From NCBI GenBank assembly GCA_025352985.1, contig JANXRL010000160.1:1-47730 (forward strand): a stretch of 47,730 nucleotides of DNA, given 5' to 3'. This stretch comes from Verrucomicrobiota bacterium (GTDB lineage Bacteria; Verrucomicrobiota; Verrucomicrobiia; Opitutales; Opitutaceae). How positions within the stretch are numbered: the first letter of the stretch is position 1; each line of letters begins with the position of its first letter. The notes beneath the pieces are model-generated. The model was given only the letters and a program-made list of their open reading frames with translations, ran no database searches and was not told the DNA's origin. A program made the translations under genes and the position numbers. Positions 1 through 47,730 of the stretch are shown in pieces.

Positions 1-257
1 ATCCGGTGCGCGGTGCTGGCGTCGATCACACAGGTGTTGGGATTGGCGACGAGCGCGGCCGATTCCTTGGCCGCCGCATCCGGCAGACACAGGAAAACGA
101 TGTCCGCCGAGTTGAGGCAGGCGGCCTTGACGGCGATGTCCTTGCGCTTCGCCGGATCGATGGTGATGAGCTCCACATCCGCGCGCAGCACGAGCCGCTC
201 ATGGATTTGGAGGCCGGTGGTGCCTTCCTGACCGTCAACAAAGACCTTGGTTTTCAT
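1..257 (-). CDS. argC: N-acetyl-gamma-glutamyl-phosphate reductase, partial (N-terminal part)
   Basis: Reading on the minus strand from the ATG at 257, the protein begins [20 protein letters not shown] and runs off the window edge after about 85 codons. The [11 protein letters not shown] stretch is the NAD(P)-binding start of ArgC, which reduces N-acetylglutamyl phosphate to the semialdehyde in arginine synthesis. The later stretch with [16 protein letters not shown] also fits the Rossmann domain. The very early nucleotide-binding motif suggests the short type-2 ArgC subfamily. The catalytic Cys/His half lies outside the window, so intactness cannot be judged. The next gene downstream in the window is unrelated and starts a lower-GC patch. 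Confidence 0.85.
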
Positions 258-353
258 CGGGAGGCGGCAATCTCACCTCACATCGCCCGCGCCGCAAGCC
301 TCAGAAACACCCGACGTGATGCTCAAAACACCCGCAACCGACTAATTTTCCTG

Positions 354-1805
354 TTAGTAAACTAAGATCAGGACGACCGACTGTTGAGCTCTCGCCACCA
401 TGTCCTCGAAACGGGGCTTGATAGCGGGTTGGTTTGGTTCAGGTGCATCGTTACCGAGGTAGGGTTCAAGCAAAGCGAGAGCGTAAGCACCTTTGACCGC
501 ATAGTTCACGTTTTGAGGGATATCACCGGTGAGTTTTGCCACCTTCAACCCGAGTTTTGATACAACAACTCCGACTAAATTGCCGTTCTCATCCAAGAGT
601 GGACCACCTGAATTGCCTGGTTGCACCGGAACACTGATTTGCCATGCACGCGGATCATCACCGATGCCATTGAGACTGCTGATTTCTCCGCGTGTGACCT
701 TCGGGCTGAATCCTTGAATCTCTACATTGGGAAACCCAATCGTGGCGACAATTTGCCCCAGCTGCACTTTCTTCGAAGATGTAAGCGGGATGGCTTTATA
801 CGTGCCTTCGGTGATTTTTAAAATCGCGAGATCGTTGGCTTCGTCGATGCAGAGAATGGTGGCATTCCTGACTCCTCGTCCGGTTGTCACGGTCAGTCGT
901 TTTGCGCCGACAACCACATGCGCCGCAGTCAAAACATACCCTTGAGTGGTAACAATTGCGCCCGAACCACTCATCCTAGGTTTTTGATCCTCGCTGGCGT
1001 AAGACGCATCAGCTGACGGCGTGTTATTGCTAGGTGCGCCTGCGGCGTGCTTCGCCAATTCTATGTCGTGTAAAATTTGTTTACTACGTTGTTGAGAAGA
1101 AAGAGCCCCTTCGGGGCCGACAACTTGTTCGAGCGTATCCCTAGACTTAATGACATTTTCGGAACCTGACATCGCTGCGATATTTAGCCACGCAAGGCCC
1201 TCAACGCTGTCTTTTATTACGCCCTTTCCACTGACATATTCCAGCCCAAGATCATACTGGGCTTGAGAATGGCCTTGGAAGGCTGCCTTCCTGAACCAAT
1301 TCACAGCCTCCACATGATCCTGCGTCACGCCATCGCCAAAGGCATAAAGTTCGCCGATGATAAATTGTGCTTGGGAATTCCCCCGCTCAGCCGCACGGCG
1401 CCACCACTTTGCGGCCTCCGCAGCATCTTTGGCTACCCCACTTCCCTGATGATACATCACCGCTAAGTCATATTGTGCGATAGCTTCCCCCTGTTCGGCT
1501 GATTTTCGATACCACTTGACCGCTTCAACAAGGTCCTTCGTTACACCGTCTCCGGTATCATATGCAAACCCGAGCCTATACTGTGCAATTGCATTCCCCT
1601 GTTCAGCTGACTTTCGAAACCACTTCATTGCTTCAACGGGATCTCTTTTCACTCCGTCGTATTGGCAATACATCACACCAAGATTAAGCTGCGCCTCAGC
1701 ATCCCCCTGCTCAGCAGCCTTCCGTGTATTATCGAAGAATGCATCGGCATAACAGGCCGACATTAACGCGATAAAAAAAACCCATAATCGAAGCGCTTTC
1801 TTCAT
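354..1805 (-). CDS. Sel1-repeat / trypsin-like serine protease, secreted
   Basis: 483 residues from the ATG at 1805. Residues 1-22 form a signal peptide (MKKALRLWVFFIALMSACYA). Residues about 30-212 hold five Sel1-like repeats (pattern AQ..LG..Y..G.GV..D..EA..W..KAA). A linker leads to a trypsin-like domain with the triad visible: His296 in LTAAHVV, Asp325 in NDLAILK and Ser399 in QPGNSGGPL. This is the HtrA/DegP-type S1C fold, but no PDZ domain follows; the protein ends about 80 residues after the serine. A periplasmic protease with a protein-binding repeat module is likely; the substrate is unknown. Base composition is visibly lower in GC than the neighbours, suggesting horizontal acquisition. 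A longer reading frame extends upstream to 2039, but it crosses the neighbouring regulator gene and lacks a signal peptide at its start, so 1805 is preferred. Confidence 0.8.
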   Translation of the reverse strand: MKKALRLWVFFIALMSACYADAFFDNTRKAAEQGDAEAQLNLGVMYCQYDGVKRDPVEAMKWFRKSAEQGNAIAQYRLGFAYDTGDGVTKDLVEAVKWYRKSAEQGEAIAQYDLAVMYHQGSGVAKDAAEAAKWWRRAAERGNSQAQFIIGELYAFGDGVTQDHVEAVNWFRKAAFQGHSQAQYDLGLEYVSGKGVIKDSVEGLAWLNIAAMSGSENVIKSRDTLEQVVGPEGALSSQQRSKQILHDIELAKHAAGAPSNNTPSADASYASEDQKPRMSGSGAIVTTQGYVLTAAHVVVGAKRLTVTTGRGVRNATILCIDEANDLAILKITEGTYKAIPLTSSKKVQLGQIVATIGFPNVEIQGFSPKVTRGEISSLNGIGDDPRAWQISVPVQPGNSGGPLLDENGNLVGVVVSKLGLKVAKLTGDIPQNVNYAVKGAYALALLEPYLGNDAPEPNQPAIKPRFEDMVARAQQSVVLILVY

Positions 1806-1888
1806 TTTGTTAACCAAGGATAAATACCCGCTTCGAGCAAGGCTTGACCAATCACCTGATCCGCAGTCGGCCCAAGAACTTTTGCCAT
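1802..1888 (-). CDS. 28-residue ORF overlapping the protease start (possible gene remnant)
   Basis: From the ATG at 1888 the minus strand reads MAKVLGPTADQVIGQALLEA and then eight more residues ending in WLTK. Its TGA overlaps the ATG of the Sel1/trypsin gene (ATGA), a classic translational-coupling arrangement. The composition looks like real protein, yet in-frame stops lie a few codons upstream, so it is either a true micro-ORF or the surviving C-terminus of a gene displaced by the regulator next to it. I do not recognise the family. Confidence 0.3.
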   Translation of the reverse strand: MAKVLGPTADQVIGQALLEAGIYPWLTK

Positions 1889-1938
1889 GCGTTGGCCTAC
1901 TAATCAGCATCACTGCATACTTCATCCGGCGCTGTCTA

Positions 1939-2256
1939 CTACGACATGCTGTCGAGGCGCACGACGCAGTGGCCGAAATCGATCTCCAGCGTGCCAGGGG
2001 GCGGGCGAAAGGCGGGGGCCAAGGCATACAAGCGGCCATACACCGCGGTCACCACACCGATCCGGAGCATCAAGGCCACGTGCTTGGAGGCTGCCGCTGG
2101 CGTGATACCCATCCGCCGGCCCAGCTCATACACCGGCATCGCGGGCTCCTTGCACAGCTCGCGCAGCGCTATCCATCGTGCCGAGTTGCCTAGAAGACTG
2201 GCGACTTGCTCCACGTTTAACACCGGCACCGGGTTTGTCGGGTTGATTTCGCTCAT
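1939..2256 (-). CDS. small winged-helix (ArsR-like) transcriptional regulator
   Basis: 105 residues from the ATG at 2256 (MSEINPTNPVPVLN...). Residues about 15-80 form a winged helix: a first helix with LLGNSARWIALRELC, a helix-turn-helix with VYELGRRMGITPAAASKHVA, and a wing reading VTAVYGRLYALAP. This resembles ArsR/MarR-type DNA-binding domains. There is no metal-binding cysteine pair, so it is not an obvious metal sensor. The short tail (IDFGHCVVRLD) would not form a ligand domain. The reading frame is open upstream to 2358, but the ATG at 2256 sits where the domain starts. Two palindromes lie in the AT-rich region upstream and may be its operators. It lies upstream of, and on the same strand as, the Sel1 protease, which it may control. 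Confidence 0.7.
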   Translation of the reverse strand: MSEINPTNPVPVLNVEQVASLLGNSARWIALRELCKEPAMPVYELGRRMGITPAAASKHVALMLRIGVVTAVYGRLYALAPAFRPPPGTLEIDFGHCVVRLDSMS

Positions 2257-2292
2257 AGGATGAAAAATAGGCTTTCGTTGGCTCTTTTGGCA

Positions 2293-2308
2293 AAAAACGG
2301 ACGTTTTT
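2293..2308. promoter_or_regulatory. palindrome AAAAACG-GA-CGTTTTT, possible operator
   Basis: A perfect inverted repeat with 7-base arms and a 2-base centre lies about 37-52 bases upstream of the ATG of the small winged-helix regulator. Position and symmetry suit a dimeric repressor site for autoregulation. This is inferred from symmetry alone. Confidence 0.35.
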
Positions 2309-2421
2309 CGGGATTTTACCCTGTCTTCCGGGCATTTTCGGTGATTTTTAGCGCTCAATCAAGAGTTTTTACGCTTAAAGAAATCTTATTTCAACGCATT
2401 AAGATAACATTTAGACTTAAA

Positions 2422-2440
2422 GAGATATACACTATATCTC
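2422..2440. promoter_or_regulatory. palindrome GAGATATA-CAC-TATATCTC, possible operator
   Basis: A perfect inverted repeat with 8-base arms and a 3-base centre in the AT-rich stretch about 170 bases upstream of the regulator start. In DNA this AT-rich some symmetry is expected by chance, so support is limited. Confidence 0.25.
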
Positions 2441-2579
2441 CTAAAAGAGATAATAGTCCTACAAAAATATATTTTCGCTCACTAGGATCTATCATTAGAT
2501 TTAAGCAATAGATTCTACACTTACGCCAATTCTTGATTCGCTTACTCCGAAAGCCTTCAGGCTTACTTCAATGCATCGC

Positions 2580-3152
2580 TCAGCATTCGCTCAACCGCGC
2601 GATCACCGCCGGTAACAGCGCGTGCTCGGCCGCATGGACCTTGGCCGTGAAGCTTTCCAACGTGTCGCCCGGCTCGATGCGCACGACCGCCTGGTCGATG
2701 ATCGGGCCGCCGTCCACTTCCTGCGTGACGTAGTGGACGGTGCAGCCGGCGACCTTCACGCCGCGCCGCCACGCTTGGCCGATACCATCGAGTCCCGGAA
2801 AACTCGGCAGAAGGCTCGGGTGCAGGTTGATGATTTTACCCGCAAAAGTTTCAAGGAAGCGCGGCTTGATGACGCGCATGAAGCCCGCGAGCACGATGAG
2901 ATCGGCCCGACTTTCGCGGATCGCGTCGATGTAGCGCAGCTCGCCCTCGCCATCCAACTTCGTCTTGAACGGCGCGGGATCGAGGTAGGTCGCGGGCACG
3001 CCGAAACGCGGCCCCAGCTCAAGGATGCCCGCGTCCGGATGGTCGGAAAAAATCTGCACGACCTCGGCGCGGCCCAACCGGCCCGCCTGTTTGGCGAGCA
3101 GGATGGCTTCGGTGTTGGAGCCGCGACCGGAACCGAGGATGACGACGCGCAT
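2580..3152 (-). CDS. purN: phosphoribosylglycinamide formyltransferase
   Basis: 190 residues, normal PurN length. It transfers a formyl group from 10-formyl-tetrahydrofolate to GAR in purine synthesis, in the cytoplasm. The N-terminus MRVVILGSGRGSNTEAIL is the GAR-phosphate-binding loop. The catalytic Asn and His are in the INLHPSLLPSFPG motif, and the catalytic Asp is in the segment VTQEVDGGPIIDQ. The C-terminal helix is intact. It is the last gene of a minus-strand group, 8 bases after dnaJ, so it is probably co-transcribed with the chaperone genes; a functional link to them is not obvious. Confidence 0.93.
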   Translation of the reverse strand: MRVVILGSGRGSNTEAILLAKQAGRLGRAEVVQIFSDHPDAGILELGPRFGVPATYLDPAPFKTKLDGEGELRYIDAIRESRADLIVLAGFMRVIKPRFLETFAGKIINLHPSLLPSFPGLDGIGQAWRRGVKVAGCTVHYVTQEVDGGPIIDQAVVRIEPGDTLESFTAKVHAAEHALLPAVIARLSEC

Positions 3153-3160
3153 GGCAGAGC

Positions 3161-4321
3161 TCAGAAGAACTTCTTGGCCTTATCGAAGAAGCTTTTCGCC
3201 ATGGGTTCGTCGGCGTCGCCGCTTACGCGCGCATACTCTTCGAGAATTTTCCGTTGTTCGCTGGTGAGCGACTGCGGCACCTCGACTTGGACGCGCACGA
3301 GCTGGTCGCCCGCTCCGCCGCGCAGGCCGGGCATGCCCTTGGCCTTGAGACGGAAGGTCGTGCCGCTCTGCGTGCCGGCGGGGATTTTCAGCGAAGCCTT
3401 GCCGAAGAGCGTGGGCACTTCGAGCGCGCCGCCGAGGGTCGCGAGGGTGAATTTGATCGGAATCTCGCAGAAGAGGTCGTTGCCATGGCGCTCGAACAGT
3501 TCGTGGTCGCGCACGGCGAGAACGATATAGAGGTCGCCCGCCTGTCCACCGGCCATGCCGGCCTCGCCGTTGCCGCTGGAGCGGAGGCGCGAACCCGTTT
3601 CGACACCGGCAGGGATGCGCACGTTGAGCTTCGTGGTTTGCGCCGTGCGACCTTCGCCGCGACACGCGTTACAGGCCTTTTCGATCTTCTGGCCACTGCC
3701 GCCGCAGGTCGGACACGTCTGGGTGAAGGTGATAATGCCTCCACTGCGACGGACTTGACCGTGGCCTTTGCAGGTCGGGCACGTGACTTTCTTCGAGCCG
3801 GGTTCAGCTCCGTTGCCGTGGCAACGCTCACACGTGACGGCCTTGCGGAAGCTGATTTCTTTTTCGAGCCCCTTGGCCGCTTCTTCAAGGGAGATTTCGA
3901 GATCGTAGCGCAAATCGGAGCCGTCACGACCGCTGTCGCGACCGCCTCCACCGCCGCCAAACATTTCCTCGAAAATCCCCCCGGCTCCTCCACCACCGCC
4001 GGCGCCACCGAATATATCGTTAAAAATATCACGCGGATCATGAAACCCGCCACCTCCACCGCCGGCCGGGCCGCGCGGACCCGCGCCGCCCGCCTGCTTG
4101 AAGGCGTCATGACCGTAGCGATCATAAGCGGCGCGTTTGTCGGCATCCTTAAGAACTTCGTAGGCCTCGGAGACTTTCTTGAACATCTCCTCCGCCTCCT
4201 TGTTGCCGGGGTTTTTATCGGGATGAAACTGGATGGCCTTCTTGCGGTAGGCCTTCTTCAGCTCCTCATCGTTGGCGCCTTTTTCAACACCCAGCAGTGC
4301 GTAGTAATCTTGTTGAGCCAT
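3161..4321 (-). CDS. dnaJ: chaperone DnaJ (Hsp40, type I)
   Basis: 386 residues with full type I layout. The J domain (residues 1-70: [20 protein letters not shown], then the HPD motif in FHPDKNPG) stimulates DnaK ATPase. A long Gly/Phe-rich segment follows with several GGGGG runs. The zinc-binding domain has all four CxxCxGxG modules ([32 protein letters not shown]). The C-terminal substrate-binding and dimerisation domains follow. It acts with GrpE, encoded 8 bases upstream, and with a DnaK encoded elsewhere. Separation of grpE-dnaJ from dnaK and coupling to purN is the only unusual point. Confidence 0.96.
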
Positions 4322-4329
4322 GGTGGAAA

Positions 4330-4929
4330 TCAGGCCTTGGCCTCGGTTGCGGCGGCACCCGTGGAAACGATCACCGAGGCCGGACGCAGCAGGCGGCCAT
4401 TCAGCGAATAACCGGTGCGCACAACCGTCACGACCGAGTCTTCTGCGACGGTGTCGCTGGGCTGCTGGGAAATCGCCTCGTGGAGATTGGCGTCGAACGG
4501 CTGGCCGAGCGGGTTGATTTCCTTAAGGCCGTGGCTGGAAAGGGAGGACTTGAGCTGCTCGGCCACCATGCCAATGCCACCGACAAGCGTCTTGAGATCG
4601 GCATTGGGCGCCTTGGCCGCCGCGAGACCGAGGCCGAGGTTATCTAGGACGGGAAGCAGGTCTTCCAGCACCTTGGAGGCGGCAAACTGGCGGAGCTCTT
4701 CCTTTTCGCGCACGGTGCGGCGGCGAAAGTTGTCCATGTCGGCCACGGAGCGGACGTAGCGGTCGTAGTTGTCGGCCGCCTCTTTTTTGGCGGCGGCGAG
4801 CTCGGCGGGAAGATCGATTTCAGGCAGGGCGGGCGCTGCCTTGGGCTCCGCGGCAGGCGACGGCGTGGCGGGCACCGATGAGGTGGCGGGAGGCGTGGAT
4901 TCGGTAGGGGAGGACGCGGACTCGTTCAT
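4330..4929 (-). CDS. grpE: nucleotide exchange factor GrpE
   Basis: 199 residues from the ATG at 4929. An upstream in-frame start at 4950 would only add MIRLSAY. A disordered Pro/Ala/Ser-rich N-terminus (about 40 residues) leads into the long coiled-coil helix ([20 protein letters not shown]) with the family motif DMDNFRRRT. The beta-wing C-terminal domain ([17 protein letters not shown], then [21 protein letters not shown]) is complete. GrpE releases ADP from DnaK. It precedes dnaJ by 8 bases and follows the DUF748-like gene by 17 bases. Confidence 0.95.
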
Positions 4930-4946
4930 ATAAGCCGACAACCTAA

Positions 4947-5735
4947 TCAAGGCTTCGGCTTTTCTTCAAGTGTCGGCATCGCCGCGCTGTCTTTTTCTCC
5001 AGCCCTGCGAAAAGCATACGTCTGACGGGGCAAAGCCAGCTGGGTGGCCGCGTCGAGCGCTTTGCCCGTGTCGCCGGGAAGGAGCGCGGCCAGCGTGACG
5101 CCGTTCAGACTCGGGGCGGTATCGGCGAGGAACTTGTCGCCGCTGGTGACATTCGTGTAAGTGTGCTGGAAGTTCAGCGGCGTGAGCTGCGTGCCGGGTG
5201 TCTTGCCGCTGTCGTTTACGACCACGACCTCGCCAAGATGCACGTCGAGATGGCGGATAAGGAATTTCAGCGGGGAATCGACCGAGGCGGCAGGCGACTG
5301 AGGCTTTGCCTTTTTATCGGGCAACCATGACAGGCGGCGCGACAACAGATCGACGTTGTTCACGCCTTGGGCATTCGTGACGACGGTGACGCGTGCCACG
5401 TCGATCGTGCTCATGTCGATCACGGGGTGATCGCCAAAAAGCGAAAGTAGGTCGGCCTTGGCGGTAAACTTGCGCAAATCGAGAAACTCCGCGTGCCCGA
5501 AACCGACAGGGTTGGCCATAACCAGGCCGCGCAGGTTAATCTCGCCCTTGAACGGGTTGGCATAAATCGAATCCACCCGGGTGATGAAACCGGTGCGCTT
5601 CTCGAGCACGCTCGTGAGCAGACCGGGCAAAAACAGCATCCATCCCAACGTCATCATCGCCACCATGCACGCAAGGCACATCAGCGTTTTCAGCATGACG
5701 CCGCCGCGGGAGGAATGTTGTCCAGTTGTAGTCAT
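4947..5735 (-). CDS. membrane-anchored AsmA/DUF748-like protein
   Basis: 262 residues with one N-terminal membrane helix at about residues 14-38 (MLKTLMCLACMVAMMTLGWM...). After it comes an envelope domain with the AsmA/DUF748-type pattern: residues reading SIYANPFKGEINLRGLVMAN, then ADLLSLFGDHPVIDMSTIDV, typical of the repeating beta-groove of that family. The domain is short compared with full AsmA-like proteins. Such proteins are linked to outer-membrane or lipid-transport functions, but the role here is unknown. It lies between manA (28 bases) and grpE (17 bases) on the same strand. A short inverted repeat (GGTTAG-AC-CTAACC, 5745-5758) sits between it and manA. Confidence 0.6.
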   Translation of the reverse strand: MTTTGQHSSRGGVMLKTLMCLACMVAMMTLGWMLFLPGLLTSVLEKRTGFITRVDSIYANPFKGEINLRGLVMANPVGFGHAEFLDLRKFTAKADLLSLFGDHPVIDMSTIDVARVTVVTNAQGVNNVDLLSRRLSWLPDKKAKPQSPAASVDSPLKFLIRHLDVHLGEVVVVNDSGKTPGTQLTPLNFQHTYTNVTSGDKFLADTAPSLNGVTLAALLPGDTGKALDAATQLALPRQTYAFRRAGEKDSAAMPTLEEKPKP

Positions 5736-5763
5736 AACCTTTTGGGTTAGACCTAACCTGCGC

Positions 5764-6708
5764 TTAAAAGTTCTCCGTTACCAGAACGAGAGAGCCGACT
5801 TCGGTGTTAAATGAATTTTTTACCGAGTATGGCAGGATCACGTTGTCACCACGCGTGAGCACTTCGCCACCCGGCGTGACGAGCCGGCCTTCGACGACGC
5901 TCAGGATACGCGGCCTCTCGCCTGCGGCAAAACTCAGCGTCTCGCCCGCCTCCAGCAGCACACGACAAATGCGGAATTCCTTCGCATCCGCGATCACCGC
6001 CGACTTCCGTTCGCCGCGCACGGGCGCCGGCTCGAAATCGTCCCAACGGATGGATTGCAGTGATTCCGAGACGTGCATCTGACGCGGTTTGCCGTCGAGA
6101 CCGACGCGTCCCCAGTCGTAAACGCGGTAGGTCGTGTCAGAGTTTTGCTGGATCTCCAGAATGAGATTACCGCCATCGATGGCGTGGATCTGGCCGCTGT
6201 GCACAAGAATGGAATCACCCGCCGTCACGGGAAACCGGTGCACGCACGCTTCGAGCGTGAGGTCGCCGAGGGCTTTTTCAAACTGGGGGCGGGTGACTCC
6301 ATGCTTCAAGCCGACGATGAGATGCGAACCCGGAGCGGCGGCGGCGATATACCAGTTCTCCGTCTTCGGCTCGCCCTTGAGGGCGGGTGCGATCGCGGCG
6401 GGGGGGTGGACTTGCAGGCTGAGGCGCTCCTTGCAATCGAGCCACTTCACAATAATCGGGAATGGTTTGTCCGCCGGCCAGTGCGGTCCCATCACCTCGG
6501 CGGCGCGGGTCGCGATCACCCGCCGAAGCGTCCTGCCGTCAAACTCGCCTCCGTCCACGACGGACTGGGCCTCCGGACGGTCAACGATTTCCCAGCTTTC
6601 GCCGATGGGGCGGGACGGCGGCAACGCGCGACCGAGCGCGGTTTCCAGACCGCGACCGCCCCAAACGCGGTCCTGATAGAGAGGCTTAAGCCTAAGAAAG
6701 GAGTTCAT
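5764..6708 (-). CDS. manA: mannose-6-phosphate isomerase, class I
   Basis: 314 residues from the ATG at 6708; the frame is open further upstream but homology begins with MNSFLRLKPLYQDRVWGGRG. The enzyme interconverts mannose 6-phosphate and fructose 6-phosphate in the cytoplasm. The metal ligands of the cupin fold are present: Gln99 and His101 in LSLQVHPP, Glu117 in KTENWY and His175 in HSGQIHAI. The second cupin half ends in a complete C-terminus. This is the short Bacillus-type layout. It heads the minus-strand group through purN and is divergent from ftsK, with 104 bases between the two starts. Confidence 0.9.
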   Translation of the reverse strand: MNSFLRLKPLYQDRVWGGRGLETALGRALPPSRPIGESWEIVDRPEAQSVVDGGEFDGRTLRRVIATRAAEVMGPHWPADKPFPIIVKWLDCKERLSLQVHPPAAIAPALKGEPKTENWYIAAAAPGSHLIVGLKHGVTRPQFEKALGDLTLEACVHRFPVTAGDSILVHSGQIHAIDGGNLILEIQQNSDTTYRVYDWGRVGLDGKPRQMHVSESLQSIRWDDFEPAPVRGERKSAVIADAKEFRICRVLLEAGETLSFAAGERPRILSVVEGRLVTPGGEVLTRGDNVILPYSVKNSFNTEVGSLVLVTENF

Positions 6709-6812
6709 TGCAGGCAGCCAAGTTGAGCGCGAAAATACAACGGGGGAATATTGCGTTTGACGGAGCATGGCGTTGGCGTGGTATCCAACCGGCTGCCCAA
6801 GATCGAAAACAC

Positions 6813-9278
6813 ATGCCCAAGCCACAGAGTTCAAACTCAAACAACGTCCCCTCTTTTGAGCCGCCACGCCATCGGCCTCGCTGGATTGCGGGAAGTTCAT
6901 GTCTTTTGATCGGGCTTTTGGTGTTGGTTGCCCTGGTGTTTTACGACCCCCGTCAAAGTCGACAGACGAGCACGGACTACATCCACGCCGTTCCCAACCC
7001 GGTGGGAATCATCGGCGCGGAATGCACTTGGTGGTCGCTCAATCTCATCGGCATCAGCACCTGGCTCGTCCCTCTTTTTCTCTTCTGGATGTCGTTCGTG
7101 GCCCTGCGCAACGCAAGGCAACTCGCGGGCACGCGCATTGTTGCCATGGGCATTTGCATCACCACCGGCTCCGCACTTGCCGCCATGGTCGAAAGCTTTG
7201 GCGCGAGCCAGTATTTCACCCAGAAACTCGGCGGAAGGCTCGGGGATCTCATTTATCAGGATATTTTCAAGGATACGCTGGGCGTCTTCGGTTCAGTTCT
7301 GCTTCTGGGCACCATCTATTGTGTGGCATTCATGTTTATCGTCACAAGAGACATCACCGCCGAATTCGAAAAGCTGACTCAAGCCCTCCAGGCATGGCGC
7401 GAACGCCGCACCCAAGAGAAAAAGCAGACCGCAGATCTACGTAAACAGCTCGAAGTCCAAAAACAGTCCGAGGCCAAAGCCGCGCAAGTCGCATCGGCCG
7501 TGGCGACAACGGTGGCGCCTCCCCCCACAAAAAAACTTACCCTTCCACGCACCGGTCTCACAAACTCCCCCTTCGCCCCGAAGCCCGAGACCGACGACGC
7601 TCTTCAGCCTGAACCAAAGGTCATCAAACCCGCACCCCCGGGCGCTCCCGCAACCGACACGAAGCCTCTCGTCGCCGAAACCACCGGCAAGTTCGAGCTC
7701 AACATCGTCAAGCCCGAGGAGACCAAGAAGGCCAGGATCGTCGCGCTCCCGCAGACTAACGACGAAAACTACAAGTTCCCCCCACTTTCAATCCTGAAGG
7801 AACAGGTGCGCCCTTCCGCCGAAAACTCCGAGCTGGAGCACGCGCAAAACGCCCAGAACCTTCTGCGCATCCTCAGCGAATTCGGCGTCGAAGTCACCCT
7901 CGGCGAGATCCACGTCGGTCCCGTCATCACCCGCTACGAGCTCGCTCCCGCCGCAGGCGTCCGCGTCGAAAAAATCTCCGGCCTCGATAAAAACATCGCC
8001 CTCGGCATGCGCGCCCAGTCGGTGCGTATTCTCGCCCCCATTCCGGGCAAAGCCGCCGTCGGCGTCGAGGTGCCCAACCAGCACCCCACGCCCGTCGGTA
8101 TGCGCGAGATTGTAGAGAGCGAGGACTGGGTTTCCTCCAAATACGAGCTGCCCATCGCGCTCGGCAAGGACGTCTCCGGCAAACCGCTCATCAGCGACCT
8201 CACCAAGATGCCCCACTTGCTCATCGCTGGCGCCACGGGCTCCGGAAAATCGGTGTGCATAAATTCCATCGTCGCCTCCATCCTCTACTCCAAGAGCCCG
8301 AAGGATGTGCGCCTCATCATGGTGGATCCGAAGGTCGTCGAGTTGAAGGTCTTCAACTCCCTTCCGCACATGCTCATCCCGGTCGTCACCGAGCCGAAAA
8401 AGGTCCCCGGCGCGCTTAAGTGGCTTCTCGGCGAGATGGAGCAGCGCTACCAGATTTTCGCCAAGTGCAACGTGCGAAACATCGTCGGCTTCAACAACCG
8501 CAAGAAGACCGCCACCCCCGAGTTCCCTCCGCCGGAACAGCAGGGCGCCCTCGACGGCGTTGATCCCACCACGCTCGACCTCGACGAACCGCTCCCCGAT
8601 CGCCTGCCTTACATCGTCGCGATCATAGACGAACTCGCCGACTTGATGATGGTCGCCCCCGCCGAGATCGAAACAAGCATCGCCCGCCTCGCCCAGCTCG
8701 CCCGCGCCGCCGGCATCCACCTCATCATCGCCACTCAGCGCCCCTCCGTGAACGTCATCACCGGCGTCATCAAGGCCAACCTTCCCTCCCGCATCGCCTT
8801 CCAGGTCGCCTCGCAAGTGGACTCCCGAACCATCCTCGACGGCAAAGGCGCCGAAACGCTCATCGGCCGCGGCGACATGTTGTTCTCTCCTCCCGGCAGC
8901 TCCCGCCTCCTGCGTGCGCAGGGCGCCTTCGTCTCGGACGAGGAAATCCTCGAGCTCGTCGATTTCCTCAAGGTCAACGGCCCGCCCCAATACGCCCAGT
9001 CCGTCCAGCAACAGATCGACCGCGCCGCCTCCGAAGACGACGAGGACGACGACGGCGGAGCCGATGGCGACATGGGCGACGACGAGGAGTTGTTTCAACA
9101 GGCTCTCGACGTGCTCCGCTCCACCAAGCGCGCCTCCACCTCGATGATCCAGCGCCGCCTCCGCATCGGCTACAACCGCGCCGCCCGCATCATGGACCTG
9201 ATGGAGGACAAGGGCATCGTCGGCCCCGAAAACGGCTCCAGCCCCCGCGAGATACTGAAAGACTTGGACAGTCTCTGA
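6813..9278 (+). CDS. ftsK: DNA translocase FtsK/SpoIIIE
   Basis: 821 residues from the ATG at 6813 (MPKPQSSNSNN...). Four N-terminal membrane helices lie at about residues 20-210, followed by a charged, Pro-rich linker. The motor shows Walker A GATGSGKS near residue 473 and Walker B with IVAIIDELADLMM near 603. The C-terminal gamma winged helix (EELFQQALDVLRSTK, then MIQRRLRIGYNRAARIMDLM), which reads KOPS sites, is present. FtsK moves chromosome-dimer ends to XerCD during division. The linker is shorter than in E. coli. An acidic run (EDDEDDDGGADGD) precedes the gamma domain. A long inverted repeat follows the stop codon by 9 bases. Confidence 0.95.
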   Translation: MPKPQSSNSNNVPSFEPPRHRPRWIAGSSCLLIGLLVLVALVFYDPRQSRQTSTDYIHAVPNPVGIIGAECTWWSLNLIGISTWLVPLFLFWMSFVALRNARQLAGTRIVAMGICITTGSALAAMVESFGASQYFTQKLGGRLGDLIYQDIFKDTLGVFGSVLLLGTIYCVAFMFIVTRDITAEFEKLTQALQAWRERRTQEKKQTADLRKQLEVQKQSEAKAAQVASAVATTVAPPPTKKLTLPRTGLTNSPFAPKPETDDALQPEPKVIKPAPPGAPATDTKPLVAETTGKFELNIVKPEETKKARIVALPQTNDENYKFPPLSILKEQVRPSAENSELEHAQNAQNLLRILSEFGVEVTLGEIHVGPVITRYELAPAAGVRVEKISGLDKNIALGMRAQSVRILAPIPGKAAVGVEVPNQHPTPVGMREIVESEDWVSSKYELPIALGKDVSGKPLISDLTKMPHLLIAGATGSGKSVCINSIVASILYSKSPKDVRLIMVDPKVVELKVFNSLPHMLIPVVTEPKKVPGALKWLLGEMEQRYQIFAKCNVRNIVGFNNRKKTATPEFPPPEQQGALDGVDPTTLDLDEPLPDRLPYIVAIIDELADLMMVAPAEIETSIARLAQLARAAGIHLIIATQRPSVNVITGVIKANLPSRIAFQVASQVDSRTILDGKGAETLIGRGDMLFSPPGSSRLLRAQGAFVSDEEILELVDFLKVNGPPQYAQSVQQQIDRAASEDDEDDDGGADGDMGDDEELFQQALDVLRSTKRASTSMIQRRLRIGYNRAARIMDLMEDKGIVGPENGSSPREILKDLDSL

Positions 9279-9287
9279 TATTTATAT

Positions 9288-9360
9288 GGAAAGCTGGAAA
9301 TCAGGAAAACAGCCCCAAACCGTATGTAACAGAGTTCTGTTTCCCACTTTCCAGCTTTCC
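9288..9360. repeat. long inverted repeat built of GGAAANNN octamers
   Basis: The left arm (9288-9312) reads as degenerate octamers GGAAAGCT, GGAAATCA, GGAAAACA plus G. The right arm (9337-9360) is its near reverse complement, with a perfect 13-base core (GGAAAGCTGGAAA and its complement). The arms are about 24 bases each around a 24-base loop. No T-run follows, so a simple terminator is unlikely. It starts 9 bases past ftsK. Confidence 0.75.
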
Positions 9361-9411
9361 CCATTGTAAATCCTGCTTCCCCTCCCCGTTTCTTTTCCTT
9401 ACTTCCAATCC

Positions 9412-10275
9412 ATGCAGACCATCGGTGAACGTCTCGAAGAAGCCCGCAAACGCAAAGGCATCTCCATCCGTGAAGCGGCCGAGGGCACCAAAATCCGCGG
9501 CGACTACCTGCACAAATTCGAGAACAACCAGTTCGATATCCGCCTCCCGGAAATCTACGTCCGCGGCTTCCTCCGCAACTACGCCGTTTACCTGAAACTC
9601 TCCGGCGACAAGATCTCCAACGACTACCTCGCCCTCGGCTTGAGCGACCAGAAACACGGCCGCGCCATCAATCGCGAAATCTACGGCCGCATGGATCTCT
9701 CGGTCGCCTCCGCCAGCAAAAACGCCGAGGATTCCCGCCCCGCCCCTTCCGCCGCCGCCTCGGCAATGACGCCCGGCAGCGAACCGGTTGCCTCCGGTTC
9801 CGGCGACAACAACCCGGCGACCTTCCGCCCGCGCGGAGGCAGCGGCGGCGGCGGCTTCTCCATCGATCCCAATCTCATCCTTAAAATCGGCGCTCTCATC
9901 GGTGGTGGCGTCGTGCTTATCCTCCTTATCATCTGGGTCGTCGGCGCCTTGGGAAAAACCAAGCCCGCCCCTGCCCCGGCCCCCGCCGACAACGTCACCT
10001 GGGTCAGGCCCCAGCCCGGCGAACGCTCGCTCGGCATCGTGGCCTCCAACCCGATCGATCTGGTCACGTTGACCGACAGCAACGGCACCGTCCTCTATCG
10101 CGGAATGCTCAAGGCGGGCGAAAACCGCTCCGTCCCGCGCCTGAGTGAAATCACCATCACCACCGACCAGCCGCAGAATCTAAGCGTGCAGGTCGAGGCC
10201 GGCGGCACGCTGTATCCGCTGAAAGACGGCAAGACCGGCCAGTTCCTGAAGCGCTCCACCGTTAAGGCACCGTAA
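9412..10275 (+). CDS. RodZ-like helix-turn-helix membrane protein
   Basis: 287 residues. The N-terminus (MQTIGERLEEARKRKGISIRE, residues 1-75) is the RodZ-type HTH, with the family pattern YLHKFENNQFDIRLPEIYVRGFLRNYA. A Pro/Ala/Gly-rich linker, one membrane helix at about residues 162-186 (LIGGGVVLILLIIWVVGAL) and a beta-rich C-terminal DUF4115-like domain follow. RodZ ties the MreB cytoskeleton to the inner membrane and helps set cell shape. The order cytoplasmic HTH, TM, periplasmic domain fits. It lies 133 bases downstream of ftsK and is closed by a strong terminator. Confidence 0.82.
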   Translation: MQTIGERLEEARKRKGISIREAAEGTKIRGDYLHKFENNQFDIRLPEIYVRGFLRNYAVYLKLSGDKISNDYLALGLSDQKHGRAINREIYGRMDLSVASASKNAEDSRPAPSAAASAMTPGSEPVASGSGDNNPATFRPRGGSGGGGFSIDPNLILKIGALIGGGVVLILLIIWVVGALGKTKPAPAPAPADNVTWVRPQPGERSLGIVASNPIDLVTLTDSNGTVLYRGMLKAGENRSVPRLSEITITTDQPQNLSVQVEAGGTLYPLKDGKTGQFLKRSTVKAP

Positions 10276-10290
10276 CTTTTCAAAACAAAA

Positions 10291-10318
10291 GCCGCCCAGT
10301 CGTAACGGGCGGCCTTTT
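10291..10318. terminator. bidirectional rho-independent terminator
   Basis: A 7-base GC stem (GCCGCCC at 10291-10297, GGGCGGC at 10307-10313) is followed by CTTTTT on the plus strand. It is preceded by AAAACAAAA, which gives a T-rich run on the minus strand. It lies between the convergent RodZ-like gene and the 10351-10935 gene and can end both. Confidence 0.88.
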
Positions 10319-10350
10319 TGTGTCCGTAAACCAAGCTCCGTCCGGCTTGC

Positions 10351-10935
10351 TTAACGCAGCGCCACCGGCGGACCGAGCACTTCGCGCAGGATGATCGCCT
10401 TGCGCAGGGAGCGGGCGTTGCGCAGTTCGCGCAGGCCATGGACATCGTCGGCGCGCGCCGCCACCGCCTCAGCCTCGGTTTCCTCAGGCTTCGACACCGC
10501 CCATGAGGCACGGTTGAGCGCCACGTGCTGCGCCGCCTTGAGCACGGCGAGCTGCTCGGCCAGCTCGCGCTGGCGTTCCAGCACGGGATCAATCGTCATT
10601 GTCTCCACCAACGGCGGAGGTTCGACCTTGTAAGGCGAACGTTCCTCGGCGGTCTCGGTCCACCTTGGCGAAAGAGACAGTGGTTCGGGTTCCTGCTGCG
10701 GCACCGGCGGCGGCGCGAGTTGCCCGCGACGCTCGGCGATTTTGCGGCGGATTTCCTCCTGAATACGCCGCGTGCGCTCGATCTCGTCAAAGTCGCTTTG
10801 CAGCGTCTGCGGATCGGCCGGTGGCGCCGGCTTTTGCTCGCCCAACTCGGGCTTGAGCTTCTTGAGCAGCGAAGACACGCCCGCGATGATCAGGAAGATC
10901 AGCACGGGATGCTTGAGAAGCCAGTCGAAGATCAC
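10351..10935 (-). CDS. conserved TM/coiled-coil protein downstream of floA
   Basis: 194 residues. One N-terminal membrane helix (about residues 2-25, WLLKHPVLIFLIIAGVSSLL) is followed by a charged stretch likely to form coiled coil (DFDEIERTRRIQEEIRRKIAERR), a Pro-rich linker, and a C-terminal helical region ending LRKAIILREVLGPPVALR. I do not recognise a named family. It follows floA by 37 bases on the same strand, so it is probably co-transcribed with nfeD and floA and may act at the same membrane microdomains. That role is inferred from context only. Confidence 0.6.
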   Translation of the reverse strand: MIFDWLLKHPVLIFLIIAGVSSLLKKLKPELGEQKPAPPADPQTLQSDFDEIERTRRIQEEIRRKIAERRGQLAPPPVPQQEPEPLSLSPRWTETAEERSPYKVEPPPLVETMTIDPVLERQRELAEQLAVLKAAQHVALNRASWAVSKPEETEAEAVAARADDVHGLRELRNARSLRKAIILREVLGPPVALR

Positions 10936-10972
10936 GGGAGAAGCGGGGCGTTAACGTTCGCGGAGACGCAGA

Positions 10973-11974
10973 TTACTTTTTGTCGTCGGGCTGCGCGATG
11001 GACTTCCTCATGGCGGTGTCGGACTGGATATTTTCCATCTTGTAGTAGTCCATGACACCGAGCTTGCCGTTGCGAAACGCCTCGGCGAGCGCGAGCGGCA
11101 CCTGGGCCTGCGCCTCGACCACCTTCGCCTGCATCTCCTGCACGCGGGCCTTCATTTCCTGTTCGAGCGCCACGGCGGCGGCGCGGCGGATTTCTGCCTG
11201 GGCCTGCGCCATGTTCTTGTTGGCCTCGGCCTGGGCTTCCTGAAGCTTGGCGCCCACGTTTTCGCCCACGTCCACGTCGGCGATGTCGATGGAGAGAATC
11301 TCGTAGGCCGTGCCCACATCGAGACCGCGCGCGAGCACGGTTTTGGAAATGCTGTCGGGCGATTCGAGCACCGTCTTGTAGCTCGCCGCCGAGCCGATGG
11401 TCGTGACGATACCCTCGCCCACGCGAGCGATGATCGTCTCTTCCTTGGCGCCGCCGACGAACCGTTCGAGATGCGTGCGCACCGTGACGCGGGCCTTCAC
11501 TTTAACCTGAATGCCGTCCTTCGCCACGCCGTCGATGGTCGTGCGGCCGCTGGCGGGATTGGGGCAATCGATCACGCGGGGATCGACGGAGGTGCGGACG
11601 GCTTCGACCACGGATTTGCCGGAGCCTTTGGTCGCGAGATCGATGGCGCATGCGCGGTTCCAATTGAGTTCTATACCGGCCTTTTGCGCGGCAATGAGCG
11701 CCTGCACGGTGGGGACAACGTTGCCGCCCGCGAGATAGTGGGCCTCGATATCGTCGATCGGGATTTCGATGCCGGCCTTCTTGGCCGTGACGCGGGCGTC
11801 AACGATCAGGCTGAACGGCACCTGCCGCAGCTTCATCGCGAGGAGGTTGAGCATGCCGACGGGCGCGCCGGCAAGCATGGCGCGCAGCCACACGCTGAAG
11901 AACGAAAAGACGATCGCCGCGATGACGACGGCGAAGACGACGATGATGATAAAAACAATATTTCCAGGACTCAT
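10973..11974 (-). CDS. floA: flotillin-like protein FloA (UPF0365)
   Basis: 333 residues, the usual FloA length. An N-terminal membrane helix (about residues 6-28) precedes the conserved segment [20 protein letters not shown] and the SPFH-type domain ([20 protein letters not shown], then [17 protein letters not shown]). The C-terminal Ala/Glu/Gln-rich helix ([20 protein letters not shown] and on) is the flotillin coiled coil. FloA forms lipid-raft-like assemblies in the inner membrane. Its start overlaps the nfeD stop by 4 bases (ATGA), so translation is probably coupled. Confidence 0.94.
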
Positions 11975-12438
11975 AATTTTGTGACGGTTAAAGAAAAGTT
12001 TTGGGCTCCGGTGATCTTGAGCCGCGCCCCGCGCTCGACATGACCGTCGAGGGACAACGCCTCATGGCGGCGTCCGTCAACCTCGACCTGCCCCGTAGGC
12101 ATGAGCGGGGTGAGGGCGACGCATTCGCGACCGGTAAGCGAAGAGGTGTCGGCAGCGGGCGTCTGGCTGGTGCCCTTGACCGCGGCGTGCAGGAAAAAGC
12201 GTTTACCAAAGGCAGTCCTGGGCAGGAGACCGTATTCGACGTAGAGCGCGATTCCCAGCAGGGCCGCGCCCGCCGCAAAAGCCTCCAGCCCGCCAGCCAC
12301 ACCATAAAGATTGAAAGCATGCCCCGTTCCCACCAGCAGCACGAAGACGCCGATCGCGCTCATGATCGGGCCCGGGACAAAGAGATCGAGCACGAGCAAG
12401 ACGGTGCCGAGGACGAACAGGAGCAGGATGGTTGTCAT
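11971..12438 (-). CDS. NfeD family membrane protein
   Basis: 155 residues with three membrane segments (about residues 2-18, 24-45 and 48-68) and a C-terminal OB-fold ([20 protein letters not shown], then [19 protein letters not shown]), the short NfeD layout. NfeD proteins pair with SPFH/flotillin proteins. The 4-base overlap with floA is the standard arrangement. It lacks the ClpP-like protease domain of long NfeD proteins. A 148-base divergent promoter region separates it from the epimerase-like gene. Confidence 0.88.
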
Positions 12439-12586
12439 AAGGCTGGCTGGTTCAGAAACAGGAGTAGATTTTCATCCCGCCACAAAACTCACAAGCGTTA
12501 AGAGGTTGGAAATCCGGACCGCGTTTCCATCTCCAGGAGTTTCACGGAAAAACTTTACGCACGCGGCTAGTCATCGCTTACTGACC

Positions 12587-13513
12587 ATGCACATGGAGAA
12601 AGTTCCTTATCTCGGGCAGACGCTCACGCGCTGGCAGGTCGGCAACTCGACCTTTCTTGCCATGCCCGAACACGGCGCACGTCTAATGAACTGGCATCTC
12701 ACGCTCGGCGACGGCTCAGTGCGCGACATCGTCTATTGGCCGGAGCTCAAGACGCTCGACGATTTCCACAAGGTTCGCGGCGGCAACCCGATCCTCTTTC
12801 CTTTCAACGCACGCACCTTTGACCGCGGCGAACCCGGCTTCTGGAACGACCCCGCAGGCGGTCGCCGCCCCATGCCGATGCATGGCTTCGCGCGACAAGG
12901 CTCTTTCAAGGTCACCCTGATGAATGGGCGCGGCTTCAACGCCGTGCTCGCGCCCGACGCCGAGGCTCAGGCAGCCTACCCGTTCAACTACGAGTTCACC
13001 GTCGCCTACCGTTTTTCCGAGCTCGGGCTTTCGTGCGAGTTTACGCTCCGGAATTTCGACTCCCTGCCCATTCCCTGGAGCGCGGGGCATCATTTTTATT
13101 TTACAGTGCCCTGGAGGGATGGCCTATCGCGCGCCGACTACGCGATCCGCGTCCCGTCCACCCGCACGCTCCGTCAGGATGCCACCGGCCAGCTCATCAC
13201 GGGCCCTGTGCTGAAACCCGAGGAACCGCTTAACAACAAAGCCCTCGTTGACACGTTTCACCTCGGCTTGAAGAGCAATACCGTCGTGTTCGGCCAGCCG
13301 AATGCGCCCGGCCAAGTAGCCGTGTGCAACGGCACCGCCGCCGTCCCCCCTCCCGAGGCGACGTTTGTCACATGGAGCCCCGACGACGCGGCCCCTTATT
13401 ATTGCGTGGAGCCGTGGATGGGCCCGCCCAACGCCCCTGAAACCAAGGTCGGCCTCCACTGGGTCGAACCCGGCAAGTCCCAAAGCTTCGTGGTCGAAAT
13501 CGCGGTCAAATAA
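12587..13513 (+). CDS. aldose 1-epimerase-like protein (galactose mutarotase fold)
   Basis: 308 residues from the ATG at 12587 (an ATG at 12593 is equally possible). The beta-sandwich pattern of aldose epimerases is visible: HGARLMNWHLTLGDG near the N-terminus, the substrate-binding MPMHGFARQGSF with its His/Arg (compare GHGFLR/HGFAR), AGHHFYFTVPW in the middle with the His in the family position, and a C-terminal CVEPWMGPPNAPE resembling the catalytic-Glu segment. Such proteins interconvert sugar anomers or hexose-6-phosphates. The exact substrate is not clear. tatA follows after 15 bases. Confidence 0.8.
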   Translation: MHMEKVPYLGQTLTRWQVGNSTFLAMPEHGARLMNWHLTLGDGSVRDIVYWPELKTLDDFHKVRGGNPILFPFNARTFDRGEPGFWNDPAGGRRPMPMHGFARQGSFKVTLMNGRGFNAVLAPDAEAQAAYPFNYEFTVAYRFSELGLSCEFTLRNFDSLPIPWSAGHHFYFTVPWRDGLSRADYAIRVPSTRTLRQDATGQLITGPVLKPEEPLNNKALVDTFHLGLKSNTVVFGQPNAPGQVAVCNGTAAVPPPEATFVTWSPDDAAPYYCVEPWMGPPNAPETKVGLHWVEPGKSQSFVVEIAVK

Positions 13514-13528
13514 CATCGCAAAAACTAC

Positions 13529-13858
13529 ATGTCGTCCGCCCACACATTTTTCGCGCTTTTCGGTGGCATTGGCGGCGGAGAGATCATCCTGGTTTTGATC
13601 ATCGTGCTGATTCTTTTCGGCGGCGAACGCATGCCCGAACTCGCCCGCAGCCTGGGCAAGACGCTCCGCGAAATAAAAAAAGCCACCTCAGGCGTGGAGG
13701 ATGAAATCAAGCGCGCCCTGGTCGAACCGCCGCCGACCAGCCGTCACACGATCAAGCCGGCGCTCCCCGAAATCTCAGCCTTGCCGCACCCGCTCGCCCC
13801 CCCGCCCGCGCCAGAGCCGCCGACCGGGACGCCGACCGAGACGCCTCCGCACGTTTAA
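13529..13858 (+). CDS. tatA: twin-arginine translocase subunit TatA/E
   Basis: 109 residues. Layout is typical: a short N-terminus, one membrane helix (about residues 15-31, GGGEIILVLIIVLILFGGER), the FGG/P hinge and an amphipathic helix (MPELARSLGKTLREIKKATSG). A Pro-rich tail of about 45 residues is disordered. TatA forms the Tat protein-conducting element in the inner membrane. No tatC is in the window. A likely Tat substrate is encoded here: the nitrate-binding protein at 40018. It follows the epimerase-like gene by 15 bases. Confidence 0.9.
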   Translation: MSSAHTFFALFGGIGGGEIILVLIIVLILFGGERMPELARSLGKTLREIKKATSGVEDEIKRALVEPPPTSRHTIKPALPEISALPHPLAPPPAPEPPTGTPTETPPHV

Positions 13859-13904
13859 CGCCGCGCCGTTTGCGGATGGCAGGAATTTAATCACGGTGCG
13901 CAAT

Positions 13905-15166
13905 ATGATCCATCCCCCGCACCACCACCGACGGGGCGTCCCTGAGCGAACCGTGCTCTTCACGTTGGCCGCCGTGCAGTTCACCCATGTCATGGACTTC
14001 ATGATCATGATGCCGCTCGGTGCGAACCTCATGCGGGTGTTCGGGATCTCCCCTGTGCAATTCAGCTATCTGGTCGCCGCCTACGGACTCGCCGCCGCCG
14101 TCACCGGCTTTCTGGGCGGATTTTTCATCGACCGTCTCGACCGCAAAAAAGCCCTGCTCGCCCTCTACGCCGGGTTTGGCCTCGCGACGCTGGGCTGCGC
14201 GTTCGCGCCCAACTACCACTGGCTGCTGGTCGCGCGCCTGGCCGCCGGGGCGTTCGGCGGGGCTTCCAGCTCGCTGATCCTGGCGATCTTGGGCGATGTT
14301 GTTCCCCCTGAAAGACGCGGCTACGGCATGGGGATGGTCATGACGGCTTTTCCTCTCGCCTCGGTGCTGGGAGTGCCCGCCGGCCTCTTTCTCGCCAACG
14401 CCTTCGAATGGCACGCACCGTTCGTGCTGCTCGCGGGATTGAGCGTGCCCATCTGGCTGGTCGCCTCGCGGTTCCTGCCCGCGTTGCCGCCTGCGGCGGC
14501 GCGCACGCACCCGGCCGCCAGATGTGGGAGATTCTTACGCACCCGGTGCACGGGCGGGGCTTTCTGGTCACGGCCGCGCTCGTGTTCGCGGGAGCCTCCG
14601 TCATCCCTTTCCTTGCACCATCGCTCGTGGCCAACACCGGCTTGAGCGAGCCGCACCTATTTTACGTTTATCTGTGCGGCGGGCTGGCGACGCTCTTCAC
14701 GACGCCGATCATCGGCCGGCTTTCCGACCGGCACGACAAGCTGCATGTGCTCGCTTGGATCAGCTCGGGGGCCGTCGTCGCCGTATTCCTGATCACGCAC
14801 CTCGGCCCGACGCCGATCGCCGCGACCCTCGCGCTCACCTCCCTGTTTTTCATCACCATGTCGGGCCGTTTCACCCCGACGATGGCCATGATCACCAACT
14901 CCGTGGAGGCGCGCTACCGCGGCGGTTTCATGAGCGTGAACTCCGCCGTCCAGCAGGCATCCAGCGGCATCGCCAACCTGATGTCCGGCCTGCTCGTCAC
15001 GCGCGCCGCCTCGGGCCGGCTGGTCGGCTACGAACGGGTGAGCTACCTGGCGATCGTGGCGTTTGCACTCACCCTCCTCCTTGCTTGGTGGCTGCGCGCC
15101 GCCGCCCCGCACGCCGCGAAGCCCGGCCAACCGGGAGGCATGGCCATGGCGGTCGTGGCGGATTGA
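13905..15166 (+). pseudogene. MFS transporter, split by a frameshift near 14500-14525
   Basis: The first part (from the ATG at 13905) encodes transmembrane segments with the major facilitator pattern: FTHVMDFMIMMPLGANLMRV, GGFFIDRLDRKKALL (motif A-like loop) and RLAAGAFGGASSSLILAILG. Homology stops near 14505. It resumes one base back in another frame with RQMWEILTHPVHGRGFLVTA and continues through six further helices to 15166. Joined, the product would be about 420 residues, normal for a 12-TM sugar or drug permease. The switch is equivalent to loss of one base in a GC-rich run. Either the gene is broken or the base is a sequence error; both halves are otherwise well preserved, which favours error or a recent lesion. 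Confidence 0.75.
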
Positions 15167-15224
15167 CGCCCGCGCAACCCTTTGCGGTTGCCCGTGTCAT
15201 AAACGGGATCAACCTCCCTATATT

Positions 15225-15545
15225 ATGATCGATGTAATCAAAAAAACCCTCCTCGCGGGCGTGGGCGCCGCCGTCATCACTAAGGAAAAAGTCGAAGACG
15301 CCCTCGGCGACTACGTCAAGCAAGGCAAAGTCAAGGCCGACGACGCCCGCATCATCGCCGAAAAAATCGCCGAACAGGGCCGCAAGGAATTCGACGAGAT
15401 GAGCCAGACGCTCGGCGCCAAAATCAAGGAGTTCACCCACCAGTCCAGCGCCGAGACCAAGGCCCACATCGCCACGCTTGAAGAACGCATCCGCGTCCTC
15501 GAAAGCAAACTCGCCCATCCCCCCACCCGCTCCGGCGAGCCGTGA
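15225..15545 (+). CDS. phasin-like coiled-coil protein
   Basis: 106 residues from the ATG at 15225 (MIDVIKKTLLAGVGAAVITK...). A short hydrophobic N-terminus leads into an amphipathic helix region (KEKVEDALGDYVKQGKVKAD...) and a C-terminal coiled coil (KAHIATLEERIRVLESKLAH). This matches small phasin-family/PhaF-type proteins, which coat polyhydroxyalkanoate granules or regulate related processes. Its stop overlaps the GTG start of ubiB (GTGA). In many bacteria this family sits next to ABC1-kinase genes, so a link to UbiB function is plausible. Confidence 0.72.
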   Translation: MIDVIKKTLLAGVGAAVITKEKVEDALGDYVKQGKVKADDARIIAEKIAEQGRKEFDEMSQTLGAKIKEFTHQSSAETKAHIATLEERIRVLESKLAHPPTRSGEP

Positions 15546-17194
15546 GACCATTCGACTTCCTAAGCAACGCCGTTCGCGCGAAGGAGATCTTCACGGTCCT
15601 CGCAAAGCACGGCTTTGCCAACCTGCTCAACCAGATCGACCCGCAGGGCGGCTGGTGGCAGCGCCTCGTCCCCCAGCCCAAGGAAAACCGCACGCTCTGG
15701 GAGCGCACGCGTCTGGCCCTGGAGGAACTTGGCCCGACCTTCGTGAAGGCCGGCCAGCTTATGAGCATGCGGCCCGACACCCTGCCGCACGCGCTGATCT
15801 ACGAACTGCGAAAACTGCAAAACTCCGTCCGCCCTCTGCCTTTCTCCGCGATGCACGCGGTGCTCATGGAGGAGCTCCCCGCCGACATCTCGCAGTCGTT
15901 CGCCGAGTTTAACGAGACGCCCATCGCCAGCGCCTCGCTTGCCCAAGTTTACTTTGCGAAGCTTCACGACGGCCGCGAGGTCGCCGTCAAGGTCCAGCGC
16001 CCCGATCTGCTTAAGACCGTCGAGGCCGACCTAGACCTGCTCACGTGGTTCGCCGCCCAGCTCCACCAACGCGTCGAAGCTCTCCAGCCCTACGACCTCC
16101 CCGCCGTCGTCGAAGAAGTTAAGTTAAACCTCCTCCGCGAACTCGATTTCCGGCACGAGGCGCGCAACCAGCAATATTTCAACGCGCTTAACCCGATCCC
16201 CGACCGGGTCTTCGCCCCCTACGTGGTCGATGAACTCTCCAGCGAACGCGTCCTGGTGATGGAACACATCACCGGCGTGACGGTCGATTCCGCCCGGCTT
16301 GCTCCCGCCGAGGCCAAGCGCATCGCCGCCAACGGAGGCACCTCGCTCATTCACCAGGTGCTCATTGCCGGCTTTTTCCACGCCGACCCCCACGCCGGCA
16401 ACGTCCTCGTCACGCCCGACGGCCGCCTCTGCTTCCTCGACTGGGGCATGGCGGGCAACCTCACGCGTCGGCTGCGTCTCGGCCTCGCCGATCTTTTTCT
16501 CGCCGCCGTCGATCAGGATGCCGAGCGCATCGTGCAGATCGCCGCCGAGCTAGGCAGCCCCAGCGGCCGCGCCGACCTGCGCGCCATGGAGCGCGACGTC
16601 ACCCTCGCCCTACGGGAGGATTTCAACCGCGCGATCAACCGCATCCAGCTCGGCCGGGCGATGCTCAAGCTCCTCTTCATCTTCGGCCAGAATGGCATCA
16701 ACATCACCCGCGACTATTCGCTCATGGCGAAAGCCGTGCTCTCGATCGAGGAAGTGGCCCGCAGCCTCGACCCCGAGTTCGACCTGCGCGACGTTGCCCG
16801 TCCCGTCCTGAAGGAATTGCAGCGCGAACGCACCGGCCCCCGCGCGATGGTGCGCGAGAGTCGCGCCTTCGTGCGTTCGATGCTCACCGGCGCGCGAGAG
16901 CTCCCCGGGGGGATTTTCCGCATCATTCGCCGCATTGAGCACGACGACCTCACCATTAAGTTCCAGCACAAGGGCCTTGAGGAACTCGACGACGCGCTCA
17001 AGGCCGCCGCCAACCGCATCACCCTCGGCGTGATCATCGGCTCGTTGATCGTGGGCTCCTCGCTCATTATCCACACCAACGTCGGCCCCCGTCTCTTCGG
17101 TTATCCCGCGCTCGGCATGGTCGGCTACATGCTCTCCGCCTTGTTCGGCTTTTACGTCATCTTCGACATCTTCCGCCACGGCCGACACAAATAG
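15542..17194 (+). CDS. ubiB: UbiB/AarF family (ABC1) atypical kinase
   Basis: 550 residues, GTG start overlapping the previous stop. The family hallmarks are present: the KxGQ motif in FVKAGQLMSMRPDTLP near residue 68, the Ala-rich loop ASASLAQVYFAKLHDGREVA followed by VAVKVQRP with the ATP-binding Lys, FHADPHAGNVLV near 278 with catalytic Asp/Asn, and LDWGMAG near 299 as the DFG equivalent. Two C-terminal membrane helices (about residues 495-545) match UbiB, which supports quinone biosynthesis at the inner membrane. The TAG stop shares its last base with a 25-base palindromic repeat. Confidence 0.9.
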   Translation: MRPFDFLSNAVRAKEIFTVLAKHGFANLLNQIDPQGGWWQRLVPQPKENRTLWERTRLALEELGPTFVKAGQLMSMRPDTLPHALIYELRKLQNSVRPLPFSAMHAVLMEELPADISQSFAEFNETPIASASLAQVYFAKLHDGREVAVKVQRPDLLKTVEADLDLLTWFAAQLHQRVEALQPYDLPAVVEEVKLNLLRELDFRHEARNQQYFNALNPIPDRVFAPYVVDELSSERVLVMEHITGVTVDSARLAPAEAKRIAANGGTSLIHQVLIAGFFHADPHAGNVLVTPDGRLCFLDWGMAGNLTRRLRLGLADLFLAAVDQDAERIVQIAAELGSPSGRADLRAMERDVTLALREDFNRAINRIQLGRAMLKLLFIFGQNGINITRDYSLMAKAVLSIEEVARSLDPEFDLRDVARPVLKELQRERTGPRAMVRESRAFVRSMLTGARELPGGIFRIIRRIEHDDLTIKFQHKGLEELDDALKAAANRITLGVIIGSLIVGSSLIIHTNVGPRLFGYPALGMVGYMLSALFGFYVIFDIFRHGRHK

Positions 17195-17218
17195 TTTGTC
17201 ACTTAATAAGTGACAAAC
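17194..17218. repeat. 25-base palindromic repeat, copy 1 (at ubiB stop)
   Basis: Arms GTTTGTCACTTA (17194-17205) and TAAGTGACAAAC (17207-17218) are perfect reverse complements around a single A. The first G is the last base of the ubiB TAG. Four bases later comes CGGGCTT (17223-17229), which also follows copy 2 at 35960-35984. No T-run follows, so it is not a normal terminator. Confidence 0.95.
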
Positions 17219-17268
17219 CCGCCGGGCTTGCTCCTCCACCCCCGGTGCGCATCGTTCGCCCCACGACC

Positions 17269-19857
<2,589 letters not shown>

Positions 19858-19864
19858 AGATTTC

Positions 19865-20095
19865 TCAGCTCTTGGAACTACCGCGCATGGCCATGCCCAG
19901 ACCGGCCGCCGCGACCACCACACCGCCTATGATGTAGTAATAGTGTTCGGGAATGCGGCCGCCGCCATCGACCTTGTTAGCCACGTCCGCACTTACTTCT
20001 GCCACGCCACCCGCCAGGGAGTCTTTGCGCGTAGCGCCCTTGAAGATAAGAAAGCCACCGACGACGATGAGGATGATACCGATTATTTTATTCAT
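19865..20095 (-). CDS. small two-helix membrane protein (DUF3185-like)
   Basis: 76 residues: an N-terminal membrane helix (MNKIIGIILIVVGGFLIFKG), a short polar loop (ATRKDSLAGGVAEVSADVAN), and a second helix near the C-terminus (YYYIIGGVVVAAAGLGMAMR) ending in GSSKS. The pattern fits small DUF3185-type membrane proteins of unknown function. It is convergent with the U32 gene, whose stop is 7 bases away, and has its own upstream region of about 370 bases. Confidence 0.7.
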   Translation of the reverse strand: MNKIIGIILIVVGGFLIFKGATRKDSLAGGVAEVSADVANKVDGGGRIPEHYYYIIGGVVVAAAGLGMAMRGSSKS

Positions 20096-20466
20096 AACCG
20101 GGATTGAAAGGGTAATCTCAACAAGAGTAAATCAGGCAATCGAATCGCGCTCGCCCATTGCGGCTGCTTTCATTGCCCTTAAGCCAAAGCGGGGCCACCG
20201 ATAAAGGCAGCCCCGCCAGGTCCAGCTTCAACTAACAACCCCGGAAGTCGCACCTCCGGGAAATCTTAAAAAGAACGTTTTAAACCAACACCAGTCACAC
20301 ATCTCAATAGACTGACACCTGCTTCCAAAGTTCCCCCGATATTAAAAATTTTCGCCATCCCCCGCAGCCCGTTTCGCGGCATTCACGACAAGAGGGATTT
20401 ACGTGAGAAAATATTCTAGTGTCGAGTTATCCGCAGGAATTCCGCTAGTGCTGTCCGCATCATTTT
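20096..20466. other. divergent intergenic region
   Basis: About 370 bases between the small membrane protein (minus) and the adenylate-kinase-like gene (plus), with no convincing gene. It contains a hairpin at 20240-20260 (CCCGGA...TCCGGG with two inner pairs and one mismatch). The AT-richer sequence at 20260-20420 is where promoters for both genes would lie. The hairpin lacks a following T-run on either strand. Confidence 0.5.
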
Positions 20467-21705
20467 ATGGATATCCCAGCCTCCCCAAATCTCACGCCGC
20501 CCAAATCGTCCGCTTCTGGCGCTGCGGGCGCGCATCATCAGGATCTGGAGATCAAGGACGCCTACCTGATTTTTGGCTCCGTATGGGCGGCGCTCGAAGC
20601 CGATTTGGGGCGGGAGGCCCTGCGCTTCCCCAAGGAAATCATCCTCCTCGGCGGCGCGCCCGGCTCTGGTAAAGGCACCAACACCGACTTCATTCTCAAG
20701 GCCCGCGGCCTCACCTGTGAACCCATCGTCGTCAGCGCGCTCCTCGCCACCCCGGAGGCCAAACGCATCAAAGACTCCGGCGGCATGGTCGGCGACCGTG
20801 AGGTCATCAGCCTCCTTTTTCGCCGGTTGATCGAACCGCAGTTCCGTGACGGCGTCATCCTCGACGGCTTCCCCCGCACCAAGGTCCAGGTCGAATGCCT
20901 CAAGCTCCTCGTCGAAAAAATCCAGGGCCTGCGACATGAGTTCTACCACACGCCCCTCGGCATTCATTTCCGCCAGACGACCATCCACATCATGGTGCTC
21001 TTCGTTGACGAGCATACCTCCGTCAAACGCCAGCTCCACCGCGGCAACGAGGTCAAGGCGCACAACGACGAAGTCCGCCGCACGGGCATCGGCGAGCATA
21101 TGGAAGAGCGCGCCACCGATTACGACGCCGTCTTGGCCAAGCGCCGCTACCTCGTTTTCAAGGAGCAGACCTGGGACGCCCTCCAGTCCCTGAAAGAACG
21201 CTTCCACTACCATTTCATCAACGCTCAGGGCGACGTTCACGAGGTCGAGCAAAACATCATCAAGGAGCTCCAATACCAGAGCACTCTGGAGCTCGACTCG
21301 CGCACCCACGACATCCTGCGCGTCGTTCCGGTCGCCAGCGAAATCATCGTTCATGCCCGCCAGGAGATGGTGAAACGCCTCGACGCCTACGCCTTCGAAC
21401 AGGCCGATCTTTTCGCCCGTGTGGTCGGCTTCATCGACAAGAAGATCGTCCCCATCGTCATCCGCCACGCGATCTCCGGCGTCGCCCTCGTCAACACCGA
21501 GGACGCCATCCTCGACGACCCCGTCGCGCTGGCCATGTTGATCGACGTCTTCTCCGAGCGCGGCTATCACGCCGCCGTCGACCTGCATCGCATCGAGATC
21601 CCGGAGTCCTTCGACCTCAAAACCGGTCACATCAAGTGCCGCATTAAAAAAGTCTACCGCATCCAGATCCGTTTCAGCGGCTCGGAAATCCGCCGGGGCA
21701 ACTAA
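20467..21705 (+). CDS. adenylate kinase-like nucleoside monophosphate kinase with C-terminal extension
   Basis: 412 residues, about twice the length of adenylate kinase. The core has the P-loop IILLGGAPGSGKGTNTDFIL, the NMP-binding segment (SGGMVGDREVISLLFRRLIE) and DGVILDGFPRTKVQVECLK, all adenylate-kinase hallmarks. The LID region differs, reading LFVDEHTSVKRQLHRGNEVK then RRTGIGEHMEERATDYD. From about residue 240 an extra domain of some 170 residues follows (LELDSRTHDILRVVPVASEI and on), with no motif I recognise. A phosphotransferase on nucleotides is likely, but the substrate is uncertain. Its stop overlaps the convergent oxidoreductase gene by 4 bases. Confidence 0.75.
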   Translation: MDIPASPNLTPPKSSASGAAGAHHQDLEIKDAYLIFGSVWAALEADLGREALRFPKEIILLGGAPGSGKGTNTDFILKARGLTCEPIVVSALLATPEAKRIKDSGGMVGDREVISLLFRRLIEPQFRDGVILDGFPRTKVQVECLKLLVEKIQGLRHEFYHTPLGIHFRQTTIHIMVLFVDEHTSVKRQLHRGNEVKAHNDEVRRTGIGEHMEERATDYDAVLAKRRYLVFKEQTWDALQSLKERFHYHFINAQGDVHEVEQNIIKELQYQSTLELDSRTHDILRVVPVASEIIVHARQEMVKRLDAYAFEQADLFARVVGFIDKKIVPIVIRHAISGVALVNTEDAILDDPVALAMLIDVFSERGYHAAVDLHRIEIPESFDLKTGHIKCRIKKVYRIQIRFSGSEIRRGN

Positions 21706-22682
21706 CGCCCAAACCGCCCCACCGCCAGCTCCCGGTCAAACGAAACTCCCTCGGTGAGGTGGTTGACCCACTGGTGCGCGAGCCACGGCGCGAGCAGCGC
21801 GCCCTTGGAACCGAGGCCGTTAAAAATCCCAAGTCGCGGCGCGCGCGGACTGCGTCCGACCAGCGGATAACGATCCGGCGACGTCACCCGCACGCCCGCC
21901 TCCTGCGCCGTCACCGCAAACTCCCGCCCAGCCAGCAATCGGGATGCGCTCAGCGTCAGCTCTTCTCTGGCCTCCGTAAAAACCTCCTCGCCCTCATGCG
22001 TATAGGTCGCGCCCACCTTCGCCTCGCCCACCGTCGTCGGCAGCACCCAGTGCCCGCGATTCAAAATTACATCCGGCGCCAGTCCGCCGACCGCCAACGT
22101 GAGAATTTCTCCAGTCGCCCGCGCGCACCGCACGTCGCCCCACGCCAGCCCTCCGCAGTCGTCCGCCCCTGTGCAGAGAATCACCATATCATGCCGCGCC
22201 AGCGCCGCCGCCGGATCGACGCGCTCTTCCCGCAGACGCCCATTCGCCAGCCAGCGCGCACGCGCCGCCGTGATGAGCGCCGCCGTGTCCACGCGCGCCG
22301 CGCCCTCGATCCAGAATCCCACGGGATCAGCTTCGCCCACATAGGGCGCCAGTTCGCCTGTCGCGCTTTTTTCAGCAAGCACGCGCCGCTCCCGATCATC
22401 GTTGAAAAATCGCCGCACACGCATCGCCCGCACCAGCGGGACACCCCACGCCGCCTCCATCGTCCGATAAACCGCCAGCGCGCGCGGCAGCAGCTCGTCC
22501 ACGCCACGGCTCTTCACGATGCGCTGGCCTGTAACGGGATTGATGATGCCTGCGCCGACACGTGACGCGGCGCCGAAGTGCCCGGCATCCGCGATCTCGA
22601 AGGCGATGCCCGCCTGTTCAAACGTCCATCCGAGCACTGTCCCCGCGAGCCCTTGACCGACGATCAGGATGGGAGCGGGCAT
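21702..22682 (-). CDS. FAD-dependent oxidoreductase (D-amino-acid-oxidase family)
   Basis: 326 residues from the ATG at 22682. The N-terminal dinucleotide-binding fold reads ILIVGQGLAGTVLGWTFEQ followed by an acidic end (FEIADAG), and GAGIINPVTGQRIVKS matches the DAO family. The C-terminus has the second FAD-binding segment (RYPLVGRSPRAPRLGIFNGL GSKG, split here). It is probably a flavin enzyme acting on an amine or amino acid; family members include MnmC-C-like and glycine-oxidase-like proteins. It follows slyD by 37 bases on the same strand and overlaps the kinase-like gene end to end. Confidence 0.78.
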   Translation of the reverse strand: MPAPILIVGQGLAGTVLGWTFEQAGIAFEIADAGHFGAASRVGAGIINPVTGQRIVKSRGVDELLPRALAVYRTMEAAWGVPLVRAMRVRRFFNDDRERRVLAEKSATGELAPYVGEADPVGFWIEGAARVDTAALITAARARWLANGRLREERVDPAAALARHDMVILCTGADDCGGLAWGDVRCARATGEILTLAVGGLAPDVILNRGHWVLPTTVGEAKVGATYTHEGEEVFTEAREELTLSASRLLAGREFAVTAQEAGVRVTSPDRYPLVGRSPRAPRLGIFNGLGSKGALLAPWLAHQWVNHLTEGVSFDRELAVGRFGR

Positions 22683-22719
22683 GGCTCGGAGGCTGGCGCA
22701 GTCGAAAAACCGGCCGCGT

Positions 22720-23211
22720 TTATTTACAGCCGCAGCCGTGGTTGCCACAGCCGTCGCCCTGATGGGCGTGGCCGTGTTCAAGTTCTTCGGCGCTGGCGGC
22801 GCGCACGCCGATCACCTCGACGTCAAAAACCAGATCCACGCCGGCCAGCGGATGGTTGGCATCGAGCACGACCTCGTCGCCCTCGACATCGACCACGGTG
22901 ACGATGGGTGCAAACGCATCCTCGCCCGCCTTGAACTGGTCGCCGGGCTTCAGGTCGCCCTCGACGGGCAACAACGCCTTGAGCACGCGCTGCACCTGGG
23001 TGTCGTCGCGTTCGCCGTAAGCCTTGGCCGCCCGCACCTCGACGCGTTGTTTCACGCCCGCCGCGACGCCGCGCAACGCCTCGTCGAGCCCGTCGATGAT
23101 CTGGCCCGCGCCCTCCAGATAGCTGATCGGCTGGCCGCCCGCCGAAGTGTCCAGCAAGCGCCCCTGTGGATCGCGCAACGTATAGTGAAAAGTGACGACG
23201 TTTCGGCTCAT
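22720..23211 (-). CDS. slyD: FKBP-type peptidyl-prolyl isomerase, SlyD type
   Basis: 163 residues. The FKBP core is interrupted by the insert-in-flap domain typical of SlyD (YGERDDTQVQRVLKALLPVE...), between ISYLEGAGQIIDGLDEALRG and ANHPLAGVDLVFDVEVIGV. The tail carries a metal-binding cluster (HGHAHQGDGCGNHGCGCK) rich in His and Cys, like the nickel-binding tail of SlyD. It acts as a cytoplasmic prolyl isomerase and chaperone and may help metal-enzyme maturation. Its gene lies between the ABC permease and the FAD oxidoreductase on the same strand. Confidence 0.9.
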   Translation of the reverse strand: MSRNVVTFHYTLRDPQGRLLDTSAGGQPISYLEGAGQIIDGLDEALRGVAAGVKQRVEVRAAKAYGERDDTQVQRVLKALLPVEGDLKPGDQFKAGEDAFAPIVTVVDVEGDEVVLDANHPLAGVDLVFDVEVIGVRAASAEELEHGHAHQGDGCGNHGCGCK

Positions 23212-23259
23212 GGAAAATACCCTCCCAAACCCGCCCCTCTCCGCGCAAGGGCGAAAGTC

Positions 23260-25785
23260 TCACGTCTCCTCCCTTAAAACCTCCAACGGCGGGTGATTCG
23301 CGATGCCTCGCCCCGTCACCCATCCCGTCAGCACGGTCAACGCCGTGACCGCCGCAATCGTGCCCAGAAAAAGCCCCGCCGGCGCCACCACCGGCGTATC
23401 AAAAACAAAAACCGCCAGCGCCGTGCCCGCCACCCACGCCAGCAACCCGCCCACCAGCGCCGCCAGCATCCCCAGCACCGCGTGCTCCACCAACTGGATC
23501 TGCGTCAGCTGCCGCCTCGACGCACCGAGGGTGCGCAAAAGCACCGTCTCCCGGATGCGCTGAAACCGCCCCGTGGTCACCGCGCCCACCAACACCACCA
23601 CACCCGTTGCCACCGTAAACCAAGCCATGAACCGGATCACCAACTCCGCCTTGGAAAAAATCACTTCCAGCGTTTTTAGCACCAACGCGAGATCGAGGAC
23701 CGACACGTTGGGAAACACCTGCACGACCGCTTGCTGCACCCGCGCCGACTCCTCCGGTCCCTCCGCCCGCCCCGCCAGCACGAAAAATTTTGGCGCCGAC
23801 TCCAGCACGCCCTCGGGAAAAACGATGAAGAAATTTGGCGCCATGCGTCTCCACTCCACGCTCCGCAAGCTCGCCACGCGCGTCTTCAACAACACGCCCT
23901 GCACGTCGAATTCCATTTCGTCGCCCAGCTTGAGCCGCATCTCCTTCGCCAAACCCTCCTCGATGGAAACCGGCGTCTGCTCCCGCCCCGGTTCCACGCG
24001 CTCGTAAAGCTTCCCCGCCGTCAGCTTCTCCGTATCCGAAAGCGCGGCTCGGTAGGTCGAACGGTATTCACGACTCAACGTCCACGCGGGAATTCTCGCC
24101 CCCTTGTCCTTGAGCAACTCGTCCACCGTCCGCCCGTTGATGCCCGCCAGCCGCATCGTCACCACGGGCGCCATCGCCAGAGCCGGCACGCCCTGCGCCG
24201 AAAGCAACGCCTTCAACGGCCCGATCTGATCGTCTTGAATATCAAAAAACAACAGGTTGGCCCGCCCCCCGCCGTCCGAGCCGTGAATCTGCCGCACCAG
24301 CGTCTCCCGCGACAAAGCCAGCGTGAGCAGTAGAAATGTCCCCAGCCCGAGCGACAGCAGCAGCAACGTCGTGCGGTTGTTCGGCCGGTGCAGATTGGCG
24401 ACCCCCTGCCGCCACACATACGGCAGACGCCTCGGCATAAACCGCCGCGCCATCCACGCCACCACCCGCGCCAACCCCGCCAGCGCCCCGAGCACCAGCG
24501 CGAGTCCGCCCGTAAAACCCAGCCCCCACGACCACCGCCCGGTCTGCCAGACCGCGAAACCCGCCACCGCAAGCACGATCACTCCGCCCACCGCCCACCG
24601 CAGCCCATCGCGTCCGCCCGTCTCCACCGCGAACGCCGCCCGGATCGCCGCCAGAGGCGACACCCGCCGCACCGCCAGCAACGGCAGCAACGAGAACAAT
24701 CCGCTCACCGCCAGCCCCGCCGCCACTCCGCGCCCCACCGCCGCCCACGACACAAAAAAATGCACTTCAAACGGCAGCATGTCCCGCACGAGCGGCGGCA
24801 GCGCCAGCTGCACCGCCACGCCCAGCACCGCCCCGATCACCGCACCCAGGCCGCCCAGCGCCAGCCCCTGCACCAGATAGATGGCAAACCCCTGCCGCGC
24901 GCTCGCACCCAGGCAACGCAGCACCGCCACCGTCGCAAGCTTCTGGCCAATGTGAACGTGAATCGCGCTCGCCACCCCGATCGCGCCGAGCAGCAGCGAT
25001 ACAAACCCCGTCAGACTCAAAAACGAATACACGTTCTCCAGCGCCTTCCCGAGTTCGCGCTTCCGATCCTCCGCCGTGTCGAAATTCAGATGCTCGTCAC
25101 GAAACAACTTCCGCATATCCGCCACGATCGTCTCCGCCTTCAACCCCGGAGGCAGTTTCAAATACGTCCGATAGCGCACCAGAGAACCTCGCCCGAGCAA
25201 CCCGGTTTCGGGCAACATCGCACTCGCCACGATCACGCGCGGCGAAAGCGTGGCCACCACTGCCGAATCCCCGGGAAATTGCTGGATCGTCCCCGCCACC
25301 GTGAGTGTTTTCATCCCCAGCTTCAGCGGATCGCCCGCCTTCACGTCAAACTGTCGCAGGAGCGTTTCATCGACCACCACCACCCCGCCCGCCGCCGCTC
25401 GGGACGCCGCCTCACCCGGAACCGTGCGATAAATCCCGTAAAACGGATAACCCCCATCGAGCGCCCGCACCGTGACGAGCCGCGTCCGCCCCTCCGACGC
25501 CGGAAACGCGACCATCGACGAAAACGTGATCTCATGCGCCCGCTCGCCGCCCAGCCCGACGACAAATTTTTCCACCTCGGGAGTAAGCGGTTTAGACGAG
25601 CTGACCGACATATCCGCGCCAAGCAGCCCTTTCGCCTGATCATCGATCGCCCGCCGCAGATTCGCGCTGAACGATCCGACCGCGACGAGTGCGGCCACGC
25701 CAAACACGATGGACAGGGAAAACAACCCCAGCCGCCGCCGCGCCATCCGCGAATCCCGCCACGCCATTTTGAGGATGAAGTCCAT
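23260..25785 (-). CDS. FtsX-like ABC transporter permease (YbbP type)
   Basis: 841 residues from the ATG at 25785 (MDFILKMAWRDSRMARRRL...). There are two repeated FtsX-type units, each with an extracytoplasmic MacB-like domain, and about ten membrane helices (for example SLSIVFGVAALVAVGSF, FVSLLLGAIGVASAIHVHIG, WFTVATGVVVLVGAVTTGRF). The segment RIRETVLLRTLGASRRQLTQI is the conserved cytoplasmic loop of this family. Together with the ATPase 5 bases upstream it forms a YbbAP-like system, in the class that moves lipids or lipoproteins rather than importing solutes. It is divergent from a TesA-like esterase, as in E. coli. Confidence 0.85.
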   Translation of the reverse strand: MDFILKMAWRDSRMARRRLGLFSLSIVFGVAALVAVGSFSANLRRAIDDQAKGLLGADMSVSSSKPLTPEVEKFVVGLGGERAHEITFSSMVAFPASEGRTRLVTVRALDGGYPFYGIYRTVPGEAASRAAAGGVVVVDETLLRQFDVKAGDPLKLGMKTLTVAGTIQQFPGDSAVVATLSPRVIVASAMLPETGLLGRGSLVRYRTYLKLPPGLKAETIVADMRKLFRDEHLNFDTAEDRKRELGKALENVYSFLSLTGFVSLLLGAIGVASAIHVHIGQKLATVAVLRCLGASARQGFAIYLVQGLALGGLGAVIGAVLGVAVQLALPPLVRDMLPFEVHFFVSWAAVGRGVAAGLAVSGLFSLLPLLAVRRVSPLAAIRAAFAVETGGRDGLRWAVGGVIVLAVAGFAVWQTGRWSWGLGFTGGLALVLGALAGLARVVAWMARRFMPRRLPYVWRQGVANLHRPNNRTTLLLLSLGLGTFLLLTLALSRETLVRQIHGSDGGGRANLLFFDIQDDQIGPLKALLSAQGVPALAMAPVVTMRLAGINGRTVDELLKDKGARIPAWTLSREYRSTYRAALSDTEKLTAGKLYERVEPGREQTPVSIEEGLAKEMRLKLGDEMEFDVQGVLLKTRVASLRSVEWRRMAPNFFIVFPEGVLESAPKFFVLAGRAEGPEESARVQQAVVQVFPNVSVLDLALVLKTLEVIFSKAELVIRFMAWFTVATGVVVLVGAVTTGRFQRIRETVLLRTLGASRRQLTQIQLVEHAVLGMLAALVGGLLAWVAGTALAVFVFDTPVVAPAGLFLGTIAAVTALTVLTGWVTGRGIANHPPLEVLREET

Positions 25786-25790
25786 GTCGT

Positions 25791-26462
<672 letters not shown>

Positions 26463-26506
26463 TTGGGAACCGCGAACGAAAGCCCGCGTTCCCCTATACG
26501 CAAACG

Positions 26507-27139
26507 ATGAAGCCTCTGTTCTCCCTTCTTTTCGTGCTGTTCCTCGCTGGAACCACCTCTGCGGCGAGCGCCGCAATCGAAACCAAAACCGTGCTCTTCT
26601 TCGGCGACAGTCTAACCGCAGGCTACGGACTGGAGGACGCCGCCACCCAGTCATTCCCCGCCGTCATCCAGCAAAAAATCACCGCCGCCGGCCTGCCCTG
26701 GCGCGTGATCAACGCCGGTTTAAGCGGAGAAACCTCGGCCGGCGGCCTGCGCCGCCTCGACTGGATTCTGCGCGCGCCTGTGAACGTCTTCGTCCTCGAA
26801 CTCGGCGCCAACGACGGCCTGCGCGGACTTCCGCTCGATGCCCTGCGCGCCAATCTTCAGTCCATCATTGACCGCCTGCGTGCGAAAAATCCGTCCGTGA
26901 AGATCGTCATCGCTGGCATGAAAATGCCCGTGAATCTGGGTGATTACGCGAACACCTTTGCGGACGTTTTCCCTGCCCTGGCCAAAGCCAACCAAGCCGT
27001 GCTCATCTCCTTTCTCTTGGAAAGCGTGGCCGCCCGCCCGGAGCTCAACCAACCCGACGGCATCCACCCCAACGCCGAAGGCGCCCGCCTCGTCGCCGAT
27101 ACCGTTTGGAAAACGCTGGAGCCGGTGCTTCGTCCGTAA
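26507..27139 (+). CDS. tesA: TesA-like SGNH/GDSL esterase, secreted
   Basis: 210 residues with a signal peptide (MKPLFSLLFVLFLAGTTSAA, cleavage near residue 23). The SGNH blocks are clear: block I LFFGDSLTAGYGL with the nucleophile Ser, block II with the Gly in NAGLSGETS, block III LGANDGLRG with the Asn, and block V DGIHPNAEG with Asp and His. This is a periplasmic acyl-thioesterase/lysophospholipase like E. coli TesA. It is divergent from the ybbA/ybbP-like pair, the same neighbourhood as in E. coli, which supports a shared lipid-related role. Confidence 0.9.
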   Translation: MKPLFSLLFVLFLAGTTSAASAAIETKTVLFFGDSLTAGYGLEDAATQSFPAVIQQKITAAGLPWRVINAGLSGETSAGGLRRLDWILRAPVNVFVLELGANDGLRGLPLDALRANLQSIIDRLRAKNPSVKIVIAGMKMPVNLGDYANTFADVFPALAKANQAVLISFLLESVAARPELNQPDGIHPNAEGARLVADTVWKTLEPVLRP

Positions 27140-27164
27140 GCTGCAACCATCGCCGGACCGACCG

Positions 27165-29294
27165 TTACTGATCTTTGAGCTCCATGCTGCGACGCACCAG
27201 TTGGATGAACTCCGCCCGGTAGCCGCCCGCATCATCACCCAAACCGTCCTCGGCCCAGTTGAGAACCTGGTCGTATGTAACCGATCCCTTGTGCGCCGAA
27301 TCGCGCAGCAACATGCCCCATGCCGCCACCGCTGCCGCGAAATGGAATTCTCCATCCGCCTTGGAGAAATCAGCGCCCGTGTCGATCAGCGGGAACTCCA
27401 GCTTCTTGCTCACGTCGCCCTCCGTGTCCTTGTAACGGATTTTCACCGTGAGCAATTCAGGGGAATCCGTGCTCGCCGGCTTTTGGGAGCGGCTCTCCAC
27501 CTGTTGATATTTCAACGCATCAACCATCGGACGGGCCGCGCCGTCATCATTCAGACCGACAGGCACGATCTCATAGAGGGCCGTCACCGTATGACCCGCC
27601 CCGACTTCGCCCGCGTCCACCGCGTCGTTGTTGAAATCTTCTTTTTTAAGCAGTCGGTTCTCATAGCCGATCAACCGATACGACTTCACGCGCGCCGGGT
27701 TGAACTCGACCTGGATTTTCACGTCCTTGGCGATGGTCGCGAGCGTGCCCTCGGCCTGCTCAACAAACACCTTTTCGGCTTCGCGGCGCGTGTCGATATA
27801 ACCATAGGCGCCGTTGCCCTTGTCGGCGAGGAGTTCGAGCGTGCTGTCCTTGTAGTTGCCCATTCCAAAACCGAATACGCTCAGAAAGACCCGGCTCTTG
27901 GCCTCGTCTTGGATAAGTTTCACGAGATCGCCCTGGCTGGTGATGCCGACGTTAAAATCGCCGTCGGTGCAAAGGATCACGCGGTTGATGCCACTCGGGA
28001 CGAAGTGGGCCTTGGCGACATCGTAGGCGAGCTGGATGCCCATCGCGCCATTGGTCGAGCCGCCGGCGTGCAGGTTATCGAGCGCCTCAAAGATGTCGCG
28101 TTTGCGCGAGGCAGGCGTCGAGGGCAAGGCAAGGCCCGAGCCGCTCGCGTAAGTGACGATCGCCACACGGTCGTCGCCACCCAGACGATCCACTAGCAGG
28201 CGCAAAGACTCTTTCACGAGCGGAAGCTTGTTGGCCGAGTTCATCGAACCAGACACATCCAGCAGGAAAACCAAGTTGGCCGCCGGACGGGCGCCCGCTG
28301 CAAATTGTCGCCCCTTGAGCGCGATTCTCACCAGGCGGTGGGCCGGGGCCCAAGGCGCCGAGGCCACGGCCAGATGCGCGGCAAACGGCACATCGCCCGA
28401 AGGAGGCGCGTAGGCATAGGGGAAGTAGTTGACCAATTCCTCGATACGCACCGCATCGCGCGGCGGCGGTGTGCCGCCCGTGATGAAGCGGCGGACGTTC
28501 GCATAGCTGGCCGTATCGACATCAATGGAAAACGTCGAAAGCGGTTCGCTGGCGACGGAGCGGTAGTCGTTGTCGGGCTGGAATGCGTAGGCCTCTTGCG
28601 CGCTGCCGGAGGATACCGGCAAGCATACGACAGGCGCGGCGAAAGATCCGGTCGCAACGGCGTTCATTTCCCACGCCTCGCCACTAACCCTCCCGTCACG
28701 TTTTGTCGTTAGATTGAAGGCGTTCTGCACCAAACCAGAATCCGACCTTAGCGGATCGACGGCCAACGCGGCTGTGTAAGACGTCACGTTTGAAGAAAGT
28801 GTGATCCCATCCGCATCCTGGCTTTTTCCCAGACTCGCGGGGGCTGCGGGTCTCAGCGAGCGGGCCGCCGTCGGCGAGGGCGTGGCTTCGAGTGCGACCA
28901 CCTGCGGCCGGGCGTTGCGCTTCATCGCGAGATGGGCCGGAGCGGGCGACTCGTTCCGCAACCACACCAAAATCGCAAAACAAGCTGCGGCCGCCGTCGC
29001 CAAGTAATAAACGGGGAACGGAATCACCCACGCCCGCCGCTTCGGAACAGGCGCTTCCGCTGTCGGGACGGCGCGGCGGGCGGCTGTCTTTGCAGCCAAC
29101 GGTTCCTCCGCCAGCACAGCCGTGAGTTGTCCGCCAAACGCGCGCAGCTCCTCCACGGCGGCCTGCAATTCGGGATCGGCCTGCACGGCGGCTTCGATGC
29201 GGGCGAGTTCGTCGCCCTCCAATTCGCCGAAGACGTAGGCGGTGATGAGAGGGTCGGCGGGAAAAATCTTTTCGTGAGTGTCGTTGGTATTCAT
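27165..29294 (-). CDS. anti-sigma-like/VWA fusion membrane protein (YfbK-like)
   Basis: 709 residues. The N-terminal 60 residues (ADPLITAYVFGELEGDELAR, then DPELQAAVEELRAFG) resemble the cytoplasmic part of ECF anti-sigma factors, but without the His-Cys zinc motif. One membrane helix follows near residues 92-108 (PVYYLATAAAACFAILVWL). The outer part has the YfbK pattern: PLSTFSIDVDTASYANVRRF, RIEELVNYFPYAY, then a von Willebrand A domain with the metal site FLLDVSGSMNSANK and ILCTDGDFNVG. A C-terminal domain follows. The ECF sigma gene ends 12 bases upstream, so the pair is co-transcribed and this protein probably controls that sigma factor from the envelope. Confidence 0.85.
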   Translation of the reverse strand: MNTNDTHEKIFPADPLITAYVFGELEGDELARIEAAVQADPELQAAVEELRAFGGQLTAVLAEEPLAAKTAARRAVPTAEAPVPKRRAWVIPFPVYYLATAAAACFAILVWLRNESPAPAHLAMKRNARPQVVALEATPSPTAARSLRPAAPASLGKSQDADGITLSSNVTSYTAALAVDPLRSDSGLVQNAFNLTTKRDGRVSGEAWEMNAVATGSFAAPVVCLPVSSGSAQEAYAFQPDNDYRSVASEPLSTFSIDVDTASYANVRRFITGGTPPPRDAVRIEELVNYFPYAYAPPSGDVPFAAHLAVASAPWAPAHRLVRIALKGRQFAAGARPAANLVFLLDVSGSMNSANKLPLVKESLRLLVDRLGGDDRVAIVTYASGSGLALPSTPASRKRDIFEALDNLHAGGSTNGAMGIQLAYDVAKAHFVPSGINRVILCTDGDFNVGITSQGDLVKLIQDEAKSRVFLSVFGFGMGNYKDSTLELLADKGNGAYGYIDTRREAEKVFVEQAEGTLATIAKDVKIQVEFNPARVKSYRLIGYENRLLKKEDFNNDAVDAGEVGAGHTVTALYEIVPVGLNDDGAARPMVDALKYQQVESRSQKPASTDSPELLTVKIRYKDTEGDVSKKLEFPLIDTGADFSKADGEFHFAAAVAAWGMLLRDSAHKGSVTYDQVLNWAEDGLGDDAGGYRAEFIQLVRRSMELKDQ

Positions 29295-29306
29295 AGAGGG
29301 GTCTCC

Positions 29307-29834
29307 TCAGGGTTGTTGCGCGGCGAACTCGGCGCGCAGGCGTTGGACCGCGGTGTGGATAAGAAAGCCGACATTCGTGACCGAGTGCTCAGTGATGCGG
29401 CTGATTTCCTTATAGCTGAAACCGTTTTGGAATTTCAGACGGATGACCTCCTGCTGCTTTTCCGGCAGGCATCCGATCATACGCAAAAGCGCCTCGTTGG
29501 TTTCGGAGACTTCCAGCGCACGGCCCGGACGGGGCTCGGAGGCGGTCACGCGCTCAACCTCTCCCTCGGCAAAGCGTTTCATGCGTCCCTCCTTGCGCAG
29601 CACGTCGAGGGCGCGGTGGCGGCAGACCGTGAACAACCACTCGGCGAGATGTCCCTCCACTTCGACGCACGCCTGGGCCATGAGCTTGACGAACGTGTCC
29701 TGCACGATGTCGCGCGCCCGGTCCGCGTCGCCTCCGAGCAGACGGGTGGCGTAGCGTTGCAACGACGCTTGATGCGCCGCGACGGCTGACGAAACAAATT
29801 CTCCTGCGTTTTCATGGGCGGCCTCCGGATTCAT
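29307..29834 (-). CDS. RNA polymerase ECF sigma factor
   Basis: 175 residues from the ATG at 29834 (MNPEAAHENAGEFV...). Region 2 is present (LQRYATRLLGGDADRARDIV then DTFVKLMAQ and WLFTVCRHRALDVLRKEGR), as is region 4 (LPEKQQEVIRLKFQNGFSYK then EISRITEHSVTNVGFLIHTA). There is no extra sensor domain. It directs RNA polymerase to specific promoters, probably in response to envelope signals passed by the anti-sigma/VWA protein encoded 12 bases downstream. An RDD membrane protein gene lies upstream on the same strand. Confidence 0.92.
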   Translation of the reverse strand: MNPEAAHENAGEFVSSAVAAHQASLQRYATRLLGGDADRARDIVQDTFVKLMAQACVEVEGHLAEWLFTVCRHRALDVLRKEGRMKRFAEGEVERVTASEPRPGRALEVSETNEALLRMIGCLPEKQQEVIRLKFQNGFSYKEISRITEHSVTNVGFLIHTAVQRLRAEFAAQQP

Positions 29835-29890
29835 GGGTGGGTCTTGTCCGGATGACGCGCCAACGCGCGGGATATTAGAAAAAATCCATT

Positions 29891-30631
29891 CTACTTCTCC
29901 GTCCGCACCGCGCGCGTGTCGCACACGTAGTCGTGCACGCCGCGTTTTTCATCGTCAAACGCCACCACGAGATAACTCAGCCCGAGCGTGAAGACATTCA
30001 GGCTCAGAGCAAAATACCGCCCGATGATGCGGCCGATGGAAAGAGGGGAACCGTCCGCGCGATAAAGCGCCAGCCCCAGCGCCAGTTTGCCGGGCGTGGC
30101 GGAGTATTTGCGCAGGAAAAAACAATCGTAGGCCACGCCGAGGATCAGGCTGATGCCCACCGCCGTGCCGATAAAACCCAGCATGGCGATCGCCTGCTCC
30201 GGCGTGGGTTGATGCCCCTTCAGTTTTTCCAGCACCTTCAGGGTATCGCCAAAAAACAGCGCGCCGACCGCGCCGATGACGATCTGTCCGCCAAACCACA
30301 GGATAAAGGTGTCGATCAACCGCGCCGCGACCCGCCGCCAGAATCCGCCGTAAACCACCGGTTCCGCCGACGTCATCTGCACCGAGGCCCCGTCACCCGG
30401 CTCACCGCCCACACCGATGAATTTACCCGGCAGCGGCGGAACCTCCGGCGAAATCATCACGACCGCCGCAGGGTCGGCGGCAAGCACCCCGGCCAGCGAT
30501 TGCCAGCCGGGCATGGGCTTGCGCCATACGAGCGAGTCCAGAGTGATCGCGCCGGTCTGCACCAATCGCTCGAACTCGGCCTGGTTAACCGGCCCCATAC
30601 GCTCCCCGTTAATCGCATAATACCATTGCAT
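29891..30631 (-). CDS. GYF_2-RDD family membrane protein
   Basis: 246 residues from the ATG at 30631. Residues 1-50 (MQWYYAINGERMGPVNQAEF, then LVWRKPMPGWQSLAGV) are a GYF_2-type domain that binds proline-rich peptides. An RDD domain follows (YGGFWRRVAARLIDTFILWF) with about three or four membrane helices and the late motif YSATPGKLALGLALYRADGS. The function of this common combination is not established; roles in transport or membrane protein assembly are guesses. It lies 56 bases upstream of the sigma gene on the same strand. Confidence 0.82.
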   Translation of the reverse strand: MQWYYAINGERMGPVNQAEFERLVQTGAITLDSLVWRKPMPGWQSLAGVLAADPAAVVMISPEVPPLPGKFIGVGGEPGDGASVQMTSAEPVVYGGFWRRVAARLIDTFILWFGGQIVIGAVGALFFGDTLKVLEKLKGHQPTPEQAIAMLGFIGTAVGISLILGVAYDCFFLRKYSATPGKLALGLALYRADGSPLSIGRIIGRYFALSLNVFTLGLSYLVVAFDDEKRGVHDYVCDTRAVRTEK

Positions 30632-30736
30632 ACGTGAGTCGTGTTCAACCGCCCCGCCCTCCGCTGGCAACGAAATAGCGACCGCTCCCGAGCGGCCTTG
30701 CCCCGCGACCGCCCGGCGGCTTGAATAACAATCATC

Positions 30737-32347
30737 ATGCCGCTGCGTTTTCTCCCGGTTCTCGCGTCCGCCATTCTGCTTTTCGTCGGCTGCCATAAAC
30801 GCGCGACGCCCGCAGAGGCCGGCGTGCGCACCCACACCCTTCTCATCGGCAACGGCGCCGAACCCCGCGACCTCGATCCGCACGTGGACGTCGCCTACAC
30901 CGACTACAACATCCTCGTAGCCCTTTTCGAAGGACTCACCGTGATCGACGAAGCCACCTCGAAGCCGCTCCCCGGCATGGCCGAACGCTGGGACGTCTCG
31001 CCCGACGGCCTCGTTTACACGTTTCATCTCCGCGCCGACGCCGTCTGGTCCAACGGCGATCCGCTCACCGCGCAGGACTTCGTGTTTTCCTTCGAGCGCA
31101 TCCTCTCGCCGCAGTTCGCCGCGGAATACGCCAACATGCTCTTCGCCCTCAAAAACGCCGAGGCCTACAACACGGGCAAACTCGCCGACTTCGCCCAAGT
31201 CGGCGTGAAGGCCCTCGATGCGCACACCCTGCAACTCATCCTCGAACGCCCCTGCTCCTATCTCCTCTCACTCGCCGCGCACCAGACGTGGATGCCCGTC
31301 CCGGCGGCCACGATCTTGAAATTCGGCAAGGCCCACGACCGCGGCACCCGCTGGACCCGCCCCGAAAATTTTGTCTGCAACGGCCCCTTCACCCTCGAGG
31401 AGTGGTCGCCCGACCAGCGCCTCGTCGTGAAGAAAAACTCGCGCCACCACGACGCCACCACCAACCGGCTCGAACGCGTGATCTTTTACCCCGTGGCCGA
31501 TCTCACCGTGGACGAAAATAATTTCCGCGCCGGGCAGGTTCACATCACCTACGACGTGTTGCCCGACCGCCTCGACGCCTGGCGACGCGAAGCCCCCGGC
31601 GAACTCCGCGTGGACGGATTTCTCGAAACGTTTTTCCTGCGCTTCAACGTCACCCGCGCGCCCTTCACCGACAAACGCGTGCGCCAGGCCCTGGCCCGCG
31701 CCATCGACCGCGACGCCCTCGCCCGCTCCGTCATGCGCGGCAGCCGCCTGCCCGCCCACAGTCTCGTCCCGCCCGACACCGCCGGCTACACTTCGACCCG
31801 GGGCACGCCCACGGATTTTGACGCCGCCCGCCGCCTTCTCGCCGAAGCAGGCTATCCGGGCGGCAAAGGCTTCCCCAAAATCGAACTCAAAATGAACGCC
31901 GACCCCGTCAACACAAAGATCTTCGAGGCCGTCCAGCAGATGTGGCGCCGCGAACTCGGCATCGACATCGTCCTCACGACGGAGGAATACCGCGTTTACA
32001 TCGACAGTATGCAGTCACTTTCCTTTGACCTGCTCCGCTCCCGCTGGGTGGGCGACTACAACGACCCTACCACGTTCACCGATCTCTTCACCTCAACTGG
32101 CGGCAACAACAACACCGGCTGGAAAAACCCCGCCTACGACCGCCTCGTCGCCGACGCAGCCAACGAACAGGACACCACCCGCCGTTTCGCCCTTCTCCAG
32201 CAGGCCGAGGCCCTCATGCTCGACGACGCCCCCATCGCCCCGATTTTTTACGGCGCACGCACCTATCTTATCCGCCCCGAAGTAAAGGGCTGGGTGCCCG
32301 CTTTGCTGGGTGTTCACCGCTACCAAACCATTCGATTGGAGCCATAA
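30737..32347 (+). CDS. oligopeptide-binding lipoprotein (OppA/DppA family)
   Basis: 536 residues with a lipoprotein signal: hydrophobic residues 5-16 then the lipobox LLFVGC, so Cys19 would be lipidated. The SBP_bac_5 pattern is complete: GNGAEPRDLDPHVDVAYTDY, YTFHLRADAVWSNGDPLTAQ, NGPFTLEEWSPDQRLVVKKN and FNVTRAPFTDKRVRQALARA. It binds peptides outside the inner membrane for ABC import. No permease or ATPase is adjacent, so it is an orphan binding protein here. A small secreted protein gene follows after 95 bases. Confidence 0.9.
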   Translation: MPLRFLPVLASAILLFVGCHKRATPAEAGVRTHTLLIGNGAEPRDLDPHVDVAYTDYNILVALFEGLTVIDEATSKPLPGMAERWDVSPDGLVYTFHLRADAVWSNGDPLTAQDFVFSFERILSPQFAAEYANMLFALKNAEAYNTGKLADFAQVGVKALDAHTLQLILERPCSYLLSLAAHQTWMPVPAATILKFGKAHDRGTRWTRPENFVCNGPFTLEEWSPDQRLVVKKNSRHHDATTNRLERVIFYPVADLTVDENNFRAGQVHITYDVLPDRLDAWRREAPGELRVDGFLETFFLRFNVTRAPFTDKRVRQALARAIDRDALARSVMRGSRLPAHSLVPPDTAGYTSTRGTPTDFDAARRLLAEAGYPGGKGFPKIELKMNADPVNTKIFEAVQQMWRRELGIDIVLTTEEYRVYIDSMQSLSFDLLRSRWVGDYNDPTTFTDLFTSTGGNNNTGWKNPAYDRLVADAANEQDTTRRFALLQQAEALMLDDAPIAPIFYGARTYLIRPEVKGWVPALLGVHRYQTIRLEP

Positions 32348-32442
32348 GCCCAATTTAACCTTCCATGAATCAAACTCACACCTTGGCACACAAGCTGCGA
32401 CTTGCCTTGTGCTGCGTCGGACGGCCGCGTAAGCCTTTTTGC

Positions 32443-32934
32443 ATGCGTCCCATAGCCTCAATCTTGTTTTCCCTTACCCTTGGCGTCACCGCGTCCTTCG
32501 CCACCGACCTTAAGATCGTGCGCGTCTTGCCCGACTACCAACCGGCCGGCTCTTTCGTGCGCATCTCCGAATATTTCAGCGGCAAGGAAAACACCGGCGG
32601 CACCACCATCCTCCGCACGCAACCGGCCCGCCGCGACGGTTATTATTTTCTCGTTCGCGTCAAAACAACCGCACCCATCGAGGTCGCCTGGATCGAGGCG
32701 CAGGTCATAACCCCCGCGTCGCCCGAACCGCGCACCGACAGCTTCGCCGTCTCCCTGCCTAAAGTTGGCAGCCAAGTGATCAAGCTCGGCCTCACCGGCA
32801 CCGACTGGCCCTCGCCCAAGGCCGTTCCCGTCGCCTGGAAGCTCCGCCTGCTCGCCGCCGACGGCAAGGAACTAGCCACAGAACAAAGCTTTCTTTGGTC
32901 AAAACCCTCCGGTCCCGCCGTCGCGGCGAAGTGA
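32443..32934 (+). CDS. secreted protein of unknown function
   Basis: 163 residues from the ATG at 32443; an in-frame ATG at 32365 would add a non-signal-like leader. Residues 1-22 are a signal peptide (MRPIASILFSLTLGVTASFA). The mature part is beta-rich (KIVRVLPDYQPAGSFVRISE, then VKTTAPIEVAWIEAQVI) and ends LWSKPSGPAVAAK. I do not recognise the family. It lies between the peptide-binding lipoprotein and the ATP-grasp gene, 18 bases before the latter, and may share its transcript. Confidence 0.6.
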   Translation: MRPIASILFSLTLGVTASFATDLKIVRVLPDYQPAGSFVRISEYFSGKENTGGTTILRTQPARRDGYYFLVRVKTTAPIEVAWIEAQVITPASPEPRTDSFAVSLPKVGSQVIKLGLTGTDWPSPKAVPVAWKLRLLAADGKELATEQSFLWSKPSGPAVAAK

Positions 32935-32952
32935 CCTTCCCCGCCCAATCTC

Positions 32953-34443
32953 ATGCCCGATCTATTCGCGAATTACGAACACGGCCGCTTTTACGACGAG
33001 ATGTTTGCCGCCCCCGGCAAGCCGCGCCCCCATTACCGCCGCCTGTATGAGCGATTCGGGCGCATGGACAGCATGGGCGAGCTGCTCGACCGCCAGCGCA
33101 CCGCCGACCAGACCTTCATCGATCGCGGCGTCACATTCACCGTCTATTCCGACACCGCCGGCACAGAGAAGATTTTCCCCTTTGACCTGATCCCGCGCAT
33201 CGTTCCCGCACACGAATGGGCCCACCTTGAAAAAGGTCTCACCCAGCGCATGACGGCGCTCAACCTCTTCCTGAAGGACATCTACAGTGAACAGCGCATC
33301 CTGAATGAGGGCGTCGTTCCCCGCGAGATGGTCGAGACCTCCAAGGACTTCCGCCCCGAGATGCTCGGCTGCAAGATCGCCCGCGACCTCTACGTCCACA
33401 TCAACGGCTCCGATCTCATCCGTGACGAAGAAGGCGTTTACCGCGTGCTGGAGGACAACCTCCGCACCCCCTCCGGCGTCAGCTACATGCTGGAAAACCG
33501 CCAGGTCATGAAGCGCGTGTTCCCGAACATGGTGCGCGACTACCGAGTCCGCCCGATCGAGACCTACACCAACGACCTGCTCAACCTCCTACTCCATCTC
33601 GCCCCCGAGCACGTTCCCGAGCCCACCGTCGTCCTCCTCACGCCCGGCGTTTACAACTCCGCCTACTTCGAGCACAGCTTCCTCGCCCGCCAGATGGGCA
33701 TCGAGATCGTTGAAGGCTCCGACCTCCTCGTCGAAAACGACAAGGTTTATATGCGCCGCACCGACGGCCTCGCCCCCGTCCACGTCATCTACCGCCGCAT
33801 CGACGACAGCTTCCTCGACCCCACCGTTTTCAACAAAGACTCGCTCCTCGGCGTCCCCGGCCTCGTCAACGCCTACCGCAAGGGCAACGTCGCCCTTTGC
33901 AACCCCATCGGCACCGGCGTCGCCGACGACAAAGCACTCTACTACTACGTCCCAAAAATCATCAAGTTCTACCTCGGCCAGGACCCAATCCTGCCCAACG
34001 TGGACACCTACCTCTCCGGCAACGCCACCGACCTGAAGTTCATCCTCGAAAACCTACCCAAGCTCGTCGTCAAAAGCGTCAACGAAGCCGGCGGCTACGG
34101 CATGTTGGTCGGCCCCCACTCGACCCAGGCCCAGATCGAGGAGTTCCGCGCCAAGATCATTGGCAACCCGCGCAACTTCATCGCCCAGCCCACCATCGGC
34201 CTCTCCCGCGCCCCCAGCGTGTGCGACAACACCAACATCGAAGGCCGCCACATCGATTTGCGCCCCTATATTTTGAACGGCGAGACCATCAAGATCGCCC
34301 CCGGCGGACTCACCCGCGTCGCCCTCCGCAAAGGCTCCCTCGTCGTCAACTCCTCCCAAGGCGGCGGCTCCAAGGACACCTGGGTCCTCAACGACGACAT
34401 CACCAATCCGCCCGTTCCGGTTAAGGAACAAATCATCGTCTAA
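32953..34443 (+). CDS. circularly permuted ATP-grasp type 2 protein
   Basis: 496 residues. The family pattern is strong: [20 protein letters not shown] at the N-terminus, [60 protein letters not shown] and a late [16 protein letters not shown]. Members are predicted ligases forming peptide-like bonds, and usually occur beside an alpha-E protein, as here (2 bases away). Transglutaminase or proteasome-like partners often found in such clusters are absent. The product and substrate are unknown. Confidence 0.88.
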
Positions 34444-34445
34444 CC

Positions 34446-35438
34446 ATGCTCTCCCGCGTCGCAAATCTCGTTTACTGGATGGCCCGCTACCTCGAGCGCG
34501 CCGAAAACACCGCCCGCATCGTCGATGTGAACGCCCAGCTCGTCCTCGACCTCCAGTCCCGCCAAGCCGCCGACGACCCCAAATCCTGGGAACCCCTCGT
34601 CTATGTCACCGGAGATAACGAAAAATTCTTCGAGCTCCACGGCGAAGACGTCCCCGTCACCGAGCGCGCCGTCGTCGAGTTCATGCTCTTCGACCATAAG
34701 AATCCCAGCTCCCTCTTCTCGTGCGTTTCTTTCGCCCGCGAAAACGCCCGCTGCATACGCGACCAGCTTTCCACCGAGGTCTGGGAGACGCTCAACACCT
34801 TTTACCTGAAGCTCAAAAGCGACGACTACACCCGCTACGCCCAGATCGGCTCGATCGAATACCTCAGCCGCATCAAAGCCCAGATCCAGCTCTTCTATGG
34901 CGTCGCCGATTCCATGGTTCCCCGCACCGGCCTCTGGTGGTTTTTCCAGCTTGGCCGCTCCCTCGAGCGCGCCGACAACACTTCGCGCATCCTCGACGTG
35001 AAGTATTACATGCTTCTGCCCGATATCCACGCCGTCGGCTCCGCCCTCGACATGATCCAGTGGGCCTCCGTGCTCCGTTCCTGCTCCGGCTTTGAAGCCT
35101 TCCGCCGCAGCCGTCGCGGACAGCTTAATCTGGATCGCGTTGTCGATTACCTCCTGCGCGACGAAGAATTCCCCCGCAGTATCCTCTTCTCGGTCAATGA
35201 GGCCGGCAAAGCTCTTCAGCGGATATCCGCCGACGCCCCCCATCTCACGGATAACCCCGCCAGCCGCCTCGTCGGCGAATTGTCTGCCGAACTGGAGATG
35301 ATCGATATTCCCGCCGTGATCGCCGACGGCCTCCACGAGTTTTTAGACGACGTGCAAAACAAGATCTCCGCCATCCATCAGGCCATCCAAGTCACCTTCG
35401 TCGAGTATCCCGCCACTGGCGCAAAAGTGCTGGCGTGA
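34446..35438 (+). CDS. alpha-E domain-containing protein
   Basis: 330 residues, beginning MLSRVANLVYWMARYLERAE, the alpha-E signature with its repeated aromatic/Arg helices. A second copy of the pattern reads FFQLGRSLERADNTSRILDV near residue 162. The protein is all-helical and soluble. It is the constant partner of circularly permuted ATP-grasp proteins and probably acts in the same unknown ligation. The start is 2 bases past the ATP-grasp stop, so the two are co-translated. A DNA glycosylase gene follows after 29 bases. Confidence 0.88.
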   Translation: MLSRVANLVYWMARYLERAENTARIVDVNAQLVLDLQSRQAADDPKSWEPLVYVTGDNEKFFELHGEDVPVTERAVVEFMLFDHKNPSSLFSCVSFARENARCIRDQLSTEVWETLNTFYLKLKSDDYTRYAQIGSIEYLSRIKAQIQLFYGVADSMVPRTGLWWFFQLGRSLERADNTSRILDVKYYMLLPDIHAVGSALDMIQWASVLRSCSGFEAFRRSRRGQLNLDRVVDYLLRDEEFPRSILFSVNEAGKALQRISADAPHLTDNPASRLVGELSAELEMIDIPAVIADGLHEFLDDVQNKISAIHQAIQVTFVEYPATGAKVLA

Positions 35439-35467
35439 CCACCCGTGCCGCGCTCTGCTGACGGCCC

Positions 35468-36449
35468 ATGCCGTCCGATTCATCCTGGAGTGATTGGAAA
35501 CCGGTTCCCGGCGCGCCGGCGTTAACGCCCGCGACGCTCGCCGAACTGATAGATGGCGGCCAAGCCTTCCGCTGGCAAACCCGGCCAGACCGCACCTGGC
35601 TCGGCATCTGGAGCGATTGCATCGTCAGCCTGCGGCTTGGCCCAACTGGCGTGCTCCACTGGTCCGCCCCCGCTCCGCTTACCGCCCGCGTTTCGACCGA
35701 GTTGCCCTCATATCTCTTCGGCCACGACACCCGCGCCGCGCTGGACACCCTCCCTTGGCGCAGCGACCCCCACCTCGCCCGCTGTCTCGCCGCCTTCCCC
35801 GGCCTCACCATTCTGCGCCAGCCCTTTGGCGAAACCCTCCTCGGCTTCCTATGCAGCGCGACCAAGCAAATCGTGCAGATCAAGCAGATGATCTCCCTCC
35901 TCGCCGAACGCCACGGCACCCCTCTTTCCCGTGAAAAAATCTCCCCGCCCCCCGATCCAGTTTGTCACTTAATAAGTGACAAACTGAATCGGGCTTTTGA
36001 TTCAAAAACCGGTGCGGTTCCACGTAACCGGCTCCCTGATTGGGAGGAATTGGCGGCCATCTCCGAGACCGACCTCCGCGCGTGCCTGCTCGGCTTTCGC
36101 GCCCGTTACATCCACCAGACCTCGCAATTCCCTCGCCGCGCACCCCGGCTGGCTTGAAGAAACCGAACGCCTCCCCTACGCCGCCGCCAAGGCCCGCCTC
36201 TGCGAACTCCCCGGCGTCGGCGAAAAAGTCGCCGACTGCGTCCTCCTCTTCGGCGCGGGAAAACTCGAAGCCTTCCCCGTGGACACATGGATCATCAAAG
36301 CCATGGCCCGCCGCTACGGCCTCGACGGCTGGACGCCCGCGCAGATCGCCCATTTCGGCCGCACCCACTTCGGCGCCCACGCCGGCCTCGCCCAGCAATA
36401 CCTCTTCGCTTACGAACGCGCCCAGCCGAAGATATCACCCCTTAGGTAA
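35468..36449 (+). pseudogene. 8-oxoguanine DNA glycosylase-like gene, with palindrome insertion and frameshift
   Basis: The OGG N-terminal domain is visible (GGQAFRWQTRPDRTWLGIW, FGETLLGFLCSATKQIVQIK). A 43-base palindrome region is then read in frame, giving PVCHLISDKLN, and homology resumes with ETDLRACLLGFRARYIHQTSQ. Near 36125 the frame is lost by one base (caattccctc); the original frame stops at 36157. The other frame continues with SLAAHPGWLEETERLPYAAA and the HhH-GPD motif LCELPGVGEKVADC, which contains the catalytic Lys, and AFPVDTW with the catalytic Asp. Without correction the product lacks the active site. Either the gene is inactivated or one base is a sequence error. It removes oxidised guanine when intact. 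Its end overlaps the convergent membrane gene by 8 bases. Confidence 0.82.
35951..35993. repeat. palindromic repeat copy 2, extended, inside the glycosylase gene
   Basis: The core at 35960-35984 is identical to copy 1 at 17194-17218. Here the arms extend to 21 bases with one mismatch (CCCGATCCA on the left, TGAATCGGG on the right). CGGGCTT at 35990-35996 also matches the flank of copy 1. A small second hairpin follows (GAATC...GATTC, 35986-36003). The element is read in frame as part of the glycosylase. Confidence 0.95.
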
Positions 36450-37161
36450 CATCTTTGGTTTGTTTGAAAAGACGCCAGGGAAAGAAATAGACGGCATAAA
36501 CAACCGCATACACGGCAAAATTTTCCAGTCGCATAAAATGCGCGAACGCGAAAAAGAAAATCAGCATATGCATGCGGAGGACGTTTCGGTAAGGCCCCAT
36601 CATCGTCGTGGACACGCCTTGGGCCTTCCGGCGGGCGATGGCCTCGACCGTCACCGAAGCATCGGCAACCGTCGGCTCAGGCGACAACCGGAAAGCCGCG
36701 CGCTCGGCCAAAAACGCCACAGGGAGAAAGAACCAGTAGCGCCGAAAAACCTCCAGATAGGTCGCGATGCCGGGCGTTCCGCGAACATCAGCGACCGGGA
36801 AAAACATGTTTAGAAAAACCGAGTGCACGAAGTGAAACATGCCGAAATGCACCGTGAAGAATGCGAGCATGAACAGGCTTCCAACCAGAAGCACGGCGAC
36901 GCCGGCTCCGCTTTTTAACGGTTCCTCCGCCACGAGGCCACGATTTTGCCATACTCCGCGCGCCATCACTGCACCCGGGCCTAAGATTCCCCACACGATC
37001 ATAGCATAACCCACCACCAAGCTCGACAGCCAGAGGCTCCAGACCAAGTCGGTGGTGTTCCATCCGCTCAATCTCGCGACTATCAGACCGGCGGCAAACG
37101 CCAGCGCGTCAGGCCAGACCTGCGCCCACCGGTTGCCATCGACTGTGCGCTCGCCGCTCAA
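36442..37161 (-). CDS. polytopic membrane protein (DUF6498-like)
   Basis: 239 residues with five or six membrane helices (for example ALAFAAGLIVARLSGW, LWLSSLVVGYAMIVWGIL, AVLLVGSLFMLAFFTVHFGM, MHMLIFFFAFAHFMRLENFA). The motif FTVHFGMFHFVHSVFLN, rich in His and Phe, is typical of DUF6498 proteins of unknown function. The only start compatible with a full first helix is a TTG at 37161, directly after the TAA of the glyoxalase gene, suggesting translational coupling. It is convergent with the glycosylase gene. Confidence 0.7.
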   Translation of the reverse strand: MSGERTVDGNRWAQVWPDALAFAAGLIVARLSGWNTTDLVWSLWLSSLVVGYAMIVWGILGPGAVMARGVWQNRGLVAEEPLKSGAGVAVLLVGSLFMLAFFTVHFGMFHFVHSVFLNMFFPVADVRGTPGIATYLEVFRRYWFFLPVAFLAERAAFRLSPEPTVADASVTVEAIARRKAQGVSTTMMGPYRNVLRMHMLIFFFAFAHFMRLENFAVYAVVYAVYFFPWRLFKQTKDVT

Positions 37162-37554
37162 TTATTTTGGCGAACGTTGGATTAGCTCCACCTCGTAGCC
37201 CTCGGGCGCGTCGATAAAAGCGATCACCGAGCCGCTGCCCGTAACCGTCGGGCCGTCGCTGAGCGCGTAGCCCTTGACCTTCAACTCCGCCTCGAACGCC
37301 TCAAGGTTCGCCACCTCAAACGCGATATGCATCAAATCCGGCTGCACCTGCACCGCCGGGCAGCCGGACGGCATCTGGCAAATCTCGATTTCCTCGTCGC
37401 TGCTGGGCGTGGCCAGAAACACAAGCTGCGCACCGCGTGGCGACGTGTGACGACGCGACACCGTGAGACCCAGCGCCTCCTGATAAAACCTGACGGTGCG
37501 CTCGACATCGTTCACCCGCATCCGGGTATGGAGAAGCTTTTTGACGTTGGGCAT
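37162..37554 (-). CDS. glyoxalase/VOC family protein (lactoylglutathione lyase-like)
   Basis: 130 residues from the ATG at 37554 (MPNVKKLLHTRMRVNDVERT). The VOC fold is clear: a first beta-alpha unit with LHTRMRVNDVERTVRFYQEA LGL (split here), a middle part with LMHIAFEVANLEAFEAELK, and an end with IAFIDAPEGYEVELIQRS. The metal-ligand positions His (LLHTRM), Glu (EIEIC), His (LMHIAF) and Glu (YEVELI) match glyoxalase I, which detoxifies methylglyoxal. It overlaps nothing and runs straight into the TTG start of the membrane protein. Confidence 0.88.
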   Translation of the reverse strand: MPNVKKLLHTRMRVNDVERTVRFYQEALGLTVSRRHTSPRGAQLVFLATPSSDEEIEICQMPSGCPAVQVQPDLMHIAFEVANLEAFEAELKVKGYALSDGPTVTGSGSVIAFIDAPEGYEVELIQRSPK

Positions 37555-37943
37555 GGATAAAATGGTGCTCGGGACAAATACTCTATTTTGGAAACGTAGC
37601 GGTAAAAGAAGGAAACCGGAAGGGAACAAATCATTCCTTTTTGGCAGGTGCAAGTGACCCAAGCTCCCACATGGGGACAAGTTGCAGGCAACAATCCAAA
37701 ATAATCTCAAAACGGTAAAAGCTCGATTTCATATCCTTATCATTCTTAAGCCTAAATCGACTAATCATACGGACAAAAACCAGCAGTTATTGCAGGCGAT
37801 TTCTTCAACAAGATAAAATGCCGTCGAGATTTAGCTAAATTTTAGCTCGGTAAAAACCGAACAAACATCGCGGCTTTCCTTTCGCCAATAATGGGGGAAC
37901 GCATCATGAAATACACCAGTGGGCTCCTCCAAGTCATGAACAG
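37555..37943. other. intergenic region between glyoxalase and lysR genes
   Basis: About 390 bases of AT-richer DNA. I see no convincing gene; a 69-codon frame at 37831-38040 runs over the lysR end and looks spurious. Near the lysR end are an inverted repeat AGCTAAA-T-TTTAGCT (37833-37847) and a hairpin TCGGT-AAAA-ACCGA (37847-37860), which could end lysR transcription on the minus strand. The glyoxalase promoter must lie at the left side. Confidence 0.5.
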
Positions 37944-38852
37944 CTATCCCATGATGTTTTCGGTCACCGATTCGCAAAGCCCCGCAAAGGTCTCCTCGGC
38001 CAAAGGCAGCTTGCGACCCTTGAGATAGGCTACGCCCCATGAACGGCGCAGCTTGCGCACCCCAAGCGAAAACGATATCAGAGATTTTTCTGCGAGCTCC
38101 TTACGAGCGATCCACGGGGCGAGAATGCCCGCCCCCAGACCGATTTTGACCAGCTCCTTGATCGCCTCCATACTACCCAACTCGATGAAATTGGTCAGCG
38201 TGATTTTGTCCCGCTGAAAGTAGTCGATAACCATGCGAAAGGTGTAGCTGCCTTTATTGTAAAGGATGATGGTCTCGTCCGCGATCTCATCACGTGGGAC
38301 CCTCCCTTTTTGCGCCCATGCGTGCATGGGGGCTACAAGCAGCCGCAGCTCGTCATCGAAGAGGGGACGGAACGTCACCTCCTCCGACTTCTCCGGCTTC
38401 AGCATGAGCGCCAGGTCGATCTTGTTGCTGCGAAGCAACTCGATCATTTCAGGACCGTCGCCCGGCTCGATGCGAATGACACACTTGGGAAAGCTCTGCT
38501 TGAATTCGCGCAGCACGGTGGGCAACAGATACTGGCAGGCGGTCGGACTCGCGCCCACGCGAAGACGGGTCTGCCCCCAGTTTTGCAACTCTCCCATAGC
38601 GGTGCGCGCGTCCTGCATGTCGCGCAGGATGCGTTCGGCGTGCTGGAGCAATTGCTCGCCCGCCTGCGTCAGATGGACGGTTTTGCCCACGCGATCAAAA
38701 AGAAGCACGCCGATTTCACGCTCAAGGGCCTTGATAGCATGGCTCACCGCCGACTGGGTGAGAAACATCTCCTTTGCCGTCTGCGTGAAACTCTTCTTGC
38801 GCGCGAGAGTTGCGAAAGCCAAAAGCTGCCGACTGTCGAGGGTGGTTATCAT
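37944..38852 (-). CDS. LysR-type transcriptional regulator
   Basis: 302 residues from the ATG at 38852. The N-terminal winged helix reads RQLLAFATLARKKSFTQTAK then FLTQSAVSHAIKALEREIGV, and is followed by the linker helix and a LysR substrate-binding domain (LRVGASPTACQYLLPTVLRE then FKQSFPKCVIRIEPGD). It is closest to CbbR/CysB-type regulators by eye, but the inducer cannot be told. It is transcribed away from the nitrate-type transport genes, the usual geometry for a LysR regulator of the divergent operon. GC content is lower than in the operon. Confidence 0.9.
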   Translation of the reverse strand: MITTLDSRQLLAFATLARKKSFTQTAKEMFLTQSAVSHAIKALEREIGVLLFDRVGKTVHLTQAGEQLLQHAERILRDMQDARTAMGELQNWGQTRLRVGASPTACQYLLPTVLREFKQSFPKCVIRIEPGDGPEMIELLRSNKIDLALMLKPEKSEEVTFRPLFDDELRLLVAPMHAWAQKGRVPRDEIADETIILYNKGSYTFRMVIDYFQRDKITLTNFIELGSMEAIKELVKIGLGAGILAPWIARKELAEKSLISFSLGVRKLRRSWGVAYLKGRKLPLAEETFAGLCESVTENIMG

Positions 38853-38879
38853 GAATGAGCTTTCCTCATCATTATCATT

Positions 38880-38898
38880 AAATGTTTGAAAAGCATTT
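38880..38898. promoter_or_regulatory. putative LysR operator (T-N11-A)
   Basis: An inverted repeat AAATG-N9-CATTT lies in the 102-base divergent region between lysR and the first transport gene. It holds the T-N11-A spacing (38883 and 38895) typical of LysR sites. A smaller palindrome CATT-A-AATG (38876-38884) overlaps it. Assignment is from position and pattern. Confidence 0.45.
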
Positions 38899-38954
38899 TT
38901 TGAGCCATTCGCGACCGATGGCATGTAGGCGGCTAACAACCAAGTCACAAAGCC

Positions 38955-40043
38955 ATGCCTTCGCCTATCGCCAAGCCCGTCACCGCCGCCTCGTCCACGA
39001 GGCCGCTGCGCATCGGCTTTTTAGCGCTCGACGACGCCGCCCCCATCATCGTCGCCCACGAACAAGGCTTTTTCCACAAGCAAGGTCTTCATGTCGAACT
39101 GAGCCGCGAAGTCGGCTGGGCCACCATCCGCGACAAACTGGTTTACCGCGAACTCGACGCCACGCACGCCCTCGGCTCCATGGTCATCAGCACCACCCTC
39201 GGCCTAAACTCTCTTCCATGTGATTGCCTGACCGCCTGTGTCCTAAATACCAACGGCAACTGCATTACACTCTCCGAGGATCTCTGGAAGCGCGGCGTGC
39301 GCGATGCGAAGACCATGAGCGACGAGATCACCCGGTCTCGTCACGAGCGCACCTACGTCTTTGGCGTCGTTTACGCGCACTCATCCCACCGCATCCACTT
39401 GTGCGACTGGCTGCGCAGCGCGGGCATTGATCCGGAACGCGACGTGCGCGTGGTCGTCGTTCCCCCTCCCCAGCTGTTTCGAAATCTCGCCGCCGGCACC
39501 ATCGACGGCTACTGCGCAGGCGACCCTTGGAACTCACTCGCCGTCCGCGAACAGGTCGGCTGGTGCGTCGCCACCAGTAATGACCTCGCTCCCGGCCACC
39601 CCGAAAAGGTGCTGATGGTGCGCTCCGATTTCGCCGAACAGCGCCACGAGGAACACCTCGCCATGATCGCCGCCCTCACCCAATCCGCGAAGCTCTGCGA
39701 CGACCCTGCGTTCCGCCCCGAGCTCGTCCGCCTCCTCTCCCGCCGCGAATACCTCAACGTCCCCGCGCGCGTCATCCAGTCCAGCCTCGTCGGCCCGTTT
39801 GACTACGGTCACGGGCGCACGGTGCACGCCGAAGAGTTTATCACTTTTCATCGCAACGGCGCCAACAACCCCACGCCCGCCAAGGCGTCGTGGCTGATCA
39901 ACGGCTTCAACCGCCACCGCTTCCTTCCCGAGGGGCGCATCGTTCCGACCGACCTCGGCGCCCGCGCCTTCCGCTCTGATATTTTCCAGCAAGCCAACAA
40001 ACTCACCTCCCGCCAACATGACAACGCACTCGTCCACGCCTGA
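38955..40043 (+). CDS. cytoplasmic NrtA/NasS-like nitrate-sensor-type binding protein
   Basis: 362 residues. The whole chain matches NrtA/CmpA-type binding proteins (LRIGFLALDDAAPIIVAHEQ, VVVVPPPQLFRNLAAGTIDG YCAGDPWN split here, NGANNPTPAKASWLINGFNR), and the next gene is its homologue. It has no signal peptide: the N-terminus is MPSPIAKPVTAASSTRPLRI. NasS, a cytoplasmic NrtA homologue, senses nitrate and nitrite and controls the antiterminator NasT, but no nasT is seen here. A sensor role is therefore likely, possibly acting with the LysR regulator. Its last 26 bases overlap the start of the exported NrtA gene. Confidence 0.78.
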   Translation: MPSPIAKPVTAASSTRPLRIGFLALDDAAPIIVAHEQGFFHKQGLHVELSREVGWATIRDKLVYRELDATHALGSMVISTTLGLNSLPCDCLTACVLNTNGNCITLSEDLWKRGVRDAKTMSDEITRSRHERTYVFGVVYAHSSHRIHLCDWLRSAGIDPERDVRVVVVPPPQLFRNLAAGTIDGYCAGDPWNSLAVREQVGWCVATSNDLAPGHPEKVLMVRSDFAEQRHEEHLAMIAALTQSAKLCDDPAFRPELVRLLSRREYLNVPARVIQSSLVGPFDYGHGRTVHAEEFITFHRNGANNPTPAKASWLINGFNRHRFLPEGRIVPTDLGARAFRSDIFQQANKLTSRQHDNALVHA

Positions 40044-41319
40044 CATCCACTCGCCCACCTCCTGCGGTCTTGATCGCCGCGCGTTTTTCTCCGCCACCGC
40101 CAAAGGCCTTGGTGCCGCCGCGCTCCTCGCCAGCCTGCCCAAGGGCTGGTCCGCGCCCGACACCGGCTCGTCCGAGGCTCCCGAAACGCCCGACATCAAC
40201 TTCGGCATGATCGCGCTCACCGATTGCTCGCCCATCGTAATCGCCCACGAAAAGGGCTTTTTCAAAAAATACGGCATCAACTCCAAGGTGACCAAGGGTG
40301 CCAACTGGGCCGCCATCCGCGACAACCTCAGCTCCGGTTCCATCCAGGCCACCCACATGCTCATCGGCATGCCGCTCGCCTCGACCATGGGCCTCGCCGG
40401 TTCCCCCAAGAAACCCATGGTCATCCCGTGGCTTCTCAACCGCAACGGTCAGGCCATCACCCTCGCGAACACGTTCAAGGGTAAGGTCGGTGCCGATCCC
40501 AAGGCTCTCAAGCCTTTCGTTGACCAAGCCGTCGGCCTCGGCGAACCGCTCACCTTCGCCATGACGTTCCCTCCCGGCACGCACGCCATGTGGATGCGCT
40601 ACTACCTCGGCGCCGGCGGCATCAACCCCGACAAGGACGTCTCCTTAATCACCGTCCCCCCGCCCCAGATGGTCGCCAACATGAAGATCGGCAAGATGGA
40701 CGGCTTCTGTGTCGGCGAACCTTGGAACGCCCGCGCCATCGCCGACAGCATCGGTTACACGTCCGTCACCACGCAGGACATTTGGAAAAACCACCCCGAA
40801 AAGGTCTGCGCCTTCACCGAGGAGTTCGCCGAGAAGAACCCCAAGACGGTCAAGGCCGTCCTCAAGGCACTCCACGAAGCCAGCGTCTGGCTCGACGTCA
40901 TGTCCAACCGCGCCGAGCAGTGTGAAATCGTCTCCAAGCCCACCTACATCAACTGCAAAAAAGAGATCATCCTCGGCCGTCTCCTCGGCGAGCTCGACTA
41001 CGGTGACGGCCGCAAGGTCACGGACGCCAACCCGATGCATTTCAGTAAAAACGGCTGCAACATGCCCCAGCCGAAATACGCCACGTGGTTCCTTTCCCAA
41101 TACCGTCGCTGGGGTCTCGTCTCCGGCACGCCGGACTACGCCGGCATCACCAAACGCGTCATGCGCACCGATATTTACACCGAGGCCATGAAGGAAATCG
41201 GCGTCGCCGCCCCAGCGATAGACATGTCTCCCGAGACCCTGTTTGACGGCGTCACCTTCGACCCCGCGAATCCCGAGGTCTACGCCAAGAGCTTCGCGGT
41301 TAAAAACCTCAAGGGCTGA
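40018..41319 (+). CDS. nrtA: nitrate/nitrite-type ABC transporter substrate-binding protein, Tat-exported
   Basis: 433 residues. The N-terminus has a twin-arginine signal (CGLDRRAFFSATAKGLGAAA LLASLPKGW, split here), so the protein folds before export to the periplasm. The mature domain follows the NrtA/CmpA pattern: INFGMIALTDCSPIVIAHEK, VTKGANWAAIRDNLSSGSIQ, VPPPQMVANMKIGKMDGFC and VGEPWNARAIADSIGY. It captures nitrate, nitrite or a similar anion for the NrtB-C-D complex. Nitrate fits best, given nirA downstream. Cyanate or bicarbonate, used by relatives, cannot be excluded. The stop is followed by a strong stem-loop before nrtB. Confidence 0.85.
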   Translation: MTTHSSTPDIHSPTSCGLDRRAFFSATAKGLGAAALLASLPKGWSAPDTGSSEAPETPDINFGMIALTDCSPIVIAHEKGFFKKYGINSKVTKGANWAAIRDNLSSGSIQATHMLIGMPLASTMGLAGSPKKPMVIPWLLNRNGQAITLANTFKGKVGADPKALKPFVDQAVGLGEPLTFAMTFPPGTHAMWMRYYLGAGGINPDKDVSLITVPPPQMVANMKIGKMDGFCVGEPWNARAIADSIGYTSVTTQDIWKNHPEKVCAFTEEFAEKNPKTVKAVLKALHEASVWLDVMSNRAEQCEIVSKPTYINCKKEIILGRLLGELDYGDGRKVTDANPMHFSKNGCNMPQPKYATWFLSQYRRWGLVSGTPDYAGITKRVMRTDIYTEAMKEIGVAAPAIDMSPETLFDGVTFDPANPEVYAKSFAVKNLKG

Positions 41320-41344
41320 ACTCTCGTTAGATCATGAGCAAGGC

Positions 41345-41394
41345 GCCTGCATCACGCCGACATCTCCGGCATATCCGGACGACGTGATGCAGGC
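41345..41394 (+). promoter_or_regulatory. two-tier stem-loop between nrtA and nrtB
   Basis: Outer arms GCCTGCATCACG (41345-41356) and CGTGATGCAGGC (41383-41394) are perfect complements. Inside is a second stem TCCGG-CATAT-CCGGA (41365-41379). The 168-base gap is the longest in the operon. No T-run follows. Such a hairpin may protect the 3' end of the nrtA message, giving more binding protein than permease, or act as a regulated element. Confidence 0.8.
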
Positions 41395-41487
41395 ACCCAC
41401 TCTTCCTGCCTTTTCTCCTCCATCGCGTATGTCGCGGCCATTCTGACCGCGTAAAAAAATCTCCAGCGGAAATCCTCCCTCCCTCTC

Positions 41488-42276
41488 ATGAAATCATTTA
41501 AAATCGACTGGCTGATCCTGCCGCTCATCGGCGTCGCCTGCGTCCTGCTCACCTGGACGGTCAGCAGCGCCACCTGGGCCAAGGACCTGCCGTCGCCCTT
41601 GAAAACGTGGGAGGCCAGCAAGCCCTACATCATGGAACCGTTCACCAAGCGCGGCGAGATGGACCAGGGTATTCTCCGGTTCAGCTGGTATTCGCTCGTC
41701 CTCGTCGCGCAAGGCTATGCCATCGCGCTCATCATCGGCACGCCCATCGGCTTCTTCCTAGGCCTGTCCACGACCTTTACCAAAACCTTCGACCCGATAA
41801 TCCAAGTTCTCCGCCCCGTGTCGCCGCTCGCCTGGCTTCCCCTCGGCCTCGTGCTCTTCCTCGGCACTGGCAAGGACGCCGGCACCTACGGTGCTCTCTT
41901 TACCATCGCGATCTGCTCGATGTGGCCGACCGTGCTCAACACCGCCGTCGGCGTCCGCGCCGTCCCGCAGGATTACCTTAACGTCGGCAAGGTCCTGAAG
42001 CTCTCCCGCTGGAAGACCCTCACTAAAATCCTCATCCCGGCGACGCTCCCTTACATGTTCACGGGCTTCCGCCTGTCCCTCGGCATCGCTTGGCTTGTGA
42101 TCGTCGCGGCCGAGATGCTCACCGGCCGCCCCGGCGTCGGCGGCTTCCTCTGGCAGGAGTATAACGCTCTCATCTACGAGCACATCATTCTCTCGATCAT
42201 CACCATTGGCGTGATCGGTTTCATCCTCGACCGCCTCATGTCCCTCGTCGAAGCCCGCTTCAAGGCGATCAGCTGA
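41488..42276 (+). CDS. nrtB: nitrate-type ABC transporter permease NrtB
   Basis: 262 residues with six membrane helices (for example LILPLIGVACVLLTWTV, YAIALIIGTPIGFFLGLS, RLSLGIAWLVIVAAEML). The family hallmark PIIQVLRPVSPLAWLPLGLV and the cytoplasmic EAA-like loop (YLNVGKVLKLSRWKTLTKIL IPATLP, split here) are clear. It forms the channel of the importer with the two ATPases that follow. nrtC starts 6 bases after the stop. Length matches NrtB/CmpB/TauC relatives; the RPVSPLAWLP motif favours the nitrate/bicarbonate branch over taurine. Confidence 0.87.
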   Translation: MKSFKIDWLILPLIGVACVLLTWTVSSATWAKDLPSPLKTWEASKPYIMEPFTKRGEMDQGILRFSWYSLVLVAQGYAIALIIGTPIGFFLGLSTTFTKTFDPIIQVLRPVSPLAWLPLGLVLFLGTGKDAGTYGALFTIAICSMWPTVLNTAVGVRAVPQDYLNVGKVLKLSRWKTLTKILIPATLPYMFTGFRLSLGIAWLVIVAAEMLTGRPGVGGFLWQEYNALIYEHIILSIITIGVIGFILDRLMSLVEARFKAIS

Positions 42277-42282
42277 CCCGCC

Positions 42283-43173
42283 ATGGCCTTCCTCGAACTT
42301 AACAACGTTTCCAAGAGCTTCGGCGGACAGCGCGTCCTCTCCGACATCAACCTTTCCATCGAGGAAGGTGAATTCGTCGCCATCGTCGGCTACTCCGGCC
42401 AAGGTAAGACCACGCTGATCAACCTCATCGCCGGCCTCATCAAGCCCGACAAAGGCGAGGTCTCGCTCGAAGGCAAAGTCGTCACCGGCCCCGGCCCCGA
42501 CCGCGGTCTCGTGTTTCAAAACTATTCCCTCCTGCCCTGGCTCACCGTGCAGGAAAACATAGCCCTCGCCGTCGACCAGGTTTTCCCCGGCTGGACCGCC
42601 GAACAGCGCCTCGCCCACATCGATAAATACGTCGCGATGGTGAAGCTCAGCCACGCCAAGGACCGCCTGCCCAAGCAGCTCTCCGGCGGCATGCGCCAGC
42701 GCGTTTCCGTCGCCCGCACCCTCGCCATCAATCCGCGCATCCTCCTCCTCGACGAACCCCTCGGGGCCCTCGACGCCCTCACCCGCGGCACCCTTCAGGA
42801 CGAGATCGCGAACATCTGGCAGACCGAGCGCAAGACGGTCGTCCTCATCACCAACTCCGTCGACGAGGCCCTCCTCCTCGCCGACCGCATCATCCCGCTC
42901 ACCATCGGGCCCGGCGCGACGCTCGGCGAATCCATCCCCGTCACCCTCGCCCGTCCGCGCGATCGCAAGGGCGTCAATCACGACCCCGAGTTCAAACGCC
43001 TCCGCGCCCTCGTGACCAACCAGCTCCTCGCGTTCAACGCCAACCGCAAGGTCTCGCTCTCTCGCAAGCTCATCCGCCCCGATCTCCTCCCCGAGGATTT
43101 GGAAGCGCCCCGCGTCAACCGCCCACCTCGTCGCCCCGGCGAGGAAAAAAACGAAGTCGTCGTGACCTCCTGA
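42283..43173 (+). CDS. nrtC: nitrate-type ABC transporter ATP-binding protein, first (NrtC-like)
   Basis: 296 residues, a single ATPase without the C-terminal binding domain of cyanobacterial NrtC. Walker A is GYSGQGKT (36-43), the signature is LSGGM (133-137), and Walker B LLLDEP has its Glu at 158. The switch position that should be His in VTHD is Asn191 (LITNSVDEA), so its own catalytic site looks weakened. The C-terminus is charged and Pro-rich ([18 protein letters not shown]). It pairs with NrtD encoded 22 bases downstream. Confidence 0.85.
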
Positions 43174-43195
43174 CGCAACCGCGCGCCTTCCCGTC

Positions 43196-44011
43196 ATGAA
43201 AAAATTCCTCGATATCTCCCAGCTCGTAAAAACCTTCTCCACTCCGAAAGGCCCGCTCACCGTCGTGCGCGACTTCAATCTCGGCGTTAAGAAGGGCGAG
43301 TTCATCAGCCTCATCGGCCACTCCGGTTGCGGCAAGTCCACCGTCCTCTCCATGGTCGCCGGCCTCACCGAACTCACCGAGGGCGGCATCATCCTCGCCG
43401 CCAAAGAAGTCTCCGGGGCCGGTCCTGATCGCGGCGTCGTTTTCCAGGCTCCCTGCCTCCTCCCGTGGTTTACCGCCTTTGAAAACGTGATGCTCGGCGT
43501 GGATCAGGTTTACTACACCGCCTCCTCTTTGGAGCGCCGCCAGATCGCCGAATACTACCTCACCATCGTCGGCCTCGGCGACTCGATGCACAAGCGTCCC
43601 TCCGAGCTTTCCCAGGGTATGCGCCAGCGCTGCGGCATCGCCCGCGCCTTCGCCCTCTCGCCCAAGATGCTCCTCCTCGACGAACCGTTCGGAATGCTCG
43701 ACTCGCTCACCAAATACGAGCTGCAGGATGTCCTCCTCGACCTCTGGCAGCGCGACCAGAAGACCGCCCTCATGGTCACTCACGACGTGGATGAGGCCCT
43801 CTATCTTTCCGACCGCATCGTCATGATGACCGACGGCCCCGAGGCCACCGTCGGCGACATCCTTGAGGTCAACTTCCCCCGGCCCCGCACGCGCAAGCAG
43901 CTCATGGAAGACCCCGAGTATTACCGCCTCCGCGAGCATCTCATCGGCTTTCTTGAGGAACGCTCCCACCTACGCCCCGGCAAGCCCGCCACGGCCGTCG
44001 CCACGCACTAA
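43196..44011 (+). CDS. nrtD: nitrate-type ABC transporter ATP-binding protein, second (NrtD-like)
   Basis: 271 residues. Walker [10 protein letters not shown] (41-49), Walker B LLLDEP (Glu163) and the switch His196 in [10 protein letters not shown] are intact. The signature reads LSQGM (138-142) with Gln in place of the usual second Gly. In a heterodimer with NrtC this gives one complete and one degenerate ATP site. It drives import through NrtB. The porin gene follows after 44 bases. Confidence 0.86.
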
Positions 44012-44055
44012 AATTTCCCGCCAGGCCCAGTCGCACACCACCACAACCTACCACC

Positions 44056-45672
44056 ATGAATCGTAACATTCGCACCACCCTCGCGGCCCTCGCCGCCATA
44101 TGGGCCGCCGTCACTGCGTCCGCGCAGTTTTATCCGCTACCTCCTCCCGCCTACCCGGGCTTCACCAACTTCAAACTGCGCGCGAGCGATCCCTACATGT
44201 CTGCCTGGGATTTCGGCGTGAACATCCGCGGACGCTTCGAAGACAAAGACAACGCCGGCTTCACCTCCGCCGGCCAGAACCGCGACTTTGCCGGCGGCCG
44301 TCCACCCGCCGGCAACGGCGACCGTTTCGACAACAACAACCAATACTTCCTCACGCGCATCATGCCGCGCATCGGCTACACCGACAAATGGTATCAAGCC
44401 TTCGTGCAGCTGCGTTCCAGCGCGTCCTACGACGACGAACGCGGCAATAACGGCAGCACGCTCTCCGGCGTCCCGCTGGCACCCATCCCCGGCGTGAAGG
44501 CCGGCAAGAGCGAACAGGAAAACGACAACGATATCAACCTCCAGCAGGCCTACCTCGCCGTCGGCAACCACAAGGAGTTCCCGCTGTCCGCCAAGATCGG
44601 GCGCCAGGAACTCGTCTACGGCGAACAGCGCCAGGTCGGCGCCTTCGCTTGGAACAACAACGGCCGCTCTTTCGACGCCGCCAGAGCCCGCTATCAGTCA
44701 AAGTATTTCGGCGTGGACGCCTTCACGGGCGGCGTCGTTTACAACGACAACGGCAACTTCAATAAATCCCACCTGAGCAACGACCACTTTTCCGGACTCT
44801 ACTTCAACCTGACCAATATCCCCGGCGTGACCGACAGGCAGATCGTCGAGACCTACCTCTACAATCACAACGTGGACCGCGACAGCACCACCGAGGACTG
44901 GAACGGCATCGCCGCCCCTTTCCGCCAGCCCTTCATTCAGGATCTCTACACCGGCGGCCTGCGCATCAAGTCCAAGCCCGGCGCCTACGGCCCGTGGGAT
45001 TACAGCATAGAACTCATGTATCAGTTCGGCACGATCAACAACCGCACCGCCGCCGGCAACGCCATCGTCCCGGTCAACACGCCTGCCGTCATCGCCGGCG
45101 CCAAGGAACTCGAGCAACAGGCCTACGCCGCCATCCTGCAGGCGGGCTACACTTGGACGGAAAGCCCCTACCAGCCCCGCCTCGCCCTCATCTACAGCTA
45201 TGGTTCGGGTGACAAAAATGCCAAGGACGGCAAGAGCGGCACCTTCCAAAACCAATACGCCACCACCCACATGTTCTACGGCTACATGGATCTCAACAGC
45301 CTCCAGAACTTGAGCGACCTCCGCCTCGCCTACACCATCAAGCCCACAACCAAGCTCACCCTGGCGCTCGAAGGCCACCTCCAGTATCTCGATTCCACCA
45401 GCGACTATTGGTATAACGTCGGCGGCGTAGCCCGCACCGGCGGTGCCGTGATCGGCAATCACAACGGCTACAACCGCAACAGCACCTACAGCAACCAGCT
45501 CGGCCAGGAAATCGACTTCATCACGAGCTACTCGCCGGTTCCCTACCTGAACTTCGAGGCCGGCGTCGCCCACTACTTCCGCGGCGACTACGTCAAGGAG
45601 ACCTTCTCGAAGGCCCCGGGCGATTCCAAGGACGCCAGCTACGCCTACATCCAGGCCACGCTCAACCTCTGA
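44056..45672 (+). CDS. outer-membrane porin, alginate-export family type
   Basis: 538 residues with a signal peptide (MNRNIRTTLAALAAIWAAVT, ending in ASA near residue 23). The mature protein is made of alternating beta-strands with many Asn, Gly and aromatics (SAWDFGVNIRGRFEDKDNAG, IGRQELVYGEQRQVGAF, ISYEL-like strands such as DYSIELMYQFGTINNR) ending YAYIQATLNL. This pattern is the alginate-export-type 18-strand barrel. Here it sits between the importer and nitrite reductase genes, so it probably lets the anion through the outer membrane rather than exporting alginate. Substrate is inferred from context. Confidence 0.75.
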   Translation: MNRNIRTTLAALAAIWAAVTASAQFYPLPPPAYPGFTNFKLRASDPYMSAWDFGVNIRGRFEDKDNAGFTSAGQNRDFAGGRPPAGNGDRFDNNNQYFLTRIMPRIGYTDKWYQAFVQLRSSASYDDERGNNGSTLSGVPLAPIPGVKAGKSEQENDNDINLQQAYLAVGNHKEFPLSAKIGRQELVYGEQRQVGAFAWNNNGRSFDAARARYQSKYFGVDAFTGGVVYNDNGNFNKSHLSNDHFSGLYFNLTNIPGVTDRQIVETYLYNHNVDRDSTTEDWNGIAAPFRQPFIQDLYTGGLRIKSKPGAYGPWDYSIELMYQFGTINNRTAAGNAIVPVNTPAVIAGAKELEQQAYAAILQAGYTWTESPYQPRLALIYSYGSGDKNAKDGKSGTFQNQYATTHMFYGYMDLNSLQNLSDLRLAYTIKPTTKLTLALEGHLQYLDSTSDYWYNVGGVARTGGAVIGNHNGYNRNSTYSNQLGQEIDFITSYSPVPYLNFEAGVAHYFRGDYVKETFSKAPGDSKDASYAYIQATLNL

Positions 45673-45701
45673 TCCCGTCCCGCCCTCTTCCCCGCGCCGC
45701 C

Positions 45702-47501
45702 ATGCCTGCCTCCCCCGCCACCGATTCCTTCTCCCCCTCGCAGAAGGAATATCTTCAGGGCTTCATGGCGGGCGTGGCCGCGTCCGGACAGTTCCCCTTC
45801 ACCGGACACACCGCTTCCGGCCAGCTCACCGCGTCTTCCGCCGATTCCACCACCGGCAACCTCGCCGCCCCGCCCGCCGAGGACACCGTCTTTGGCACTC
45901 CCCTAGCCGACCTCTGCAAAGAGGAACGCTGGAAACACGACGAAGATCCCCTCGACGCCTGGGAACGCCTCATCGCCCACGCCGACGCCGACAAGTTCCC
46001 CGACGCCGAAAACACCTACCGCTTCAAAACCTTCGGCCTCTTCTACGTCGCCCCCGCGCAGGACAGTTTCATGATCCGCCTGCGCGTCCCCGCCTGCCAG
46101 CTCACCGCGCACCAGCTCCACGGCCTCGCCGACCTCGCCGCCGACCTTGGCGGTGGCTACGCCGACCTCACCACCCGCGGTAACTTCCAGATCCGCGAAT
46201 TCAAGCCCCGCGACCTCGTCAAAGTCCTCACCCGCGTCCAAGACCTCGGCCTCACCTCCCGCGGCGCCGGCGCCGACAACATCCGCAACGTCACCGCCTC
46301 GCCCAACAGCGGCTTCGATCCCGACGAACTCCTCGACGTCCGCCCCTTCGCCCTCGGCGTCCACCACTACATCCTCAACCACCGCGACCTCTACGGCCTC
46401 CCCCGCAAGTTCAACGTCGCCTTCGACAACGGCGGCAGCCTCACCGCCGCCGCCGACACCAACGACATCGGCCTCTTCGCCACCCGCGTCACGGCTGCCA
46501 GTCTCTCAACTCTCAACTCTCAACCCTCAACTGTTGAACCCGGCATCTACTTCCGCGTCCAGCTCGGCGGCATCAGCGGCCACGGTGATTTCGCCCGCGA
46601 CACCGGCCTGCTCATCAAACCCTCCGAGGCCGTCGCCGTCACCGCCGCCATGATCCGCGTCTTCGCCGATCACGGCGACCGCACCAACCGCAAAAAGTCC
46701 CGCCTCAAATACGTCCTCGACGCCTGGGGCTTTGAGAAATTCATCGCCGAAACCCAGAAGAAACTCGCCCTCCCCCTCGGCCGCCTGCCCCTCACCGCCT
46801 GCGAACCCCGCCGCCCCGTCATCAAACACGGCTGGGTCGGCGTTTACAAACAAGCCCAGCGCGGCTTCAACTCCGTCGGCATCGTCATCCCCGTCGGACG
46901 CATGAAGTCCCGCCAGATGCACCGGCTCGCCGACCTCGCCGAACACTACGGCAAGGGCGAACTCCGCCTCACCGTCTGGCAGAACATCATCCTCCCACAC
47001 ATCCCCGACGCCCTCACCTCCGCCGTCACCCGCCAGATCCAAAACATCGGCTTCACCACCGAGGCCTCCAGCGCCACCGGCGGCATCATCGCATGCACGG
47101 GCAGCAAGGGCTGCAAATACTCCGCCGCCGACACCAAAGGCCACGCCGTGACTACGTCGAAACACCTCGCCGACTGCGGCTTGGTATTGGAACAACCCGT
47201 CAATCTCCACTTCACCGGCTGCGCCCACTCCTGCGCCCAACATTACTGCGGCGACCTCGGCTTCATCAGCACGAAGCTCCCCGACGGAGCCGAAGGCTAC
47301 CACGTCGTCATCGGCGGCGGCATGGATCAGGAGCAGGGCATCGGAAAAGAAATCTTCCGCGGCGTTCGCGCCATCGAAGTCCCCTCCCTCGTCGAAAAAA
47401 TCCTCCGCACTTACGGCGTCCGCCGCACCAGCGGAGAAACCTTCGTCCAGTGGGCCCGCCGCCACTCCATCAAGGAACTCCAGGAGTTCCTCTCCGTGTA
47501 G
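45702..47501 (+). CDS. nirA: ferredoxin-type nitrite reductase (NirA family)
   Basis: 599 residues. The siroheme-[4Fe-4S] enzyme pattern is complete: two ferredoxin-like and two catalytic halves (GGGYADLTTRGNFQIREFK, then RRPVIKHGWVGVYKQAQRG) and the cluster ligands Cys465, Cys471 (CTGSKGC) and Cys507, Cys511 (CAHSC). It reduces nitrite to ammonium. Sulfite reductase is the main alternative; the nitrate-type importer next door favours nitrite. The N-terminus has FSPSQKEYLQGFMAGVAAS, a motif shared with the next gene, followed by a low-complexity stretch. A heptamer repeat inside encodes LSTLNSQPST. The TAG stop is part of a REP-like hairpin. Confidence 0.88.
   Translation: MPASPATDSFSPSQKEYLQGFMAGVAASGQFPFTGHTASGQLTASSADSTTGNLAAPPAEDTVFGTPLADLCKEERWKHDEDPLDAWERLIAHADADKFPDAENTYRFKTFGLFYVAPAQDSFMIRLRVPACQLTAHQLHGLADLAADLGGGYADLTTRGNFQIREFKPRDLVKVLTRVQDLGLTSRGAGADNIRNVTASPNSGFDPDELLDVRPFALGVHHYILNHRDLYGLPRKFNVAFDNGGSLTAAADTNDIGLFATRVTAASLSTLNSQPSTVEPGIYFRVQLGGISGHGDFARDTGLLIKPSEAVAVTAAMIRVFADHGDRTNRKKSRLKYVLDAWGFEKFIAETQKKLALPLGRLPLTACEPRRPVIKHGWVGVYKQAQRGFNSVGIVIPVGRMKSRQMHRLADLAEHYGKGELRLTVWQNIILPHIPDALTSAVTRQIQNIGFTTEASSATGGIIACTGSKGCKYSAADTKGHAVTTSKHLADCGLVLEQPVNLHFTGCAHSCAQHYCGDLGFISTKLPDGAEGYHVVIGGGMDQEQGIGKEIFRGVRAIEVPSLVEKILRTYGVRRTSGETFVQWARRHSIKELQEFLSV
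46504..46531 (+). repeat. tandem heptamer repeat (TCTCAAC)x4 inside nirA
   Basis: Three exact copies of TCTCAAC and one CCTCAAC run head to tail, followed by TGTTGA, which can pair with TCAAC. In frame it encodes LSTLNSQPSTV, between two conserved nirA beta-strand segments (RVTAA and EPGIYFRVQLGG), so it looks like an insertion into the coding sequence. Confidence 0.85.
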
Positions 47502-47521
47502 GAGCGCATTTATGCGCGATT
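47498..47521 (+). repeat. REP-like GTAG hairpin overlapping the nirA stop
   Basis: GTAG at 47498-47501 is followed by GAGCGCATTTATGCGCGATT, with stem GCGCAT-TT-ATGCGC (47504-47517). A GTAG tetranucleotide joined to an imperfect hairpin is the layout of REP elements mobilised by RAYT transposases. The nirA TAG stop (47499-47501) lies inside the GTAG. Confidence 0.6.
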
Positions 47522-47546
47522 TATACTCTCCCGCCAACCCGCCCGC

Positions 47547-47730
47547 ATGAGCACGCTCCCTCTTATCCCCGAAAACGCCCCGTTCTCTCCCGAGCAACGC
47601 GCGTGGCTCAACGGCTTCCTCGCCGGCCTCTTCTCCCGCGCCCCGGGAGGGACGACCTCCGTGTCGTCCGCTTCTCACGCGCAGCGGGGTGGATTTCCGA
47701 TGGAAATTTGCATGGAGGGTGTTTTTACCG
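47547..47730 (+). CDS. flavoprotein reductase (CysJ-like), N-terminal fragment
   Basis: The frame is open from the ATG at 47547 to the window end (61 codons). It begins [20 protein letters not shown] then [11 protein letters not shown], matching by memory the N-terminus of NADPH-sulfite-reductase-type flavoprotein alpha subunits in this lineage. Its [14 protein letters not shown] motif mirrors nirA. From residue about 32 the sequence ([18 protein letters not shown]) looks repeat-derived. Domain content beyond the start cannot be seen, so the identification rests on the first 30 residues and context: an electron donor for the adjacent reductase. Confidence 0.5.
47650..47669 (+). repeat. hairpin repeat inside the last flavoprotein gene
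   Basis: Arms GGACGAC (47650-47656) and GTCGTCC (47663-47669) are perfect complements around CTCCGT. In frame they encode GTTSVSS, just after the conserved N-terminal motif. A second small stem (ATTTCC-GAT-GGAAAT) follows near 47693-47707. The element looks inserted, but the rest of the gene is outside the window. Confidence 0.6.

What the first reader, a model, noticed from the sequence alone, without database searches (positions are those of the whole stretch)
35951..35993. Palindromic repeat read in frame inside an 8-oxoguanine glycosylase gene
A 12-base-arm palindrome identical to the one after ubiB lies in the middle of the glycosylase frame, with arms extended to 21 bases. It adds PVCHLISDKLN and flanking residues between the helical segment ending LLAERHG and the conserved LLGFRARYI. 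By alignment to human OGG1 from memory, this is a variable loop between GPRL and YHGFP. Homology on both sides stays in the same frame. Rickettsia palindromic elements do this, but I know of no described family in this lineage.
Basis: partly seen in the sequence, partly recalled or inferred. Interest (0 to 1): 0.85.

Follow-up and report, generated by a model that had tools for sequence, protein, structure and literature searches.

The report
Dispersed palindromes with dedicated binding protein
The palindrome inside this DNA-repair gene is one of dozens of near-identical sites scattered over the chromosome, and its sequence tracks a small DNA-binding protein whose gene sits between two copies, so it looks like a protein-site network rather than a stray mobile repeat.

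Summary
A perfect 25-nt palindrome (21-nt arms with one mismatch) lies in frame in a glycosylase gene, and the same 25 nt follow the ABC1/UbiB-type gene. The genome has 17 exact 23-nt cores. Four of eight genus orthologues lack the segment.

It is more than a Rickettsia-type insert. A ~130-aa HTH protein is bracketed by two copies in six of 13 genus genomes. Those six carry 17-52 exact sites of their own variant; the other seven carry 0-4. In G010 both arms are changed in 39 of 51 sites and one arm in 12, and 31 of 44 clusters of orthologous position include G010. Relatives of the HTH have other palindrome variants; among 15 representatives the half-site tracks the HTH region but not the rest of the protein. 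Neighbouring sites keep helical register with unrelated spacers.

Best reading: cooperative HTH binding to dispersed sites, probably architectural or insulating. Binding is not shown. Intragenic GTAG-type REPs are already in print for Opitutus terrae (PMC3733652, passages); this family lacks that tag. The window's glycosylase also changes frame after the insert.

The parts
35951..35993 (.). palindrome in the glycosylase gene: 23-nt core 35961-35983, perfect 25 nt 35960-35984, 41-bp unit 35952-35992
   Evidence: unit length from the pooled profile of 227 sites
35468..36157 (+). glycosylase ORF, N-terminal half with the in-frame insert
   Evidence: Pfam OGG_N E 2.4e-4, below cut-off; orthologue L162 hits HhH-GPD above cut-off
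35997..36449 (+). ORF holding the helix-hairpin-helix half of the same glycosylase, in another frame
   Evidence: Pfam HHH E 6.3e-4, below cut-off
36112..36126 (+). approximate place where the window copy changes frame relative to seven intact relatives
17194..17218 (.). second copy of the palindrome; its first base is the last base of the TAG stop of the ABC1/UbiB-type gene
   Evidence: orthologous sites in G008, G009, G010
15542..17194 (+). ABC1 kinase-domain (UbiB-type) gene upstream of the second copy
17245..19857 (+). peptidase family U32 gene downstream of the second copy

Best explanation
The palindrome is a binding site of a dedicated small Cro/XRE-like HTH protein. The protein's gene (in this genome G000 C140:8672-9028, outside the window) is bracketed by two copies of the site, so it is probably autoregulated. 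A dimer is inferred to read the two arms of the 23-bp core, and pairs of dimers to touch on the same face of DNA when sites lie 44-78 bp apart. The roughly 20-60 sites per carrier genome, mostly outside genes and often just past a stop codon, with a minority in variable loops of proteins, stay in place while the protein exists, change arm sequence when its specificity changes, and are lost when it is lost. The most likely role is architectural or insulating (bridging bound sites, limiting read-through) rather than promoter control. Shown: dispersal, orthologous positions, in-place arm change, co-occurrence, covariation with the HTH region, helical phasing. Inferred: binding, dimers, cooperativity, role. 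My confidence in the protein-site pairing alone is about 0.9; in the architectural role about 0.35-0.4.
For: The HTH gene is bracketed in 6 of 6 genomes that have it. Present in 6 of 13 genus genomes, all with 17-52 exact sites of their own variant; not found in 7, with 0-4. The ykgJ-like/pdxH junction is empty in G002, G003, G005, G012. In G010, 51 sites with up to 1 mismatch of the TTTGTAAC type; of the 51 G010 sites in the collected set, arms AA 39 / AC 12 / CC 0, close to the 39.7 / 10.6 / 0.7 of independent arms; 31 of 44 orthologous clusters include G010. Remaining sites of G005 (three examined) and one of two relics in G006 lie where carriers have sites. 26 of 29 family members have a perfect or near-perfect palindrome nearby. 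A second variant is dispersed in 11 of 56 genomes. Mantel on 15 representatives: HTH region r 0.48 (0 of 5000), rest r 0.03 (2051 of 5000). Phasing: 29 pairs, R 0.74 at 10.5 bp, 0 of 5000 jitters.
Against: No binding data. Pfam match is sub-threshold (YdaS, E 0.007-0.04); Foldseek's best hits have E of 2 or worse; the model has pLDDT 76.8 from 5 sequences. Sites were found by pattern, so their codon identity (168 of 168) is ascertained. Of 540 site pairs in homologous DNA 240 do not coincide within 150 nt, and 90 of 227 sites are in no cluster (not all loci were fetched). Of the 11 genomes with TGTCACCTA sites, G001, G010 and G030 have no member flanked by it and G021 only by a near match; G016 has 8 sites and no HTH hit. 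Three family members lack a nearby palindrome. With all 27 members the rest of the protein also correlates (r 0.31, 2 of 5000). Other palindrome types phase less cleanly (best period 11.3; collapsed R 0.56, p 0.008). The sharp 41-bp edge would also fit units once spread by copying. Related genomes are not independent; no phylogenetic correction was made.
Confidence: 0.7

Rival explanations
1. A REP/MITE-like mobile palindrome, spread by a transposase (RAYT-type or unknown), with in-frame copies tolerated in protein loops, as in Rickettsia.
For: Dispersed, short, palindromic, often just 3' of genes, neighbours often in opposite orientation, sharp 41-bp unit, in-frame insert in some glycosylases only, 90 of 227 sites without an orthologous partner in the fetched set; intragenic REPs and REP dimers known in Opitutus (PMC3733652 passages).
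Against: 137 of 227 sites in clusters of orthologous position; arms change independently in place; unrelated spacers in helical phase; no GTAG/CGTC tag; the bracketed gene is a small HTH protein with no transposase match in Pfam or NCBIfam.
Confidence: 0.15
2. An ordinary transcription-factor regulon: the HTH protein is a promoter regulator of the neighbouring genes.
For: A site 12-75 nt upstream of most HTH genes read (starts uncertain), as in autoregulated XRE proteins (PMC12565409 abstract).
Against: Of 227 sites only 19 are called between divergent genes; 43 are inside genes, 27 convergent, 98 tandem; in tandem gaps 57 of 98 are nearer the upstream stop, in gaps under 400 nt 45 of 67, median 54 vs 101 nt.
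Confidence: 0.1
3. RNA-level element: hairpin terminators or mRNA stabilisers at gene ends, the protein link being coincidental.
For: 3' bias in short gaps; the long arms could form hairpins.
Against: No T-run asymmetry (TTTT within 22 nt downstream in 16 of 98 tandem sites, AAAA upstream in 14 of 98); no Rfam match in the window; covariation with the HTH region.
Confidence: 0.05

Closest known systems
Rickettsia palindromic elements (RPE)
   Same: Palindromic repeats read in frame inside unrelated genes (PMC10969869 and PMC3733652, passages seen)
   Different: RPEs are ~150 bp (PMC10969869) and R. conorii RPEs are said to end in CGTC (PMC3733652); here a 41-bp symmetric unit, mostly outside genes, tied to an HTH protein, often at conserved positions
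GTAG REP sequences and RAYT (REPtrons), including Opitutus terrae
   Same: Short dispersed palindromes, 3' of genes, dimers with spacers of 20-100 bp in most cases, copies inside DNA-repair genes, a partner gene often close to copies (PMC3733652, passages)
   Different: No GTAG end (6 of 227 sites have it near an end, random 10%); partner is a small HTH protein, not a tyrosine transposase; in-place change of the site set; RAYT was not searched here
Autoregulated XRE/Cro-type HTH regulators
   Same: Weak HTH similarity, palindromic site upstream of own gene (PMC12565409, abstract and passages seen)
   Different: Usually a second site after the stop codon, dozens of sites away from promoters and some inside genes, phased pairs
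Site-specific chromosome-organising proteins (MatP/matS, Noc, SlmA, EspR; recalled, no call)
   Same: One protein with dozens of dispersed palindromic sites, some in coding DNA
   Different: Several paralogous protein-palindrome pairs in one family of bacteria, up to four members found in one genome; no clear regional restriction shown

Membership tests
Rickettsia palindromic elements | palindromic unit of ~150 bp (PMC10969869) | tested here: not met
   consensus ends 20 nt from the centre, 41 bp
Rickettsia palindromic elements | in-frame inside protein genes | tested here: met
   glycosylase and others; but only 43 of 227 sites lie inside called genes
Rickettsia palindromic elements | CGTC at one end (PMC3733652) | tested here: not met
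   near an end in 48 of 227 sites, random 36%; not in the consensus
GTAG REP / RAYT | GTAG tetranucleotide at one end | tested here: not met
   near an end in 6 of 227 sites, random 10%; not in the consensus
GTAG REP / RAYT | associated tyrosine (HUH) transposase | not tested
   no genome-wide search for such a transposase was made; the bracketed gene is an HTH protein
GTAG REP / RAYT | predominantly downstream of coding regions | tested here: met
   98 tandem, 27 convergent, 15 at a gene end of 227; 45 of 67 short tandem gaps nearer the stop (crude gene caller)
XRE/Cro-type regulator | lambda-repressor-like HTH fold | tested here: inconclusive
   five-helix model, pLDDT about 90 in residues 71-100; best Foldseek hits P22 c2 and similar repressors, E 2 or worse
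XRE/Cro-type regulator | palindromic operator upstream of own gene | tested here: met
   upstream site in 6 of 6 HTH-A genes; 12-75 nt before the called start in most relatives
Chromosome-organising site-specific protein | protein occupies and bridges the dispersed sites | not testable with these tools
   only indirect: helical phasing, covariation

The most novel reading that the evidence does not exclude
A new class of chromosomal system: a family of small HTH proteins, up to four found in one genome, each with its own palindrome code, each maintaining a private network of sites (and sometimes mixed phased arrays of two codes) that organises or insulates the Opitutaceae chromosome, strongly enough that sites are kept even inside protein-coding genes and the whole set is re-written when a protein changes specificity.
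Probability: 0.35. Interest if true: 0.92.

Novelty: new variant of a known kind. Interest (0 to 1): 0.8.

Why it matters
It gives a natural test of how one DNA-binding protein and dozens of chromosomal sites co-evolve: intact sets, one near-complete switch, and apparent losses, all in one genus. It turns an odd palindrome in a repair gene into a predicted protein-site code that simple binding assays can test, and it offers a way to tell mobile-repeat from binding-site explanations for palindromes inside genes.

Tried and rejected
Rfam scan of the window at gathering scores: nothing. Viral contigs for the exact palindrome and for the HTH protein, plasmids and phages for the protein, PHROGs: nothing. 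PDB by sequence: one hit at E 0.9. Ori/ter pattern: local GC skew of G010 stretches suggests fewer sites near the terminus, but the contig order is my inference and core-gene conservation could explain it; not used. Intrinsic-terminator idea: no T-run asymmetry. Weak phased partners for single sites: 24 at score 14-20 of 22 against 4.6 expected, several being known pairs, with a further excess at offset 35 that I did not explain; neither window copy has a partner (best score 10). Codon-identity test set aside as ascertained by the pattern. Clean insertion unit: carriers and non-carriers differ by variable lengths in variable linkers, so the unit could not be measured. Paper searches; no title or abstract start listed there described this HTH-palindrome pairing, but I read only passages of PMC3733652, PMC12306157, PMC10969869 and PMC12565409 (its abstract too), and the library lacks most subscription journals.

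Full report
Observation. The own genome (2.88 Mb in 199 contigs) has 11 exact 25-mers, 17 exact 23-mers and 25 with up to three mismatches, against 0 for the reversed control. Among 56 related genomes the exact 23-mer occurs in 6, all among the 13 of the genus (own genome included): G000 17, G001 18, G004 35, G005 4, G008 38, G009 52; the other 43 genomes, of the same family or order, have none. Viral contigs gave none.

The glycosylase. Eight of 13 genus genomes have an orthologue by the search used. Four carry the palindrome (G000, G004, G008, G009) and four lack it (G005, G006, G010, G011); the spacing LGFLC to LLGFRARYI is 246, 255, 291, 222 nt against 159, 159, 165, 171 nt, all multiples of three. 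The 23-nt core is identical in the four except for the A/T centre of G004, while the rest of the insert has diverged. A protein tree of the glycosylase puts G006 next to G000 and G005 next to both, so presence is not one clade and several losses are the simplest account. In the window copy the frame changes shortly after the insert, at about 36112-36126; the seven relatives are open throughout. Whether that is a real mutation or a base error cannot be told here; intact copies exist.

A partner gene. In G000, G001, G004, G008, G009 and G010 two copies of the palindrome (exact, hybrid or with one mismatch) bracket a gene for a ~130-aa protein with the motif RPGxxTPLWN...LARxLxxPRQRVxDY...PDAERxxxxLxWL, and this gene lies between a ykgJ-like CxxCxxCC gene and pdxH (Pfam names). 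Its matches in these six genomes score 167-282 bits, the next best family members in the 13 genus genomes 89 bits or less. In G002, G003, G005 and G012 the ykgJ-like gene and pdxH are neighbours with no such gene and no palindrome between them; in G011 pdxH has neither nearby; G007 is cut by a contig end and in G006 only a 43% pdxH paralogue was found, so for these two absence rests on the search alone. The six genomes with the gene have 17-52 exact sites of their own variant and the seven without have 0-4.

The switch. G010 has the gene but no exact TTTGTCAC palindrome. Its gene is flanked by GTTTGTAACTTAATAAGTTACAAAC on one side and a hybrid on the other, and the genome holds 31 exact copies of the TTTGTAAC type in the list and 51 with up to one mismatch; the other 12 genus genomes have 0-4, all listed ones one-mismatch hybrids. 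Of 227 sites collected from 12 genomes (only the sites on fetched loci, not all sites of each genome), 137 fall into 44 clusters of orthologous position by flanking protein homology within 150 nt; 40 clusters remain at 30 nt. Of 540 site pairs lying in homologous DNA 300 agree within 150 nt and 240 do not. Thirty-one clusters include G010: in 23 G010 has both arms changed where another genome has both unchanged, in 6 one arm, and in 2 the partner is itself a hybrid. Arm counts in G010 are AA 39, AC 12, CC 0 against 39.7, 10.6 and 0.7 expected for independent arms; in the other genomes together CC 161, AC 15, AA 0. Where positions are shared, the sites therefore seem to have changed in place, arm by arm, rather than being replaced by copied units.

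The losses. G005, 93% identical to G000 in pdxH, lacks the gene at an intact junction and has four exact sites and three with two or three mismatches, of which at least one is itself a symmetric variant; three of the seven (L288, L290, L292) were checked and lie at places where G000 or G008 have sites, and a fourth falls in a cluster with a G009 site. G006, the glycosylase sister of G000 in the tree, has no hit to the HTH family and only two degenerate relics; one lies beside the same gene as a site of X4 (L096), the other could not be placed.

A family of pairs. The HTH search found members in 18 of 56 genomes, 29 places. Of these 29 loci, 26 have a perfect or near-perfect palindrome with the same TAWTA-like centre close by, with arm sequences that differ between groups; L189, L193 and L203 do not. 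The variant TGTCACCTAWTAGGTGACA is dispersed in 11 of 56 genomes (53 copies in G002); in seven of these (G000, G002, G004, G009, G011, G029, G032) a member is flanked by exactly it, in G021 by a near match, and in G001, G010 and G030 no such member was found. A degenerate pattern over eight chosen genomes gave 35 copies in G018, 27 in G032, 12 in G022, 10 in G029, 9 in G005, 8 in G016, 7 in G021 and 0 in G014, with a reversed control of 0 except 1 in G032; G016 has no HTH hit. Distance between flanking half-sites tracks distance in the HTH region (27 members r 0.59, 0 of 5000 permutations; 15 representatives r 0.48, 0 of 5000). For the rest of the protein the 27 members give r 0.31 (2 of 5000) and the 15 representatives r 0.03 (2051 of 5000). 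These rows add L144 and drop L189, L193 and L203, which have no palindrome.

Anatomy of a site. Beyond the 23-nt core there is a weaker consensus, CCAAGCCAG, out to 20 nt from the centre and no further, so the unit is a 41-bp palindrome. GTAG or CGTC tags are not enriched near the ends (6 and 48 of 227; random 10% and 36%). Neighbouring sites (29 pairs within 200 bp, partner up to four mismatches) stand 44-47, 53-57, 60, 66-67, 77-78 and once 130 bp apart, with unrelated spacers; the best period is 10.6 bp, R 0.74 at 10.5, 0 of 5000 jitters as good, and the same when collapsed to one per genome and distance (21, R 0.78). For other palindrome types 24 typed distances give R 0.62 at 10.5 but a best period of 11.3; collapsed to 16, R 0.56 and p 0.008. 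All types on fetched loci together: 34 pairs, R 0.74, best period 10.9; nine pairs are of mixed type, some of these only one-base variants. This is what contacts between proteins on one face of the helix would produce.

Gene context, by a crude codon-usage caller that% of the window coding and misses the broken glycosylase: of 227 sites 98 tandem, 43 inside genes, 27 convergent, 19 divergent, 15 at a gene end, 19 near a contig edge, 6 unclassified. In tandem gaps 57 of 98 sites are nearer the upstream stop; in gaps under 400 nt 45 of 67, median 54 vs 101 nt. Sites inside genes that could be compared sit in variable linkers, with one exception noted below. There is no T-run asymmetry. This is not the picture of promoter operators.

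The protein. Pfam gives only sub-threshold YdaS-type HTH matches, NCBIfam and PHROGs none, plasmids, phages and viral contigs none. A structure model from five sequences has five helices, with residues 71-100 at pLDDT about 90; Foldseek's best hits include repressor HTH proteins such as P22 c2 and 434 Cro, but with E of 2 or worse.

Conclusion. The protein-site pairing is well supported by co-occurrence, bracketing, switch, loss and covariation. Binding, cooperativity and role are inferred. I prefer an architectural or insulating role because of the positions and the phasing. The alternative with most residual weight is an old mobile palindrome family that has since been kept in place.

Noticed in passing
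window 36112-36126: The glycosylase of the window changes frame just after the insert, unlike seven relatives; real frameshift or base error.
   Followed up: partly
L134 148-283 and L113 71-240 (G009): Phased arrays that mix palindrome types (TGTCACCTA/TGTAACCTA and TGTCACTTA), 56-57 and 90 bp apart, hinting that different HTH paralogues interact.
   Followed up: partly
L275 about 3032 (G010), L036 about 1500 (G000): At one conserved gene the site is read in another frame (FVTYYVT) without a length difference between the two genomes, with the centre altered so that no stop codon arises while the palindrome is largely kept.
   Followed up: no
G002, many places: 48 weak hits to the DnaA ATPase model, most with near-equal scores, beside the one real DnaA; probably an IstB-type ATPase of an abundant insertion sequence (recalled).
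   Followed up: no
L065 130-192, L098 and L074: The upstream palindrome lies in the open frame before some HTH genes (CNLISDK, CHLLSDK, CHLISDK), so start sites are uncertain.
   Followed up: no
G016 and G030: Palindromes of the family without a detected HTH member at E<=1e-3.
   Followed up: no
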